64,000 nucleotides of DNA, taken from contig NZ_JACLGO010000018.1 in the NCBI RefSeq assembly GCF_014219065.1, forward strand, positions 1 to 64,000. The letters are read 5' to 3'. Source of the DNA: Halopseudomonas xiamenensis. Its GTDB lineage: Bacteria; Pseudomonadota; Gammaproteobacteria; Pseudomonadales; Pseudomonadaceae. The notes below the pieces were generated by a model that made no database searches, had not been told where the DNA came from, and worked only from the letters and a program-made list of their open reading frames with translations. This document shows, in pieces, positions 1 to 64,000 of the stretch; position 1 is the stretch's first letter; every line of letters begins with the position of its first letter. Both the position numbers and the translations under genes were made by a program.

Positions 1-77
1 CGATCTTCCAGGTGGCTGATTATGGCCTGGTAGCCGACCTGTTCGAGGCGGTGCCGGAGCTGGCTGGCAAGCTGTAA
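1..77 (+). CDS. etfA: Electron transfer flavoprotein alpha subunit, C-terminal end (partial)
   Basis: Only the last 24 codons and the stop (TAA at 75-77) are present; the frame opens at base 3. The tail reads VADYGLVADLFEAVPEL followed by AGKL, which I recognise as the conserved C-terminus of EtfA (FixB). EtfA is the FAD- and AMP-binding half of the electron transfer flavoprotein, which passes electrons from acyl-CoA dehydrogenases to ETF-ubiquinone oxidoreductase. The gene enters from outside the window, so start, length and etfB partnership cannot be seen. The identification rests on a short tail and is good but not certain. Confidence 0.8.
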   Translation, partial: IFQVADYGLVADLFEAVPELAGKL

Positions 78-93
78 GCTTCAGGCTGGAAAA

Positions 94-135
94 ACGGAAC
101 CCCTGGCTTGTGAGAGTCGGGGGTTTTGTCTTTTT
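94..135 (+). terminator. Rho-independent terminator after etfA
   Basis: AACCCC (98-103) pairs with GGGGTT (120-125) across a 16-base loop and is followed by a T-rich run (TTTTGTCTTTTT). It lies 20 bases after the etfA stop. The stem is short, so strength is uncertain. Confidence 0.5.
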
Positions 136-153
136 GGGGTGTGTGTTGGGTTT

Positions 154-328
154 CCCCTCTCCCCAGCCCTCTCCCGCAAGGGGAGAGGGAGCATGTCTGT
201 GCTCGCTGGCTGTTTTGAGTATTTCTGATGTTTCCAGCGAGCAACAACTGATCAGGGGGGGGCACAAAATTTGCCGTTTGCACAGCCTGGCTCCCTCTCC
301 CCTTGCGGGAGAGGGCTGGGGAGAGGGG
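154..328. repeat. Perfect 39-bp inverted repeat pair between etfA and lpxH
   Basis: Arms at 154-192 and 290-328 are exact reverse complements over 39 bases, separated by 97 bases. Each arm is itself a hairpin: CCTCTCCC, loop GCAAG, GGGAGAGG. The unit resembles the CTCTCCC-GCAA-GGGGAGAG type of dispersed intergenic repeat common in gammaproteobacterial genomes (recalled, not searched). The pair lies between two genes that converge, etfA (+) and lpxH (-), and could fold into one long stem in RNA from either strand, so it may act as a bidirectional transcription barrier. Confidence 0.8.
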
Positions 329-338
329 CTGCCGGCCC

Positions 339-1064
339 TCAACCCAACCCAAAACTCTCCAACCGATACCCATCCTCATCCACCTCCAACACCCAACCAT
401 CCCTGTCCCAATCCCCCAGCACAATCCGCTGCACCGGCCGCCCATCGATCTCCAGCGGGTGCACCGCCGGCCGGTGGGTATGGCCGTGGATCAGAGTGGT
501 CACTCGATGTTCACGCATCACCCGCAGCACCTCGCCATGGTTGACATCGGTAATATCCAACGCCTTGTAACGGGTGCGTTGCTGGCTTTCATTGCGCAGT
601 TTGCGCCCGATCCGGTGGCGGGTCTTCAAGGGCAGATTGCGCAGGATGAACAGGCTCAGCGGGTTGCGCAGCCAGCGGCGCATGCGCATGTAGTCGGTGT
701 CGTCGGTACACAGGCTGTCGCCGTGCATCAACAGCACCCGCTCGCCGTTGAGCTCGAGCAGGGTAGGGTCTTTCAGCAGGGTGCAGCCGGAGCGGCGGCA
801 GAAGTCCCGGCCGATGAGAAAGTCGCGGTTGCCGTGCATCAGGTAGATGGCCACGCCGGTCTGTGACAGTTGCCGCAGGGCGTCGCTTACCTGGTCGGCC
901 AGTGGGTCCGGGTTGTCGTCTCCCAGCCAGACTTCGAAGAAGTCTCCCAGGATGTACAACGCGTCAGCACCCTGCGCGCGGGTCTGCAGGCAATGCAGAA
1001 ACGCCCGGGTGATGTCCGGGCGTTCCTTTTCCAGATGCAGGTCCGAGATGAACAGACAGCGCAT
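339..1064 (-). CDS. lpxH: UDP-2,3-diacylglucosamine diphosphatase LpxH
   Basis: Metallophosphoesterase of 241 residues, the usual LpxH length. It hydrolyses UDP-2,3-diacylglucosamine to lipid X and UMP at the inner face of the cytoplasmic membrane, the fourth step of lipid A synthesis. The full set of Mn-binding motifs is visible: D8-L-H10, GD at 40-41, GNRD at 78-81, H114 with GD after it, and H193-G-H195-T-H197. The start ATG at 1064 puts the first metal ligand at the expected place. ppiB lies 9 bases upstream on the same strand, and the ppiB-lpxH order matches other pseudomonads, so the two are probably co-transcribed. Confidence 0.96.
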
Positions 1065-1073
1065 CTGCGGTGG

Positions 1074-1568
1074 TTACTCGACCAGTTCGGCGCGTTCGAT
1101 GATCACGTCGTCCGCTGGTACGTCCTGATGGCCGGCGCGGCTGGTGGTGCGTACGCCCTTGATCTTCTCGACCACGTCCATGCCCTCGGTAACCTTGCCA
1201 AATACCGCGTAGCCCCAGCCCTGGGTGGTGGGCGCGGTGTGGTTGAGGAAGCCGTTGTCGGCGACGTTGATGAAGAACTGGGCGCTGGCCGAGTGCGGGT
1301 CCATGGTGCGGGCCATGGCGATGGTGCCCACCTCGTTGCCCACGCCGTTGTTGGCTTCGTTCTTGATCGGGGCACGGGTGTCCTTCTGTTGCATGCCCGG
1401 CTCGAAACCGCCGCCCTGGATCATGAAGTTGCTGATCACGCGGTGGAAGATGGTGTTGTCGTAGTGACCGTCACGCACGTACTGCTTGAAGTTCTCGACC
1501 GTTTCCGGCGCCTTGTCGGCGAACAGTTCCAGGGTGATGACACCAAAATTGGTATGCAGCTTGACCAT
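1074..1568 (-). CDS. ppiB: Cyclophilin-type peptidyl-prolyl cis-trans isomerase B
   Basis: Cytoplasmic cyclophilin of 164 residues that speeds proline cis-trans isomerisation during protein folding. It begins [16 protein letters not shown] and has no signal peptide. The catalytic core [14 protein letters not shown] and the downstream motif for the substrate pocket ([16 protein letters not shown]) are intact. An in-frame start 36 bases further upstream (1604) exists, but the start at 1568 matches the family N-terminus and has GAGG about nine bases before it. The gene is divergent from glnS and heads the ppiB-lpxH unit. Confidence 0.95.
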
Positions 1569-1623
1569 GCGGTTGATCCTCGGATTGTTGGGGTAAAGGT
1601 GCAATGCTATCAGCTGAGGCGGA

Positions 1624-1652
1624 TTCAGGCATCCGTCAGTTTAGGGTATGAT
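1624..1652 (+). promoter_or_regulatory. Candidate sigma-70 promoter of glnS
   Basis: TTCAGG at 1624-1629 and TATGAT at 1647-1652 are separated by 17 bases, about 110 bases before the glnS start. The -10 is good and the -35 is weak. It lies in the divergent ppiB/glnS spacer. Confidence 0.45.
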
Positions 1653-1761
1653 GGACGTCTTTTGGCCGGATGGTTCGGGGCTGTCTTGCAGCACGGCGAT
1701 CCATCCGCTGATCAATAGCGTAATGCCGGCGGCATTGCCCAAGATGAGTCCTGAAATACCT

Positions 1762-3429
1762 ATGAACAAACCGGAAACCACGCCACCCGCCCACTTTCTG
1801 CGCCAGATCGTTCAGGCCGACCTGCAAAGCGGCAAGCATGCGTCCATAGTGACGCGCTTCCCGCCGGAACCCAACGGTTACCTGCACATCGGTCATGCCA
1901 AGTCGATCTGCCTGAATTTCGGTCTGGCCCGGGAGTTCGGTGGTGTCTGTCATCTGCGCTTCGATGACACCAATCCGGCCAAGGAAGAACAGGAATATAT
2001 CGATGCCATCAAGCAGGATGTGCAGTGGCTGGGCTTCGAGTGGGATGGCGAGGTGCGTTATGCCTCGGACTACTTCGACCAGTTGCACGCCTGGGCCATC
2101 GAGCTGATCAAGGCGGGCAAGGCCTATGTCTGCGACCTGTCGCCGGAGCAGGCGCGGGAATACCGCGGCAACCTGACCGAGCCGGGCAAGAACAGCCCGT
2201 TCCGTGAGCGCAGCGTCGAGGAGAACCTCGATCTGTTCGCGCGCATGACCGCCGGCGAGTTCCCCGATGGTGCCAGGGCGCTGCGGGCGAAGATCGATAT
2301 GGCCGCGCCGAACATGAACCTGCGTGACCCGATCCTGTACCGGATCCGCCACGCCCATCACCACCAGACCGGCGACAAGTGGTGCGTCTACCCGAGCTAC
2401 GACTTCACCCATGGTCAGTCGGATGCCATCGAACTGATCACCCACTCGATCTGCACCCTGGAATTCGAGGATCACCGCCCGCTGTACGAATGGTTCCTCG
2501 ACAACCTGCCGGTGCCGGCCAAGCCGCGCCAGTACGAGTTCGCCCGGCTGAACCTGAACTACACGGTGACCAGCAAGCGCAAGCTCAAGCTGCTGGTTGA
2601 CGAAGGTCATGTGGATGGCTGGGACGACCCGCGCATGTCCACCCTCAGCGCCTTCCGTCGCCGCGGCTACACGCCGGCGGCAATCCGCGAATTCTGCGAG
2701 CGCATCGGCGTCACCCGCTCCGATGCGGTGGTGGACATGGGCATGCTGGAATTCTGCATCCGTGACGACCTGGACAACAACGCGCCGCGCGCCATGTGCG
2801 TGCTGCGCCCGCTGAAGGTGACCATTACCAACTACCCGGAAGGGCAGGTGGAAAACCTGACACTGCCGCGCCATCCCAAGCAGGATATGGGCGAGCGCAC
2901 CTTGCCGTTCAGCCGCGAGCTGTATATCGACCAGGACGACTACATGGTCGATCCGCCCAAGGGCTACAAGCGTCTGGTGCCCGGTGGTGAAGTGCGCCTG
3001 CGCGGCAGCTACGTGATCCGTGCCGACGAGGCGATCACCGATGCCGAGGGCAATATCGTCGAACTGCTGTGCAGCTACGATCCGGACACCCTGGGCAAGA
3101 ATCCCGAGGGCCGCAAGGTCAAGGGTGTGATCCACTGGGTGCCGGGCGCGGAAAGCGTCGAGTGCGAGGTGCGCCTGTACGACCGGCTGTTCACCGCGGA
3201 GAACCCGGACAAGGCTGGCGACGGCGGTACCTTCCTGGACAACATCAACCCCGACTCGCTGGTGGTACTCAAGGGCTGCCGCGCCGAGCCGTCGCTGGCC
3301 AGTGCGACGCCGGAGGAGCGTTTCCAGTTCGAGCGCGAGGGTTATTTCTGTGCTGACAGCAAGGATTCACGTCCGGGCAACCTGGTGTTCAACCGCACCG
3401 TGACCTTGCGTGATTCCTGGGGGCAGTAA
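1762..3429 (+). CDS. glnS: Glutaminyl-tRNA synthetase
   Basis: Class I aminoacyl-tRNA synthetase of 555 residues that charges tRNA-Gln with glutamine in the cytoplasm. The HIGH motif is LHIGH at 41-45 after FPPEPNGY. The second signature appears as VTSKRK, a variant of the KMSKS loop. The C-terminal anticodon-binding beta-barrels cover roughly 340-555. Upstream in-frame starts exist at 1648 and 1744, but the start at 1762 ([17 protein letters not shown]) gives the family length; its ribosome site is weak, so the exact start is not proven. cysS follows after 3 bases, so glnS-cysS is an operon as in P. aeruginosa. Confidence 0.96.
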
Positions 3430-3432
3430 GCG

Positions 3433-4818
3433 ATGGCATTGCATATCTACAACACGCTGAGCAAGGTCAAGGAGCCGTTACGGCCGCTGGTGGGTAACAG
3501 TGTGCGCATGTACGTCTGCGGCATGACGGTCTATGACTACTGCCACATCGGCCATGCGCGGGTGATGGTGGCCTTCGATGTGGTGTCCCGTTGGCTGCGC
3601 CATCGCGGCTATGACCTGACCTACGTGCGCAACATCACCGATATCGACGACAAGATCATCCGCCGCGCGGCGGAGAACGGCGAGACCTTCCAGCAGCTGA
3701 CCGAGCGCATGATTGCCGCCATGCACGAGGATGAGGGCAGGCTAGGGGTATTGCGTCCGGACCAGGAGCCGCGTGCCAGCGAGCATATCGACGGCATGTT
3801 CAACATGATCCAGACGCTGATCGACAAGGGCTACGCCTATGCGCCGGGCAATGGCGACGTGTACTACCGGGTCGGCAAGTTCGCCGGTTACGGCAAGCTG
3901 TCGCGCAAGCGCATCGAAGACCTGAAGATCGGCGCGCGTATCGAGGTGGACGAAGCCAAGGAGGACCCGCTGGACTTCGTGTTGTGGAAGGCGGCCAAAC
4001 CCGGCGAGCCAAGCTGGCTCTCGCCCTGGGGGGAGGGTCGTCCCGGCTGGCATATCGAATGTTCGGTGATGTCCACCTGCTGCCTGGGCGATACTTTCGA
4101 CATCCATGGTGGCGGTCCGGACCTGGTATTCCCGCATCACGAGAACGAAATCGCTCAGAGCGAGGCCGCCACTGGCAAACCCTACGCCATGAGCTGGATG
4201 CATGCCGGTGCGGTGCGGGTCGATGGCGAGAAGATGTCCAAGTCGCTGGGCAATTTCTTCACCATCCGCGACGTGCTGGAAAAGTATCATCCGGAAGTGG
4301 TGCGCTACCTGCTGGTCGCCAGCCACTACCGCAGCCCGATCAACTATTCGGAAGACAACCTCAGGGAAGCCCGTGGTGCGCTGGAACGTTTCTATCGTGC
4401 GCTCAAGGGCCTGCCGGATGCAGTTGCAGCGGGTGGTGAAGTATTTACCGAGCGCTTCGCGGCCGCCATGGACGATGACTTCAATACGCCTGAAGCCTGC
4501 GCCGTGCTGTTCGACATGGCCCGGGAGGTCAATCGGCTGAAGGAGTCGGATGCGCCGGCGGCCGCGGCACTGGCTGCGCGCCTGCGCCAGCTCGCCAGCG
4601 TGACCGGGCTGTTGCAGCTGGATGCCGACAGCTTTCTGCAGGCCGATGCGGCGGGCAAGGTCGATACCGCCCAGGTCGAAGCTATGGTCCAGGCACGGTT
4701 GCAGGCCCGCACCGAGAAGAACTGGGCCGAGTCCGACCGCATTCGCGATCAACTGGCTGCGATGGGCGTGGTCCTCGAGGACAGCAAGGGCACTACCACC
4801 TGGAGCCTGAAGGACTGA
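3433..4818 (+). CDS. cysS: Cysteinyl-tRNA synthetase
   Basis: Class I synthetase of 461 residues, the standard length, that attaches cysteine to tRNA-Cys. Visible are Cys29 at the start of the zinc site (YVCGMTVYD), the HIGH motif at 38-41, the zinc ligand region [11 protein letters not shown], and KMSKS at 267-271. It starts 3 bases after the glnS stop and is presumably translated from the same mRNA. A strong hairpin with a T-run follows the stop and ends the operon. Confidence 0.97.
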
Positions 4819-4825
4819 CCCCGGG

Positions 4826-4880
4826 CTGCCGCCATGACTGTACCGGGCGTGGCGGCGGTTTTCTTCCCTGTTTGTTTTTT
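4826..4880 (+). terminator. Terminator of glnS-cysS
   Basis: CTGCCGCCA (4826-4834) pairs with TGGCGGCGG (4850-4858), one G-T wobble, followed by a long T-rich stretch (TTTTCTTCCC, then TTTGTTTTTTT). Confidence 0.75.
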
Positions 4881-4913
4881 TCCTTTATATGGCAACGCTT
4901 TCCCGGCACCTGG

Positions 4914-4947
4914 CTCGCTTCGCGCCGAGGCGGCGCTCCCACTACAG
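4914..4947. repeat. REP element between cysS and the AEC transporter
   Basis: Read on the minus strand this is CTGTAGTGGGAGCG, CCGCCTCGGC, GCGAAGCGAG. That is the classic Pseudomonas REP layout: a GTGGGAGCG head, a GCGCCG/CGGCGC hairpin (4922-4936) and a GCGAAGC tail. Such elements are spread by RAYT transposases; none is visible in this window. Confidence 0.7.
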
Positions 4948-4988
4948 TGTCGGATTTGCCGCCTTGAGCTGCTCAACGGGAGACTCCT

Positions 4989-5897
4989 GTGATCGTAGTC
5001 AATGCCCTTGTTCCCGTATTCGGCCTGATCTTCCTCGGCTGGTTTCTCGGCGCCCGTCGGATCATCCCCAGCGACGGTGGCAAGACCCTGGGAATCATCA
5101 CCTTCAAGCTGTTCATGCCGGTGCTGTTGTTTTCCGGGCTGGCCCGGGCTGATCTGCAGCAGGCGCTGTCGCCGCTGTTGCTGATGCTGTATTACATTCC
5201 CGCCGCGCTGGTGTTCGTCGGCATCAACCTGCTGATGCACCGGCGACTGGGACGCCCCTCATCCATGGGGCTGACGGCCAGCTATTCGAACAATGTCCTG
5301 GTGGGCATTCCGCTGGTAACGGTGGTGCTGGGGGTGGACAGCCTGGTCTACCTGTTCGCCATCCTGGCATTCCACAGCCTGCTGCTGTTCTCCCTGCAGA
5401 GTCTGTACAACGCTTTCTGCAGCGGCAACCGCGACGACAGCTTCGACTGGCGCGGCCTGCTGGCCAGCCTGGCCAACCCGCTGATCATCGGCCTGGCCCT
5501 CGGCGCGCTGGTGAATCTCTCGGGCTTGGTGATTCCGGCGCCGTTGTGGCGTATCGTCGAGATGCTCGCGGCGGCGGCCCTGCCGATGGCACTGCTGATG
5601 CTCGGCATCAGCCTGGCCGGTTACCGCCTGCACCTGAGCGGCACCCTGTTCCTGCTCACCGCGGCCAAGCTGGCGCTGTTCCCGCTGCTGGTACTGGCGG
5701 CAGGCTTGCTGGTGCCGGGGCTGAGTGGCGAGGCGCGCATGGTGCTGGTGCTGATGGCCGCCTGTCCCACCGGGGTGAATGTGCTGGCGTTTCCCATGGG
5801 CCAGGATGATGTGCGCATCATCAGTTCGGTGATTTTCCTGTCGACGGTCGCGGCAGCGCTCACCCTGCCGGTGTGGCTGATACTCCTTTCTTTCTGA
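4989..5897 (+). CDS. AEC-family (auxin efflux carrier-like) permease
   Basis: Integral membrane protein of 302 residues with about ten hydrophobic segments and a break near the middle after a charged loop (SGNRDDSFDW), the two five-helix halves typical of the AEC (Mem_trans) family. Bacterial members move malonate, malate or other small organic anions; the substrate cannot be read here. The start is GTG at 4989 with GGGAG eight bases before it. It stands alone between the cysS terminator and the pntAa promoter region. Confidence 0.85.
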   Translation: MIVVNALVPVFGLIFLGWFLGARRIIPSDGGKTLGIITFKLFMPVLLFSGLARADLQQALSPLLLMLYYIPAALVFVGINLLMHRRLGRPSSMGLTASYSNNVLVGIPLVTVVLGVDSLVYLFAILAFHSLLLFSLQSLYNAFCSGNRDDSFDWRGLLASLANPLIIGLALGALVNLSGLVIPAPLWRIVEMLAAAALPMALLMLGISLAGYRLHLSGTLFLLTAAKLALFPLLVLAAGLLVPGLSGEARMVLVLMAACPTGVNVLAFPMGQDDVRIISSVIFLSTVAAALTLPVWLILLSF

Positions 5898-5985
5898 CAA
5901 AACAACGTCCTGGCAGAGCAAGCCACTGTATTTCCAAAAAAAGTATGATATTTTCCTGTGTTTTTTGAATCGCTTGGGTAAAACA

Positions 5986-6027
5986 TTCGAAAGCCGTACG
6001 AAAAAAGTTTCGAAAGCACTACAAAAG
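5986..6027. promoter_or_regulatory. Direct repeat and ACTACA half-site upstream of pntAa
   Basis: TTCGAAAGC occurs twice, at 5986-5994 and 6009-6017, spaced 23 bases start to start, about two helical turns. The second copy runs into CACTACAAAAG (6017-6027), the same half-site seen upstream of aceA. A possible -10 (TATGCT, 6045-6050) follows. Binding by any particular regulator is inferred. Confidence 0.35.
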
Positions 6028-6102
6028 TTCAATTGCATTTGGTGTATGCTTGCCCGCGTTTTTGACTTTGCATAAAACAAACAATAGGTGAAAGGAGACC
6101 CC

Positions 6103-7230
6103 ATGCCGGTCAGTCTGTTTGTTCCAGGGGAAACACGCGAACACGAGAAACGCGTAGCCCTAGTCCCCTCCGTTGCCAACAAATTGGCGAAGATGGGCAT
6201 CGAATGCTCTCTGCAATCCGGCGCAGGCCTGGCTGCAAGAATTCCCGACAACGCGTTTGAAAAGGAAGGCGTGAAGATCGCTTCCGCTCCGGTCAAGACC
6301 GACCTGGTGTTCAGCGTTCAGCCACCGGAACTGGCCGACATCGAGCAGATGGCGCCCGGCACCGTATTGTGCAGCTTCATCTACGCCCACCGCGAGCCGA
6401 AAATCGTCAAGGCCCTGCGTGATCGCCAGATCACCTGTTTCGCCATGGAACTGGTGCCACGCATCACCCGCGCCCAGGCCATGGATGCACTGTCTTCCCA
6501 GGCAGCTCTAACCGGCTATGCCGCCGGTCTGATGGCCGCCACCAGCCTCAATCGTATCCTGCCGATGATGACCACCGCGGTTGGCTCCCTGCGTCCGGCC
6601 AAGGTGCTGGTCATGGGCGCCGGCGTTGCCGGTCTGCAGGCACTGGCCACAGCCAAGCGCCTGGGTGCCATGATCGAAGGCTACGACGTGCGTGCCGAGG
6701 TGAAGGAACAGGTCGAGTCGGTCGGCGGCAAGTTCGTCGATACCGGCGTCTCCGCCAGCGGCGAGGGTGGTTACGCCCGGGAGCTGACCGAAGAGGAGAA
6801 GGCCCAGGTGGAGCAGGTCATCACCCGCCACATCCAGCAGGCCGACGCGGTGATCACCACTGCTGCGATCCCCGGTCGTCCCAGCCCGAAAATCATCAGC
6901 GAAGCCCAGATCATGGGCATGAAGCCCGGCTCGGTGATCATCGACCTGGCAGGCGAGGGTGGTGGCAATACACCGCTGACCGTGCCCGGCGAAACCGTCG
7001 AGGTCGGCCCGGCCACCATCGTTGCCCCGCTCAACGTACCCAGCCGCCTGGCCGAGCACGCCTCCGAGCTGTACGCCCGCAACCTGCAGAACCTGGTCGG
7101 CCTGATGGTCAAGGATGGCGAACTGGCCATCGACTGGGAAGACGAGATCCTGGCCGGCGCGGTACTGACCCATGCCGGTGAAATCCGCAACGAGGCCGCT
7201 CGCCAGGCCGTCGAATCCGCCGAGGAATGA
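6103..7230 (+). CDS. pntAa: Proton-translocating NAD(P) transhydrogenase, alpha subunit part 1
   Basis: Soluble NAD(H)-binding dI component (375 residues) of the transhydrogenase that uses the proton gradient to make NADPH from NADH. It starts MPVSLFVPGETREHEKRVAL, and the Rossmann site VLVMGAGVAGLQALATAKRLG is followed by the acidic strand end YDVRAEV. The split into PntAa and PntAb instead of one PntA chain is normal in pseudomonads. The start at 6103 has AGGAG six bases before it; an in-frame ATG 15 bases upstream lacks this. The stop overlaps the pntAb start by 4 bases (ATGA), indicating translational coupling. Confidence 0.95.
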   Translation: MPVSLFVPGETREHEKRVALVPSVANKLAKMGIECSLQSGAGLAARIPDNAFEKEGVKIASAPVKTDLVFSVQPPELADIEQMAPGTVLCSFIYAHREPKIVKALRDRQITCFAMELVPRITRAQAMDALSSQAALTGYAAGLMAATSLNRILPMMTTAVGSLRPAKVLVMGAGVAGLQALATAKRLGAMIEGYDVRAEVKEQVESVGGKFVDTGVSASGEGGYARELTEEEKAQVEQVITRHIQQADAVITTAAIPGRPSPKIISEAQIMGMKPGSVIIDLAGEGGGNTPLTVPGETVEVGPATIVAPLNVPSRLAEHASELYARNLQNLVGLMVKDGELAIDWEDEILAGAVLTHAGEIRNEAARQAVESAEE

Positions 7231-7556
7231 TCATGGACCCAGTAACTACCATTACCGGCTTCGTAGCCCTGTATATCTTCATGCTGGCTGCCTTCACCGG
7301 CTATGAAATCATCGGCCGGGTACCGGCCATTCTGCACACGCCGCTGATGTCCGGCTCCAACTTCGTCCACGGCATCGTGGTAGTTGGCGCCATGTGGGCG
7401 CTGCTGAACGCCGGTTCCACGCTGGAGCAGGTCATCGGTTTCTTCGGTGTGCTGCTCGGCGCGGGCAACGCCGCCGGCGGTTATGTGGTAACCGAGCGCA
7501 TGCTGGAGATGTTCAAGCCCAGCGACAAGCGCCAAGGTACAGCGGACAAGGAATAA
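7227..7556 (+). CDS. pntAb: NAD(P) transhydrogenase, alpha subunit part 2 (membrane)
   Basis: Small membrane subunit of 109 residues with three or four transmembrane helices, supplying part of the dII proton channel. The family sequence YIFMLAAFTGYEIIGRVP near the N-terminus and GAGNAAGGYVVTERML near the C-terminus is clear. Two starts are possible (7227, overlapping the pntAa stop, or ATG at 7233). pntB follows after 6 bases. Confidence 0.93.
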   Translation: MIMDPVTTITGFVALYIFMLAAFTGYEIIGRVPAILHTPLMSGSNFVHGIVVVGAMWALLNAGSTLEQVIGFFGVLLGAGNAAGGYVVTERMLEMFKPSDKRQGTADKE

Positions 7557-7562
7557 CAACAG

Positions 7563-8978
7563 ATGAGTCAATTTATAATCGAAGCCGTCTATTTCCTCAC
7601 GGCATTGCTGTTCATCTACGGCCTCAAGCGCATGGCCAGCCCGGTCACCGCGCGCTCGGGCATCCTGATTGCCGGCATCGGCATGGTGCTGGCGGTACTG
7701 GCTGCCTTCCTCTACGGCTTTGACGTACGCGAGGCGGCGCAGGAACACCTGACCATGAACGTGGCGCTGGTGCTGATCGCGCTGGGCCTGGGCCTGGGTT
7801 GGGCCTGGTACAGCGGCAAGAAGGTCGCCATGACCGACATGCCGCAGATGGTTGCCCTGTACAACGGCATGGGTGGCGGTGCTGCTGCCGCCATTGCCGC
7901 CACCGAGCTGTTCTCCGGTAATGCCCAGTCCCACGGTGTAGTAGTTTCCATACTGGCGGTATTGGGTGGTCTGATCGGTGCAGTAGCACTGTCCGGCTCG
8001 CTGATCGCCTGGGCCAAGCTCGATGGCCGCATGAACGGCGTGATCCGTCTGCCGGCTCAACAGCTGATCAATGCGGTACTCTTCCTCGGCTCGCTGGCCC
8101 TGGGTGCGTACATCGTTGTCACTGGCCTCAATGGCGTCATCTCGTTCCCGATGATCGCGCTGTTCTTCATCTTGGCACTGGTGCTGGGCGTGCTGCTCAC
8201 CACCCCCATCGGGGGCGCGGACATGCCGGTGGTGATCTCGCTGTACAACGCCTTCACCGGTCTGGCCGTAGCCTTCGAAGGCTTCGTGCTGCAGAACCCG
8301 GCGATGATCATTGCCGGTACCGTGGTAGGCTCGGCAGGTACGCTGCTGACGCTGATGATGGCCAAGGCGATGAACCGCCCGGTCAGCAACGTTATCTTCA
8401 GCCAGTTTGGTGGCAGCGATGACGACGGTGGCGAGATCGAGGGCAGCATGAAGTCGGCCGATGCGTCCGATGCGGCCATCGCCATGTACTACGCCAGCAA
8501 GGTAATCATCGTTCCGGGCTACGGTCTGGCGGTGGCCCAGGCGCAGCACAAGCTGTACGAGTTCGTGAAGCTGCTGCAGAAGCAGGGCGTGGACGTGGCC
8601 TTCGCCATCCACCCGGTTGCCGGCCGTATGCCGGGCCACATGAACGTGCTGCTGGCCGAAGCAGGCGTGCCCTATGACATCATCCACGACCTGGAAGATA
8701 TCAACGAGGACTTTCCGCAGGCCGACGTGGCCATCGTTCTGGGTGCCAACGACGTGGTCAACCCGGCCGCTCGCCATCGCAAGTCCAGCCCGATCTACGG
8801 CATGCCGATCCTCAACGTGGACATGGCGCGCCAAGCCTACGTGGTCAAGCGTGGCCAGGGCAAGGGCTACTCCGGCGTGGAGAACGAACTGTTCTTCGCC
8901 GAGAACACCTCCATGGTCTACGGCGATGCGCAGAAGGTCATGGTACAGATGATCGAAGCGGTGAAATCGCTGGGTTGA
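7563..8978 (+). CDS. pntB: NAD(P) transhydrogenase, beta subunit
   Basis: Subunit of 471 residues that combines most of the dII membrane channel (about nine helices, residues 1-270) with the C-terminal NADP(H)-binding dIII domain. The dIII fingerprint GYGLAVAQAQHKLYEF is present, followed by the conserved AIHPVAGRMPGHMNVLLAEA and GANDVVNPAA. It is the last gene of pntAa-pntAb-pntB and ends just before a strong bidirectional terminator shared with the AsmA gene. Confidence 0.96.
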   Translation: MSQFIIEAVYFLTALLFIYGLKRMASPVTARSGILIAGIGMVLAVLAAFLYGFDVREAAQEHLTMNVALVLIALGLGLGWAWYSGKKVAMTDMPQMVALYNGMGGGAAAAIAATELFSGNAQSHGVVVSILAVLGGLIGAVALSGSLIAWAKLDGRMNGVIRLPAQQLINAVLFLGSLALGAYIVVTGLNGVISFPMIALFFILALVLGVLLTTPIGGADMPVVISLYNAFTGLAVAFEGFVLQNPAMIIAGTVVGSAGTLLTLMMAKAMNRPVSNVIFSQFGGSDDDGGEIEGSMKSADASDAAIAMYYASKVIIVPGYGLAVAQAQHKLYEFVKLLQKQGVDVAFAIHPVAGRMPGHMNVLLAEAGVPYDIIHDLEDINEDFPQADVAIVLGANDVVNPAARHRKSSPIYGMPILNVDMARQAYVVKRGQGKGYSGVENELFFAENTSMVYGDAQKVMVQMIEAVKSLG

Positions 8979-8993
8979 TTCTGTAGCTGAAAG

Positions 8994-9029
8994 AAAAAGG
9001 GGCTTCGCCTTTGGCGAAGCCCCTTTTTT
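8994..9029. terminator. Bidirectional terminator between pntB and the AsmA-family gene
   Basis: A 16-base stem (AAAAAGGGGCTTCGCC at 8994-9009 with its complement at 9013-9028) has a TTT loop. A-runs on one side and T-runs on the other let it work on both strands. Confidence 0.92.
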
Positions 9030-9037
9030 GTTTTGCC

Positions 9038-11083
9038 TCAGCGCTGGCCGCTACGCATCCCTTCCAGCAACTCCTGGCACTGGCTGGTCTGCTCGCCACT
9101 CGGGGCGATCAGTGCCAGCAGGGCGGCAGCCGGGGTCAGCGCGCCCAGTGCCAGCATGCCGGTACCGCGCAGCGCCAGCGGCCCGGCATGTACCCCGGGG
9201 CGCGGTTCGCTGAAGGAGCCGCGCACGTACAAAGGCGAGCGCAGGGAGAAGATGCGCAGGCCCTTGGAGTCCGGGGATATGTCCAGATCCAGCTCCTCGC
9301 TGGCAAAGTTCACCGTGCCGTCGACGTGAATCAGCGCGTTCTCGGTATCGATCAGAAATATCGGCGTGCTCATCAGCCCTTGCTTGAGTGCGAGGTCGGC
9401 CACCGCGCAATTGATCTGCACCTCCTCGTCCCCGAACAGCCTGGAGATCACATAGTTGCCGACATTCAGCCCCGCGATTTCCATCAGGCCGCGGCTCACA
9501 GTGCCGTCATTGATCACCAGCCGCACTGTGCCATCGGCGCTGCCCAGCAGCGCTGCCACCGAGTTGCCGCGCCCGCGCAGATCGGCGTCGCCATTGAGTT
9601 CGCCAAGGCTGGTCTGCATCGGCTCGAAGCCGGGCACCAGTTGCTTGAGCTTGAAATGCCGTGCACTCAGCTTCGCCTGCCCTTGCAGTGGGGTGCTGGC
9701 ACCATTGAGCTCGATATCGGCCTGCAGCACGCCACCGGCCATGCCGAACTTCAGTGGCGCCAGGCGCAGCCGGCCATCGTCCAGCAGCACATGGGTGTCC
9801 AGGTCGGTGATCGGCAACTGCTCGCTGTGCACGATGCGTTGACCCTGTACGCGCACATCGGCATCCATCGTCTGCCAGCGCTCGGTACGGAACTCCTCGA
9901 CCGGCAGCACCTTGTCCGCCGGCTGCCGGGTATCGCTGCCACGGGCCTCTTTCTCGGCGTTGGAATCGGCACCGATCAAAGGCGCCAGGTCGCTGAACAG
10001 CAGTTGTCTGGACACCACGCTGCCGGACAGCTTGGGGCGGGGCTGACCGGCGACGTAAGTCAGATCGCCGTGGATATCACTGTCACCGATGTGCCCACTG
10101 AAGTCCTGATAGCGGTAGGTGGCGCCTTCGGCGGCCTGCAGTTGCGCGCTCAGCCGACCCTCGGTGGAGTAGGGTGGACTGTCGGGCAGGGTCACCCCGG
10201 TCAACGGGTACAGGTTGCCCAGGCTGCTACCAGACAGCTGCAGGTTCAGATCCAACGCGCCGAGGTTCTGCGGATCGGTCAGGGTACCAACCAGGCGGAT
10301 ACGGGTGGAGCCGGCGCGGATATCTGCCTGAATGGGAAACGGCAGCGTGGCATCCTGCAGCGCCAGCAGACCGCCGATCCTGCCTTCGCCCTGCACCGGC
10401 TGCCCCTGGTAGCGGCCCTCGGCGCGCCAGGCGAAGGCATAATCCTGGGGTACGACCACGGATGACTGCTCTGGCTCTGGTTGACCGAGGAGGTCACTGA
10501 AGGCAATAGGTTCGCCAAGGGGCTCGACCTGCAATTCCAGCTGCAGATTGCTGATGGCGTCATCGACCTTTATCTGCCCCTGATCGAAGCCGATGGTGCC
10601 GATATCCAGTGTCCAGGGCGCGGGCTGCTCTGGTTCGTCATCCTGGCTACCCAGGTCGAAGGTCCAGTTGTCGCGCCCATCAGCCAACCGCTGCAGATCG
10701 GCATTCGGCCCGCGCACATCGATGCGCGGAATGCTCACGGTCTTGCGCAGCAGCGGCAGGGGTGCCAGACGCAACTCCACTCGCTGCAGACTGACGAAGG
10801 TGTCGCCTTCGGCCCATTGCGGATTGCCCAGCATCATCTGCTCGGCGGCGATGTGCGGCCAGGGCACCCAGGACCGCCAGCCGTTCGTTTCTGGCTCACG
10901 CCGCCAGGACACCGCCAGGTCGCCTTCGATGGCGAAAGGCCGGTCCAGTGCCGCGGACACCCGCTCGTTGATCGTCGGCTTGAGCAGGTTCCAGTCGAAC
11001 AGCAGCAGGAACAACGCCAGCGCCGCCACCAGCAACGCCAGGGCGCTCAACAGCCAGATGAAAACACTACGAACACGCGTCAT
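9038..11083 (-). CDS. AsmA-family protein
   Basis: Protein of 681 residues with one N-terminal membrane anchor (residues about 6-30) followed by a long beta-rich region, the AsmA layout. Family features are the AsmA N-terminal segment after the anchor (NLLKPTINERVSAALDRPF) and the C-terminal AsmA_2-like region with LNGDADLRGRGNS and LADLALKQGLM-like strands. AsmA proteins are distant relatives of TamB and are thought to carry phospholipids between membranes; a distant paralogue, tamB, occurs at 56639-60358. It stands alone and converges on pntB. Confidence 0.88.
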   Translation of the reverse strand: MTRVRSVFIWLLSALALLVAALALFLLLFDWNLLKPTINERVSAALDRPFAIEGDLAVSWRREPETNGWRSWVPWPHIAAEQMMLGNPQWAEGDTFVSLQRVELRLAPLPLLRKTVSIPRIDVRGPNADLQRLADGRDNWTFDLGSQDDEPEQPAPWTLDIGTIGFDQGQIKVDDAISNLQLELQVEPLGEPIAFSDLLGQPEPEQSSVVVPQDYAFAWRAEGRYQGQPVQGEGRIGGLLALQDATLPFPIQADIRAGSTRIRLVGTLTDPQNLGALDLNLQLSGSSLGNLYPLTGVTLPDSPPYSTEGRLSAQLQAAEGATYRYQDFSGHIGDSDIHGDLTYVAGQPRPKLSGSVVSRQLLFSDLAPLIGADSNAEKEARGSDTRQPADKVLPVEEFRTERWQTMDADVRVQGQRIVHSEQLPITDLDTHVLLDDGRLRLAPLKFGMAGGVLQADIELNGASTPLQGQAKLSARHFKLKQLVPGFEPMQTSLGELNGDADLRGRGNSVAALLGSADGTVRLVINDGTVSRGLMEIAGLNVGNYVISRLFGDEEVQINCAVADLALKQGLMSTPIFLIDTENALIHVDGTVNFASEELDLDISPDSKGLRIFSLRSPLYVRGSFSEPRPGVHAGPLALRGTGMLALGALTPAAALLALIAPSGEQTSQCQELLEGMRSGQR

Positions 11084-11192
11084 ACCCAGTCCGCCCCTTC
11101 ATCATGCATCCGATAACGATGCCTCAGGTTCAGACTAGCAAAGACTACAAATGATGGGCCGGAGAGAGATGTCTCCGGAGAGGAGGCAGGTG

Positions 11193-11218
11193 GCCGGTGC
11201 AGTCCGTGCTGCACCGGC
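11193..11218 (-). terminator. Hairpin downstream of the aldehyde dehydrogenase gene
   Basis: GCCGGTGCAG (11193-11202) pairs perfectly with CTGCACCGGC (11209-11218) over a 6-base loop, just past the stop of the minus-strand gene. No T-run follows, so intrinsic termination is uncertain. Confidence 0.5.
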
Positions 11219-11227
11219 TGCTGTCGA

Positions 11228-12661
11228 TCAGTTGGCTGCGTAATAGCCGAAGATGGATTTCACTTCGAGGAAGTCCTCGAAGCCATAGTGTCCCCACTCG
11301 CGGCCATTGCCGGACTCCTTGTAGCCGCCGAAGGGAGCGTTGTTGTCCAGCGGGGCGCCATTGAGGTGAACCATCCCGGTGCGGATCTGACGCGCGACCT
11401 TGCGTGCCCGATCCAGATCACCCGAGGAAACATAGCCGGAAAGGCCATATCGGGTGTCATTGGCGATGCGGATGGCATCCTCTTCGTTCTCGTAACCGAT
11501 GATCGACAGCACCGGCCCGAAGATTTCCTCGCGGGCGATGGTCATCTCGGTGGTCACGTGACTGAAGACGGTCGGCTGCACATAATAGCCCTTGTCCAGT
11601 CCCTCGGGACGACCAGTACCCCCGACTACCAGTTTGGCGCCTTCGTCGATACCTTTGGCGATCAGGTCCTGGATCTTGCTCCACTGAGCCTTGGAGACCA
11701 CCGGCCCGATGACCGTGTCCGCACCATCCGGAGCACCTGCCTTGACCTTGGCCGCTACGGCCTTCGCGATAGCTGCAGCTTCATCCATGCGGCTGTTGGG
11801 TACCAGCATGCGGGTCGGGGCATTGCAGGACTGGCCGCTGTTGTTCATGCAGGACATCACGCCATGGGTGATGGTTTTCTCGAAATCAACGTCATCCAGC
11901 AGGATGTTGGCGGACTTGCCGCCCAGCTCCAGAGCTACCCGCTTGATGGTTTCGGCGCCGTTCTTCATGACCTGGCGACCGGCACCAGTGGAACCGGTGA
12001 AGGACATCATGTCGATATCAGGGTGGCCGGACATGGCCGAGCCAACGGTCGGCCCGTCGCCATTGACCAGGTTGAATACGCCGGCCGGCACCCCGGCTTC
12101 GTCCAGCACCTCGGCCAGCAGCAGGGCGGACAGGGGGGCCACTTCGGAGGGTTTGAGCACCATGGTGCAGCCGGTGGCCAGGGCCGGGGCGATCTTGCAG
12201 GCCAACTGGTTGATCGGCCAGTTCCACGGGGTGATCAGGCCGCACACACCGATCGGCTCCTTGACCACCAGGGTGTTGCCGATACGCTCCTCGAATTCGA
12301 ATTCCTTCAGGGCTTTCAGCGCGGCGGCGAAATGACCGGTACCGGATGGGGCCTGAGCGTATTTGGACAGTTTGGCCGGTGCGCCCATTTCCAGGGAAAT
12401 GGCCTTGGCGAACTCGTCGCTGCGGCGCTGGAAGATCTCGAGCACGCGCTCCAGCAGGGCGATACGCTCTTCGCGACTGGTCTGCGAGTAGCTCTCGAAA
12501 GCCTTGCGCGCTGCAGCCACGGCGATATTGACGTCTTCCTTGTTACCCAGGGCGATGGTTGCCACCACCTCTTCGGTGGCGGGATTGATCACATCGACCG
12601 TGCGATCACCCTTGGGCTCTACCCACTGGCCGTTGATATAGAATTGTTTTTCGTGGCTCAT
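11228..12661 (-). CDS. NAD(P)-dependent aldehyde dehydrogenase
   Basis: Aldehyde dehydrogenase of 477 residues that oxidises an aldehyde to the carboxylic acid. The active site is complete: Asn147 in PWNWP, general base Glu245 in LELGGKS, and nucleophile Cys279 in NNSGQSCNAPTR. The C-terminal motif GPVLSIIGYENEEDAIRIAN and PFGGYKESGNGREWG are also typical. The closest group appears to be the broad aldehyde dehydrogenases seen beside hydrocarbon or amine catabolism genes; the substrate is unknown because no catabolic neighbour is present. It is divergent from iscR, with 242 bases between them. Confidence 0.9.
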   Translation of the reverse strand: MSHEKQFYINGQWVEPKGDRTVDVINPATEEVVATIALGNKEDVNIAVAAARKAFESYSQTSREERIALLERVLEIFQRRSDEFAKAISLEMGAPAKLSKYAQAPSGTGHFAAALKALKEFEFEERIGNTLVVKEPIGVCGLITPWNWPINQLACKIAPALATGCTMVLKPSEVAPLSALLLAEVLDEAGVPAGVFNLVNGDGPTVGSAMSGHPDIDMMSFTGSTGAGRQVMKNGAETIKRVALELGGKSANILLDDVDFEKTITHGVMSCMNNSGQSCNAPTRMLVPNSRMDEAAAIAKAVAAKVKAGAPDGADTVIGPVVSKAQWSKIQDLIAKGIDEGAKLVVGGTGRPEGLDKGYYVQPTVFSHVTTEMTIAREEIFGPVLSIIGYENEEDAIRIANDTRYGLSGYVSSGDLDRARKVARQIRTGMVHLNGAPLDNNAPFGGYKESGNGREWGHYGFEDFLEVKSIFGYYAAN

Positions 12662-12837
12662 TGGTCATGACTCCTGATGGGACATAAACTGAAAGTGAAG
12701 GAAAGATACACGTAAATCCATCCTGTATCAGCTGTTTTGCGTGAAACCCACCAAGCAGAACATGGTCACGCTTTCACTTCAAGCGCCCCGGTAATAACTT
12801 TATACTATGCCCCCTGGCGGCCCGGATAGGGCCTTTA

Positions 12838-12870
12838 ATAGTTGACTAAAATGGTTGGATATTGCATAGT
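12838..12870 (+). promoter_or_regulatory. iscR-suf promoter with a type-1 IscR binding site
   Basis: The 25 bases at 12838-12862 match the type-1 IscR consensus (ATASYYGACTRWWWYAGTCRRSTAT, recalled) at 22 positions; the mismatches are at 16, 19 and 22. The site covers a -35 (TTGACT, 12842-12847), and CATAGT at 12865-12870 follows after 17 bases. Holo-IscR bound here would block RNA polymerase, the classical autorepression seen at iscR in E. coli. Confidence 0.82.
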
Positions 12871-12903
12871 CTGGTCCTGAGAAAACCTGACTCGGGTATC
12901 GTT

Positions 12904-13383
12904 ATGCGTCTGACCACCAAAGGCCGTTACGCGGTTACAGCAATGCTGGACCTGGCCCTCCATGAGGAGCAGGGACCCATTACGCTGGCGGATATATCCA
13001 TGCGCCAGGGCGTATCTGTGTCCTATCTGGAGCAACTGTTTGCCAAGCTGCGCCGCAGCAAACTGGTTGAGAGTGTGCGTGGCCCGGGTGGCGGTTATCG
13101 CCTTGCCGGTGGTCCGGCAGCCATCAATGTGGCGCAGATCGTCGAGGCGGTGAACGACTCCATGGATGCGACCCGTTGCCTGGGCAAGGGCGACTGCCAG
13201 CATGGGGATGTCTGCCTGACGCATTATCTATGGACGGACCTGAGTGCTCGCCTGCGTGACTTCCTCGGTGACATAACCCTCGCCGACCTGGTTTCCCGCG
13301 AAGATATTCAGCATGTACGTGCTCGCCAGGATCGGGGCGCCTGTTCCGGCCGGGAAGCGGTCAACCTGGAACGCATCATCTGA
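12904..13383 (+). CDS. iscR: Fe-S cluster-sensing Rrf2-family regulator IscR
   Basis: Rrf2-type regulator of 159 residues. An N-terminal winged helix ([18 protein letters not shown]) is followed by the dimer helix and the [2Fe-2S] ligands Cys92, Cys98, Cys104 and His107. These have the same numbering as E. coli IscR, which argues for true IscR chemistry and not a generic Rrf2 protein. Holo-IscR represses type-1 sites; the site at 12838 lies over this gene's own promoter. An in-frame start 42 bases upstream (12862) falls inside the operator, so the ATG at 12904 is chosen. It heads iscR-sufBCDSA-sufT-sufE, with 107 structured bases before sufB. Confidence 0.95.
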
Positions 13384-13476
13384 CGTGGCCGCGGGCCACG
13401 CGAATTTAGAGTAATACCCGAAGAGGTATTGCAGCCTGACATACAGTGCAGCCACGGTGATGATCCTGGCTGCAGG
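13384..13476 (+). other. Three consecutive hairpins between iscR and sufB
   Basis: Right after the iscR stop the mRNA can form: CGTGGCC/GGCCACG with a 3-base loop (13384-13400), AATACC/GGTATT with a 6-base loop (13413-13430), and TGCAGCCA/TGGCTGCA with a 12-base loop (13449-13476). None has a T-run, so this is not a simple terminator. Its place matches the iscR-iscS stem-loop region of E. coli, which protects iscR mRNA during differential degradation. Confidence 0.6.
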
Positions 13477-13490
13477 ACTGAGGTGATACC

Positions 13491-14927
13491 GTGACTCAAG
13501 AAGTCGAGAACCTTATCAAGAAGGATTACGCCGCCGGTTTCCATACCGCCATCGAATCCGACACCCTGCCGCCCGGCCTGAACGAGGACGTCGTGCGCTT
13601 CATCTCGGCGAAGAAGGAAGAGCCGGAATGGATGCTCGAATGGCGTCTGAAGGCCTACCGCGCCTGGCTCGAAATGAAGGAGCCGACCTGGGCCGAGGTG
13701 CAGTACCCGGAAATCGATTTCCAGGCTATTTCCTACTATTCAGCGCCCAAGAGCATGGCCGACCGGCCACAGAGCCTGGACGAGGTGGACCCGGAGTTGC
13801 TGGCGACCTACGAGAAGCTGGGTATCCCGCTGCACGAACAGGAAATGCTCGCCGGGGTCGCGGTGGACGCGGTATTCGACTCGGTATCGGTGGTTACCAC
13901 CTTCCGCGCCAAGCTGGAAGAGGCCGGTGTGATCTTCTGCCCGATCAGCGAAGCGGTGCGGCGTTTCCCGGAACTGGTGAAAAAGTACCTGGGCACAGTA
14001 GTACCGCAGAAGGACAACTATTACGCCGCACTGAACTCGGCGGTGTTCTCCGACGGCTCCTTCGTCTACATTCCCAAGGGCGTGCGCTGCCCGATGGAGC
14101 TGTCCACCTACTTCCGCATCAACGAGATGAACACCGGGCAGTTCGAGCGTACCCTGATCATTGCCGACGAGGGTTCGCATGTCAGCTACCTGGAAGGCTG
14201 TACCGCTCCCCAGCGTGACGAGAACCAATTGCACGCTGCGGTGGTAGAGCTGATCGCGCTGGACAACGCGCAGATCAAATACTCCACGGTGCAGAACTGG
14301 TACCCCGGCGATGCCGAGGGCAAGGGCGGGATCTACAACTTCGTGACCAAGCGTGGTGTCGCGCATACCAACGCGAAGATTTCCTGGACCCAGGTGGAAA
14401 CCGGCTCGGCGGTGACCTGGAAGTACCCCAGCTGCATCCTGAAAGGGGACAACAGCGTCGGCGAGTTCTACTCAGTGGCGCTGACCAACAATTTCCAGCA
14501 GGCCGATACCGGCACCAAGATGATCCACCTGGGCAAGAACACCCGCTCGACCATCGTCGCCAAGGGTATTTCCGCCGGCCGCAGCAACAGCTCCTACCGT
14601 GGCCTGGTGCGCATCAACCCGGGTGCCGAGGGCGCGCGCAACTATACCCAGTGCGATTCGCTGCTGATCGGTGACCGTTGCGGCGCGCATACCTTTCCGT
14701 ACATCGAGAGCAAGAACCCGAGTGCGGTGATCGAGCACGAAGCGACCACCTCCAAGGTCAGCGACGACCAACTGTTCCTCTGCCAGCAGCGCGGTCTGGA
14801 TGCCGAGAAAGCGGTATCCATGATCGTCAACGGCTTCTGCCGCGAGGTGTTCAAGGAACTGCCGATGGAGTTTGCCGTGGAAGCGGGCAAGCTGCTGGAA
14901 GTCAGCCTGGAAGGTTCGGTGGGCTAA
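13491..14927 (+). CDS. sufB: Fe-S assembly scaffold subunit SufB
   Basis: Scaffold subunit (478 residues) of the SufBCD complex, on which Fe-S clusters are built in the cytoplasm. The start is GTG at 13491, preceded by TGAGGTGA. Family landmarks include [16 protein letters not shown] near the N-terminus, [15 protein letters not shown], the core beta-helix strand YLEGCTAP, and the C-terminal region [20 protein letters not shown]. Cysteine and glutamate residues in the beta-helix accept sulfur from SufE. It is the first suf structural gene behind iscR. Confidence 0.97.
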
Positions 14928-14980
14928 TCCCCGCCACAGGCTGACGAGACGAATTCAATACAGGTTATCAGGCATAAAAC

Positions 14981-15730
14981 ATGTTATCGATCAAAGGTTT
15001 GCACGCTAAAGTTGAAGAAAAGGATATCCTCAAGGGGCTGGATATCGAGATCAATCCCGGTGAAGTCCACGCGATCATGGGGCCCAACGGTTCGGGCAAG
15101 AGCACCCTCGGCAACGTGCTGGCCGGCCGTCCCGGCTACGAGGCGACCGCTGGCAGCGTGGTGTTCAAGGGCCAGGACCTGCTGGAACTGGATACCGAAG
15201 AGCGTGCCCGCGAGGGTATCTTCCTGGCCTTCCAGTATCCGGTGGAAATCCCCGGCGTCAGCAACATGGAGTTCCTCAAGGTGTCGGTGGACGCCAAGCG
15301 CAAGCATGCCGGCCTGCCGGAACTGTCCGCGGTCGAGTTCATGAAACTGGCCCGGGAGACCAGCAAGCGCGTCGACCTGGACGCCAGCTTCCTCAAGCGT
15401 GGGGTCAACGAAGGCTTTTCCGGTGGCGAGAAGAAGCGCAACGAAATCATGCAGATGATGCTGCTGGAGCCTGACCTGTGCATCCTCGATGAAACCGACT
15501 CCGGTCTGGACATCGACGCCCTGCAGGTGGTGGCCGACGGCGTGAACTCCATGCGTGACGGCAAACGCAGCTTCATCGTGGTGACCCACTACCAGCGCCT
15601 GCTGGACTATATCGTCCCGGATTACGTTCACGTCCTGGCCGGTGGTCGCATCGTCAAGTCCGGCAACAAGGACCTGGCGCTGGAACTGGAAGCCAAGGGC
15701 TACGGCTGGCTGGAAAACGGAGAAGGCTGA
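14981..15730 (+). CDS. sufC: Fe-S assembly ATPase SufC
   Basis: ABC-type ATPase of 249 residues that drives conformational change in SufB-SufD. Walker A is GPNGSGKS (34-41), the signature is FSGGEKKRNEI, and Walker B is CILDETDSGLD, with the SufC-specific DETDSGLD in place of the transporter form. It lies 53 bases after sufB and 3 bases before sufD. Confidence 0.97.
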   Translation: MLSIKGLHAKVEEKDILKGLDIEINPGEVHAIMGPNGSGKSTLGNVLAGRPGYEATAGSVVFKGQDLLELDTEERAREGIFLAFQYPVEIPGVSNMEFLKVSVDAKRKHAGLPELSAVEFMKLARETSKRVDLDASFLKRGVNEGFSGGEKKRNEIMQMMLLEPDLCILDETDSGLDIDALQVVADGVNSMRDGKRSFIVVTHYQRLLDYIVPDYVHVLAGGRIVKSGNKDLALELEAKGYGWLENGEG

Positions 15731-15733
15731 GGC

Positions 15734-17041
15734 ATGAGTGACTTTCAACAACAGGCCCTGACGCTGGCCGCGGAACAGCGCAGCCCCGAGTGGCTGGCTG
15801 AGCTGCGGGCGCGGGGCGCTGACGTCTGGTCGGCCGCCGCCTGGCCCACCCGCAAGACCGAGCAGTGGAAATACACACCGCTGCTCGCGCTGCAGAACGA
15901 CAACCCGGCCCGCTGGCCGAGCACCGACAGCTGCGCCTGGCAGCAGGCCATCGACCCCATCGAGCTGGACGCCACCCGCCTGGTATTCGTCAACGGGCAC
16001 TTCTGCCCGGAACACTCCAGCGAGTTGCCGGCCGGGGTAGTGCGCTTCGCCGAGGCCGATGCCGGCCAGCGCGAGCTGATCGCCCGACACCTGGGCACGG
16101 TCATCGATACCTCGCGGCACCTGTTCGGCGCCTTGAGCGACGCCTGGACAGCGGACGGTATCCTGCTGCACGTGCCGCGCGGCCAGGTGCTGGACAAGCC
16201 GGTGTATATCCTCAACGTGGCCACCCCCGAGGCGCAGCCTGCGGCGAGCAACCAGCGCGTGCTGGTGGTGCTGGAGGACAACAGCCAGGCCGAGCTGATC
16301 GAACACTACGTATCCGGCAGCGAGCAGCAGAACCTGTTCGTCAACAGCCATACCGAGGTGATCGTCGGCAATAACGCGCAGATCCAGCACTACCGCATCA
16401 ACCTGGAGCAGGAAGACCTGCTGCATGTCGGCGGCGTGCACGTGGACCTGCACCGCGACGCGCGCTTCCTCGGTTTCACCCTGGCCCAGGGCAGCCGGCT
16501 CAAGCGCATCGACTACCACGTCAATCACCGTGGCGAAGGCGCGCACCTGGGGCTCAACGGAGTGTACCTGCCGCGCAACAAGCAACTGATCGACTACCAC
16601 ACCAACGTCGAGCACCGCGTGCCGCATTGCACTACCGATGAGGTATTCCGCGGCATCATCGGCGACTCGGCCAAGGCGGTGTTCAACGGGCGCATCCATA
16701 TTCACCCGCATGCGCAGAAGACCCTGGCCGAACTCAGCAACCGCAACCTGCTGACGTCGCCCACGGCGGAGATCAACACCAAGCCGGAGCTGGAAATCTA
16801 CGCTGACGACGTGCGTTGTGCCCATGGTGCGACCATCGCCCAGCTGGACGAGACCTCGGTGTTCTACCTGCAGAGCCGTGGGGTGACCCGCGCCGAAGCG
16901 GTGCGCATGCTCAGCTTCGGCTTCATCAACGAGTTGCTCAACCAGGTGCCGGAGCAGGCAATCCAGGATTACCTGCGTCCGCGTCTGACCGCGCTGTTCG
17001 GTCAGCAGGGCGGTGAGCTGGGGCAGATGAGCTATGACTGA
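15734..17041 (+). CDS. sufD: Fe-S assembly subunit SufD
   Basis: SufB paralogue (435 residues) that completes the SufBC2D scaffold and is needed for iron entry. The C-terminal part carries the family sequences GVYLPRNKQLIDYHTNVEH, FNGRIHIHPHAQKT and ADDVRCAHGATIAQLDE. The conserved histidine in the last motif corresponds to the one implicated in cluster formation. It overlaps sufS by 8 bases, indicating coupling. Confidence 0.96.
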   Translation: MSDFQQQALTLAAEQRSPEWLAELRARGADVWSAAAWPTRKTEQWKYTPLLALQNDNPARWPSTDSCAWQQAIDPIELDATRLVFVNGHFCPEHSSELPAGVVRFAEADAGQRELIARHLGTVIDTSRHLFGALSDAWTADGILLHVPRGQVLDKPVYILNVATPEAQPAASNQRVLVVLEDNSQAELIEHYVSGSEQQNLFVNSHTEVIVGNNAQIQHYRINLEQEDLLHVGGVHVDLHRDARFLGFTLAQGSRLKRIDYHVNHRGEGAHLGLNGVYLPRNKQLIDYHTNVEHRVPHCTTDEVFRGIIGDSAKAVFNGRIHIHPHAQKTLAELSNRNLLTSPTAEINTKPELEIYADDVRCAHGATIAQLDETSVFYLQSRGVTRAEAVRMLSFGFINELLNQVPEQAIQDYLRPRLTALFGQQGGELGQMSYD

Positions 17042-18287
17042 CCTGGCCCTCGATACCCGTACCGCCTTCGATGCCGAGCAGGTGCGCAGGGATTTTCCGA
17101 TCCTGCACCAGCAGGTGCATGGCAAGCCGCTGGTCTACCTGGACAACGCGGCCACCACGCAGAAGCCCGAGGCGGTGATCCAGGCGATCGTCGATTACTA
17201 CCGCCAGGACAACAGCAACGTGCACCGCGGTGCCCATGCGCTGGCCGAGCGGGCTACCGAAAAGTTCGAGAACGCGCGCATCAAGGTGGCCGGCCTGATC
17301 AACGCCGCCGAAGCGCGGCAGGTGATCTGGACCCGCGGCACCTCCGAGGGCATCAACCTGGTTGCTGCCAGTTGGGGGCGCAGCCAGCTCAAGGCAGGCG
17401 ATCGCATCCTGGTCTCGGCCATGGAGCACCACTCCAACATCGTGCCCTGGCAGATGATCGCCGAGCAGATGGGCGCCAGTGTCGAGCCGATCCCGGTGGG
17501 CAACGATGGCACCCTGGACCTGGACGCCCTGCAGGGCATGCTCGATGAACGGGTGCGCATGGTCGCCTGCGGGCATGTGTCCAATGCCCTGGGCAGCGTC
17601 AACCCGGTGCAGCAGATTATTCGCATGGCCCACTCGGTCGGCGCCCTGTGCCTGATCGACGGCGCCCAGGCCATGAGCCATCTGCGCGTCGATGTGCAGG
17701 CGCTGGATTGTGACTTCTATGTGTTCTCGGCACACAAGATGTTCGGCCCGACCGGTGTCGGCGTGCTCTATGGCAAGGCCGAGCTGCTCGAAGCCATGTC
17801 GCCGTACCAGGGCGGTGGCGAGATGATCGAGACGGTCAGCTTCGCCGGTACCACCTACAACCAGCTGCCCTACAAGTTCGAGGCGGGCACGCCGGATATC
17901 GCCGGGGTGATTGCCCTGGGTGCGGCGGTGGACTACCTGCAGGGCATCGATCGCGCGGGCGCCGAGCGTCACGAGCAGGACCTGCTGGAGTACGCCGAAG
18001 CCAAGGCGCGCGCCATGCCCGGTATCACCCTGGTTGGCACCGCCGCCCAGCGTGCCGGAGTGCTGAGCTTCCTGATGGATGACACCCACCCGCATGATGT
18101 GGGCATGCTGCTGGACCAGCAGGGCGTCGCGGTGCGCACCGGCAACCACTGTGCCCAGCCGATCATGGATCAGTTGGGTATTCCCGGTACCGTGCGCGCC
18201 AGTTTCTGTTTCTACAATACCAGGGCCGATATCGATCGGCTGTTCGAAGCCCTGGCCAAGGCAAAACAGTTTCTTGTCGAGGAGTAG
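17034..18287 (+). CDS. sufS: Cysteine desulfurase SufS
   Basis: PLP-dependent group II cysteine desulfurase of 417 residues; it takes sulfur from cysteine as a persulfide and hands it to SufE. The PLP lysine is Lys235 in FSAHKMFGPTGVG, and the persulfide cysteine is Cys373 in RTGNHCAQPIMD. His132/His133 in MEHHSNIVPW stack on PLP. The 8-base overlap with sufD and the 3-base gap to sufA place it firmly in the operon. Confidence 0.97.
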   Translation: MTDLALDTRTAFDAEQVRRDFPILHQQVHGKPLVYLDNAATTQKPEAVIQAIVDYYRQDNSNVHRGAHALAERATEKFENARIKVAGLINAAEARQVIWTRGTSEGINLVAASWGRSQLKAGDRILVSAMEHHSNIVPWQMIAEQMGASVEPIPVGNDGTLDLDALQGMLDERVRMVACGHVSNALGSVNPVQQIIRMAHSVGALCLIDGAQAMSHLRVDVQALDCDFYVFSAHKMFGPTGVGVLYGKAELLEAMSPYQGGGEMIETVSFAGTTYNQLPYKFEAGTPDIAGVIALGAAVDYLQGIDRAGAERHEQDLLEYAEAKARAMPGITLVGTAAQRAGVLSFLMDDTHPHDVGMLLDQQGVAVRTGNHCAQPIMDQLGIPGTVRASFCFYNTRADIDRLFEALAKAKQFLVEE

Positions 18288-18290
18288 AAA

Positions 18291-18647
18291 ATGACTGTTG
18301 AAGCATTTGATCCGTCCAGCCAGGTGGTGTCGGTCACCCCCGCGGCGCTGGAGCACTTCCGCCGGCAGCTGACCAAGCAGCCGGGCAAGTCGGTGCGGGT
18401 CAGCGTCAAGAAGAGTGGCTGTACCGGTTTCATGTATGTCATCGACATGGTGGAGCAGGGCAGCGAGACGGACCTGCGCTACCAACTGGATGACCAGGTC
18501 CAGCTGCTGGTCGACCGCGACAGCCTGGATGTGATCTCCGGCACCGAAATCGACATGGTCACCGAAGGCATCAATCGGCAGATCCGCTTCATTAACCCCA
18601 ACGTCAAAGACCAGTGCGGTTGCGGCGAAAGCTTCAGTGTGAGTTGA
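18291..18647 (+). CDS. sufA: A-type Fe-S carrier SufA
   Basis: HesB/IscA-family carrier of 118 residues that receives a cluster from the SufBCD scaffold and delivers it to apo-proteins. The three ligand cysteines are Cys44 (SGCTGFMY), Cys109 and Cys111 (QCGCGESF). SufA is preferred over IscA or ErpA because of its place between sufS and sufT, though sequence alone does not separate the A-type carriers firmly. Confidence 0.93.
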   Translation: MTVEAFDPSSQVVSVTPAALEHFRRQLTKQPGKSVRVSVKKSGCTGFMYVIDMVEQGSETDLRYQLDDQVQLLVDRDSLDVISGTEIDMVTEGINRQIRFINPNVKDQCGCGESFSVS

Positions 18648-18648
18648 A

Positions 18649-19182
18649 ATGGAAAGACGCATGGTTGTCGCCCGGGCCGATTGCCCGGCGCGACGGGTTC
18701 CCGATGGTACGCCGCTGACGATTCCGCAAGACACCTTCGTCACCATCACCCAGGCGCTGGGTGGCAACTACACCGTCACCTACAACGGCCAGATGGTGCG
18801 GGTCGACGGTACCGACGCGGAGAAACTGGGCCTCGAGCCGGAGCTGCTGTCGTTCCCCGAGCCGGTAGACGAGCTGATCCGGGAGGAGGACGTCTGGACC
18901 GCGCTCAAGACCGTCTACGACCCGGAGATCCCGGTCGACCTGGTCAATCTCGGGCTGATCTACTCAGTCGCCATCGACCAGCAGCGCAAGCATGTGGATA
19001 TCAGCATGACGCTGACCGCCCCCGGCTGCGGCATGGGTCCGGTGCTGGTCGGTGACGTCGAGTACCGGGTGCGCCTGGTGCCGAACGTCGGTAGCGTGCA
19101 CGTGGAACTGGTATTCGATCCGCCGTGGAGCCGGGAGATGATGAGCGAAGAAGCCCAACTCGAAACAGGCATGTTTTTCTAG
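18649..19182 (+). CDS. sufT: Fe-S assembly factor SufT (DUF59/MIP18 family)
   Basis: Protein of 177 residues. An N-terminal part of about 75 residues precedes a MIP18/DUF59 domain (VWTALKTVYDPEIPVDLVNLGLIYSV, LTAPGCGMGP). Domain members work as accessory Fe-S maturation factors under high cluster demand; the cysteine in APGCGMG is the conserved one. It starts one base after the sufA stop and precedes sufE by 9 bases. The gene name follows the family in suf operons; a direct assay exists only in other species. Confidence 0.9.
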   Translation: MERRMVVARADCPARRVPDGTPLTIPQDTFVTITQALGGNYTVTYNGQMVRVDGTDAEKLGLEPELLSFPEPVDELIREEDVWTALKTVYDPEIPVDLVNLGLIYSVAIDQQRKHVDISMTLTAPGCGMGPVLVGDVEYRVRLVPNVGSVHVELVFDPPWSREMMSEEAQLETGMFF

Positions 19183-19191
19183 GAATTCTGC

Positions 19192-19611
19192 ATGAGCCAA
19201 TTCGGCACCGATATCACCACTGACGATATTCTCGAGAGCCTGTCGTTCTTCGACAGCTGGGAAGATCGCTACAAGTACATCATCGACCTGGGTCGTGAAC
19301 TGCCACCCATGGACGAGCAGCATCGTACCGAGCAGAACTTCGTCCGCGGCTGCCAGAGCCAGGTCTGGCTGACCAGCCGCGAAGAGGGCGGCAAGCTGTA
19401 CTTCGATGCCGACAGCGACGCCTTCATCGTCAAGGGGCTGCTGGCGGTGGTGCTGGCCGCCTATAACGGCAAGTCGCCCGAAGCGATCCTGGCCTTCGAT
19501 ATCGAGGATTATTTCTCGCGGTTGAATCTGCTGAAGCACTTGAGCGTAACGCGGGGCAATGGCCTGCGTGCTATGGTCAAACGTATCAAGGATACCGCCG
19601 AAGCCAGGTAA
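19192..19611 (+). CDS. sufE: Sulfur acceptor SufE
   Basis: Protein of 139 residues that accepts the persulfide from SufS and passes it to SufB, stimulating the desulfurase. The acceptor is Cys54 in NFVRGCQSQVWL, the family signature. It is the last gene of the iscR-suf operon. No iscU- or hscBA-like genes are in the operon, so this is a pure SUF system with IscR control. Confidence 0.94.
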   Translation: MSQFGTDITTDDILESLSFFDSWEDRYKYIIDLGRELPPMDEQHRTEQNFVRGCQSQVWLTSREEGGKLYFDADSDAFIVKGLLAVVLAAYNGKSPEAILAFDIEDYFSRLNLLKHLSVTRGNGLRAMVKRIKDTAEAR

Positions 19612-19699
19612 GTTTCAGACGAACGATAGCCCGTTGCCATTGTTCTCCGTCCGGGATTCGCGGTAGTTTAGCCGCCGAAAAACAAAAGGGACGGTATTC

Positions 19700-20731
19700 A
19701 TGCGCGAGATCTGGACCCGGTTGCGAAATGACGCCCACCTGGCGATCATTTCCACCGCCGGTATGCTTGGCCTGATAAGTATTACGCCCTTCGCATTCTA
19801 TCGGCTGCTGCAGCGGGACTGGTTGGTTGTGGCGGTGGACTCGCTGCTGCTGGCGATAACCTCCTTCGCCTTGTTCATTTCCTGGCGTTACGGCCGTTCG
19901 CAGCAGGCTGGCCAGATTCTGGCGGTACTCTACGGCATGGCGGCAGTGGTCATTGCCATTCGCCTGCCGGGCAGTGGCCTGTTCTGGTTCTACTGCGTCA
20001 TCCTGTTCAGCTATTTCGTGACTTCGCCAGTGCGCAGCACACTGGTCATCTTCGCCTCCCTGGCAACCCTTTGCGGCTATGCCAGCCTGAACCCGGGTGA
20101 GGTATTCACCGATCTGCAGCAAATGATCATCTTCGCCACCACCTACGCGGTATCAGCCCTGTTCGCCTTCATGTTCGCCTGGCGCACGGCGCAACAACGG
20201 CGGTTGCTGCAGGACCTGGCCAGCAGGGACCCACTCACCGGCGTCGGCAACCGCCGGACGCTGACCAGCGAAATGGACATTGCCCTGGCCAACTACAAAC
20301 GCCACGGCACCGCCTGCGGCCTGTTGCTGCTGGATCTGGATCACTTCAAACGGATCAACGACCGGGACGGGCATGCTGAAGGTGACCGGGTGCTGGTCGA
20401 GTTCGCCTTGCTCACGCGCAATACCAGTCGCCGCACGGATCGCCTGTTCCGCCTGGGCGGAGAAGAGTTCGTCCTCCTGCTACCCAATATCGACCGGGCG
20501 GGACTGGAAGCCGCGGCGTGTAATATCGTCAAGACGGTTGCCGCCCATTTGCGCAGCACCGGCGGGCCGGTGACCGTCTCCATCGGCGGCGCGCTGCTGG
20601 AAAGCGGGGACGACAGTATCCGCTGGCTGCACAAGGCGGATATCTGCCTGTATCAGGCAAAAAACCAGGGGCGCAATCGTAGCGTCATCCATTCCAGTGA
20701 ACAGTTTCTGGCAGAACAGACGATTCCCTGA
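19700..20731 (+). CDS. Membrane-bound diguanylate cyclase
   Basis: GGDEF protein of 343 residues. About six hydrophobic segments fill residues 12-160, with a seventh possible, forming an undefined membrane sensor. A catalytic GGDEF domain follows from about residue 172 (DPLTGVGNRR). The active site is GGEEF (253-257), a functional variant, and an allosteric I-site RxxD (Arg244-Asp247) sits five residues before it, so synthesis of c-di-GMP with product inhibition is expected. It lies 88 bases after sufE and may be separately expressed; no terminator was seen between them. Confidence 0.9.
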   Translation: MREIWTRLRNDAHLAIISTAGMLGLISITPFAFYRLLQRDWLVVAVDSLLLAITSFALFISWRYGRSQQAGQILAVLYGMAAVVIAIRLPGSGLFWFYCVILFSYFVTSPVRSTLVIFASLATLCGYASLNPGEVFTDLQQMIIFATTYAVSALFAFMFAWRTAQQRRLLQDLASRDPLTGVGNRRTLTSEMDIALANYKRHGTACGLLLLDLDHFKRINDRDGHAEGDRVLVEFALLTRNTSRRTDRLFRLGGEEFVLLLPNIDRAGLEAAACNIVKTVAAHLRSTGGPVTVSIGGALLESGDDSIRWLHKADICLYQAKNQGRNRSVIHSSEQFLAEQTIP

Positions 20732-20808
20732 CGGTTTTGTGCACAGGCGTCAATAAATACCGCTCCCTGTGGTATCATTTTGCCGTCACCTCAGGGAGCT
20801 TTTCTTTC

Positions 20809-21936
20809 GTGCGACTTCTCAGCCCGAATGTGCAACGGATTTGCCTGTCATTCTGCATCATGGCCGCTGCTGGTATGGCGCTGTTGCCGGCCTCGGCGCT
20901 GGCTCTGAGCATGGTGTTCATCAATCCCGGCAAAAGTACCGAACCGTTCTGGGTGATGGCCATCCGCAACATGCAGGCGACTGCCGATAGCCTGGGTATC
21001 GAGCTGGAAGTACTCAGCGCCGAGCGCGATTACCTGGCGCAGATCCGCCTGACCCGTGAAGTGGCCGAGCGGCCGCAGGCGCAGCGGCCCGACTATCTGA
21101 TCGTGGTGGCCGAGAAAGGCACGCTGTTGACGCAACTGCAACTGGCCGACCAGGCCGGTATCGCCACCTTCCTGGCCTTCAATACCGTAGCCGATAGCGA
21201 CCGCTCCCGCGTCGGCCATCCCCGCGAGCGCTTTCCACTCTGGCTGGGCAGCCTGGCCCCGCTGGCGGAGGAGGGTGGCTATCTCTCGGCCAAAGCGCTG
21301 ATCGAGCATGCCCTGCGACAACTGCCTGCCGGTGCCACACCGGAGCTGATCGCGCTGGCCGGGGATCGTTCCACTGATACCTCGCTCAAGCGCAACCAGG
21401 GGCTGCATCGGGCACTGGCCGAGTTTCCCCAGGTCCGTTTTCGGCAGCTGGTGTATGCCGACTGGTCATACGACAAGGCTGTAGAGCAGGCAGGGTATCT
21501 GTTTCGTCGCTACCCCCAGGCACAACTGGTATGGAGCGGCAGCGACCTGCTGGCCTTCGGCGCCATGCAGGCGCTGCATGACAGCAGCGCGGACCGGCAG
21601 GTGTTCTTCTCGGGTATCAACGCCACCTCGCAGGCGCTGGAGGCCCTGCTCGACGGCAGGCTGAGCGCCCTGTCCGGTGGGCATCACATGGCCGGCGCCT
21701 GGGCCTTGATCATGCTGTATGACCACTACCACGGCCTGGACTTCATCGAGACGACGGGTACCACGGCGCAGGAGTACAGCATGTTCGCCCTGCTGGATCG
21801 GCATCGTGCCGAGCAACTGCTGGAACGGCACGCGAAGATGCCGACCATCGACTTCTGCTCGCACAGCCGCGCCTGCAACCCGGCGCGCAGCCAATACGAC
21901 TTTTCCTTTGCCAGCTGGCTGGAGACCGGGCAATGA
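20809..21936 (+). CDS. Periplasmic ligand-binding protein paired with a diguanylate cyclase
   Basis: Protein of 375 residues with a type I periplasmic-binding fold (MVFINPGKSTEPFWVMAIRN at the start, like ribose- or LuxP-type sugar binders). A signal peptide (residues about 1-33, LLPASALA cleavage) is predicted from the GTG at 20809, which has GGAG about eleven bases upstream; another in-frame start lies at 20737. No permease or ATPase genes adjoin. Instead the stop overlaps the start of the next GGDEF gene by 4 bases (ATGA). I infer a sensory role: it binds a small ligand and presents it to the cyclase, as NspS does to MbaA in Vibrio. The ligand is unknown. Confidence 0.82.
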   Translation: MRLLSPNVQRICLSFCIMAAAGMALLPASALALSMVFINPGKSTEPFWVMAIRNMQATADSLGIELEVLSAERDYLAQIRLTREVAERPQAQRPDYLIVVAEKGTLLTQLQLADQAGIATFLAFNTVADSDRSRVGHPRERFPLWLGSLAPLAEEGGYLSAKALIEHALRQLPAGATPELIALAGDRSTDTSLKRNQGLHRALAEFPQVRFRQLVYADWSYDKAVEQAGYLFRRYPQAQLVWSGSDLLAFGAMQALHDSSADRQVFFSGINATSQALEALLDGRLSALSGGHHMAGAWALIMLYDHYHGLDFIETTGTTAQEYSMFALLDRHRAEQLLERHAKMPTIDFCSHSRACNPARSQYDFSFASWLETGQ

Positions 21937-23687
21937 GTGGACACGTCAGATTCCGCTCGTTCCGCCAGCGGCTGTTGGTACGCCTCACGCTGTTGGCGTT
22001 GATCGCCATGCTGCTGGCCTCGGCCGCCCAGGTTTTCCTGATCGCCAGGGAACAGCGACAACAGCAGGAACAGCTGCTGCATGAGCTGACCTCGACCCAG
22101 GTACCCCTGTTGCAGATGGCACTGTGGGATATCGAGATAGGCACACTGCAAAGCCATCTGCAGCGCATCAGCGGCCTGTCGGCCGTGGCCGGGGTGCGCC
22201 TGCACTCGGAGACCGGGCTGGACATGGTCGCTGGCGAGTTGCCCGACAAGCGCGAGGCGGACTCGACGCTGATGATTCCCGCACCTCCCGGGTATGCCCA
22301 GCAGTTGGGCGAGCTGCAGATATTCTTCCAGCATCAGCACCTGGCCCAGCGCATCCTCGGCGCCATCCTGCAGCGTATTCTCGAACTTTCGCTGTATACC
22401 CTGCTGATATTCGTCATCCTGTTTCGAACACTGCACCGGGAAGTGGGCAAACCGCTGCAATTGATCGCGGACTATGCCAGCCGTCTCAAGCCCGAGAAGC
22501 ATGCAGCTCCGCTGGCCTTGTCACGTGCCGCACGCAACTGGCATGACGAGATCGACCTGGTATGCCGCGGCTTCGATACCCTGCATGCAGGTATACGCCA
22601 TTACGCCGAGCAGCATGAGCTGGCCATCGAGCAACTGGCCAGTGAGCGCGACAGCCTGGACCACCGGGTCGAGGAGCGCACCTCGGAACTCGCTTACCTG
22701 AACGGCTATCTGAAGCTGATTTCCGGCTCCAGTCTCAAGCTGATGCACCTGCACCATACACAATATCCGCAGGCCATGAAGCAGACCCTCAAGCTGCTGG
22801 GCTACTATCTGCAGCAGGATGCCAGCGCGCTGCTGGACAACCACAGGTTGCGGGTACACTGGATGAAGCAGGACGATCCCCAGTGGCTCGAACGCCTTGA
22901 GCAGCGCTCGGCGGTAGAGCATGAGCCGGGTTGGTCCATCGAGCGGTTGGATGAACGGAGTCTGTTGATCCACTTCAGCAACCCGCAGCACAGCTTCGGC
23001 TATGCCGTACGCGGATGCACTTCACAGGCCGTTGCCAGCGATCGCGAGGAGTTACTGCAAGGAGCCGGGCAGTGGCTGTTCAGCCTGCTGCAGCACTGGG
23101 ACCATGTCATCGGCCTGGAACAGGCCCGCCAGGAATTGCTGGAAATGTCCCGCACCGATCCGCTTACCGGCTTGGCCAACCGGCGTCACTTCGAGCAGCA
23201 CCAGACCGATGAGTTGCGCCGTGCCCAGCGCATGGGCTACCCGGTCAGTCTGCTGATGCTGGATGTGGATTTCTTCAAGGCGTTCAATGACCTCTACGGG
23301 CATACTGAAGGGGATGCCTGCCTGGCGAAACTGGCCGGGTTACTGGATTCGCGCTTCAAGCGCACCGGTGAGATGGCGGCGCGGCTTGGAGGGGAGGAGT
23401 TTGCCGTATTGCTGCCGGGCATAGGCCTGGAAGCCGCACGGCAGGCAGCCGAGTCGCTGGGCATGGCGATATACGACCTGCATGTACCCCACGGCGGATC
23501 GATCTGGGGCAGGGCGACGGTGAGTATCGGCTGTGCGAGCTGGGCCGGGCAGCCAGTGGCGACTACCGAGGAAATCATCGACGGTCTGATGCGCGACGCC
23601 GATGCGGCGCTCTACAGGGCCAAGGACGCGGGCAGGAATCAGGTTGTCGCTGCCCGCGAGGCGGCAGAATTCAGCGACGCGCAATGA
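21933..23687 (+). CDS. Transmembrane sensor diguanylate cyclase
   Basis: GGDEF protein of 584 residues. It has two membrane segments (about 12-34 and 148-166) flanking a periplasmic domain of about 110 residues, then a HAMP-like linker and coiled coil (HELAIEQLASERDSLDHRVEERTSE). An unassigned middle domain precedes the GGDEF domain from about residue 410 (DPLTGLANRR). The active site is GGEEF at 486-490. The I-site position reads RTGE, not RxxD, so product inhibition may be weak. Translational overlap with the binding-protein gene suggests the periplasmic domain reads that protein's ligand state. Confidence 0.9.
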   Translation: MSGHVRFRSFRQRLLVRLTLLALIAMLLASAAQVFLIAREQRQQQEQLLHELTSTQVPLLQMALWDIEIGTLQSHLQRISGLSAVAGVRLHSETGLDMVAGELPDKREADSTLMIPAPPGYAQQLGELQIFFQHQHLAQRILGAILQRILELSLYTLLIFVILFRTLHREVGKPLQLIADYASRLKPEKHAAPLALSRAARNWHDEIDLVCRGFDTLHAGIRHYAEQHELAIEQLASERDSLDHRVEERTSELAYLNGYLKLISGSSLKLMHLHHTQYPQAMKQTLKLLGYYLQQDASALLDNHRLRVHWMKQDDPQWLERLEQRSAVEHEPGWSIERLDERSLLIHFSNPQHSFGYAVRGCTSQAVASDREELLQGAGQWLFSLLQHWDHVIGLEQARQELLEMSRTDPLTGLANRRHFEQHQTDELRRAQRMGYPVSLLMLDVDFFKAFNDLYGHTEGDACLAKLAGLLDSRFKRTGEMAARLGGEEFAVLLPGIGLEAARQAAESLGMAIYDLHVPHGGSIWGRATVSIGCASWAGQPVATTEEIIDGLMRDADAALYRAKDAGRNQVVAAREAAEFSDAQ

Positions 23688-23829
23688 TCCATACAGCGTG
23701 GATGATGCCCGGTATGTAGCCGAACAGCGTCAGCAGGATATTCAGCCAGAAGGCGCCACCCAGGCCGACCTGGAGAAATACACCGAGAGGTGGCAAGAGA
23801 ATGGCAGCGATAAGGCGAATGATGTCCAT
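23671..23829 (-). CDS. Pmp3/YqaE-family small membrane protein
   Basis: Short gene of 52 codons reading MDIIRLIAAILLPPLGVFL, then QVGLGGAFWLNILLTLFGY and IPGIIHAVWIIARR. This is the Pmp3 (UPF0057, YqaE) family: two transmembrane helices joined by a short loop with the conserved FWLN and PGIIHA. Members affect membrane potential and salt or stress tolerance. It converges with the diguanylate cyclase gene and overlaps its last 17 bases, so it is easily missed. Identification is by the complete family pattern across the whole protein. Confidence 0.92.
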   Translation of the reverse strand: MDIIRLIAAILLPPLGVFLQVGLGGAFWLNILLTLFGYIPGIIHAVWIIARR

Positions 23830-23934
23830 ATATGCACTCCTGATTCATTGAAAGCATCGGCCCCTGACAGCGCGGGCAGCATCTGTTCTGACCGCTGCGC
23901 TAACAGCATGGTTCCGCGGAGGCGCTTTACACCG

Positions 23935-25284
23935 TCAATACAGATCCCGCCGGTAACGATTCTGCTGTTGCAGCCCTTGCCATTGCTCGGCCGACAGCAG
24001 CTGTTGCAGTGCAGCATGGACGGCATTGCCCATGCCGGCCAGGCTGCCGCAGACATGGATGCAGGCGCCGTGGTCGACCCACTGGCGCAGTTGATCGGCC
24101 CTGGCGGTCAGGCGATGCTGGACATATTCGGCGTGCTCCTCGGCCCGGGAGAAACAGCGGTCCAGCGTCAGCATCCCCTGCGCTGCCCAGGTCTCCAGCT
24201 CTTCAGCCAGCCAGCGATCATGCTGCTGGCAGCGTTCGCCGAAGATCAGCCAGTTGTCCCCGCGCCCCTGGCGCTGGCGCTGCTTGATCAGACCGCGCAG
24301 GCCGGCCAGGCCAGTGCCGGCACCGATGAAGATGGTCGGAGCATCCTGCTCGGACAGATGAAACTGCGGATTGGGACGCAGCACGACCTCCACCCTGACA
24401 CCTGGCTCCGCGTGCTGGCAGAGCCAGCCGGAACCCTGCCCGAGCTGACCATCGTCGCCGATAACCTGGCGCACGATCAGTTCCAGCGCGCCATCCTCGG
24501 GCAGGCTGGCAATGGAGTAGGTGCGTCGTAACGCCCCGATATGTACCTGGGCCAGGTCGCCGGCCTGCCATTGCGGCATGTCGGCGACCGGTACCAGGCG
24601 TATCAGCCAGGCTGGGGCACCAGGGCTATCGGGGTTGAGCTGCCGCCGCTCGGCCAGCAGCCAGTGCTCGACGGTGTCGGTCGGGTTATCGTCCATCTCG
24701 GGCAGGCCGAACAGGCTGTCGACGCGAGCGCGCCATTGCTGCAGGACTTCCGGCTCAAGCTGGTCCACCTCGGTACAGGGTATCGCCGGCTGCGCGCCGG
24801 CTGCTCCCAGCCACTGGTCAAGACGCCGGCCGAAGCCGCAGTAGTCACTGTAGTGGCTGTCACCCAACGCCAACACACTGTACTGCAGGTCCTGCAACGC
24901 TGGGCGCTGATGCCGAGCCCTGCGCCAGAACAGCGCCGCATTGTCCGGCGCTTCGCCTTCCCCGTAGGTACTGACGACAAACAACGCACGGGTATGACGC
25001 CCGAGGTCGTCCAGCGACAGGTCATTGAGCGGCAGCAGCGCCGGCGCCTGGCCATCGTGCCGAGCACTCAGGGCGAGTTGCTCGGCGATCTGCCGGGCAG
25101 CGCCGGACTGGCTGGCGTAGGCGATCAGCCAGTCCGCCGCCGCAGAGCTGCCCCGGTGCTGGCGACGCCAGGCCGGGGCCAGGCAGTACCAGCACAGCAG
25201 CAGCCAGCCGCCAGTGGCCAACGTCGCATACAACCCACGGGCAGTCAGCGGATCGTTCAACCACGACAGCTCCAGCAGGCTCAT
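23935..25284 (-). CDS. Flavodoxin/ferredoxin-reductase fusion (iron-uptake reductase type)
   Basis: Protein of 449 residues. An N-terminal membrane segment (residues about 17-38) precedes a flavodoxin domain (YASQSGAARQIAEQLA, FVVSTYGEGEAPDNA, ALGDSHYSDYCGFG) and a sulfite reductase-type FAD/NADPH module (RTYSIASLPEDG, IFIGAGTGLAGLRGLI, HVCGSLAGMGNAV). It should bind FMN and FAD and carry electrons from NADPH to the membrane. It is last in the Fur-controlled unit with PepSY, DUF2271, DUF4198 and a TonB receptor, which suggests that it powers reductive release of iron from a ferric complex. The redox partner is inferred. Confidence 0.88.
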   Translation of the reverse strand: MSLLELSWLNDPLTARGLYATLATGGWLLLCWYCLAPAWRRQHRGSSAAADWLIAYASQSGAARQIAEQLALSARHDGQAPALLPLNDLSLDDLGRHTRALFVVSTYGEGEAPDNAALFWRRARHQRPALQDLQYSVLALGDSHYSDYCGFGRRLDQWLGAAGAQPAIPCTEVDQLEPEVLQQWRARVDSLFGLPEMDDNPTDTVEHWLLAERRQLNPDSPGAPAWLIRLVPVADMPQWQAGDLAQVHIGALRRTYSIASLPEDGALELIVRQVIGDDGQLGQGSGWLCQHAEPGVRVEVVLRPNPQFHLSEQDAPTIFIGAGTGLAGLRGLIKQRQRQGRGDNWLIFGERCQQHDRWLAEELETWAAQGMLTLDRCFSRAEEHAEYVQHRLTARADQLRQWVDHGACIHVCGSLAGMGNAVHAALQQLLSAEQWQGLQQQNRYRRDLY

Positions 25285-26159
25285 CAGGGAGCCATGACTT
25301 CAAGCGTGGCGGTATAGGTGGCGCGGCGCTGGTTCAGCGGAGCCTCGAGGCCATCCTCCTGTACCACCTTGGCTTCCAGCCACCAGAAGCCGGACTGCGG
25401 CCAGGTGATGGCAACCTTGCCAGCAGCATCGCTGGTCACGCTGATATCGTTCAGCTCATCGCGATGACGGATGCCACCGGGGATGACATTGACCTCGACG
25501 CCAGCAGCCGGTTTGCCATCGAGCAGGAAAATGAACTCGGCGGTTTCCTCGGCGAACAGGTCGTTCGGGTGCGTGACCGGCTGCAGTTCAAGACCGCGCC
25601 CGGTGGGCTTGAACACCCCGTCGGTGGGATTGCCGGAAGTGATGAACACCTCCATGCGCGACTCCATCTGGCTGATCTGCACATCCTCGGCAGTGGCCGG
25701 GATAGCCTGCGCTGCGTCGGCCAGCTCACCCATCCAGCGTTGGTCCTCGCCGTTTTCCTTGTAGCGGGCGAAGTAACGTGGTGCCCCGGCGATCGCCAGC
25801 TTGTAGGTACCTTTCTGGCTGAGTTCCACATCGAAGACGCTGCGGTACTTGCCCACATGGCCATTCTGCGCAGCCACTTCGCTGCCATCCGGTGCACTGA
25901 TCAACAGGCGATTGGCCGGGCGCGGCCGGGCTGGTGCAGCACTGGCGCGCTCCGGCGGCTGGCCAATACCTTCGAGTACCAATGGGTGGTGCTCGAAATA
26001 GAACAGGTCGTTGGATATGGCGGCGTCCACGCTGACCCAGGCGCTGTCGCCGGAGACGATGGTGGTCGAGGGCAGCATCCAGGCCCGGTGTGCCTGAGCG
26101 GAGAGGGGCAGGGTGACGGCGACGGCCAGCGCCGTCCAGCAGGTGAGTCGTTTGAGCAT
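25284..26159 (-). CDS. Periplasmic DUF4198-family protein
   Basis: Secreted protein of 291 residues. A signal peptide (about 1-23, ending SAQA) is followed directly by HRAWMLPSTTIVSGD, the DUF4198 opening in which the histidine right after the cleavage site is conserved (a possible metal ligand). A C-terminal Ig-like region (residues about 195-290) follows. DUF4198 proteins are linked with nickel, cobalt or iron uptake loci. Its last base overlaps the first base of the flavoprotein gene (25284). Confidence 0.85.
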   Translation of the reverse strand: MLKRLTCWTALAVAVTLPLSAQAHRAWMLPSTTIVSGDSAWVSVDAAISNDLFYFEHHPLVLEGIGQPPERASAAPARPRPANRLLISAPDGSEVAAQNGHVGKYRSVFDVELSQKGTYKLAIAGAPRYFARYKENGEDQRWMGELADAAQAIPATAEDVQISQMESRMEVFITSGNPTDGVFKPTGRGLELQPVTHPNDLFAEETAEFIFLLDGKPAAGVEVNVIPGGIRHRDELNDISVTSDAAGKVAITWPQSGFWWLEAKVVQEDGLEAPLNQRRATYTATLEVMAP

Positions 26160-26190
26160 GGTATTGTTCTCCAGGGTTGCAATGGATGAT

Positions 26191-26697
26191 TCAGGGTTGA
26201 ATGTTCAGTTGGATCTTGCCCAGTTCGCTGGTGCCGGCAGCCTGATGGCTGACCTGCTCGGTCACCGGCCAGCTGAAGGGGAGGCGGACCAGTTCGCGAC
26301 CGCCCACTTCCCGGGCAGCCTCGACCAGCAGTTGGTAGTCACCCGGCACGAGTGCTGCCAGCGCCGGGTGGTCATCGGCAAAGCGCAGGCTATGCTGGCC
26401 GACCGGGCGGGTAGCGGCGGACAAGCCGTCGATCGGCAGTTCCAGGGCACGCCCACTGCGGCGCCACCACTGGCGCATGTCCTTCAGCCATTTCTCGCCC
26501 TCACGGTCGCGCAGTTTGAGGTCGTACCAGACCGACAGGTCGGCGACGTGGCCGTTGGCGTTCTCGATCCAGATCGCCACGTAGGGACGGTGATACTCCG
26601 CCACAGCCAGGCGCGGAACCTCGACGGAGACTTCCATCTCGGCGGCGCTGACGGTGGTGATCGCTGTCGCCAGCGACAATAACAACCATTTGTGCAT
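26191..26697 (-). CDS. Periplasmic DUF2271-family protein
   Basis: Secreted protein of 168 residues with a signal peptide (about 1-19, TVSAA). The DUF2271 core reads YHRPYVAIWIENANGHVADLSVWYDL, then EKWLKDMRQWWRR and DGLSAATRPVGQHSLRF. The start at 26697 is set by the signal peptide and by AGGAGAAAGGCCC just upstream; a longer in-frame opening to 27030 has none of this. DUF2271 is commonly found beside PepSY and DUF4198 genes in iron loci. Its function is unknown. Confidence 0.87.
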   Translation of the reverse strand: MHKWLLLSLATAITTVSAAEMEVSVEVPRLAVAEYHRPYVAIWIENANGHVADLSVWYDLKLRDREGEKWLKDMRQWWRRSGRALELPIDGLSAATRPVGQHSLRFADDHPALAALVPGDYQLLVEAAREVGGRELVRLPFSWPVTEQVSHQAAGTSELGKIQLNIQP

Positions 26698-26708
26698 GGG
26701 CCTTTCTC

Positions 26709-27305
26709 CTAATGAATCAGCAACAGGGCAATGAGCAGGGGGATCAGCAGGCCGAGCCCGGTCACCGGCCAGGTGGCCGGTCGGGAGCGGGCCTGGCGCA
26801 TGAGCAGTAGCAGGCCGGTCAGCGCGAACACTACGCAAACCGCGGCGAATACGTCGATGAACCAACTCCAGGCGGTACCGCTGTGGCGGCCTTTGTGCAG
26901 GTCGTTGGCATAGGCGATCCAGCCCCGGTCGGTGGTTTCGAAGAACAGCTCTCCGGACTCCAGGTCCAGCGTCAGCCAGGCGTCGCCGCCGGGCCTGGGC
27001 ATGCCGACATACAGCTCCGAGTCGGACCATTCCGCGGCCTGCGTTGCGAAGCGCACGCCCAGGCTGTCCTGCAGCCAGTGGTGCAGCGGGTCAGCGAGCA
27101 CCTGCTGTTCGACAGCCGCCGGCAAGGTTTCCAGCAGTTCCTCCGGCAACTGCAGCTCGACGCTGCGCACCTGCGGTCTGGCCTCGATATCGCCGGCGTG
27201 ATTGAGCGTGATGCCGGTCACCGCGAACAACAGCATGCCCGCCAGACAGAGTGCCGAGCTGATCCAGTGCCATTGTCGCAGGGTGCCGATCGCCAGGTGT
27301 TTCAT
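26709..27305 (-). CDS. PepSY-associated transmembrane protein
   Basis: Protein of 198 residues: helix 1 (about 15-35, RQWHWISSALCLAGMLLFAVTGITLNH), a periplasmic PepSY-like domain, then two helices (about 143-165 and 178-197) with the conserved NDLHKGRHSGTAWSWFIDVF before helix 2. The histidines near both helix ends (WHW, LNH, LHKGRH) are typical of haem-binding PepSY_TM ferric reductases. I infer that it passes electrons from the flavoprotein to periplasmic ferric siderophores. It follows the TonB receptor after 53 bases. Confidence 0.87.
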   Translation of the reverse strand: MKHLAIGTLRQWHWISSALCLAGMLLFAVTGITLNHAGDIEARPQVRSVELQLPEELLETLPAAVEQQVLADPLHHWLQDSLGVRFATQAAEWSDSELYVGMPRPGGDAWLTLDLESGELFFETTDRGWIAYANDLHKGRHSGTAWSWFIDVFAAVCVVFALTGLLLLMRQARSRPATWPVTGLGLLIPLLIALLLIH

Positions 27306-27358
27306 TGCCTACTCTTGTGGGTCAGGCGGCCCGGGTAGTCCCGGGCCGGGGTTGAGGG

Positions 27359-29713
27359 TCAGAACCGGTAGTTGGCTGACAGCCAGAAGCTGCGTGCCTT
27401 CTCGGTCACGTTGTAGTCATTCGAGCAGGACCAGCTGTCGTGCGCACCCAGATCGTCATAGGTCGGCTCACAGTTGCGGCCGGCCATGTTCTTGTCCAGC
27501 AGGTTGTTGACCCGACCATGCAGGGTCAGATCATCGCTGGCCTGGAAGCGCATGCCCAGGTGGTAGAGCTCATAGGACTTGTAGTACAGCTTGCGGGTGA
27601 CCGGCTGCGGCCCGGCGCTGGTCGCGGTGCCGCGATAGCGCTCATCACGCAGCTCGGCAATCAACGACAGGTTCAGGCGCGGCAATACATCCCAGCTGAG
27701 CGTGCTGTTGAGCATGTGCTCGGGGGTGTTGACCAGCGGCAGGCCTTTTTGCCGACCGCTTTTCTGCTCGCTGTCGGTATAGGTGTAGTTGCCGCTCAGG
27801 CTCAGCGTCGGGATGATTTCCCAGCGCGCTGCCAGCTCGATACCTTTGGTCTCGACCTTGTCCACGTTGGTACTTTGGCTGAAGCTGTTGTAGCCCAGCT
27901 CGGCCCAACCTGGGCCGACATCCACGCAGCCCGAGGTCAGATACTTCACACCACTGGCGTTGTAACAGTTGGGAACGGCGTCGGCCGTGGCGATCTTGTC
28001 CTTGAAGTCATTGAAGAACAGCGTAGCGTTGGCGTTGAAGTTGCTCAGGTTGTCGTAATAGACCGCGACTTCATAGTTGGTACTGGTTTCCGGTTTCAGG
28101 TCGGGCGAGCCGGCCATGGGGCTGACGCCCTGGCCACCAAAACCGACGATACCGGGGAACAGCTGGTTGGGCTTGGGTGTCTTGTAGCCGGTACTGACAC
28201 CACCTTTGAGCGTCCAGTTGTCCGTTGTCCGCCAGGTAAGGTAGGCACGCGGGCTGACTTCGGAGCCGAAGATGTTGTGGTCGTCGTAACGTGCGCCGTA
28301 GGTGAAGGTCAGGCTCTCGGTGAGATCCCAGTTATCCTCGGCGAACAGCGCCCATTGTTTGTGATCCTGGGTCTTGCCGGACTGGAAACCGGCGCCGTCC
28401 ATGCCGAACACACCGTCTTCCATCTCGGCGAAGAAGTACTGGCCGCCGATGGTGAAGTGGTGGTTGCCGATCGAGCTGGCCAGCTTGGTATCGAAGATGG
28501 TGTTGCGAATCTCCAGCTCGCGCCGATCACGCGGCAGGAAGGCACTGCCCAACTGGGCGCGCAGCTCGTCGGTCAGTACCGGTGAGGTGACGCCCTGGTC
28601 TGCCGCGGCCTGATCCCAGATGGCCTGCAGGTCGCTGCGCTCCTGCACGGTCAACGGCAGGGAGCGTCCCAGGTTGTTGCTGGTGCTGCGGGTCAGGCTG
28701 GTGGTACTGGTGCCGAAGTTCCAGCGCCCGGTATGGGCCAGGACGAATTGCTCACGCTCCACCCGTTGATACTCCGAGTAACCAACCCGCGGCTGGATGA
28801 TCCCACGGCTGGCCCGCCAGAGACTCTCAACGGAGTCCAGTGTGCCGGTCTGGCCCTCGGTATTGTCGTAACGTTGCTTGGCGACGTCGTATTCGAACTG
28901 GAAGTCATGGTCCTCCAGCGGCGTGAGGTTCAGGGTAAAGCCGGCGTTCCAGTTCTTGGCGGCGACGATTTTCTTGTCACCGAAGCTGCCAGTGTCTTCA
29001 AAGAGGCTGCCGTCACCATTGACCAGGGTGCCTACGCTATAACCCGGATCACTCTGCTCGCGATCGTACAGGCTGGCACGCAGCCCGAGGCCGAGCAGAC
29101 CCTTGATCAGCGGACCGCTGGCGAACACATCGGTCTTGCGGTCGTCACCAAACTGCGAATCCTCCTGGAATGTCAGCCCGTGACTGATGGAGCCGCCCCA
29201 GTTGTCCTGTACCTTGCGGGTGATGATGTTGATCACTCCACCCATGGCATCGGCACCGTACAGGGTGGACATCGGTCCGCGGATCACCTCGATGCGTTCG
29301 ATCGCGTCCATCGATGGCATGTACATGAACTGGCTGTTGCCGAAGTTGTTCGGCCCGATATCACCGATGTCGCTCTGCCGGCGACCATCGATCAGTACCA
29401 GGGTGTAGTCCTTCGGCAGGCCGCGCATGGTGATGCTGATATTGCCGTTCTTGTCCAGATCGGCACCCACATCGACACCTTCGACGTCGCGTAATGCGTC
29501 GGCGAGCCCTGCGTAGGGTCTACTCTGCAGCTGCTCGCGACTGATCACGCTGATACTGGCTGGGGCGTCGGTGAGTTTCTGTTCGAAACCGGTGGCCGAT
29601 ACGACGGTGACGTCCGGCAGCTGCACCGGATTTTCATTGGCCAATGCAATACAGCTCGCCAGCAGCGCCATGCCGCCTATGAGCTGGGAGGGTAGGGAGG
29701 TGTTGATCGACAA
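27359..29713 (-). CDS. TonB-dependent outer-membrane receptor (first of the reductive-uptake unit)
   Basis: Receptor of 784 residues with a signal peptide (about 1-25), a plug domain (residues about 35-165: VTVVSATGFEQKL, VIRGPMSTLYGADAMGGVINI) and a 22-strand barrel ending in ANYRF, the C-terminal aromatic needed for barrel insertion. It resembles the CirA/FepA/IrgA group of catecholate siderophore receptors, but the ligand cannot be read. A Fur box at 29769-29787 lies about 55 bases before the start. The four following genes on the same strand are closely spaced and probably form one operon with it. Confidence 0.92.
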   Translation of the reverse strand: MSINTSLPSQLIGGMALLASCIALANENPVQLPDVTVVSATGFEQKLTDAPASISVISREQLQSRPYAGLADALRDVEGVDVGADLDKNGNISITMRGLPKDYTLVLIDGRRQSDIGDIGPNNFGNSQFMYMPSMDAIERIEVIRGPMSTLYGADAMGGVINIITRKVQDNWGGSISHGLTFQEDSQFGDDRKTDVFASGPLIKGLLGLGLRASLYDREQSDPGYSVGTLVNGDGSLFEDTGSFGDKKIVAAKNWNAGFTLNLTPLEDHDFQFEYDVAKQRYDNTEGQTGTLDSVESLWRASRGIIQPRVGYSEYQRVEREQFVLAHTGRWNFGTSTTSLTRSTSNNLGRSLPLTVQERSDLQAIWDQAAADQGVTSPVLTDELRAQLGSAFLPRDRRELEIRNTIFDTKLASSIGNHHFTIGGQYFFAEMEDGVFGMDGAGFQSGKTQDHKQWALFAEDNWDLTESLTFTYGARYDDHNIFGSEVSPRAYLTWRTTDNWTLKGGVSTGYKTPKPNQLFPGIVGFGGQGVSPMAGSPDLKPETSTNYEVAVYYDNLSNFNANATLFFNDFKDKIATADAVPNCYNASGVKYLTSGCVDVGPGWAELGYNSFSQSTNVDKVETKGIELAARWEIIPTLSLSGNYTYTDSEQKSGRQKGLPLVNTPEHMLNSTLSWDVLPRLNLSLIAELRDERYRGTATSAGPQPVTRKLYYKSYELYHLGMRFQASDDLTLHGRVNNLLDKNMAGRNCEPTYDDLGAHDSWSCSNDYNVTEKARSFWLSANYRF

Positions 29714-29768
29714 GGTAGCGCTCCTTCTATGCTCTTTTTGGAAACTCCAGTGTGATCATCACGCTAAT

Positions 29769-29787
29769 CTAAATCGTTATCATTATT
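29769..29787 (-). promoter_or_regulatory. Fur box upstream of the TonB receptor operon
   Basis: On the minus strand the site reads AATAATGATAACGATTTAG. It matches the 19-base Fur consensus at 13 positions and shows three NATAAT-like hexamers. It lies about 56 bases before the receptor start. Confidence 0.65.
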
Positions 29788-29882
29788 GTTGGCGGGCAGA
29801 AGTATAAAGAGTCGGCGACAAAAGCGCCATACTCTTTGGCTGATTGAGGAGGAAATATTTATCGGTCAGAAGAGGAGATAAA

Positions 29883-29911
29883 AAATACCCCGGAAAAAGT
29901 CTGGGGTATTT
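29883..29911 (-). terminator. Terminator of the upstream TonB receptor gene
   Basis: AAATACCCC (29883-29891) pairs with GGGGTATTT (29903-29911); on the minus strand a T-run (TTTTTTAT) follows. It separates the two receptor genes, 15 bases past the stop of the 754-residue receptor. Confidence 0.85.
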
Positions 29912-29925
29912 GGAGAAACGGAATA

Positions 29926-32172
29926 TCAGAAGTCGACTGTGGCAGAGAGCCAGAGACGGCGGCCTTCTTCCAATGTTCCTGTAGTGGACTGGGCTGAATG
30001 CGTATAGTGCGATGCCCATCCGGTGTTCGTACCAGCACCAGTCGTATATTGGTAGATACCGCCGTCCAGGAAGTCCTTGTCGAACAGGTTGTAGATAGTG
30101 GCATTTAGAGTGACATTATCCGAGGCGCGGAATGACCCACCCAGATGAAACACTTCATAAGCCTTGAGATCACCCACCTGGCTCTGGACAGCCTGATTTT
30201 CCTGACTCAGGTTCTGATACAGGTTGGTAAAGCGGTCACGCTTACCACGATATTCCCCTTTGAACCAAAGTTCCAGGCGATCACTTGCACTCCAGTTCAG
30301 ACTGGCGTTGAGCATGTGCTTGGGAGTATTGGTGAACGCCGCCCCCTTGTCTGCACCACTCTTTTGCTCGCTGTCGGTGTAAGTGTAGTTTGCATTCAAC
30401 TTCCAGGCCGGGGCGAACTGCCAGCCACCAGCCAACTCGATCCCTTTGGTGACAGCCTCGTCTACGTTGATCAAAGGTGAGCAGCCCGGGTTGGGAGTAC
30501 CGTTGGTAGTCTCGTTACCGAGGCACAACGGATGGTCGATAATCAGCGGTCCGCTGGCGATCTTGTCCTTGAACTTATTGTGGAACAGAGTGGCGTTGGC
30601 ATTAAAGCCCGCCAGGTTGTCGTAATAAACGCCGAACTCGGTATTGGTGCTGGTCTCCGGGTCAAGGTCCGGATTACCTACGGTTACCGCACGCCCTTGG
30701 GCGGTAATACCATTGATACCGTTATGCAGGTCATTCAGGTCCGGCGTCTTGTAGCCTCGGCTGACACCACCTTTCAGTGTCCAGCTGTCGGTCGCGTTCC
30801 ACACCAGGTAAGCCCGCGGGCTGACGTTCCCACCAAAACTTTCGTGATCGTCGTAACGCACTCCCAAAGTCAGCGCAAGATCATCACGCAGGCGCCATTC
30901 GTCCTCCGAGAACAGCGCCCAGGAGGTCTGCTCGAAATCGGTGCCGGCAATATCATCGGTCATTTCAGCCTTCCACCACTGGCCACCGACAGTGAGAATA
31001 TGCGCATCACCAACTGGGGCAACCAGCTTGCTGTCCAGGACCAGATTGGTCGTTTCCAGCTTGCGATCATCACCGACTGTCGCCCAAGGCGCCGCCGGCA
31101 GGGGAGTTCCGATATCACCGCCAGCGCTGCGGCCAGGGATGGTACGCCCAAGGGTCTCGGTGGTGTTATGCATCAGACTGCTGTCCAGCACCCCGAAGCC
31201 CAACCGACCAGTATGGGTAAGCGCGACCTGCTCGCGCTCGAAGCGCAGCTCGTCCTTATACCCATGGGCGGTAGGCGCATCCGCTGCGCACCCACCGGTT
31301 GCACTGCCGGTGGCCTTGCCGTCCAGATTACCCAACTGACAGTCATCATTGTCGTAGACCTGGCGGCCACGCTCAAAGTCCAGGGCAAAATCATGGTTTT
31401 CATGCGGAGTGAGGGTGAGGCGGGCGCCAACCGTGTTGTTACGGCCTTCAACCGGCGCTGCACCACGCTTGCTGACGGTGCTGTCGTTATCGAAACTCAG
31501 ATCCGAGGCGCTGCGGTCATACAGGCTGCCGCGTACTGCCAACCCCATCAGCCCCTCAATCAAAGGGCCACTGGCATACAGACTGACCTTGCTGGCATCG
31601 CCATAATCACGGTTTTCCTGGAAGGTATGATCCAGGCTGATCGAACCAGCCCACTCGCTGGAGACTTTCTTGGTAATGATGTTGACCACACCACCCATGG
31701 CGTCGGAGCCGTAGAGAGTGGACATTGGGCCGCGGATTACCTCGATACGCTCAATGGCAGACATCGGCGGCATGAAGCTGGTGGAGGTTTCGTTGAAGCC
31801 GTTGGGAGTCACATTGCCAGCCGCGTTCTGGCGACGACCGTCAATCAGGATCAGCGTATATTGGCTCGGCATACCGCGGATGCTGATATTCAAACCACCG
31901 GTCTTGCCTGTACCTTGTCGAACATCGATGCCTTCCACATCTTCCAGCGCCTGGGCCAGGTTGCCGTAGCGTTTGCGTTGCAGATCTTCCTGACTGATAA
32001 CGCTGATACTGGCCGGCGCATCGGTGATCTTCTGCTCGAAGCCGGAAGCGGTAACGACGGTATCCGCCAATCGAACCGATTCCTGGTTGGCCATTGCTAC
32101 GCTGGTGGCCAACAGGGCCAGGGTGCCGGCAACAGTCCGGTGGACGGTCAGGGCAGGGTGGTTCCGCGACAT
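29926..32172 (-). CDS. TonB-dependent outer-membrane receptor (paralogue)
   Basis: Receptor of 748 residues, start ATG at 32172 with AAGGAG upstream; a second in-frame start 18 bases further out is less likely. The plug domain (VVTASGFEQKITDAPASISV, VIRGPMSTLYGSDAMGGVVN) and the C-terminal barrel, ending in the aromatic SATVDF, are very like the neighbouring receptor, including TDAPASISVIS and the YTYTDSEQKSG barrel strand. The pair therefore arose by duplication. It has its own Fur box (32244-32262) and its own terminator, so it is a separate unit, probably for a related ferric siderophore. Confidence 0.92.
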   Translation of the reverse strand: MSRNHPALTVHRTVAGTLALLATSVAMANQESVRLADTVVTASGFEQKITDAPASISVISQEDLQRKRYGNLAQALEDVEGIDVRQGTGKTGGLNISIRGMPSQYTLILIDGRRQNAAGNVTPNGFNETSTSFMPPMSAIERIEVIRGPMSTLYGSDAMGGVVNIITKKVSSEWAGSISLDHTFQENRDYGDASKVSLYASGPLIEGLMGLAVRGSLYDRSASDLSFDNDSTVSKRGAAPVEGRNNTVGARLTLTPHENHDFALDFERGRQVYDNDDCQLGNLDGKATGSATGGCAADAPTAHGYKDELRFEREQVALTHTGRLGFGVLDSSLMHNTTETLGRTIPGRSAGGDIGTPLPAAPWATVGDDRKLETTNLVLDSKLVAPVGDAHILTVGGQWWKAEMTDDIAGTDFEQTSWALFSEDEWRLRDDLALTLGVRYDDHESFGGNVSPRAYLVWNATDSWTLKGGVSRGYKTPDLNDLHNGINGITAQGRAVTVGNPDLDPETSTNTEFGVYYDNLAGFNANATLFHNKFKDKIASGPLIIDHPLCLGNETTNGTPNPGCSPLINVDEAVTKGIELAGGWQFAPAWKLNANYTYTDSEQKSGADKGAAFTNTPKHMLNASLNWSASDRLELWFKGEYRGKRDRFTNLYQNLSQENQAVQSQVGDLKAYEVFHLGGSFRASDNVTLNATIYNLFDKDFLDGGIYQYTTGAGTNTGWASHYTHSAQSTTGTLEEGRRLWLSATVDF

Positions 32173-32243
32173 GTATTGCTCCTTTTCCACGCATTGCCCT
32201 TTACAGATGCCAATGCGTGGTCCAATTGTTAGTATTCGCCATT

Positions 32244-32262
32244 GATAACAATTATCATTGTT
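32244..32262 (-). promoter_or_regulatory. Fur box upstream of the second TonB receptor
   Basis: On the minus strand the site reads AACAATGATAATTGTTATC, matching the 19-base Fur consensus at 15 positions. It lies about 72 bases before the ATG. Confidence 0.75.
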
Positions 32263-32387
32263 CGCGGAATGGTACAGAGCGGTCGGAAAAGTTCAACGCA
32301 AACCCAGCAGCGGCGCGGGAAAATGTTTTGCAAATTATGTAAAGAGGGGCCGCCGGCAGCCATGCCGCCCTGGCGGGCGGCGTAAGC

Positions 32388-33206
32388 TCACTTGAGCCGG
32401 CGCTCGATTCCCATGTGCACCAGGATCTTGGCGGAGATTTCCTCTACCGAGAAATGCGTCGAGTTGATGTGCGGGATGTTCTCGCGGCGGAACAGGTTCT
32501 CCACCTCGCGAATCTCGAACTCGCACTGGGCGAAACTGGCGTAGCGGCTGTTGGGGCGACGTTCATTGCGGATGCTGGCCAGGCGTTCGGCATCGATGGT
32601 CAGGCCGAACAGCTTGTGCTTGTGCGGTTTGAGCGCAACGGGCAGTTGCAGGCTTTCCATGTCATCGTCGGTCAGCGGGTAGTTGGCCGCACGAATGCCA
32701 TATTGCAGTGCCATATAAAGGCAGGAGGGCGTTTTGCCGCAGCGGGAGACACCGACCAGGATGATATCCGCCTCCTTGTAGTGGTGGGTGCGGGCGCCAT
32801 CGTCGTTGTCCATGGCGAAATGCACCGCCTCTATACGGTCCTGGTAGTTGCTGTTGTGCTGGATGGAATGGGATTTGCCAACCGAATATGACGAGCCGGC
32901 ACCCAGCTCCTGCTCCAGCGGGGCAAGGAAAGTGGAGAAGATATCGATGATGTAACCCTGGGACTGGGTCAGCTCCTGATGGATGTCGCGATTGACCACC
33001 GTTTCGAAAATGATCGGTGGCTGACCATCTGCCTCGGCAGCGGCATTGATTTGTTGTACCATGTCCCGCGCTTTTTCCACGGTATCCACATAGGGCCGCA
33101 GCAGCTTGCTGAACTGGATGTTCTCGAATTGAGAGAGCAGGCTCTGGCCAAGCGTCTCGGCAGTGATACCGGTACCATCGGAAATGAAAAAAGCAGTGCG
33201 TTTCAT
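32388..33206 (-). CDS. ppsR: PEP synthase regulatory kinase/pyrophosphorylase
   Basis: Bifunctional DUF299 protein of 272 residues. It inactivates PpsA by ADP-dependent phosphorylation of an active-site threonine and reactivates it with phosphate. It begins [20 protein letters not shown], and the P-loop GVSRCGKT is at 152-159. An open frame continues 46 codons upstream, but the ATG at 33206 gives the family N-terminus and has AAGG upstream. It is divergent from its target ppsA, the usual arrangement in Pseudomonas. Confidence 0.96.
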
Positions 33207-33364
33207 GCGCGAAGCCTTAAAATATCGGAATTTTACTGAGGGCGGTGATCCTGCCCCTTTATTTGAGTAAGCGTCGAAGTGGCATTGTCGCGTATTTGTG
33301 ACTTGCAGACCAGACGGCAAAGCCGGCGCTGCCTCCCTATTCATTGATTGACGGAGAGATCACC

Positions 33365-35734
33365 TTGCTAGAGTACGTAGTGTCCTTTGAGCAACTGGGT
33401 GTTGGAGATGTTGAGCGTGTCGGCGGCAAGAACGCCTCGCTTGGCGAAATGATCAGCAATCTGGCCGGTGCCGGCGTATCCGTACCGGGTGGTTTTGCCA
33501 CCACAGCTGATGCGTATCGCGAATTTCTCGAACAGAGTGGTCTCAATGACCGTATCAATGCCGCGCTGGACGCGCTGGATGTGGATGATGTGAACGCCCT
33601 GGCCCGTACCGGCGCGCAGATCCGCCAGTGGGTGATGGACGCGGAATTCCCCGCTGCTCTGGACCAGGCCATTCGCGACGCGTTCGCCGATCTGTCCGCT
33701 GGCAACGACAACCTGGCAGTGGCCGTGCGTTCCTCCGCTACCGCCGAAGACCTGCCCGATGCCTCCTTCGCCGGCCAGCAGGAAACCTTCCTCAATATCC
33801 GTGGCGTGGACAACGTGATCCGCGCAACCAAGGAAGTATTCGCCTCCCTGTTCAATGACCGGGCCATTTCCTACCGCGTCCACCAGGGCTTCGACCACAA
33901 GCTGGTTGCCCTGTCCGCGGGTGTGCAGCGCATGGTGCGCTCCGAAACCGGTACCGCCGGGGTGATGTTCACCCTGGACACCGAGTCCGGTTTCCGTGAC
34001 GTGGTGTTCATCACTGGTGCCTACGGCCTTGGCGAGACCGTGGTACAGGGCGCGGTCAACCCCGACGAGTTCTATGTACACAAGCCGACCCTGGAAGCCG
34101 GTCGTCCGTCGATCCTGCGTCGCAACCTCGGTAGCAAGGCGATCAAGATGATCTATGGCGAAGAGGCCTCCGCAGGTCGCTCGGTCAAGACCGTTGATGT
34201 CGATGCCGCAGAACGTGCACGCTTCTGCCTGAGCGATGAGGAAGTGGTCAACCTGGCTCGCCAGGCGGTGATCATCGAGAAACACTATGGCTGCCCGATG
34301 GACATCGAGTGGGCCAAGGATGGTGACGACAACCAGCTGTACATCGTCCAGGCTCGCCCCGAGACGGTGAAGAGCCGCAGTAACGTCAACGTCATGGAGC
34401 GCTACCTGCTCAAGGACAAGGGCACGGTACTGGTCGAGGGTCGCGCCATCGGCCAGCGTATCGGCGCCGGTCCGGTCAAGGTGATCCGCGACGTATCCGA
34501 AATGGACAAGGTACAGCCAGGCGACGTACTGGTATCGGACATGACCGACCCCGACTGGGAGCCGGTGATGAAGCGCGCCAGTGCCATCGTCACCAACCGC
34601 GGCGGGCGTACCTGTCACGCGGCGATCATCGCTCGCGAGCTGGGTATTCCGGCGGTAGTCGGCTGCGGCAACGCCACCAGCGAGCTGAGCGATGGTCAGG
34701 AAGTCACGGTTTCCTGCGCCGAAGGGGATACCGGCATGATCTATGCCGGCCGCCTGGAGTTCGACATTCGTACCAATAGCGTTGATGCCATGCCGCCACT
34801 GCCGTTCAAGATCATGATGAACGTCGGTAACCCGGACCGCGCCTTCGACTTTGCCAACCTGCCCAACGAAGGTGTTGGTCTGGCACGTCTGGAGTTCATC
34901 ATCAACCGCATGATCGGTGTACACCCCAAGGCGCTGCTGAATTTCGACGGCCTGCCGTCGGAGGTCAAGGACAGCGTCGAGAAGCGTATTGCCGGCTATG
35001 GTGACCCGGTCGACTTCTATGTCGACAAGCTGGTCGAGGGTGTCAGCACCCTGGCGGCGGCGTTCTGGCCGAAGAAGGTTATCGTCCGCCTGTCCGACTT
35101 CAAGTCCAACGAATACGCCAACCTCATCGGCGGTCGTCTGTACGAGCCGGAGGAAGAGAACCCGATGCTGGGCTTCCGCGGTGCGTCGCGCTACATCAGC
35201 GAATCCTTCCGTGACTGCTTCGAACTCGAATGCCGGGCAATGAAGCGGGTACGTGACGAGATGGGCCTGACCAACGTGGAAATCATGGTGCCCTTCGTGC
35301 GTACTGTCGGTGAAGCGTCCCAGGTGGTCGAGCTGCTGGCGGAAAACGGTCTCAAACGTGGCGAGAACGGCCTGCGCCTGATCATGATGTGCGAGCTGCC
35401 GGCCAACGCTCTGCTGGCCGAGGAGTTCCTCGAGCATTTCGACGGCTTCTCCATCGGCTCCAACGACCTGACTCAGCTGACCCTGGGCCTGGACCGCGAC
35501 TCCGGCATCATTGCGCACCTGTTCGACGAGCGCAACGCCGCGGTCAAGAAGCTGCTGGCCAATGCCATCGCCGCCTGCCGCAAGGCCGACAAGTACATCG
35601 GTATCTGTGGACAGGGCCCGTCGGATCATCCGGACCTGGCACGCTGGCTGATGGAGCAGGGCATCGAGAGCGTTTCGCTCAACCCTGATTCGGTAATGGA
35701 TACCTGGTTCTTCCTCGCGGAAAACAATGGCTGA
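33365..35734 (+). CDS. ppsA: Phosphoenolpyruvate synthase
   Basis: Enzyme of 789 residues making PEP from pyruvate and ATP for gluconeogenesis. Domains in order are an N-terminal ATP-grasp nucleotide-binding domain ([31 protein letters not shown]), the phosphohistidine domain with catalytic His418 in [14 protein letters not shown], and the PEP/pyruvate barrel with Cys in [10 protein letters not shown]. No ATG fits: the best start is TTG at 33365 ([12 protein letters not shown]) with GGAGAG nine bases upstream; another TTG at 33344 is possible. Threonine next to His418 is the expected PpsR target. Confidence 0.95.
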
Positions 35735-35753
35735 TCAGCCCGGGAGCATGACG

Positions 35754-36236
35754 ATGTATATAACTCCAGACCTGTGTGACGCCTACCCCGATGTTGCTGT
35801 TGTCGAGCCGATGTTCAGCAACTTCGGCGGGCATGACTCCTTCGGTGGCGAAATCGTCACGGTCAAGTGTTTCGAAGACAACTCGGTGGTCAAGGACCTT
35901 GTTGCCCAGGACGGTACCGGCAAGGTCATGGTGGTGGATGCCGGTGGCTCCCTGCGTTGCGCGATGCTGGGCGACATGCTGGCGGAAAAGGCCGCGAAGA
36001 GTGGCTGGCAGGGTATCATCATGTACGGATGCGTGCGTGATGTGGATGTTCTGATCCAGACTCCCCTGGGTATCCAGGCGCTGGCGAGCCATCCGATGAA
36101 GAGCAATAAGCGCGGTATCGGTGAGCTCAACGTGCCAGTCACCTTCGGCGGTGTCACCTTCCGCCCGGGCGAGTATCTGTATGCCGACAACAACGGCATC
36201 ATCGTCTCGCCGGTGGCGCTGAAGATGCCTGAGTAA
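35754..36236 (+). CDS. rraA: Ribonuclease E activity regulator RraA
   Basis: Protein of 160 residues of the RraA family, formerly annotated as MenG. It binds RNase E and restrains mRNA decay; some homologues also have HMG/CHA aldolase activity. The family sequence [20 protein letters not shown] opens the protein, and [17 protein letters not shown] and GCVRDVDVL form the ligand pocket. In-frame starts also exist at 35727 and 35748; 35754 has GGGAG seven bases before it and gives the family length. Confidence 0.93.
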
Positions 36237-36326
36237 ACAGGCAGCTCCCAGGGAACGCGCCGGTCAGGTGACATCGCTCGACCGGCGCGCGTCTGTGTCT
36301 GTGTATTCACTGATTCGGAGATAGCC

Positions 36327-36581
36327 ATGGATGATCCCTTTGAGCGTCACCTGCGCAGCCTGATGCAGGAGGATGCCTCCCGGCAGTCCCCCAGCGAGGA
36401 TGACAAGCGCCTGGAGCGTGTTCTGCACCGAGCCCACATCCACAGCGGCCTGTTCGATCTGCTCAGGCTGTTCGCCAACTGGGGCTGGGTCATCAGCGAG
36501 GGTGGGGCACGTGGGCTGCGGCATGCCAGAAGCGTGCGGCGCGAAGCCAAAAGCCCTTCTTCCACTGATCTGAATTCATAG
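36327..36581 (+). CDS. crfX: CrfX, conserved small protein of the cmpX-sigX locus
   Basis: Small soluble protein of 84 residues with a charged, helical N-terminus (MDDPFERHLRSLMQEDASRQ) and a more hydrophobic middle (SGLFDLLRLFANWGWVI). It holds the position of P. aeruginosa crfX (PA1774), directly before cmpX-sigX-oprF and after rraA. The function is not established; in Pseudomonas the gene belongs to the locus that responds to membrane stress through SigX. It has GGAG upstream (TTCGGAGATAGCC). The name rests mainly on synteny. Confidence 0.8.
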   Translation: MDDPFERHLRSLMQEDASRQSPSEDDKRLERVLHRAHIHSGLFDLLRLFANWGWVISEGGARGLRHARSVRREAKSPSSTDLNS

Positions 36582-36591
36582 CGAGCCCGTC

Positions 36592-37413
36592 ATGCAACAA
36601 GAAACCTGGAGCCAGAGCTTCATCGCCGCGATGACTGCCTTGTGGACCAAGATAGCTTCCTTCATTCCCGACCTGATTACCGCACTGTTCATCGTCCTGC
36701 TGGGTTTCGTGGTTGCCCGGATAGTCGATGCGGTACTTAGCAAGGGCCTGGCCAAGCTGGGACTCGACCGGCTGATGAGCGGAGCAGGGGTGACCAAGAT
36801 GCTGGGGCGGATCGGCATCTCCTCACCGGTATCAGCGGTGATCGGCAAGATCATCTACTGGTTCATCATTCTCACCTTCGTCGTCTCCGCCGCAGAAACC
36901 CTCGGCCTGGCGCGGGTATCAGCCACGCTGGATGCGTTCGCCCTGTACCTGCCCAAGGTGTTCGGTGCTGCACTCATCCTGTTGGCTGGCCTGCTGCTGT
37001 CGCACCTGGTCGCCGGCGTGGTACGTGGCACGGTCGAGAGTATCGGCGCCGACTATGCCGGTGGTATCAGCCGGCTGGTGCAGGGACTGCTGGTGATCAT
37101 CACCGTGTCGCTGGCCATCGGTCAGTTGCAGATCGAGACCCAGCTGCTCAATACCGTGATCGCCATCGTCCTGGTCTCCTTCGGCGCTGCGGCGGCACTC
37201 GCGATGGGGCTGGGCAGCCGGGACACGGTCAGCCAGATCATCGCCGGTGTGTATCTGCGCGAACTCTATCAGGTAGGGGACAGGATCACGGTAGACGGCA
37301 CCGAGGGCGTCATCGAGGAGATAGGCACCGTCAAGACCTCGCTCATGGATGATGAGGGGCGACTCATTTCCGTACCCAACCGTTCACTGATCGACAGACC
37401 CGTGTCGCGCTGA
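36592..37413 (+). CDS. cmpX: MscS-family mechanosensitive channel CmpX
   Basis: Inner-membrane protein of 273 residues with about four helices in residues 20-215 (TM_helix repeats, FIPDLITALFIVLLGFVVARIVD and YLPKVFGAALILLAGLLLS) and then an MscS-like beta domain (GDRITVDGTEGVIEEIGTVKTSL, VPNRSLID). P. aeruginosa CmpX affects SigX activity and c-di-GMP-related traits, so the channel-like protein may sense membrane state for the neighbouring sigma factor. It lies 10 bases after crfX and 20 before sigX. Confidence 0.9.
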   Translation: MQQETWSQSFIAAMTALWTKIASFIPDLITALFIVLLGFVVARIVDAVLSKGLAKLGLDRLMSGAGVTKMLGRIGISSPVSAVIGKIIYWFIILTFVVSAAETLGLARVSATLDAFALYLPKVFGAALILLAGLLLSHLVAGVVRGTVESIGADYAGGISRLVQGLLVIITVSLAIGQLQIETQLLNTVIAIVLVSFGAAAALAMGLGSRDTVSQIIAGVYLRELYQVGDRITVDGTEGVIEEIGTVKTSLMDDEGRLISVPNRSLIDRPVSR

Positions 37414-37433
37414 GCGCGACACGACCTTGCCCA

Positions 37434-38033
37434 TTGATTGATGACACTGTTTTGACCGAGATCCCAGCTTCGCGCAGCCGTGGCCAGTTGTCCGAGATGA
37501 CGGACGAAGAACTGGTAATTCGTGCTAACCGTGAACTTTTTCACACCACCGTTGCCTATGAGGAGCTGATGCGAAGGTACCAGCGCACACTCTACAATGT
37601 GTGTGCCCGGTATCTTGGCAACGAAAGGGATGCTGATGATGTATGTCAGGAAGTAATGCTCAAAGTGCTGCATGGACTCAAGCACTTCGAAGGCAAGGCC
37701 AAGTTCAAGACATGGCTATATAGTATTACTTACAATGAATGCATTACGCAGTATCGAAAAGAAAAGCGCAAGCGACGGTTATATGATGCGTTGAGCTTGG
37801 GCGGTCAGGAAGAGGCGCATGAGCTCGAGAGTCCAGCGGTAGATAGCAAGGGTCTCGATCATTGGCTCGTGCATGTCAACCAGGTGGATCGCGAGATCCT
37901 GGTGTTGCGCTTCGTGGCCGAGCTGGAGTTTCAGGAGATATCCGACATTATGAACATGGGTCTGAGTGCCACGAAAATGCGGTACAAGCGTGCACTGGAG
38001 AAGCTGCGCAAGCATATAAGCAATCCTTTTTAG
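37434..38033 (+). CDS. sigX: ECF sigma factor SigX
   Basis: ECF sigma factor of up to 199 residues. Region 2 (EELMRRYQRTLYNVCARYLGN, then RDADDVCQEVMLKVL) and region 4 (DREILVLRFVAELEFQEISDIM, LSATKMRYKRALEKLRKHI) are clear. It directs transcription of oprF and of membrane-lipid genes in Pseudomonas. No anti-sigma gene adjoins, as in P. aeruginosa, where cmpX is thought to take part. Only TTG codons fit the extended frame (37434 or 37452), while the first ATG (37497) would give MTDEELV; the start is therefore uncertain. Confidence 0.92.
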   Translation: MIDDTVLTEIPASRSRGQLSEMTDEELVIRANRELFHTTVAYEELMRRYQRTLYNVCARYLGNERDADDVCQEVMLKVLHGLKHFEGKAKFKTWLYSITYNECITQYRKEKRKRRLYDALSLGGQEEAHELESPAVDSKGLDHWLVHVNQVDREILVLRFVAELEFQEISDIMNMGLSATKMRYKRALEKLRKHISNPF

Positions 38034-38040
38034 GCCATTC

Positions 38041-38094
38041 TCATATTGCACTTTTCTCAACTCTGCTATACTCCCACCGAGTTTTGCGCAAAAC
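38041..38094 (+). promoter_or_regulatory. sigX-oprF spacer with promoter-like boxes and a perfect palindrome
   Basis: TTGCAC (about 38046-38051) and TATACT (about 38067-38072) give a short-spaced sigma-70-like pair. A perfect 14-base palindrome GTTTTGCGCAAAAC (38081-38094) follows, 35 bases before the oprF ATG. A SigX-type promoter is also expected here, but I cannot assign its boxes securely. Confidence 0.4.
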
Positions 38095-38128
38095 CTAACG
38101 TCCGAATGGATTTAACGGGGATTCAAAG

Positions 38129-39088
38129 ATGAAATTGAAAAACACAGTAGGTATCGTTGTAGGCGCAGCTATTGCAGCTTCCACGCTGCCGGCCATGGCC
38201 CAGAGCGCCGGTTCGGTTGAGGTGGAAGCCTTTGCGAAGCGCTATTTCACCGACAGCATGCGTAACCTGGACGACGGTACTCTGGTTGGTGGCAGCCTGG
38301 GTTATTTTGTCACCGACGACGTACTGTTGAATATCGGCCTGGGTACTTACAAGAGCCTGGAATCCGATATTACCGGCGAAGACATCGACGGTCGTATGGC
38401 CCACGTTGAAGCTGTTTACCATTTCGGAGAAGGTGCCCTGCGCCCCTACGTTTCTGGTGGTTTTGCACACCAGGAGCTGGATCAGGTTGGCACCAGCCAG
38501 CGTGACCGCACCACCATGGCAGTGGCTGGCTTCGGTGTGAAGAACTACCTGAACGAAAACTTCTTCGTCAAGGCAGGCGTTGACGCACTGTACGGCCTGG
38601 ATCATCGCAACACCGAATGGCAGGCTGGCGTTGGCCTGGGTCTGAACTTCGGTGGCAAGCCCGCTCCGGTCGTAGCTCAGGCCGAACCGGCTCCTGCACC
38701 TGCTCCGGCCCCGGAACCGGCTCCTGAAATGCAGTCCGTGCGTGTTGAACTGGACGTCAAGTTCGACTTCGACCGCGACACCATCCGCCCCGAGTTCCGT
38801 CAGGACATCCAGAGCCTGGCCGAGTTCATGAAGACCTACCCGTCGGTGACCACTACCGTTGAAGGTCACACTGACTCCGTAGGTACCGATGCCTACAACC
38901 AGAACCTGTCCGAGCGTCGTGCCAATTCGGTTCGTGAAGCTCTGATCGCTGAAGGTGTCGAGTCTTCCCGCGTCAATGCTGTCGGCCACGGTGAGTCCCG
39001 TCCGATCGCTGACAACGCTACCGACGATGGCCGCGCCATGAACCGTCGTGTGGAAGCGGAAGTGGAAACACAGGTTGAAGTTCGTTAA
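38129..39088 (+). CDS. oprF: Major outer-membrane porin OprF
   Basis: OmpA-family protein of 319 residues. A signal peptide (1-24, LPAMA) is followed by an eight-strand N-terminal barrel (residues about 30-175), a Pro-Ala hinge (PAPVVAQAEPAPAPAPAPEP) and a C-terminal peptidoglycan-binding OmpA domain (FDFDRDTIRPEFR, VEGHTDSVGTDAYNQNLSER). OprF keeps cell shape, anchors the outer membrane to the wall and forms slow porin channels. It lies 95 bases after sigX and ends at a strong terminator. Confidence 0.96.
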   Translation: MKLKNTVGIVVGAAIAASTLPAMAQSAGSVEVEAFAKRYFTDSMRNLDDGTLVGGSLGYFVTDDVLLNIGLGTYKSLESDITGEDIDGRMAHVEAVYHFGEGALRPYVSGGFAHQELDQVGTSQRDRTTMAVAGFGVKNYLNENFFVKAGVDALYGLDHRNTEWQAGVGLGLNFGGKPAPVVAQAEPAPAPAPAPEPAPEMQSVRVELDVKFDFDRDTIRPEFRQDIQSLAEFMKTYPSVTTTVEGHTDSVGTDAYNQNLSERRANSVREALIAEGVESSRVNAVGHGESRPIADNATDDGRAMNRRVEAEVETQVEVR

Positions 39089-39103
39089 TCGATCTTCAGC
39101 AAC

Positions 39104-39133
39104 AAAAAACCCGGTCATTTGACCGGGTTTTTT
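39104..39133 (+). terminator. Terminator after oprF
   Basis: AAAAAACCCGGTC (39104-39116) pairs with GACCGGGTTTTTT (39121-39133) around a 4-base loop; the T-run continues. It also lies just past the end of the convergent thioesterase gene. Confidence 0.93.
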
Positions 39134-39139
39134 TATTGA

Positions 39140-39586
39140 TCATTCCTCGATCTGGTTGACGCCGGGAAAGCGCAATCTGAAGTCTTCCGGCATGGGGGTT
39201 ACCTTGGCCGCGAGGAAGTTGTAGAACACGAAGCCGGACTTCGCCAGGGCAACCAGGTCACCGCCATCGGCCTTGGTAATGCGGAAGATGATATCCCCGC
39301 CATACTTGTTCAGATCCATCAATCCCACTTCGAAGATCAGCGCTTCACGGGCGAAGGCTTCCTTGAGATAAGTGGTGGCCATATCGGTGACGATGATGCC
39401 GACATCATTGACGCTGACTTCCTCGATGCCGAACTGGTACAGAAAGCGTGCCCGCGCCTCGGATATCATCGAAACCATCGAGTCATTGGCCAGGTGTTTG
39501 CCCGAGTTGATGTCGGTGATGCGGACGGTCAGTTGCGTGGTGAAATAGAACTGATCTTCCGGAAACTCCAAATGTAAACGTGCCAT
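39140..39586 (-). CDS. Acyl-CoA thioesterase, 4HBT hotdog family
   Basis: Hotdog-fold thioesterase of 148 residues. The active-site helix region reads TDINSGKHLANDSMVSMISEARARFL, like the 4-hydroxybenzoyl-CoA thioesterase/FcbC-type enzymes with Asp and Asn at the start of the central helix. It should hydrolyse an acyl-CoA thioester; the substrate is unknown. It converges with oprF and follows aceA on the same strand after a terminator, so it is probably its own unit. Confidence 0.85.
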   Translation of the reverse strand: MARLHLEFPEDQFYFTTQLTVRITDINSGKHLANDSMVSMISEARARFLYQFGIEEVSVNDVGIIVTDMATTYLKEAFAREALIFEVGLMDLNKYGGDIIFRITKADGGDLVALAKSGFVFYNFLAAKVTPMPEDFRLRFPGVNQIEE

Positions 39587-39717
39587 TCTCTAAAACCTGC
39601 TGCTGCATGATGCGCCGACAACGCCTGGCTGAAACAGTCATGGCCGGCAGTGAAGGGCGCATTGTACGCGACTTGTCCCAAGGGCGACAGCAGCTTGCCG
39701 TTGGGCGCTCCATATGG

Positions 39718-39742
39718 AAAAGGCCACCCGAAGGTGGCCTTT
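39718..39742 (-). terminator. Terminator of aceA
   Basis: A 10-base stem AAAGGCCACC/GGTGGCCTTT surrounds a TTCG tetraloop on the minus strand (C-TTCG-G type), 40 bases after the aceA stop. The T-run is short (TTTTCC). Confidence 0.8.
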
Positions 39743-39781
39743 CCTCAACACCTGGGCCGAGGCCCGTGAACTGCCGACTTA

Positions 39782-41380
39782 TCAGCCGAACTGGTTCATG
39801 GTGTTGTCCTTGCCGCCAGCTTTCAGTGCTGCTTCACCGGCGAAGTACTCTTTATGGTTGTCACCGATATCGGAGCCAGCCATGTTCTGGTGCTTGACGC
39901 AGGCGATACCCTGACGGATTTCCTGACGCTGAACACCCTTGACGTAAGCCAGCATACCTTCCTTGTCGAAGTAACCTTTTGCCAGGTTGTCAGTCGACAG
40001 CGCAGCAGTGTGGTAGGTCGGCAGGGTGATCAGGTGGTGGAAGATACCCGCTTCGCGAGAGGCGTCAGCCTGGAAGGTACGGATACGCTCGTCAGCCTCG
40101 TTGCACAGCTCGGTTTCGTCGTACTCGACGCTCATCAGGTTGGCGCGGTCGTAGGCGGAAACATCCTTGCCTGCGGCGGCCCAGGCATCGAATACCTGCT
40201 GACGGAAGTTCAGCGTCCAGTTGAACGACGGGCTGTTGTTGTAGACCAGCTTGGCGTTGGGCACGACTTCGCGAATGCGGTTGACCATTTCAGCGATCTG
40301 GCCAACGTGCGGCTTCTCGGTTTCGATCCACAGCAGGTCGGCACCGTGCTGCAGGGAAGTGATGCAGTCCAGCACGACGCGATCGACACCAGTGTCCTTG
40401 CGGAACTGGAACAGGCCGGAGGCCAGGCGCTTGGGCTTGAGCAGCTTGCCGTTGGCCTTGATGACCACGTCACCGTTCTCGATGGAGTCGGCATTCTCGA
40501 TGTAGTCGCCATCGAGGAAGCTGTTGTACAGGTCGCCCAGGTCGCCCGGCTCGTTGGTCACGGCGATCTGCTTGGTCAGGCCGGCGCCCAGGGAGTCGGT
40601 ACGGGCAACGATGACGCCGTCATCCACACCCAGCTCGAGGAAGGCGTAGCGGACCGCGTTGATCTTGGCCAGGAAGTCGGAGTGGGGAACAGTGACCTTG
40701 CCGTCCTGGTGACCGCACTGCTTCTCGTCGGATACCTGGTTCTCGATCTGGATGCAGCAGGCACCCGCCTCGATCATCTGCTTGGCCAGCAGGTAGGTGG
40801 CTTCGGCGTTACCGAAACCGGCGTCGATGTCGGCGATGATCGGCACGACGTGAGTTTCGAAGCCGTCGATCTGGGCCTGGATTTCAGCTTCCTTGGTCTT
40901 GTTGCCTGCTGCGCGGGCGTCGTCCAGGGCGGTGAACAGCAGGTCCAGTTCGCGGGCGTCAGCCTGGCGCAGGAAGGTGTACAGTTCTTCGATCAGGCCG
41001 GAAACCGCAGTCTTTTCATGCATGGACTGGTCGGGCAGGGGACCGAAGTCGGAGCGCAGGGCGGCGACCATCCAGCCGGACAGGTACAGGTAGCGCTTGT
41101 TGGTGGTTTTCAGGTGCTTCTTGATGGAGATCAGCTTCTGCTGACCAATGAAGCCATGCCAGCAGCCCAGGGACTGAGTGTAAGCAGACGAGTCGGCGTC
41201 GTATTCTGCCATGTCCTTGCGCATGATCGCAGCAGTGTATTTGGCGATATCCAAACCGGTTTTGAAACGGTTCTGTGCACGCATGCGCGCGACGGATTCC
41301 GGGTTGATGGCATTCCAGCCGTTACCGGCGGTTTCTTTGAGCGCGGCAACTGCTTTGATATCGTTTTGATATGCAGACAT
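39782..41380 (-). CDS. aceA: Isocitrate lyase
   Basis: Enzyme of 532 residues that splits isocitrate to glyoxylate and succinate, the first glyoxylate-shunt step, needed on acetate and fatty acids. The catalytic motif is KQCGH (220-224), the variant typical of the longer Pseudomonas/Colwellia-type lyases, and metal ligands occur in ADIDAGFGNAEATY. The start ATG at 41380 has AAGGA upstream. It has a long upstream region: a promoter at 41762-41790 would give a leader of about 375 bases. The competing enzyme Icd is at 49397. Confidence 0.96.
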   Translation of the reverse strand: MSAYQNDIKAVAALKETAGNGWNAINPESVARMRAQNRFKTGLDIAKYTAAIMRKDMAEYDADSSAYTQSLGCWHGFIGQQKLISIKKHLKTTNKRYLYLSGWMVAALRSDFGPLPDQSMHEKTAVSGLIEELYTFLRQADARELDLLFTALDDARAAGNKTKEAEIQAQIDGFETHVVPIIADIDAGFGNAEATYLLAKQMIEAGACCIQIENQVSDEKQCGHQDGKVTVPHSDFLAKINAVRYAFLELGVDDGVIVARTDSLGAGLTKQIAVTNEPGDLGDLYNSFLDGDYIENADSIENGDVVIKANGKLLKPKRLASGLFQFRKDTGVDRVVLDCITSLQHGADLLWIETEKPHVGQIAEMVNRIREVVPNAKLVYNNSPSFNWTLNFRQQVFDAWAAAGKDVSAYDRANLMSVEYDETELCNEADERIRTFQADASREAGIFHHLITLPTYHTAALSTDNLAKGYFDKEGMLAYVKGVQRQEIRQGIACVKHQNMAGSDIGDNHKEYFAGEAALKAGGKDNTMNQFG

Positions 41381-41755
41381 GGTCAATCCTTCAAAGTTTG
41401 CGTTTGGTTCTGACGTTAGTCGACCCCGAACCCATCAGCCAGAGCCTGGGTGCGGCACTCCGCAGTGCGTCGAAACAGTGACCGGATTGAAGAATGACAT
41501 GAAGAGAGAGGAGGGTGACGAAACAGTCGACGATGCGGATGGCGCGTCTCGAACAAGCTGGCAGCTTGGTAGAGTATTCGGCCGCTCCTGTATCATGCAG
41601 GCTGCTACGTTTTAATCGCTTCCCCGTCCCTCAGGACAACTTCGTTCCAGTCGCAACCTCGTCGAACTGCCTTGTGGGCTGTTGAGACACGGAGGGTTCC
41701 TTAGGTTCAGGAACCGATCCGGAGACCCTCTGAAGGGGCTCTGGCTAGCGGGAGC
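41381..41755 (-). other. Candidate long 5' leader of aceA
   Basis: This 375-base stretch has no convincing gene on either strand. Read as minus-strand RNA it can form several hairpins: GGTTCCT/AGGAACC within GAGGGT/ACCCTC (about 41692-41733), CAAGCT/AGCTTG (about 41554-41568), and GCACT/AGTGC (about 41455-41468). The alternatives GAGGGT with ACCCTC and GGTTCC with GGAACC share bases, so two folds could compete. I recognise no known riboswitch. Leader status depends on the promoter at 41762. Confidence 0.4.
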
Positions 41756-41761
41756 GAGGCA

Positions 41762-41790
41762 ATAATGCGGGCTAAGGAATCAGAAGTCAA
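41762..41790 (-). promoter_or_regulatory. Candidate sigma-70 promoter of aceA
   Basis: On the minus strand TTGACT (41785-41790) and CATTAT (41762-41767) are separated by exactly 17 bases. The palindromic operator at 41796-41825 lies directly upstream. Confidence 0.5.
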
Positions 41791-41795
41791 TGCAC

Positions 41796-41825
41796 TTTGT
41801 AGTGAATTTATTAAAACACTACAAA
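41796..41825. promoter_or_regulatory. TTTGTAGTG/CACTACAAA operator upstream of aceA
   Basis: TTTGTAGTG (41796-41804) and CACTACAAA (41817-41825) form a 9-base inverted repeat with a 12-base spacer, about two helical turns between centres. The half-sites are the same as in the icd upstream palindromes. RpiR-family carbon regulators (HexR, RccR) are known to bind TGTAGT-type palindromes; this assignment is from memory. Confidence 0.5.
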
Positions 41826-41838
41826 AATGCAACAAAGG

Positions 41839-42660
41839 CTAGTTGACCCGTTCTACCATCAACCGCACGCTCTGCTGCTGGGCGCTGCGGGTGGTGGTGC
41901 GCCGGCCGACGTCACGATCCTGACTGTGGTCCAGGTCATCCACACCGCCTATGGTTACCCATTCGCCGAGGCGGGTGGTGACCACGGTATCGGCTCTCTG
42001 TACCTCGATGACGTCGTCACCGGTCGGGCGCAGTCGATCGTTGCTGGCACTCAGGGTGATGGTCGCAAGGTCGCCATTGAGGCGCACCGTGGCATAGAAA
42101 CCGGCGGTCACGTCATGATATTCCGTCTGCCGCATTACCTGGCCGTAGACATTGGTGGTGGTCGTGGTCAGCGGGATACTCTGGCCGGTCTGGATCAGTA
42201 CCGGACTGCCTTCGCTGGCGAGGATGACCCGTGTGCCGTCATTGGCGCCACGGGTCTCGCGGCGAATGACCCGGCCCTGGTTGCTGCTCCCGGGGCGACC
42301 GACGACGATATCGCCAGCACCGGTTTCGATGCGCCCATCCACCCGGTAACCGCTCTGGCTGCCGAGCGAGCTGCCACTGTGGCTGACACTGATGCGCAGC
42401 TGCGCCGGTTGCCGGTCAAGATCCGCCAGCAGGGCACGAATTTCCTGCAGGCGTTGCGGCTCGGCGCGAATGATCAGCTGGTTGCCATGGGCGGAAACCC
42501 GCTCGTCAGGGCGCAGCAACGGCTGGATGGCGGGCAGCAGATCCTCGGCCATGTTGTAGCCGAGGGGGATGATCTCGGTCCTGGGCGCAGCGGCAAGCTG
42601 GGCGGAGCCCAGGAGCAAGAGCAGGGTGGCGCACAGGGTCAGAAAAGGTCGCAGGTTCAT
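41839..42660 (-). CDS. Secretin N-terminal-like (NolW/STN) periplasmic protein
   Basis: Secreted protein of 273 residues with a signal peptide (about 1-25, SAQLAAA). A secretin N-domain repeat follows (EIIPLGYNMAEDLLPAIQPLL, VSAHGNQLIIRAEPQRLQEIRALLADLDRQPAQLRI), then a beta-rich region like the secretin N-terminal part without the pore domain. It lacks the secretin channel, so it is not a secretin; homologues beside aceA in pseudomonads are of unknown function. It is transcribed toward aceA, 458 bases away. Confidence 0.82.
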   Translation of the reverse strand: MNLRPFLTLCATLLLLLGSAQLAAAPRTEIIPLGYNMAEDLLPAIQPLLRPDERVSAHGNQLIIRAEPQRLQEIRALLADLDRQPAQLRISVSHSGSSLGSQSGYRVDGRIETGAGDIVVGRPGSSNQGRVIRRETRGANDGTRVILASEGSPVLIQTGQSIPLTTTTTNVYGQVMRQTEYHDVTAGFYATVRLNGDLATITLSASNDRLRPTGDDVIEVQRADTVVTTRLGEWVTIGGVDDLDHSQDRDVGRRTTTRSAQQQSVRLMVERVN

Positions 42661-42717
42661 GGCGCAATCTCATGGGGACCGAACCAGAGTTTAGCAGCTG
42701 GACCGTACTCCAGGAAT

Positions 42718-42841
42718 GTAACGCGCCCGCGCCCCGCCGGCGAAACCGCGGTTGCCGCAGTGCTGTCGTCGAGCAGGGGCTCGACAACCCGGTGTCGGCG
42801 CTGCATTCGGGTATCGGGGTGTAGCGCGCCTGCGCTACGCC
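42718..42841. repeat. Pair of degenerate REP-like repeats and a hairpin
   Basis: GTAACGCGCCCGCGCCCCGC (42718-42737) and GTAGCGCGCCTGCGCTACGC (42821-42840) agree at 16 of 20 bases; the second folds as GTAGCGC/GCGCTAC. Between them GTCGAGC/GCTCGAC (42768-42785) forms another stem. The stretch separates the NolW-like and GNAT genes. Confidence 0.5.
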
Positions 42842-42899
42842 AGCGGAAGTGCAGCCAGCACCTCGGGGCTGTCATCGAGTATGCTGGACGACCCAGTCA

Positions 42900-43340
42900 T
42901 CAATCTTCAGTCTGGATATCAGCGGTTTTCCAGCGCATATCCTGGTGCGGTATGCCGGCATCGAGGTAGGTGTCGGAGCAGGTTTCAAAGCCAAGCTGGC
43001 GATAGAACTCCAGCGCATGGGTCTGCGCCGACAGGGTCAGGGAGGTCATGCCGGCACTCTGGGCATGCTCCATGACCGCCCGCATCAGCACATGCCCCAG
43101 CCCCTGGCCACGGGCCGAGACCAGCAGGGCGACACGGCCGATGCGCCCACTGTCCAGCAGCCTGGCGGTGCCGACCGATTGCTGGTCCAGGGTCAGCAGA
43201 AAGTGCGTCGCACCGGCATCGTCCGCATCCCACTCCAGCTCCGCCGGCACCTTCTGTTCGTCGATGAACACGGTCTGGCGGATGCTGCGCAGCGCAGGGG
43301 TCGAGTTCCAGTCCGCGGTGCGGACCTGCACGTCACTCAT
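42900..43340 (-). CDS. GNAT-family N-acetyltransferase
   Basis: GNAT protein of 146 residues. The acetyl-CoA site is VALLVSARGQGLGHVLMRAVMEHA, and strand/helix regions RQTVFIDEQKVPAELEWD and ALEFYRQLGFE match the ElaA-like bacterial subgroup. The substrate is unknown. Its start overlaps the roxA end by 8 bases, so the two are translationally coupled; a functional link to ribosomal modification is possible but only inferred. Confidence 0.87.
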   Translation of the reverse strand: MSDVQVRTADWNSTPALRSIRQTVFIDEQKVPAELEWDADDAGATHFLLTLDQQSVGTARLLDSGRIGRVALLVSARGQGLGHVLMRAVMEHAQSAGMTSLTLSAQTHALEFYRQLGFETCSDTYLDAGIPHQDMRWKTADIQTED

Positions 43341-44505
43341 CGTCTTCCTCCAGCAACAGGTCGCCCTTGGCCAGCAGCTGTTCGAGCAGTTGCATCGCTT
43401 CCGGGTCGCTGCGCCAGGCCTGCAGTTGCTCGGCTCCCAGATAGTCCTGGTTGCAGATCAGTTGCACCAGCGGCAGCAGCCGCGTCGGCAGCAGGCAGTG
43501 CTCGCCACTGGCGAACAGCATGAGGTAGTGCTCCTGCTCCTGGCGCCAGGCCAGTCGCGCGCTGGAATTGCGTATCAGACCGTAATCGTGATCAAGCGCC
43601 TCGGCCAGCAACTGTGCGTCCGGCTCCTGGGCCTGCAGTTGCTCGGGATAGCGCGGCTCGGTCATGAAGCGACCGAACCAGGTGCCCAGCGCCTCGCGGT
43701 CCTGCACCAGTTCGAGAACCAGGCGCTGCAGCCGTTCGACGGTCTGCTCATCGATCTGCGCCGGGTCGGCGGGCAGGGCGAGGCCGGCATCGCTGTAGCG
43801 CTGCTGGTCGCCCAGGTACTGGCTGAGGAAGTCGGTGAAATGGGTCAGCACTTCGGCATGACTGGGCGCACGAAAGCCTACCGACCAGGTCATGCACTCG
43901 TCCTCGGCGATGCCGTAATGAGCCAGCCCCGGCGGCAGATAGAGCATATCGCCTGGCGCCAGAACCCACTCGTCCTGCTGTTCGAACTGGCTGAGAATAC
44001 GCAGGTCCGGGTGCTCCAGCAGCGGACTGTCGGCATCGCACTGCTGGCCGATCTTCCAGCGCCGGTGACCCTGGGTCTGCAGCAGGAACACGTCGTAGTT
44101 GTCGTAATGCGGACCGACACTGCCGCCGGGCGCCGCATAGCTGATCATCACGTCATCCACCCGCCAGCTGGGCAGGAAGCGGAACGCCCGCAGCAGCTCG
44201 GCGACCTCGGGAACGAACTGGTCGACCGCCTGCACCAGCAGGGTCCAGTTCCGCTCGGGAAGATGGCGATAATCGTCCTCGGCGAAGGGGCCACGACGCA
44301 GCTCCCAGGGCGTGGCCCCGTGCTCCAACACGATGCGTGATTCGACTTCTTCCTCCAGTGACAACCCGGCCAGTTCATCGGCTGTCAGCGGGTTGTCGAA
44401 CCCGGCGAACGCCTGACGGATCAGCAAAGGTTTTCGCTGCCAGTAATCGCGGAGAAATTCGTCGGCCGGCATGCCGCCAGGCAGGGTGGTAACGGATAGG
44501 GACAT
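43333..44505 (-). CDS. roxA: Ribosomal protein uL16 arginine hydroxylase (RoxA/YcfD)
   Basis: JmjC-type 2-oxoglutarate/Fe(II) oxygenase of 390 residues that hydroxylates an arginine of ribosomal protein L16. The iron triad is visible: His133 and Asp135 in GPHYDNYD, and His196 in PPGLAHYG. The C-terminal winged-helix part after about residue 290 is present. The start ATG at 44505 has GAGG upstream; an earlier in-frame start at 44580 is less likely. It lies 88 bases after purB on the same strand. Confidence 0.93.
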   Translation of the reverse strand: MSLSVTTLPGGMPADEFLRDYWQRKPLLIRQAFAGFDNPLTADELAGLSLEEEVESRIVLEHGATPWELRRGPFAEDDYRHLPERNWTLLVQAVDQFVPEVAELLRAFRFLPSWRVDDVMISYAAPGGSVGPHYDNYDVFLLQTQGHRRWKIGQQCDADSPLLEHPDLRILSQFEQQDEWVLAPGDMLYLPPGLAHYGIAEDECMTWSVGFRAPSHAEVLTHFTDFLSQYLGDQQRYSDAGLALPADPAQIDEQTVERLQRLVLELVQDREALGTWFGRFMTEPRYPEQLQAQEPDAQLLAEALDHDYGLIRNSSARLAWRQEQEHYLMLFASGEHCLLPTRLLPLVQLICNQDYLGAEQLQAWRSDPEAMQLLEQLLAKGDLLLEEDDE

Positions 44506-44593
44506 GATGGCCTCGCAGTGCTGCGGCAGGGCGGATGGGAATGAAAAGGTCAGGCATTGCCCGGCCAAGGTGCCGGACAATGCCGCAAGGCAC

Positions 44594-45976
<1,383 letters not shown>

Positions 45977-46009
45977 TCATAAGGCTGGCTGAAAGGCGCA
46001 AATGATACA

Positions 46010-46882
46010 TCATTTGGCCCGTCTCGCGGGCATGGCGATGCTCAGCAGGGTGGACAGGAAGATCAGGCCCGCCCCAAGCCAGGAACTGGCATCCGGCAGC
46101 TCGCCCCAGAACAGCCAGGCGATGATGCCGGAGAAGACGATGGCCAGATAACTGAACGGACCTATCCTGCCCAGCGGCGCCAGAGAATAGGCATGCGACA
46201 TCACCAGTTGGGCGAGGGTGGCCAGCAGGCCGAGACCGCCAAGCAGCAACAGATCATGCGCTGTCAGGGGATGCCAGGCCCAGAACAGTGGTATGGCCGA
46301 GAACAGCGCGGCGAAGGTGGAAAAGTAGAACACGATACGGCTGGTCGGCTCGCTGCTGCTCATGATCCGGATCGACACCCAGGCCATGGCCGCCAGCAGG
46401 CTTGCACCGATACCCACCAAGCCCTTGATATCGAACAAGGCGCCGGTTGGTTTGGCGACCAGCAGCACGCCGGCAAAACCGAGCAGCACCAGCAGCATCA
46501 TGCGCTGGGTCAGTTGCTCACGCAGGAACAGCCAGGCCAGGATCGGCGTGAACACCGGTGCCGCATAGGTGAAGACCATGGCGTCGGCCAACGGCAAGTG
46601 GGCAATGGCGTAGAAGAAGCAGTACATCGCACCCAGCCCGTAGAAAGCGCGCAGCATGTGGCTGCCCAGGCGCTGGGTACGGAATGGCGCGAAGCCGCGC
46701 AACAGAATCATCGGCAGGAAGAACAGCATACCGATGAGATTGCGAGCGAAGACGATGGTCTCGTTGTTGACCGTGACCGAGGCTTCGCGAATCAGTACGC
46801 CCATCAGCGAAAACAGCAGCGCCGACAATGCCAGCAGCGCAGCTCCCTTGCCAAGCTGTTCGCTGCGGGCGGCTTCAGCCAT
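46010..46882 (-). CDS. DMT-superfamily EamA-type transporter
   Basis: Inner-membrane protein of 290 residues with ten predicted helices in two EamA repeats (residues about 13-140 and 155-285). Repeat signatures are ARNLIGMLFFLPMIL and APVFTPILAWLFLREQLTQR. The substrate is unknown; family members export amino acids or metabolites. Its start overlaps hflD by 8 bases, an insertion between hflD and purB compared with E. coli. Confidence 0.88.
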   Translation of the reverse strand: MAEAARSEQLGKGAALLALSALLFSLMGVLIREASVTVNNETIVFARNLIGMLFFLPMILLRGFAPFRTQRLGSHMLRAFYGLGAMYCFFYAIAHLPLADAMVFTYAAPVFTPILAWLFLREQLTQRMMLLVLLGFAGVLLVAKPTGALFDIKGLVGIGASLLAAMAWVSIRIMSSSEPTSRIVFYFSTFAALFSAIPLFWAWHPLTAHDLLLLGGLGLLATLAQLVMSHAYSLAPLGRIGPFSYLAIVFSGIIAWLFWGELPDASSWLGAGLIFLSTLLSIAMPARRAK

Positions 46883-47495
46883 TTAGGATGGTCCGGGTCG
46901 CCTCCAGCAGCTTGCTTCGGGAAAACAGCAGTTGCCAGCGATGGCCACCCAGTTGTCGCCACAGGCGTGCGGAACGGATGCCGGACAGCAGCAGGGCGCG
47001 GATGCGGTTGGCCACATCCGGTTGCTGCAGGTGGCGCATGTCGCCGTGTACCTGGATGCGCAAGCGCAGGGTGCTCAGCGTGTCCTGATAGGCACTGCCG
47101 AGCGAGGCCATGACATTGTCATGCAGCAGCCCGAAATGCTGGACCTGCTGCCCGGCCTGGTCCAGCCGCTGCCCGAGCACGGCGAGCATGTCGTCGCGCT
47201 TGTCCAGTTGGCGTTCCAGTGCGATCAGGTTCATGGTGTAACGCAGGGCATCGCGCTGCAGTGCCGCGGTGTCGCGCTCGAGCATGCTGGCCACGGCCTG
47301 CAGGCCGCCTCGGATCTGATGGTGCGAACCGCCGTACACGCCGAGAGTGTCGTCCGGCGAGCGTTCGAAGATGCTCTGGATCAGGCAGCCGACCGGCCCT
47401 TCACTGTACTGGCCGCTGCGCGCCAGCTTGTCGACCTGCAGCGCCGCTTCGAATATCGCGCCCAGGGCCAGAACCTGCTGTTGGTATGACGTCAT
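46875..47495 (-). CDS. hflD: High-frequency lysogenization protein HflD
   Basis: Membrane-peripheral helical protein of 206 residues. The opening [21 protein letters not shown] and [12 protein letters not shown] are typical. In E. coli it binds the phage lambda CII protein and lowers lysogeny; its role for the host is unclear. It overlaps mnmA by 4 bases and the DMT gene by 8, so the unit mnmA-hflD-DMT-purB is likely one transcript. Confidence 0.92.
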
Positions 47496-48619
47496 GCTGC
47501 GGCCTCGTCAAAGGCCGGGATCGCCCGCTCGATAACGCCGCCCCCCAGGCATACATCATCCTGGTACAGCACCACCGACTGTCCCGGCGTGACCGCACGC
47601 TGGGGCTGATCGAAGCGGATCAGGTAGCCGTTCGCGCCGGGCTCGATGGTGCAGTCCTGATCCGGCTGGCGGTAGCGCACCTTGGCGGTCAAACGCATGG
47701 GCTCGCTGATCTGCAGCGGATTGACCCAGTAGATGCTGGAGCATTCCAGCGCGCTGGAAAACAGCCAGGGATGGTCGTTGCCCTGGCCGACCACCAGCAC
47801 GTTGCGTGTCAGATCCTTGCGCAGAACATACCAGGGCTCCTCGCCGGCGCCCTGCAGTCCACCGATTCCGAGGCCCTGGCGCTGGCCGATGGTGTGATAC
47901 ATCAGGCCATGGTGGCGGCCGATGACCTGGCCGTCGGTGGTTTCGATATCGCCCGGCTGGGCCGGGAGATATCGCTTGAGGAAGTCGCTGAAGCGCCGCT
48001 CGCCGATGAAGCAGATGCCGGTGGAGTCCTTCTTGCGCGCGGTCGCCAACTGGTATTTCTCGGCAATGCGTCGCACTTCGGGCTTTTCCAGTTCACCGAC
48101 CGGGAACAGGGTGCGCGCCAGTTGCTCACCGGCCACCGCATGCAGGAAATAGCTCTGGTCCTTGTTGCTGTCCAGGCCGCGCAGCAGCAGTGTCTGCCCG
48201 TCACGGTCAGCGCGCCGGGTGTAATGACCGGTGGCGATCAGATCGGCGCCGAGCATCAGGGCATAGTCCAGGAAGGCCTTGAACTTGATTTCGCGGTTGC
48301 ACAGGATGTCCGGGTTCGGCGTGCGCCCGGCCTGGTACTCGTGCAGGAAGTGTTCGAACACGTTATCCCAGTACTCGGCGGCAAAGTTGGCGGTATGCAG
48401 CTTGATGCCGAGCCTGTCGCTCACGGCCTGGGCATCTGCCAGGTCATCCATGGCGGTGCAGTACTCGGTGCCGTCATCCTCGTCCCAGTTCTTCATGAAC
48501 AAGCCTTCCACCTGGTAACCCTGCTCCAGGAGCAGGGCTGCGGACACGGAGGAGTCGACACCGCCGGACATGCCGACGATGACCTTGGTCTGGCTGGGGG
48601 CTTTGGCTTGCATGTTCAT
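47492..48619 (-). CDS. mnmA: tRNA-specific 2-thiouridylase MnmA
   Basis: Enzyme of 375 residues that puts sulfur on U34 of tRNA-Glu, -Gln and -Lys. The ATP PP-loop is GMSGGVDS (16-23); catalytic Cys107 is in [13 protein letters not shown] and Cys203 in [12 protein letters not shown]. Sulfur would come through a relay from a cysteine desulfurase. The nudix gene ends one base before its start, so both are co-transcribed. Confidence 0.97.
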
Positions 48620-48620
48620 A

Positions 48621-49055
48621 TCAACGAATCAGATCCAGTGGATAGCGCGGTTTGTTCAGGTAATCGAGGATGCATTCCAGCACCAGCGGGCTGCGCAGCT
48701 CGGACTGGCGGGCGTGGATCTCATCCAGCGTCATCCAGTGGGCCCGGAGAATGCCGGTATCAAGCTCCAGCTCAGGCTGATGTGTCAGCGGCAGGGCGGT
48801 GAAGCAGGTACGCTGGTAGGTCACACCGTTTTCGCCACGAAACAGGTAGACTCCGGTGACGCCGGTTATTTCTATGGTCCAGGCGGTTTCTTCCAGGGTT
48901 TCGCGATGGGCGGCCTGTATAAGACTTTCGTCGGCTTCCAAATGGCCAGCGGGCTGGTTGAATACAACACGATTGTTGCTGAGTTCCTCAACCATGAGAT
49001 ACCGCCCTTGATCCTCGACAATGGTGGCGACGGTAACGTGAGGTATAAAGCGCAT
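48621..49055 (-). CDS. nudJ: NUDIX hydrolase, NudJ-like
   Basis: NUDIX protein of 144 residues. The Nudix box covers residues 37-59 (GHLEADES, then [10 protein letters not shown]) and has Thr-Ala where Gly is usual near its end. In E. coli the NudJ (YmfB) enzyme hydrolyses nucleoside triphosphates and thiamine pyrophosphates and also precedes mnmA-hflD-purB, so the synteny supports NudJ. It is the first gene of this minus-strand operon. Confidence 0.9.
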
Positions 49056-49396
49056 GAACTACTCCCGATTCAGGGTCGATAGGTTACCGTAAACAACCCG
49101 CCGGGTGAATGCCCGTCGGACCGTTGAGTCGGAGCGGCTGGATTTGAATGGAAAAACGGCTAGGATGCCATGAGCGGTTTTTCTGTAGTGGGCATGTAGT
49201 CACACTACATAATGACAGCAATGCAATTAGCCTGCCGTCTTGAGCAGGCGATTTTACCGTAAAAACAAAGAGTCTCGGCAGAAAGTGCGTGACTTTATGT
49301 AGGAAAACTACAACAATATGGCCCACCAAGAGCCGTATTCTTTCTGATCCGGATCAACCCTCCGGGTCTTCACTGACAACGACAACGGAGTCACAA
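49056..49396. promoter_or_regulatory. nudJ/icd divergent spacer with two TGTAGT-N3-ACTACA-type palindromes
   Basis: This 341-base gene-free stretch holds TGTAGTCACACTACA (49195-49209, perfect), an extra TGTAGT half-site (49184-49189) and TGTAGGAAAACTACA (49298-49312, one base off). A GCCTGC/GCAGGC hairpin (49230-49249) sits between them. No -35/-10 pair stands out. The palindromes fit operators of RpiR-family regulators of carbon metabolism and are closer to icd than to nudJ. Confidence 0.55.
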
Positions 49397-50656
49397 ATGG
49401 GATACCAAAAGATCCAGGTGCCGGCCAACGGCGACAAAATTACCGTTAATGCCGACCTTTCCCTGAACGTACCTGACAACCCGATCATCCCTTACATCGA
49501 AGGTGATGGCATCGGTGTCGATATTTCCCCGGTCATGATCAAGGTCGTCGATGCGGCTGTTGAGAAAGCCTACGGCGGCAAGCGCAAGATCTCCTGGATG
49601 GAAGTCTTCGCCGGTGAAAAGGCCACCCAGGTATATGACCAGGACACCTGGCTCCCAGAAGAAACTCTGGACGCAGTCAAGGACTACGTTGTTTCCATCA
49701 AGGGTCCTCTGACCACGCCGGTAGGTGGTGGTATCCGCTCGCTGAACGTTGCCCTGCGTCAGCAGCTCGACCTGTACGTCTGCCAGCGTCCGGTTCGCTG
49801 GTTCACTGGCGTACCCAGCCCGGTCAAGAACCCGGGCGATGTCGACATGGTCATCTTCCGCGAGAACTCCGAAGACATCTACGCTGGTGTCGAGTGGAAG
49901 GCCGGCTCCCCTGAAGCCGAGAAGGTCATCAAGTTCCTCACCGAGGAAATGGGTGTTACCAAGATCCGTTTCACCGAAGGTTGCGGTATCGGCATCAAGC
50001 CGGTTTCCGAGCAGGGCACCAAGCGCCTCATGCGCCAGGCTCTGCAGTATGCAGTGGACAACGATCGCAGCTCCGTGACCATCGTGCACAAGGGCAACAT
50101 CATGAAGTTCACCGAAGGTGCCTTCAAGGAGTGGGGCTACGAAGTCGCCCGTGACGAGTTCGGCGCCGAGCTGCTGGATGGCGGCCCGTGGATGCAGTTC
50201 AAGAACCCGAACACCGGCAAGAACATCGTGGTAAAAGACGCCATTGCTGATGCCATGCTGCAACAGATCCTGCTGCGCCCGGCCGAGTATGACGTAATCG
50301 CTACCCTGAACCTGAACGGTGACTACCTGTCCGATGCGCTGGCTGCCGAAGTAGGCGGTATCGGTATCGCTCCGGGTGCCAACCTGTCCGACTCGGTTGC
50401 CATGTTCGAAGCGACCCACGGTACTGCACCGAAGTACGCAGGCCAGGACAAGGTGAACCCCGGTTCGCTGATCCTCTCCGCCGAAATGATGCTGCGTCAC
50501 ATGGGCTGGGTGGAAGCGGCTGACCTGATCATCAAGGGCACCGAAGGCGCCATCGCCAACAAGACCGTCACCTATGACTTCGAGCGTCTGATGGACGGCG
50601 CGACTCTGCGCAAGTGCTCCGAGTTCGGTGACGACCTGATCGCGGCGATGAGCTGA
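49397..50656 (+). CDS. icd: NADP-dependent isocitrate dehydrogenase
   Basis: Homodimeric E. coli-type enzyme of 419 residues that turns isocitrate into 2-oxoglutarate and yields NADPH. The substrate motif [12 protein letters not shown] holds Ser115, the residue equivalent to the AceK phosphorylation site (E. coli Ser113). The NADP-binding region [16 protein letters not shown] is also intact. The start ATG at 49397 has GGAG upstream; the frame opens earlier, but the family begins [10 protein letters not shown] strong terminator follows. Confidence 0.97.
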
Positions 50657-50684
50657 GTCTCAGCGTTTTGTGACAGGCACTGAC

Positions 50685-50712
50685 AAACAAGCCGGCATTT
50701 GCCGGCTTGTTT
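50685..50712 (+). terminator. Terminator of icd
   Basis: AAACAAGCCGGC (50685-50696) pairs with GCCGGCTTGTTT (50701-50712) around a 4-base loop. The T-run is short. It also lies beyond the end of cspD on the other strand. Confidence 0.85.
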
Positions 50713-50759
50713 GCATAGGGATGCCCGGTACAGCGAGGAACACGCGGGCAGGGTATCAG

Positions 50760-51023
50760 TTAAACAACGGTCGTCATCTCGCTCGCCCTGGCTGCTTCAG
50801 CGGTTTTGCGAACAGGTTCGCCAACCGCTTGAATATTCACGGCGTGCAGGCCCTTGGGCCCCTGGATGATGTCGAACTGTACAGGCTGTCCCGCCTTGAG
50901 CGTTCGGTACCCATCCATCTGGATAGCTGAGTAGTGAGCAAAAAGGTCTTCACTGCGTCCGTCGGCTACCACGAAGCCATATCCCTTGGCATTGTTGAAC
51001 CATTTGACCTTGCCAATCTCCAT
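50760..51023 (-). CDS. cspD: Cold-shock domain protein CspD
   Basis: Cold-shock domain protein of 87 residues. RNP1 is KGYGFV in WFNNAKGYGFVV and RNP2 is LFAHYSAI, giving single-stranded nucleic acid binding. A 20-residue tail follows the domain, as in CspD. In E. coli CspD slows replication in stationary phase. The name is supported by place, between icd and divergent clpS-clpA. AGGA precedes the ATG at 51023; a longer frame starts at 51047. The 272-base spacer to clpS shows no clear promoter to me. Confidence 0.9.
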   Translation of the reverse strand: MEIGKVKWFNNAKGYGFVVADGRSEDLFAHYSAIQMDGYRTLKAGQPVQFDIIQGPKGLHAVNIQAVGEPVRKTAEAARASEMTTVV

Positions 51024-51295
51024 ACTGCATTCCTCTGCTGTCCCCATATATCTATGGGTGGTGAAATCCCGATATCGACATGTTCCGTGGGCGATAGCGG
51101 ATACCTCCCGCAGGGCATGCCTGTTACACTTTTTAACATTGAATCAAGGCAAGTCAAGCTGGCTGCCGACAAGCTGTGTACCAGTGCACGTTTTGCCTGT
51201 AGCCTGAGGGCAAAGGGCGATGACGGGTCAGTCATGGCACAGCGAGACGGCAACCGTCCCGGAATATCAACCAGTAACACAAGATATTTGCAAAG

Positions 51296-51646
51296 ATGGA
51301 AATTCAACTAACCTTTATGCAGGGGCCGGGTCAACCGGAGCATGAGGATGACAGCGGCCTGGCGGTAGAGACGGGCAAGCCCGAACTCAAGCCGCCGGCG
51401 CGTTATCAGGTGGTCATGCTGAATGACGATTACACGCCGATGGATTTCGTGGTGGAAGTGCTGGAAACCTTTTTCATGCTGAACCGGGAAAGGGCTACAC
51501 AGATCATGCTCAGGGTCCATACTGAAGGCAGGGCGGTCTGCGGAGTCTACTCACGGGATGTCGCCGAAACCAAGGCAGCCCAGGTAAACGAGTACGCCAG
51601 GGAATGTCAGCACCCGCTGATGTGTCAGATAGAACGGGAAGCGTAA
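51296..51646 (+). CDS. clpS: ATP-dependent Clp protease adaptor ClpS
   Basis: Adaptor of up to 116 residues that binds N-end-rule substrates and hands them to ClpAP. The binding pocket motif is [20 protein letters not shown], followed by [21 protein letters not shown]. The unstructured N-terminus is variable; the start at 51296 lacks a clear ribosome site, and ATG at 51317 is an alternative. It precedes clpA by 34 bases. Confidence 0.95.
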
Positions 51647-51680
51647 TAAAGCGACCTATGTCGCATGATGAGGGGGCACT

Positions 51681-53948
51681 ATGCTTAACAGAGATCTGGA
51701 GATCACCCTGAACCTGGCGTTCAAGGATGCCCGCAACAAACGCCACGAATTCATGACGGTCGAGCACCTGCTGCTCGCGTTGCTCGACAACCAGGCCGCC
51801 ATCGCGGTGCTGCGCGCCTGTGGTGCGGATATGGAGCGCCTGCGCCGGGAGCTGTCCGAGTTCATCGACTCGACCACGCCCCTGATTCCCGTCCAGGACA
51901 GCGAACGTGAAACCCAACCCACCCTTGGCTTCCAGCGCGTGCTGCAGCGTGCGGTGTTCCACGTGCAGAGTTCGGGCAAGGGCGAGGTCAACGGTGCCAA
52001 CGTGCTGGCGGCGATTTTCAGCGAGCAGGAAAGCCAGGCGGTATTCTTCCTCAAGCAGCAGCAGATAGCGCGCATCGATATCGTCAACTTCATTTCCCAT
52101 GGCATCTCCAAGGTCGCCGATGACAGCGAGAGCATGCAAGTCGACCAGGAAAGCCTGGACGAGGAGGGCGGCGAGACCATCTCGGCGAACAATCCGCTGG
52201 AAGCCTACGCCAGCAATCTGAACGAACAGGCACGCCTGGGACGGATCGATCCCTTGGTCGGCCGTGCGGCCGAGGTAGAGCGGGTGGCGCAGATCCTGGT
52301 GCGTCGGCGCAAGAACAACCCGCTGCTGGTCGGCGAGGCCGGGGTCGGCAAGACCGCCATCGCCGAGGGGCTGGCCAAGCGTATCGTTGATGGCGAGGTG
52401 CCGGACATTCTCACCGAGGCAGTGGTGTACTCGCTAGACCTCGGTGCGCTGCTGGCCGGCACCAAGTACCGCGGTGACTTCGAGAAGCGCTTCAAGGCCT
52501 TGCTCAAGGCACTGAAGAAGCGGCCGCAGGCGGTGCTGTTCATCGACGAGATCCACACCATCATCGGCGCTGGCGCGGCATCCGGCGGAGTGATGGATGC
52601 CTCCAACCTGCTCAAGCCGCTGCTGTCCTCCGGTGAGATCCGCTGCATCGGCTCCACTACCTTCCAGGAGTTTCGCGGTATCTTCGAGAAGGATCGCGCT
52701 CTGGCGCGGCGCTTCCAGAAGGTCGATGTGGTCGAACCCTCGGTCAGCGACACCATCCAGATTCTCAAGGGGCTGCGCAGCCGCTTCGAGGAGCACCATG
52801 GCATCCGCTATACCGACGAGTCGCTGAAGGCCGCCGCCGAGCTGGCCGACCGCTACATCAATGACCGCCACATGCCGGACAAGGCGATCGACGTGATCGA
52901 CGAGGCCGGTGCCTACCAGCGGCTCAAGCCTCAGGAGGAGCGGCCCGAGTGCATCGATGTCGCCGAGGTCGAGGCCATCGTGGCCAAGATCGCCCGCATC
53001 CCGCCCAAGCACGTCTCCACCAGCGACAAGGAGCTGCTGAAGAACCTGGAGCGCGATCTCAAGCTGGTGGTGTTCGGCCAGGACCAGGCCATCGAGGCGC
53101 TGAGCACGGCGATCAAGCTGTCCCGCGCCGGGCTCAAGTCAGCCGACAAGCCGGTGGGCTCGTTCCTGTTCGCCGGGCCGACCGGGGTCGGCAAGACCGA
53201 GGTCACCCGCCAGTTGGCCAAGAGCCTCGGCGTGGAGCTGGTGCGTTTCGACATGTCCGAGTACATGGAGCGGCATACCGTGTCCCGGCTGATCGGCGCA
53301 CCACCCGGCTATGTGGGATTCGACCAGGGTGGTCTGCTGACCGAAGCACTGAACAAGACCCCGCACTGCGTGCTGCTGCTCGACGAGATCGAGAAGGCGC
53401 ATCCGGAAGTGTTCAACCTGCTGCTGCAGGTCATGGACCACGGCACCCTCACCGACAACAACGGGCGCAAGGCCGATTTCCGCAATGCGATCATCGTCCT
53501 GACCACCAATGCCGGGGCCGAGTCCATGGCGCGCTCGTCGATCGGTTTCACCACCCAGGACCACACCAGCGATGCCATGGAGGTCATCAAGAAGACCTTC
53601 ACCCCGGAGTTCCGCAACCGCCTGGATACCATTATCCAGTTCGGCCGGCTCAGTCACGCCAGCGTCAAGTTCGTGGTGGACAAGTTCCTCACCGAACTGC
53701 AGGCGCAGCTGGAAGACAAGCACGTGCTGCTGGATGTGGACGATGCTGCACGCGACTGGCTGGTGGAGCATGGCTACGATCCGTTGATGGGCGCGCGGCC
53801 CATGGCTCGCCTGATCCAGGACAAGATCAAGCGGCCACTGGCCGAGCAGATCCTGTTTGGCGAACTGGCCGAGCATGGCGGCACGGTGCACGTCACGCTG
53901 CGTGATGGTGAGTTGGTACTGGACGTACCCGAGGAGGAGATGGCCTGA
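51681..53948 (+). CDS. clpA: ATP-dependent Clp protease ATPase subunit ClpA
   Basis: AAA+ unfoldase of 755 residues. It has a Clp N-domain (1-145), AAA1 with Walker A GEAGVGKT (218-225), and AAA2 with Walker A GPTGVGKT (499-506). The IGF-type ClpP-docking loop is seen as SSIGFTTQD. It works with ClpP, which is not in this window, and with ClpS upstream to degrade proteins. It ends in a strong hairpin shared with xthA. Confidence 0.97.
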
Positions 53949-53957
53949 TCCGGTTCA

Positions 53958-53988
53958 GGCCGGGCGGGGTGGTATGCCCCGTCCGGCC
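53958..53988. terminator. Hairpin between clpA and xthA
   Basis: A 12-base stem with one G-T wobble (GGCCGGGCGGGG 53958-53969 with 53977-53988) has a 7-base loop between convergent genes. It lacks a T-run. Confidence 0.6.
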
Positions 53989-53996
53989 CTGCTGGA

Positions 53997-54812
53997 TCAG
54001 AGCGAGAACTGCGCCCATACCGGCGCATGGTCAGAGGGCTTCTCCATCCCGCGGATGGCGTAATCGATACCGGTATCGACACACTGCTCGATCAACCCCT
54101 TGCTGGCCATGACCAGGTCGATACGCAGTCCGCGCTTGGGGTCGTCTTCGAAGCCACGGCTACGGTAGTCAAACCAGCTGAAACGATCCGCAACGGCAGG
54201 ATTCATATGACGGAAGGTGTCGACCAGGCCCCAGTCCTTGAGCTTCTGCAACCATTCGCGTTCTTCGGGCAGGAAGCTGCACTTGCCGGTACGCAGCCAG
54301 CGCTTGGCATTGGCCTCACCGATGCCGATATCGCAATCCTGCGGCGAGATATTCAGGTCACCCATTACCACGATGCGCTGCTCGGGGCTGAAACTCTGCT
54401 CCAGGTGGCTCTGCAAGTCGGCATAGAAGCGGGTCTTGGCTGGGAACTTGATCGGGTGGTCGCGACTCTCGCCCTGGGGGAAGTAGCCATTGAAGACGAT
54501 CAACGGCTGACCGTCGGCACAGGGCAGGGCAGCGCTGATCATCCGGCACTGGGCGTCTTCGCCATCCTCCGGAAAGCCCTTGCGTACCCACAATGGCTCT
54601 TCGCGCGTCAGCAATGCCACACCGTAATGACCTTTCTGACCGTGAAAATGCACGTGATAGCCCAATGCCTGGACCGACTCCAACGGAAAGGCCGGGTCAT
54701 CCACCTTGGTTTCCTGCAGGCCGATCACATCGGGGGCATGTTGCGCGACCACCTCTTGCAATTGATGAGGCCTTGCCCGCAACCCATTGATATTGAAAGA
54801 GACTATTTTCAT
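53997..54812 (-). CDS. xthA: Exodeoxyribonuclease III
   Basis: Enzyme of 271 residues, the main AP endonuclease and 3'-5' exonuclease of base-excision repair. It has [18 protein letters not shown] with the Asn metal ligand, LQETKVDD with the catalytic Glu, [13 protein letters not shown], and the C-terminal [10 protein letters not shown] with the catalytic Asp-His. It stands alone, divergent from tamA and convergent with clpA. Confidence 0.95.
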
Positions 54813-54935
54813 TGCGTTCCTGTCATTAAAAATCGGAAAAGCCGCAGCGATGCTCGGCCTGAAACGGAGTGCATGTTAGCATCCCCTGCAGGTCCGTTGT
54901 TTGCGCGCCTGACCCCTTAGTTGCTGGAAGAGAAT

Positions 54936-56642
54936 ATGGTCCGTTTTTTTGTGCTGTCGGTACTGCTCCTGCTTGCCACGGCGGCGCGCGCCGAACTGGA
55001 AGTCAGGGTGGAACCACGCAATGACGCGGCCAAGCGCAATATCGAAGCCTACATAGGCACGCTTTCAGCGGACAGTCACCAGGCGATGTGGCGCCTGGCG
55101 CGTTCCAGTCGCGAGCAGGCGCTCAGCGCATTGCAGGCTCTCGGCTACTACCACGCCCGGGTAAGGCCGCGCGTCACCGGCGCACAGAGCGAACCGGTCC
55201 TGGTGCTGGAGGTGGCACTGGGCGAACCGGTGCGGCTGGATGAGGTGACCTTCGATATCACCGGTCCCGGGCGTGACACCGAGTATTTCAGCATCCCGCG
55301 CAGCCGCTACCTGATGCCCGGCGCGCAGCTGCACCATGGCCGTTACGAAGATACCAAGACGCTGTTGGAGAACCAGGCGCTGCGCTACGGCTATTTTTCC
55401 GGCAAGTTCCTGGAGAACCGCATGCTGATCGATGTCGATCAGTACCTGGCCGACATCATCCTGCGCTACGACACGGGTGAGCGCTACCGGCTGGGTGAGG
55501 TCAGTTTTTCCGAGACACCATTCGATCCGGACCTGCTGCAACGCATGGTGCCATTTCGCCCCGGGGTGCCCTACGATGCGGACCTGGTCGCGGAGTTCAA
55601 CCGCGAGCTGCTGTCCAGCGGCTATTTCGAAACGGTTCAGGTGTCGGCGCCATCGAACCTGGCGGTGGATAACGAGATCCCGGTGCAGGTCAACCTCAAG
55701 GCTCGTAACCAACATACCCTGGGCTTTGGCGGTGGTTTCTCCACTGACGTGGGCCCGCGCGCCAAGGCTGACTGGACCCAACACTGGCTCAACTCCCGGG
55801 GCCACAGCCGTGGGGCAGAGCTGGAGCTGTCGGGGCCACGACAGAAGGTTTCCTCCTGGTACCAGATCCCACTGACACCGCCGCAATCCAGTCACCTGCG
55901 CTTCTTTACCGGCTGGCAGAGGGAAGACATCGACGACACCGAAAGCGAGAGCCTGGTCGTCGGTGGTCTGTTCCAGCGGCGGCTGGACAATGGCTGGAAC
56001 CGCAGCATAGGCCTGCGCCTGGAGCAGGAGCGCTACTCGCTGGGTAACGACTCGGGCCACAGCACACTGCTGATCCCCAGTCTCGGCTTCCAGCGCACCA
56101 TCAGTGATGACAGCATGGACCCCAGCCGCGGCTACAGCCTGATGATGGACCTGCAGGGTGCCAAGGAAGGCATCATCTCGGATATCGATTTCGTCCGGCT
56201 GAACATGTCCGCCAAGGGCCTGTATACCCTGTGGGACAACCACCGCTTTCTGGCCCGCGCCCAGGCCGGGGGGATAGCCAGCAATGGTTTTGCCAGTGTG
56301 CCAGCGTCGTTGCGCTTTTTCGCCGGTGGCGACCAGAGCGTGCGTGGCTACGACTATCGCACCCTGGCTCCTACCGATGAGACCGGCGACCGCATCGGTG
56401 GCCGCTACCTGCTGGCGACCAGTGCCGAATACCAGTACGAGTTCAAGCCGAAGTGGCGTGCCGCGGTCTTTGTCGATCATGGTAATGCCGTGGACAGCTG
56501 GAAGGACCCGATGAAGACCAGTGCCGGCCTGGGCATCCGCTGGGTTTCCCCGGTCGGGCCCATCCGCCTGGACCTGGCCAGGTCGGTGAGCGATCCGGAT
56601 GAGGGCTTCCGTATCCACTTCTCCATGGGGGCCGAACTGTGA
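54936..56642 (+). CDS. tamA: Outer-membrane translocation/assembly protein TamA
   Basis: Omp85-family protein of 568 residues. A signal peptide (about 1-19) is followed by three POTRA domains (residues about 20-255) and a 16-strand barrel with the conserved FFAGGDQSVRGYDY substrate loop and a C-terminal FSMGAEL. It works with TamB in outer-membrane biogenesis and in moving phospholipids or autotransporters. The start ATG at 54936 has GGAAGA upstream. The stop overlaps the tamB start (GTGA), indicating coupling. Confidence 0.94.
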   Translation: MVRFFVLSVLLLLATAARAELEVRVEPRNDAAKRNIEAYIGTLSADSHQAMWRLARSSREQALSALQALGYYHARVRPRVTGAQSEPVLVLEVALGEPVRLDEVTFDITGPGRDTEYFSIPRSRYLMPGAQLHHGRYEDTKTLLENQALRYGYFSGKFLENRMLIDVDQYLADIILRYDTGERYRLGEVSFSETPFDPDLLQRMVPFRPGVPYDADLVAEFNRELLSSGYFETVQVSAPSNLAVDNEIPVQVNLKARNQHTLGFGGGFSTDVGPRAKADWTQHWLNSRGHSRGAELELSGPRQKVSSWYQIPLTPPQSSHLRFFTGWQREDIDDTESESLVVGGLFQRRLDNGWNRSIGLRLEQERYSLGNDSGHSTLLIPSLGFQRTISDDSMDPSRGYSLMMDLQGAKEGIISDIDFVRLNMSAKGLYTLWDNHRFLARAQAGGIASNGFASVPASLRFFAGGDQSVRGYDYRTLAPTDETGDRIGGRYLLATSAEYQYEFKPKWRAAVFVDHGNAVDSWKDPMKTSAGLGIRWVSPVGPIRLDLARSVSDPDEGFRIHFSMGAEL

Positions 56643-59600
56643 GCCGTTTTTTCCTCAAGGCCCTGCTGCGCGGCCTGCTGATCCTGCTGCTGGTACCTGT
56701 GTTGCTGGTCGCGCTGCTGGCTGCATTGCTGTCCAACGAGGCGTTCAACCGCTGGCTGATGAACAAGGCCCCGGAACTGGAGCCGCGCCTGCAACTCGAC
56801 TTCACCGGCGGCCAGTTGTGGCAGGGATGGCGCTTCTCCAGCCTGCGCTGGAGCGACACCGGCATCAATGTCACGGTCGAGGATCTGCAGTTCGCCTGGT
56901 CACCCGGCTGCCTGCGCGGCAAGCGGGTCTGCATCGATCTGCTCAGCGCCGAGCGCATCAGCATCCTCACCAGCGAGGATGACAGCCCCAGCGAGCCACG
57001 ACAGGACATCAGCCTGCCAAGCCTACAGCTGCCGGTCGGCATCCAACTGCAGCAGCTGCGTATCGGCAGCGTCTGGCTCGATGACCAGCAGGCGTTGCTC
57101 AGCGATATCCTGCTGCAGGCTCAGGCTAGTGGCGACCACCTGCATATCAGCCGCTTCAGCGGCACCGGACCCGACCTGACATGGGATGTGGAAGGGGACG
57201 TGCGCATGATCGGTGACTGGCCCCTGCGCATTCTCGCCGATGTGCAATTGCCGGCCATGGATGAGCGCCCCTGGCAACTGCAGGCCCGTATCGGCGGCAG
57301 CGCCGCAGACCTGCAACTGGAGGCGCGCAGCAGTGGCTATCTGCCCGGCGTACTGACCGCCAGTCTCCATCCACTACAGGCGGAGCTGCCGTTGCAGGCG
57401 CATTGGCGCGGCGAGTCTTTCCTGGCACTGCAGTCATTACCGCCGAGCCTGACGCTCAACGACCTGGTACTTGAACTGGATGGCAACCTCGAGGACGGCA
57501 TCGCCATGCAGGCCAGCGGCAATCTGCCGGGCGAGGGCGGTAACGTCAGCATGAGCCTGCGCGGACAGGCGATGACCACAGGCGTTTCCGGAGTCAACCT
57601 GCAGCTCTGGGTGACAGAACAGCCGGAGCGGGACCTGCGTCTGTCCGCCGAAGCCGACTGGAGTGAGGAACTGGCGGCACAGGCCGAACTGGCCATGCAG
57701 CAGTTCCCCTGGCAATGGCTGTACCCGCAGGATATCGGGACGCTGGAAATACAGCAGCTCGGGCTGCAGGCCCAGGTGCATGGTGAACGCTTCAGTTCCG
57801 ACCTGCAGGCGCAGTTGACCGGGGTAGCGGAGCAGACCGCCGAGCTGAGCCTGTCGCTGGCGGGCACACCAGAAGAAATCACCATCGCCCCCCTGGCCCT
57901 GACTACCGACAACGGTCGCCTCAATGGCCAGGCTGTCATCGGTCTGCTGGAGGGCGTCAGCTGGAATGCCAGCCTGCTGCTCGAGGAGCTCAACCCGAGA
58001 GTATTCGTTGCCGAATTGCCCGGCTCGCTCAGCGGTCCGATCAACAGCGAAGGCAGCCTGCGCGATGATGACCTGCAGCTCTCCGCCGGCTGGGACCTCA
58101 GTGGCACACTGCGCGGCCAGCCGCTGGCCCTGTCCGGTGCGCTGGCGGGCAATGACCAACAATGGCAGGTCAACGACCTGCTGCTGCGCCAGGGGGAAAA
58201 CCGCATCAGCGGTGCCGGCTATTGGGGCAATACGGTTGAGGGCCGTTTCGACATTGCACTGCCGCAATTGCGTACCCTGTGGCCGGGCCTGGCCGGCAGC
58301 CTGAGTGGTACAGCACTTGCCTCAGGCTCGGCTGAGGCACCGAAACTGACTATCGACCTGCGGGGCGAGCGGGTAGGGTACGAGGACTTAGGCCTGGCGC
58401 AACTGGCACTGGACGGCAACCTCACCCTCAATGACCAGTTGCCCGTCACCCTGAATCTGACAGCCAGCCGGCTGCGCAGCGGCGATACCCGGCTGGGTGA
58501 CCTGAGCCTGTCCGCCGACGGTAACAAGGCGTCCCATCGCCTGGCCATCGACCTGCAGGGTGGTATCGTCGAGCTCAACAGCCGCCTGTCCGGTCGCCTG
58601 ACCGATGAACGTTGGCAAGGTCAGTTGAGTACCGGCAGCATCGCCAGCGACGAGATGCTCTGGCAACTGGATGAGCCGGCAGCGCTGAGCTACCGGCTGG
58701 CCAATGGTGACCTGCGGCTGGGAGCCCACTGCTGGAGCCATCTGCATAGCCGGCTGTGTTTCAATGGCGAACAGCGGCTGATGCCCGATCGGCAGCTGCA
58801 TGTGCAGTTGAGTGATTTCCCGCTGGCTTCCCTGCAGCCTTGGCTTCCCGAGGACTTCACCTGGGATGCCAGCCTGAACGCCGATGCCAGTTTCCGCCAG
58901 AGCGCCGGGGCCCAGCCGACCGCCAATGTGCTGGTCAGCAGCCGCAATGGCGAGATCAGCGTCAGCAACGCCGAGCAGGACCTGCAACTGCCCTATGAAA
59001 CCCTCGAGTTCAGCGCGCAGCTCGACCCCAGGCGCGCACGCACCCAGTTGCAATTGCTCAGCAGTGGCCTCGGCAACCTTGATATCCAGGCCGACATCAC
59101 CGACCCCAGCGGCGAGCAGCGCCTGGAAGGCAGCTATCGCCTGAGCGATGTACAGCTGGATATCCTGCGGCCGTTCCTGCCCCAGGTGGACACCCTCAGC
59201 GGCGATCTGGTCGGCAACGGCGTGCTCCGCGGAACTCTCACCGAACCCCAGGTCGAGGGGGAGATCCGCCTGCGCGATGGTCATGTCAGTGGTCCCGAAT
59301 TACCAGTCAGTTTCGAGCAATTGCAGGTATTGATCGGCATCAGCGGGCAACAGGCTAACATCGATGGCCAATGGCGCAGCGGCGCAGGGCAGGGCAGACT
59401 GGCCGGCACCGCCGCCTGGGCGCCATCGCTGGCAGTGGATATCGCACTGACCGGTAACGACCTGCCGATTCACGTCGACCCTTACGCGGATCTGCTGGCC
59501 AGCCCCGATCTACATATCGGCCTGGCCGACAACAACCTCCGGCTCACCGGCACCATCGCCATCCCCGAAGGCGAGATCACCGTCCGCGAATTGCCCCCCG

Positions 59601-60358
59601 CAGCGGTCAGGGTATCGGCCGATGCCGAGATCGTCGGAGCCGAGGAGCAAGTGGAGGAGGGGCTGCCGATGGGCATCAGCGCCGATATACGTCTGGCCAT
59701 CGGCGACCAGTTGCACTTCAGCGGTTTCGGCCTGACCGGACGTCTCAGCGGGCTGCTGCAGGTCAGGGAAAACATGACCGCCACCGGCGACCTGAACATC
59801 CTCGACGGCCGCTTCCGCGGCTATGGCCAGCGGCTGGAATTGCGCCGGGCACAGATCCTGTTCGCCGGCCCGCTGAGCAAACCGTACCTGGATATCGAAG
59901 CCATCCGCCGGGTGGATGACGTGATCGCCGGGCTGCGCCTGACCGGTCCGGCTGATGCGCCGGTATCGGAAGTGTTCTCCGAGCCGACCATGGCCCAGGA
60001 GCAGGCGCTGGCCTATCTGATACTCGGCCGTCCGCTGGGCGCCGATGGCGGTGACAGCAACCTGCTGGGCCAGGCGGCACTGGCTCTGGGCATGGCCGGC
60101 AGCACACCGCTGGCGAAGAATATCGCCGGCTCGCTGGGTATAGAAGACTTCCAGCTCGATACCGAAGGCAGCGGCCTGACCACCAGCGTGGTGGCGACCG
60201 GATACATCACCGAAAAACTGAGTTTGCGCTATGGTGTAGGGGTATTCGAACAGGCCAACCAACTGGCGCTGCGTTACGACCTGACCAAGCGCCTGTATCT
60301 GGAAGCCGTGGGCGGCCTGGCCAGCTCACTGGACTTTTTCTACCGCATCGATTTTTGA
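56639..60358 (+). CDS. tamB: Translocation/assembly protein TamB
   Basis: Very long protein of 1239 residues. It has an N-terminal anchor (about 8-33), then a long series of beta-strands forming a periplasm-spanning groove, and the C-terminal DUF490/TamB domain that ends YLEAVGGLASSLDFFYRIDF. It bridges the inner membrane and TamA. The start is GTG at 56639, inside the tamA stop. The AsmA-family gene at 9038 is a distant relative. Confidence 0.95.
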   Translation: MSRFFLKALLRGLLILLLVPVLLVALLAALLSNEAFNRWLMNKAPELEPRLQLDFTGGQLWQGWRFSSLRWSDTGINVTVEDLQFAWSPGCLRGKRVCIDLLSAERISILTSEDDSPSEPRQDISLPSLQLPVGIQLQQLRIGSVWLDDQQALLSDILLQAQASGDHLHISRFSGTGPDLTWDVEGDVRMIGDWPLRILADVQLPAMDERPWQLQARIGGSAADLQLEARSSGYLPGVLTASLHPLQAELPLQAHWRGESFLALQSLPPSLTLNDLVLELDGNLEDGIAMQASGNLPGEGGNVSMSLRGQAMTTGVSGVNLQLWVTEQPERDLRLSAEADWSEELAAQAELAMQQFPWQWLYPQDIGTLEIQQLGLQAQVHGERFSSDLQAQLTGVAEQTAELSLSLAGTPEEITIAPLALTTDNGRLNGQAVIGLLEGVSWNASLLLEELNPRVFVAELPGSLSGPINSEGSLRDDDLQLSAGWDLSGTLRGQPLALSGALAGNDQQWQVNDLLLRQGENRISGAGYWGNTVEGRFDIALPQLRTLWPGLAGSLSGTALASGSAEAPKLTIDLRGERVGYEDLGLAQLALDGNLTLNDQLPVTLNLTASRLRSGDTRLGDLSLSADGNKASHRLAIDLQGGIVELNSRLSGRLTDERWQGQLSTGSIASDEMLWQLDEPAALSYRLANGDLRLGAHCWSHLHSRLCFNGEQRLMPDRQLHVQLSDFPLASLQPWLPEDFTWDASLNADASFRQSAGAQPTANVLVSSRNGEISVSNAEQDLQLPYETLEFSAQLDPRRARTQLQLLSSGLGNLDIQADITDPSGEQRLEGSYRLSDVQLDILRPFLPQVDTLSGDLVGNGVLRGTLTEPQVEGEIRLRDGHVSGPELPVSFEQLQVLIGISGQQANIDGQWRSGAGQGRLAGTAAWAPSLAVDIALTGNDLPIHVDPYADLLASPDLHIGLADNNLRLTGTIAIPEGEITVRELPPAAVRVSADAEIVGAEEQVEEGLPMGISADIRLAIGDQLHFSGFGLTGRLSGLLQVRENMTATGDLNILDGRFRGYGQRLELRRAQILFAGPLSKPYLDIEAIRRVDDVIAGLRLTGPADAPVSEVFSEPTMAQEQALAYLILGRPLGADGGDSNLLGQAALALGMAGSTPLAKNIAGSLGIEDFQLDTEGSGLTTSVVATGYITEKLSLRYGVGVFEQANQLALRYDLTKRLYLEAVGGLASSLDFFYRIDF

Positions 60359-60389
60359 TGCCTCACTGCAAGACTGAAAGGAGTTTCAC

Positions 60390-60890
60390 ATGTCGAATGT
60401 TACTTTGCGCGGCAACCCGGTCACCGTTGGCGGCAAACTTCCCGCGCCTGGCGACAGCGCCCCGGCATTCACCCTGGTAAGCCAGGACCTGTCCGACGTC
60501 AGCCTGGCGTCCTTCGCCGGCAAGCGCAAGATCCTGAATATCTTCCCCAGCGTCGACACCCCGACCTGCGCCACCTCCGTGCGCACCTTCAACACCAAGG
60601 CCAGCAACCTGCCCAATACCGCCGTGCTGTGCATCTCCGCGGACCTGCCGTTCGCCCAGAGCCGTTTCTGCGCTGCCGAAGGCCTGGAGAACGTGACCAA
60701 CCTGTCGACCCTGCGCGGCGCGGAATTCATTCGCAACTACGGCGTAGCGATCGAAGACGGTCCGCTGGCTGGCCTAGCTGCACGCGCGGTGGTGGTGCTG
60801 GATGAGAACGACAAGGTGCTGCACAGCGAGCTGGTTTCCGAGATCGGCAATGAGCCGGATTATGACAAGGCCTTGGCGGCGTTGAGCTAA
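60390..60890 (+). CDS. tpx: Thiol peroxidase
   Basis: Atypical 2-Cys peroxiredoxin of 166 residues that reduces hydrogen peroxide and alkyl peroxides. Peroxidatic Cys60 is in [13 protein letters not shown], and resolving Cys94 in SRFCAAEGL, the usual Tpx pair; an extra Cys81 is also conserved in many Tpx. AGGAG precedes the start. It is the last gene of the conserved core before the accessory region. Confidence 0.96.
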
Positions 60891-60910
60891 GCAGCGGTTG
60901 AAATGACGTA

Positions 60911-60938
60911 CAGGCGTGTCTCCGATGAGGCACGCCTG
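60911..60938 (+). terminator. Hairpin after tpx
   Basis: CAGGCGTG (60911-60918) pairs with CACGCCTG (60931-60938) over a 12-base loop, 20 bases past the tpx stop. No T-run follows. Beyond it, AT-rich sequence to 61080 holds CATAAT/ATTATG (about 61036-61051) but no gene. Confidence 0.45.
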
Positions 60939-61080
60939 CATGCCGTTATCTACTTACCATAATCTTGCTTTAGACGAAGTCTGCGTACATAAAGAACAGT
61001 CCCAGCTCGCTCCATCACTCGTCACGTTATTTCGCATAATCTATATTATGTTAAATTTTGTATTTCTCTATAGATGCCCT

Positions 61081-62001
61081 TCAACCAGATCGGTGGCTGC
61101 CATAGTGGCCGTATGGCAAATTTTCAAAACGACAATAACACCCCCTAAACATCATACGTACTGTGCCGATGAGTCCATTCCGCTGCTTAGCAACAATGAT
61201 CTCGGCAATACCTTTATCTTCCGTATCCGGGTGGTACACTTCGTCTCGGTAAACAAACACGATCATGTCCGCATCTCGCTCGCTCACGCCCATCTCACTT
61301 AAATCGAAAAGGATGGGACGTCTTTGAGTAATCTCAAGCGAGTGCTCCATTTCTGATAAAACAACTACCGGGCAATTGAATTTCTGAGCCAGGGATTTGA
61401 GTGTCCGACAGACTTCTGACAACTTACGTTTTTTATTTTTATAGCGATCTTCCCTGCATAGTATTTGCTGGAGATTGTCCACTATGACTAAGTCTATCCC
61501 ATCGTTTTTGCATGCTACATATCTGGAGCGGGAGCGTATTTCGGCAAGGTTGATAGCAGAATCGTCAATATAAAGACTGCAGTTCTGCATCGCTGATACG
61601 GCTGAGTCTGCCCGCTCCTGCTCATCAGCATCCAGCTTGCCTTCATACAACCTGAATAGATCGATACGCCCGATGGATGCCAGCATACGCATCGCCAACA
61701 TCTCCGCGGGCAGATCCAATGAAAACACCAGGACGGTCTTGTCGTGGAGCATTGCGTTTTCCGCGATATTCATCGCGAAGGTCGTTGCGCCCATCGCTGG
61801 TTGACCTGCGATAACAATCAGTTCTGCCGGCTGTAGTCCCCTGGTCATTGCGTTCAAGTCATCGAAGCCGGTGTCCAGCCCGGTCTGCCGCGAACCTCTT
61901 TGGCGGTTATATGACACTCTAAGCAGAATGTCCTTCAGCAATATAGGCCCACCATCATTAGATGATGCTTCAAATCCTTTCTCATCGCCCCATATAGTCA
62001 T
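61081..62001 (-). CDS. DnaB-derived RecA-fold protein with a degenerate ATPase site
   Basis: Protein of 306 residues that matches the C-terminal RecA-like domain of the replicative helicase DnaB over almost its whole length (TGFDDLNAMTRGL, MRMLASIGRID, YRDEVYHPDTEDKGIAEIIV, KQRNGLIGTVRM). It lacks the N-terminal domain and most of the linker. Key residues are changed: Walker A reads GQPAMGAT (66-73) with Ala72 for Lys, the catalytic SLE is SLD (Asp96), and the usual SQL is SEM (Glu217). Asp175 of Walker B and the KQR arginine remain. It is probably not an active helicase; a binding or decoy role is inferred. It lies 15 bases after the DUF1643-like gene, in low-GC DNA. Confidence 0.85.
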   Translation of the reverse strand: MTIWGDEKGFEASSNDGGPILLKDILLRVSYNRQRGSRQTGLDTGFDDLNAMTRGLQPAELIVIAGQPAMGATTFAMNIAENAMLHDKTVLVFSLDLPAEMLAMRMLASIGRIDLFRLYEGKLDADEQERADSAVSAMQNCSLYIDDSAINLAEIRSRSRYVACKNDGIDLVIVDNLQQILCREDRYKNKKRKLSEVCRTLKSLAQKFNCPVVVLSEMEHSLEITQRRPILFDLSEMGVSERDADMIVFVYRDEVYHPDTEDKGIAEIIVAKQRNGLIGTVRMMFRGCYCRFENLPYGHYGSHRSG

Positions 62002-62016
62002 ATAAAGCAGCCCTAC

Positions 62017-62607
62017 TCAACTTTGAACTATAGTTATCAAATGCTCTATAATTGGTTTTTTTGGCATGCCTTGAGTGTGCCGAGCAAAAAAGCCTGCGGT
62101 TGGCTTTTGCGCTATCACTTCTTTCCTACGATGGTCATAAAAAAACTGCACGTTACTGCCTCTGTCGAGAAACCTCTCTTTAAAAGACAAGATTCTCTGG
62201 TCGTCCCCACCCCATCCGTACCATATAACAGGAACAACTTCATTTTCAGTACTACACAGAGGCAACACTTGAAATTTAGCAGCTTTTTCAATTGCAGAAT
62301 CCAAAACAGGATCGCAAATATAAAATAAGTTCCAGACTCGAACAAATGCATTTAAGGGGAGCGGTTTTCCGGCCAACCTATAGGCTTCGTTAAATCGGTT
62401 CCTAACTACAGGTAGCATTTTGTCGCGATTCAACTCTAGAGGCGCTAGCTCACCCAGAACTTTCGGTGTGGCTGAGCCAGGATTCTTTCCTACCATAGCA
62501 CCAACGCAGACACTTTCTCTTTCAGGATCAAACCCATTCAAATATATTCTTGTGTCAAACCTGAAAAGGTCGCCATCAATATTTTCAAATCTCGCGAAGT
62601 AATTCAT
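62017..62607 (-). CDS. DUF1643-like protein
   Basis: Protein of 196 residues without signal or membrane segments. The pattern fits DUF1643: VCVGAMVGKNPGSATPK (like the family GLNPSTA loop), FVRVWNLFYICDPVL, VPVIWYGWGGDDQ, and GFFARHTQGMPKKPI at the C-terminus. DUF1643 proteins resemble a uracil-DNA-glycosylase-like fold in some surveys, but no activity is established. GC is low (about 37-45% over sampled lines). It leads the two-gene unit with the DnaB-like gene. Confidence 0.72.
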   Translation of the reverse strand: MNYFARFENIDGDLFRFDTRIYLNGFDPERESVCVGAMVGKNPGSATPKVLGELAPLELNRDKMLPVVRNRFNEAYRLAGKPLPLNAFVRVWNLFYICDPVLDSAIEKAAKFQVLPLCSTENEVVPVIWYGWGGDDQRILSFKERFLDRGSNVQFFYDHRRKEVIAQKPTAGFFARHTQGMPKKPIIEHLITIVQS

Positions 62608-62655
62608 GTTTTCCCCTATAACCTTGAAACTCTTGTATCTATGGGACCGTCATTT

Positions 62656-62684
62656 TTACTAACGATGCCACCCTAAAGCGTCAA
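62656..62684 (-). promoter_or_regulatory. Candidate promoter of the DUF1643/DnaB-like unit
   Basis: On the minus strand TTGACG (62679-62684) and TAGTAA (62656-62661) are spaced by 17 bases, about 50 bases before the DUF1643-like start. It lies in the 122-base divergent spacer to the PcfJ gene. Confidence 0.35.
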
Positions 62685-62729
62685 TTTCTGTCGTTTAATC
62701 CTGAAATAATTCTCTAACCCCACCCTTTC

Positions 62730-63872
62730 ATGTATGGATTTCAGATGTACTGTATCGATTTCACTACCCAGGTCGGTTACCCTCTGACCCTGCATATCAA
62801 CGCTCCCGAGCATGAGCTTCCCCTGTTTTGGCAAACACGGGATGAGTACGGCAAAGTCGTCGGCGACGGTGGCTTTCTGCAGCCTCCCGGTTTGCCTTTA
62901 CAGCTCCTTCTTTCCTCAACAGCTTGGACGCAAATACCGCAGGCTGCGTTGGACATTGCACGAGCCGTACCCCTGAAACAGTTTCAGTTGCTGCAATCCA
63001 TGTTGGTATCCCAAGCCGCCATGGAGCTAGCCTTGTCGGCCCCGTTTCTATTTCTTCTGGTGGTTGATCATGCAGAACAACAGCAGTGGCCGTTAGAATA
63101 CTTCAAGATGACGGTGATGCAAAAACGCACCTTGATTCTGCGAAAATTGGATCTACCCGCACGTCCGGCAGTCGCGAGGCTTCTGGCACGCGCCACGCTT
63201 GAATTTCGGTTTCATCCCGACTTCAGACATATTCCTGTGGTGCTACGTAATCACAGGCATTTATCTACCTTGCTGCACATCCAACACCCCAACATGCAGC
63301 AGTTTTTATTTCTTGCACTGTACGACGGCTATAGTTGGCCGGGGCTGTTGAATCTCATCGGTCCACAAACCGGAGTTTGGGAAATGGCACATCTACGCAA
63401 GCTATTGAACATTTGCCTTGCGACTCAAATCCCATTAGGACATTTCCGGAAAATCCAGAGCCTATCTGACCTGCAAATTCTTTATGCCCGTATGCAGCCG
63501 CAAATCAAGCGCCGGAGGCGATTGAAATCCGCCGTGGATTGTCAACAAGTTCTGGGGGACTTCCCTACCCCGCCTTTCCCGGGCAACCATATCGTGCAGC
63601 CATTGGTCAGTTGGGTGGAGTTCATCCAGGAAGGGCAGGAGATGCAGCATTGCGTTGTCAGATACGCCAGTTACGTCGCCGGAAAGAGATACTTCATCTA
63701 CAGGTATTACGGGAAGCAGCGCCTGACGGTGTCCATAAAATCTACATCAGGGGGCTGGCGGCTCAATCAAGTTCGAGGGGTGGACAACCGGATACCAGAC
63801 GAGACCTCAATGCGACAGGTACAGGACTGGTTCGAGCATGCTCAGTCGCATACCTACCTGCCAGACTGGTAG
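62730..63872 (+). CDS. PcfJ-domain protein
   Basis: Protein of 380 residues (from ATG at 62730; ATG at 62745 is also possible, and neither has a good ribosome site). The C-terminal third carries the PcfJ pattern: WVEFIQEGQEMQHCVVRYAS, YVAGKRYFIYRYYG, VSIKSTSGGWRLNQVRGVDN. PcfJ was first named from the conjugative plasmid pCF10; the function is unknown, and chromosomal copies are frequent in accessory regions. The N-terminal two thirds are helical with no domain I recognise. It is followed after 29 bases by a WYL-type regulator gene on the same strand. Confidence 0.8.
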   Translation: MYGFQMYCIDFTTQVGYPLTLHINAPEHELPLFWQTRDEYGKVVGDGGFLQPPGLPLQLLLSSTAWTQIPQAALDIARAVPLKQFQLLQSMLVSQAAMELALSAPFLFLLVVDHAEQQQWPLEYFKMTVMQKRTLILRKLDLPARPAVARLLARATLEFRFHPDFRHIPVVLRNHRHLSTLLHIQHPNMQQFLFLALYDGYSWPGLLNLIGPQTGVWEMAHLRKLLNICLATQIPLGHFRKIQSLSDLQILYARMQPQIKRRRRLKSAVDCQQVLGDFPTPPFPGNHIVQPLVSWVEFIQEGQEMQHCVVRYASYVAGKRYFIYRYYGKQRLTVSIKSTSGGWRLNQVRGVDNRIPDETSMRQVQDWFEHAQSHTYLPDW

Positions 63873-63901
63873 CATAACGGCAAAAATATCTAGAGGTTAA
63901 T

Positions 63902-64000
63902 ATGACAGACCCGTCCTTGCGCTTGCTGCTATTGCTGCGCCACATTTCTCGCGAACCGCAATTTATCAGCACTCAGCAACTACGTGAACGACTGGCAGAT
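63902..64000 (+). CDS. WYL-family transcriptional regulator, N-terminal start (partial)
   Basis: Only 33 codons are visible before the window ends. MTDPSLRLLLLLRHISREP followed by QFISTQQLRERLAD matches the N-terminal winged helix of WYL regulators (R-x-LLxLLxxI, IST-x-x-L-x-x-RL). The WYL domain itself would lie outside. Such regulators often control defence or mobile loci. It probably shares a transcript with the PcfJ gene. Confidence 0.6.
   Translation, partial: MTDPSLRLLLLLRHISREPQFISTQQLRERLAD

Follow-up and report, generated by a model that had tools for sequence, protein, structure and literature searches.

Replicative DnaB helicases, the proteins of Pfam family PF03796, belong to helicase superfamily SF4, and dominant-negative DnaB alleles exist. 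In E. coli DnaB numbering, roles have been described for the catalytic Glu E262, for the trans-acting K440 and R442, and for R403, E404 and G406, which contact ssDNA (PMC6391071, excerpt). Motor domains without the N-terminal domain are represented by the RecA-core-only DnaB-like proteins of mycobacteriophages and by the Gp80 truncation of Wildcat, the latter an active helicase (PMC4523182, excerpt). In C. difficile, Walker-A mutants of the helicase lost both self-interaction and loader interaction, and in the G. stearothermophilus helicase a mutation of the corresponding Thr left hexamer formation intact (PMC5204125, excerpt). PriA of Deinococcus radiodurans, a replication-restart helicase relative, has been termed a pseudohelicase (PMC4504706, excerpt). 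As to the site, dif is an integration target of IMEX, and KOPS motifs direct FtsK toward it (PMC5357621, excerpt). Among the papers listed by literature searches of an open-licence collection, none described an ATPase-dead DnaB paralogue, which is weak evidence of absence.

The window analysed here, the whole stretch of 64,000 nucleotides taken from Halopseudomonas xiamenensis, carries a truncated DnaB paralogue, hereafter pseudo-DnaB, which had been noticed in an earlier note made from the letters alone; new beyond that note is its place at dif, within an accessory insert (Table 1). Pseudo-DnaB has the linker helix, the whole C-terminal domain and the fold in common with replicative DnaB, and it differs in being without the N-terminal domain, the Walker-A Lys, the catalytic Glu, the sensor Gln and one ssDNA-contact Arg. 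It resembles the mycobacteriophage proteins in its truncation, but it is without the ATPase residues whereas Gp80 is active; D. radiodurans PriA differs from it in helicase family and role. We propose, with a rough probability of 0.4, that pseudo-DnaB is an ATPase-dead protein of an accessory cassette that would occupy DnaB or loader interfaces. If made and binding, it would represent a dead DnaB subunit of natural origin that has no primase-binding domain, and with it one could test helicase loading as a target of competition between mobile elements.

Table 1. Features around dif (window positions unless a contig is named)
Feature	Position	Strand	Basis or remark
tpx, left neighbour of dif	60390..60890	+	conserved in the genus members fetched
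Chromosomal dif site	61029..61056	+	single in genome; sequence match, relatives, KOPS polarity
Pseudo-DnaB (linker helix and RecA-like motor domain, Walker-A Lys lost)	61081..62001	-	ORF call, Pfam, alignment
Degenerate Walker A, GQPAMGAT	61784..61806	-	pattern match
Orphan gene, 196 aa	62017..62607	-	ends 15 bp upstream of pseudo-DnaB
Divergent intergenic stretch, 122 bp, between two gene pairs	62608..62729	.	
PcfJ-like protein, 380 aa	62730..63872	+	
WYL/WCX regulator	contig C9 63902-64903		start inside the window, end beyond; 29 bp after the PcfJ-like gene

The pseudo-DnaB gene encodes 306 aa, from the ATG at 62001 to the stop at 61081. Its end-to-end correspondence with the DnaB RecA domain, earlier aligned by eye, agreed with the Pfam DnaB_C profile (PF03796), which was matched from 1 to 255 of 255 over residues 41-294 (247 bits against a cut-off of 27, E 2.2e-73). 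The N-terminal primase-binding domain is indeed missing, as had been claimed, with the cut lying before the retained linker helix: the frame measures 311 aa from stop to stop, which rules out an N-terminal domain concealed upstream in frame. The 63 DnaBs aligned with it span 430-486 aa in 62 cases, and the remaining row (L058) is short as extracted and has a frame of 474 aa. On the whole-protein equivalog TIGR00665, pseudo-DnaB scored 281 bits against a cut-off of 385, and it stayed under the cut-off of each NCBIfam DnaB model that it matched.

The alignment comprised 29 loci of relatives, 29 loci of a phylum sample, the two intact copies of the same genome, one locus of a Pseudomonas gingeri contig and two loci of viral contigs, and residues were numbered after E. 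coli DnaB through a solved-structure alignment. The three ATP-site losses read earlier from the motifs were confirmed: the Walker-A Lys K237 corresponds to A72, the catalytic E262 to D96, and Q384, which we take to be the sensor, to E217. The motifs of pseudo-DnaB read GQPAMGAT, FSLDLP and SEMEHSLE, against GRPSMGKT, FSLEMP and SQLNR in intact DnaB. A further loss concerns the ssDNA contacts, where R403 corresponds to S235 and the Glu and Gly (E404 and G406) are present. Columns 72, 96, 217 and 235 hold K, E, Q and R in 63/63 aligned DnaBs. Also retained are the equivalents of T238, of the Walker-B Asp D343, and of the trans-acting K440 and R442 (K272 and R274 of pseudo-DnaB). These residues give good support to the reading of pseudo-DnaB as a DnaB domain without ATPase activity.

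At the 62 columns conserved in at least 97% of the DnaBs, pseudo-DnaB keeps 42 residues and changes 20, and because so many are altered, an isolated sequencing error is unlikely and was rejected as the origin of the lost motifs. Forty-three columns are invariant across the 63 DnaBs, phage-type included; pseudo-DnaB agrees with 28 of them and departs at 15. When each row was left out in turn and scored, the rows that followed pseudo-DnaB, all three of them phage-type, changed 12/69, 9/71 and 8/70. When the reference was set to the 59 rows without phage-type and element DnaBs, pseudo-DnaB kept 47 of 70 invariant columns (23 changed), the three phage-type DnaBs kept 52, 52 and 53 (18, 18 and 17 changed), and the element DnaB of the same genome kept 65. 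The three divergent phage-type proteins have Lys, Glu and Gln intact despite their 17-18 changes, so in its count of changes pseudo-DnaB only somewhat exceeds divergent DnaBs whose ATP site is intact. On this alignment, it stands out in having changed the Lys, Glu and Gln of the ATP site as well.

The 28-bp sequence next to the gene matches dif; allowing up to 3 mismatches of 24, the genome has no other match, and the stop codon of pseudo-DnaB lies 24 bp from the site. The same sequence stood beside tpx in 7/7 genus relatives with the stretch compared, six of the stretches extending to the globin gene. The KOPS-like motif GGGNAGGG was found on the plus strand in 13/14 cases left of dif and on the minus strand in 8/9 cases right of it within the stretch L040, pointing to dif from both sides (Fisher P 1.6e-4 for the switch in orientation); the number of these motifs in the window is not above shuffles, their orientation being the informative feature. 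We take this site as the dif of the chromosome. Between tpx and the globin gene, which is followed by a pqqF-like gene (by reading), GC drops from about 0.64 to 0.45-0.55, and the low-GC insert holds four genes in two divergent pairs, namely the orphan gene with pseudo-DnaB and the PcfJ-like gene with the WYL regulator.

None of these four genes had a match in the stretches of the seven genus relatives. In one genus member (G004) tpx and the globin gene are about 200 bp apart with no insert. Four others (G036, G006, G035 and G007) were read as carrying a tyrosine-recombinase-like gene of 429-448 aa between tpx and dif, which is absent in H. xiamenensis and in G004, and in G025 (contig C5) an inovirus-like set with Zot/pI-like, replication-initiator-like and coat-like genes, again by reading, occupies that place. 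With G004 empty and other genes present in five members, the interval between tpx and the globin gene is evidently a hot spot for insertions in this genus. As in IMEX (PMC5357621, excerpt), the insert abuts dif, and the inovirus-like set of G025 lies in the same interval; the insert differs in that no second dif-like site was found at its far (globin) end and no integrase or phage gene was seen. L040 contains one direct-orientation dif-like site within 8 mismatches of 24; a match in reverse orientation, at 6 mismatches, is no second site but this one read in the other direction. Having no second dif-like site, the insert was not filed as IMEX.

Among the matches listed, the best scores of pseudo-DnaB were with chromosomal DnaBs of one related genus, at 52-54% identity; the genome's own DnaB is 53% identical over residues 34-302, with a lower score. 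The tree put pseudo-DnaB among the chromosomal DnaBs of Pseudomonadaceae, close to one genus (SH-aLRT 99); its branch measures 2.72 changes per column and carries a long-branch warning. A plain prophage DnaB was rejected on this placement, long as the branch is. At the 23 columns that separate that genus from the rest of the family, pseudo-DnaB matches the genus at 6, the rest at 2 and neither at 15. The genome has two intact DnaBs, both with GRPSMGKT. The second of them, on contig 33 (L041 8860-10233), lies beside ParA-, ParB- and SSB-like genes and probably sits in an integrative element. A fourth DnaB match, on contig 82, was under the Pfam cut-off.

Orthologues of pseudo-DnaB were found neither among the matches listed from 194 genomes nor in 150 phylum genomes, and patterns of 8-mer peptides of pseudo-DnaB retrieved none from the genome and viral collections. 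Tblastn of plasmids and phages gave none among the matches listed (20 or 60 of 1267 and 1106 records), with one plasmid record counted in the 60-80% identity band outside these. The matches listed were DnaB-like and at most 55% identical over the domain. An intact Walker A was the rule among homologues, an outcome that the earlier note had named as speaking against its reading, though these homologues are true DnaBs and not orthologues. That note had also proposed looking for homologues that share the lost Lys. Patterns for a Walker-A K-to-A change matched in 22/398 family genomes, where all 22 loci were checked and only that of H. xiamenensis encodes a DnaB relative; in 350 class genomes the one match was its own copy, and seven viral contigs had a match and none of them a DnaB relative. 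The patterns partly fix the codons of the motif, so other losses of Lys would escape them. No other K-to-A DnaB was thus seen in the 398 family and 350 class genomes, and what did share comparable losses were two distant plasmid proteins.

These two came from six DnaB_C proteins picked by eye at the distant end of 60 plasmid records sampled down the ranking; five of the six are labelled DnaB-like helicase C-terminal domain-containing and one replicative DNA helicase, and the Walker-A Lys is retained in four and lost in two. The protein of Deinococcus aetherius pDAETH-4 (L170 1096-1998) has 300 aa and, like pseudo-DnaB, no N-terminal domain; its Lys is Arg, its Glu is Asp and its Gln is lost. 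Apart from itself, its best plasmid match had 36% identity and its best phage match 31%; a peptide-pattern scan of viral contigs gave no match. That of a plasmid of Streptomyces sp. NBC_00582 (L168 391-2061) is longer, at 556 aa, with the Walker-A Lys replaced by Pro and the catalytic Glu and sensor Gln positions changed, the alignment being gappy at the sensor. Their identities to pseudo-DnaB are 29.7% and 26.8%, respectively, and the residues that replace the lost ones differ. Both plasmid cases suggest that ATP-site loss recurs; counting pseudo-DnaB, such proteins have apparently arisen on more than one occasion, with a single example seen of each. It is unlikely, in our estimate, that mobile elements repeatedly make an ATPase-dead DnaB motor domain which sequesters or jams the helicase loading of competitors, with the dif, Deinococcus and Streptomyces copies as independent cases; if so, it would be the replication-fork counterpart of other pseudoenzyme inhibitors. 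On a plasmid of Pseudomonas frederiksbergensis (L171 1419-4533) two different annotated dnaB genes stand in tandem.

The earlier note had argued that pseudo-DnaB was selected and did not arise by random decay, and this claim found indirect support only. In a neutral simulation from its sequence to 32% amino-acid change, the runs averaged 5.3 stops and just one of the 300 was stop-free, so that long neutral drift after the loss is unlikely given the open frame. The changes are also unevenly placed: in the 62-column set there are zero past residue 242, that is in the last 15 columns (P 0.001, with the boundary set post hoc), and in the 70-column set there is one, P277L. Against the claim, the phage-type DnaBs are nearly as divergent. 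A single copy with no orthologue gives no dN/dS, so selection on pseudo-DnaB cannot be shown. It is possible that the gene died recently. In that case it would be what is left, the C-terminal half, of a DnaB that came from a related genus or a mobile element, functionless and caught before its first stop, an account that we regard as possible but somewhat doubtful. It would fit the single copy found, the missing N-terminal half and the many changed conserved columns, as well as a location at dif where genus members carry other insertions, one of them inovirus-like. The 17-18 changes in 70 columns of the phage-type DnaBs mean that much of the divergence could predate the loss, and 17% of the simulated neutral genes were stop-free after 10% amino-acid change. 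Such relics do occur, as an unannotated DnaB C-terminal fragment lies beside an IS4 transposase on a plasmid of Calothrix sp. 336/3 (L172 1201-1707). However, drift as far as 15 of 43 never-varying columns usually leaves stops, the 62-column set shows no change in its final 15 columns (one change with the stricter row set), and the frame, the start and the spacing to the upstream gene are intact.

The check by structure prediction was run, and pseudo-DnaB fitted the DnaB fold: the AlphaFold2 model had a pLDDT of 82.3 and a pTM of 0.80, and its best PDB matches were DnaB chains, including those of DnaB-DciA (8a3v) and of the DnaB-DnaC interaction domains (6kza). The input was pseudo-DnaB with 45 of the 63 DnaB rows, leaving out 16 rows closely related to others, L071 (its match is interrupted by a stop) and L002 (its range included the stop of L002 itself); because it consisted of DnaBs only, the model indicates fold compatibility and is no independent proof. 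The linker helix was modelled at residues 22-35 with low confidence (block pLDDT 54-69).

The binding role proposed above would run as follows. An insert beside dif, presumably acquired horizontally, carries pseudo-DnaB, which retains linker helix and RecA-like fold together with the trans residues and has lost those that bind and hydrolyse its own ATP, as well as one ssDNA-contact Arg. The protein, presumably made and folded, would act by binding, most likely by occupying a DnaB-DnaB or a DnaB-loader interface, either as a dead subunit or as a decoy to which loaders of invading phages or plasmids bind, and the WYL regulator of the insert may control it. We favour this role because the linker helix, the fold and the trans residues are kept while the cis residues are lost, because the 306-codon frame is open against the neutral simulation, and because the gene lies in a low-GC accessory insert, absent from the relatives sampled, whose WYL regulator belongs to a class frequently found near defence systems (PMC9122601, excerpt). 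Against it stand the loss of interactions in the C. difficile Walker-A mutants (PMC5204125, excerpt), the low confidence of the linker helix, and the want of an orthologue or of within-species variation to show selection. Very improbably, in our view, pseudo-DnaB would enter intact DnaB rings as a helper, lending its Lys/Arg pair to the neighbour and altering speed or loading with no block. The kept equivalents of K440 and R442 and the two intact DnaBs of the genome would suit such a subunit, but the ssDNA-contact Arg is lost and ring entry without ATP binding is doubtful.

The other genes of the insert bear on the binding role as well. The orphan gene and pseudo-DnaB, on the same strand, likely form an operon, to judge from their spacing. 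The only relatives of the orphan gene were found on three Arcobacter plasmid records, at 40% identity, and a two-row profile of it detected only its own copy in 378 phylum genomes; phage and viral searches gave no useful result. It had no match in Pfam, NCBIfam, PADLOC or PHROGs, and its fold prediction was not usable (pLDDT 36). On one Arcobacter record (L039 7980-8582) the relative has a 5'-nucleotidase on one side and a type I restriction-modification gene on the other. That single record and the 15-bp gap to pseudo-DnaB on one strand are what would speak for a repurposed scaffold, in which pseudo-DnaB makes no contact with DnaB and pairs with the orphan-gene product in a small module for defence or plasmid exclusion. 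We think this unlikely, as no DnaB-like match was found within about 8 kb of the Arcobacter relative and the orphan gene has no match to a family in the four collections. The gap between the gene pairs holds one weak inverted repeat (12-nt arms, 83% complementary) that extends into the orphan gene; Rfam and tRNA scans of the contig end gave nothing of use, and promoter and terminator predictions were no more than in shuffles.

A WYL-controlled defence cassette has in common with the insert the WYL regulator, and it differs in that PADLOC found no known defence effector in the insert, which counts against the binding role. PADLOC matched WYL models, a Cas3c model on the C-terminal part of the WYL protein and, weakly, mad8 on pseudo-DnaB (24.5 bits). 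WYL regulators of the BrxR family had a defence system downstream in 164/347 cases (PMC9122601, excerpt), a figure that would bear on the insert if its WYL protein belongs to that family. Also against the binding role, other WYL loci were fetched from the genus, 19 in number, and all were without a relative of PcfJ, the orphan gene or pseudo-DnaB within about 1.5 kb. A PcfJ match occurred in 2/16 genomes searched. By reading, the PcfJ-like and WYL genes are adjacent and divergent in one genome (G080, L117 7839-9960), near transposase-like and possibly CARF-nuclease-like genes, and in another (G057, L118 6222-8669) the PcfJ-like gene adjoins an AbiE-like pair.
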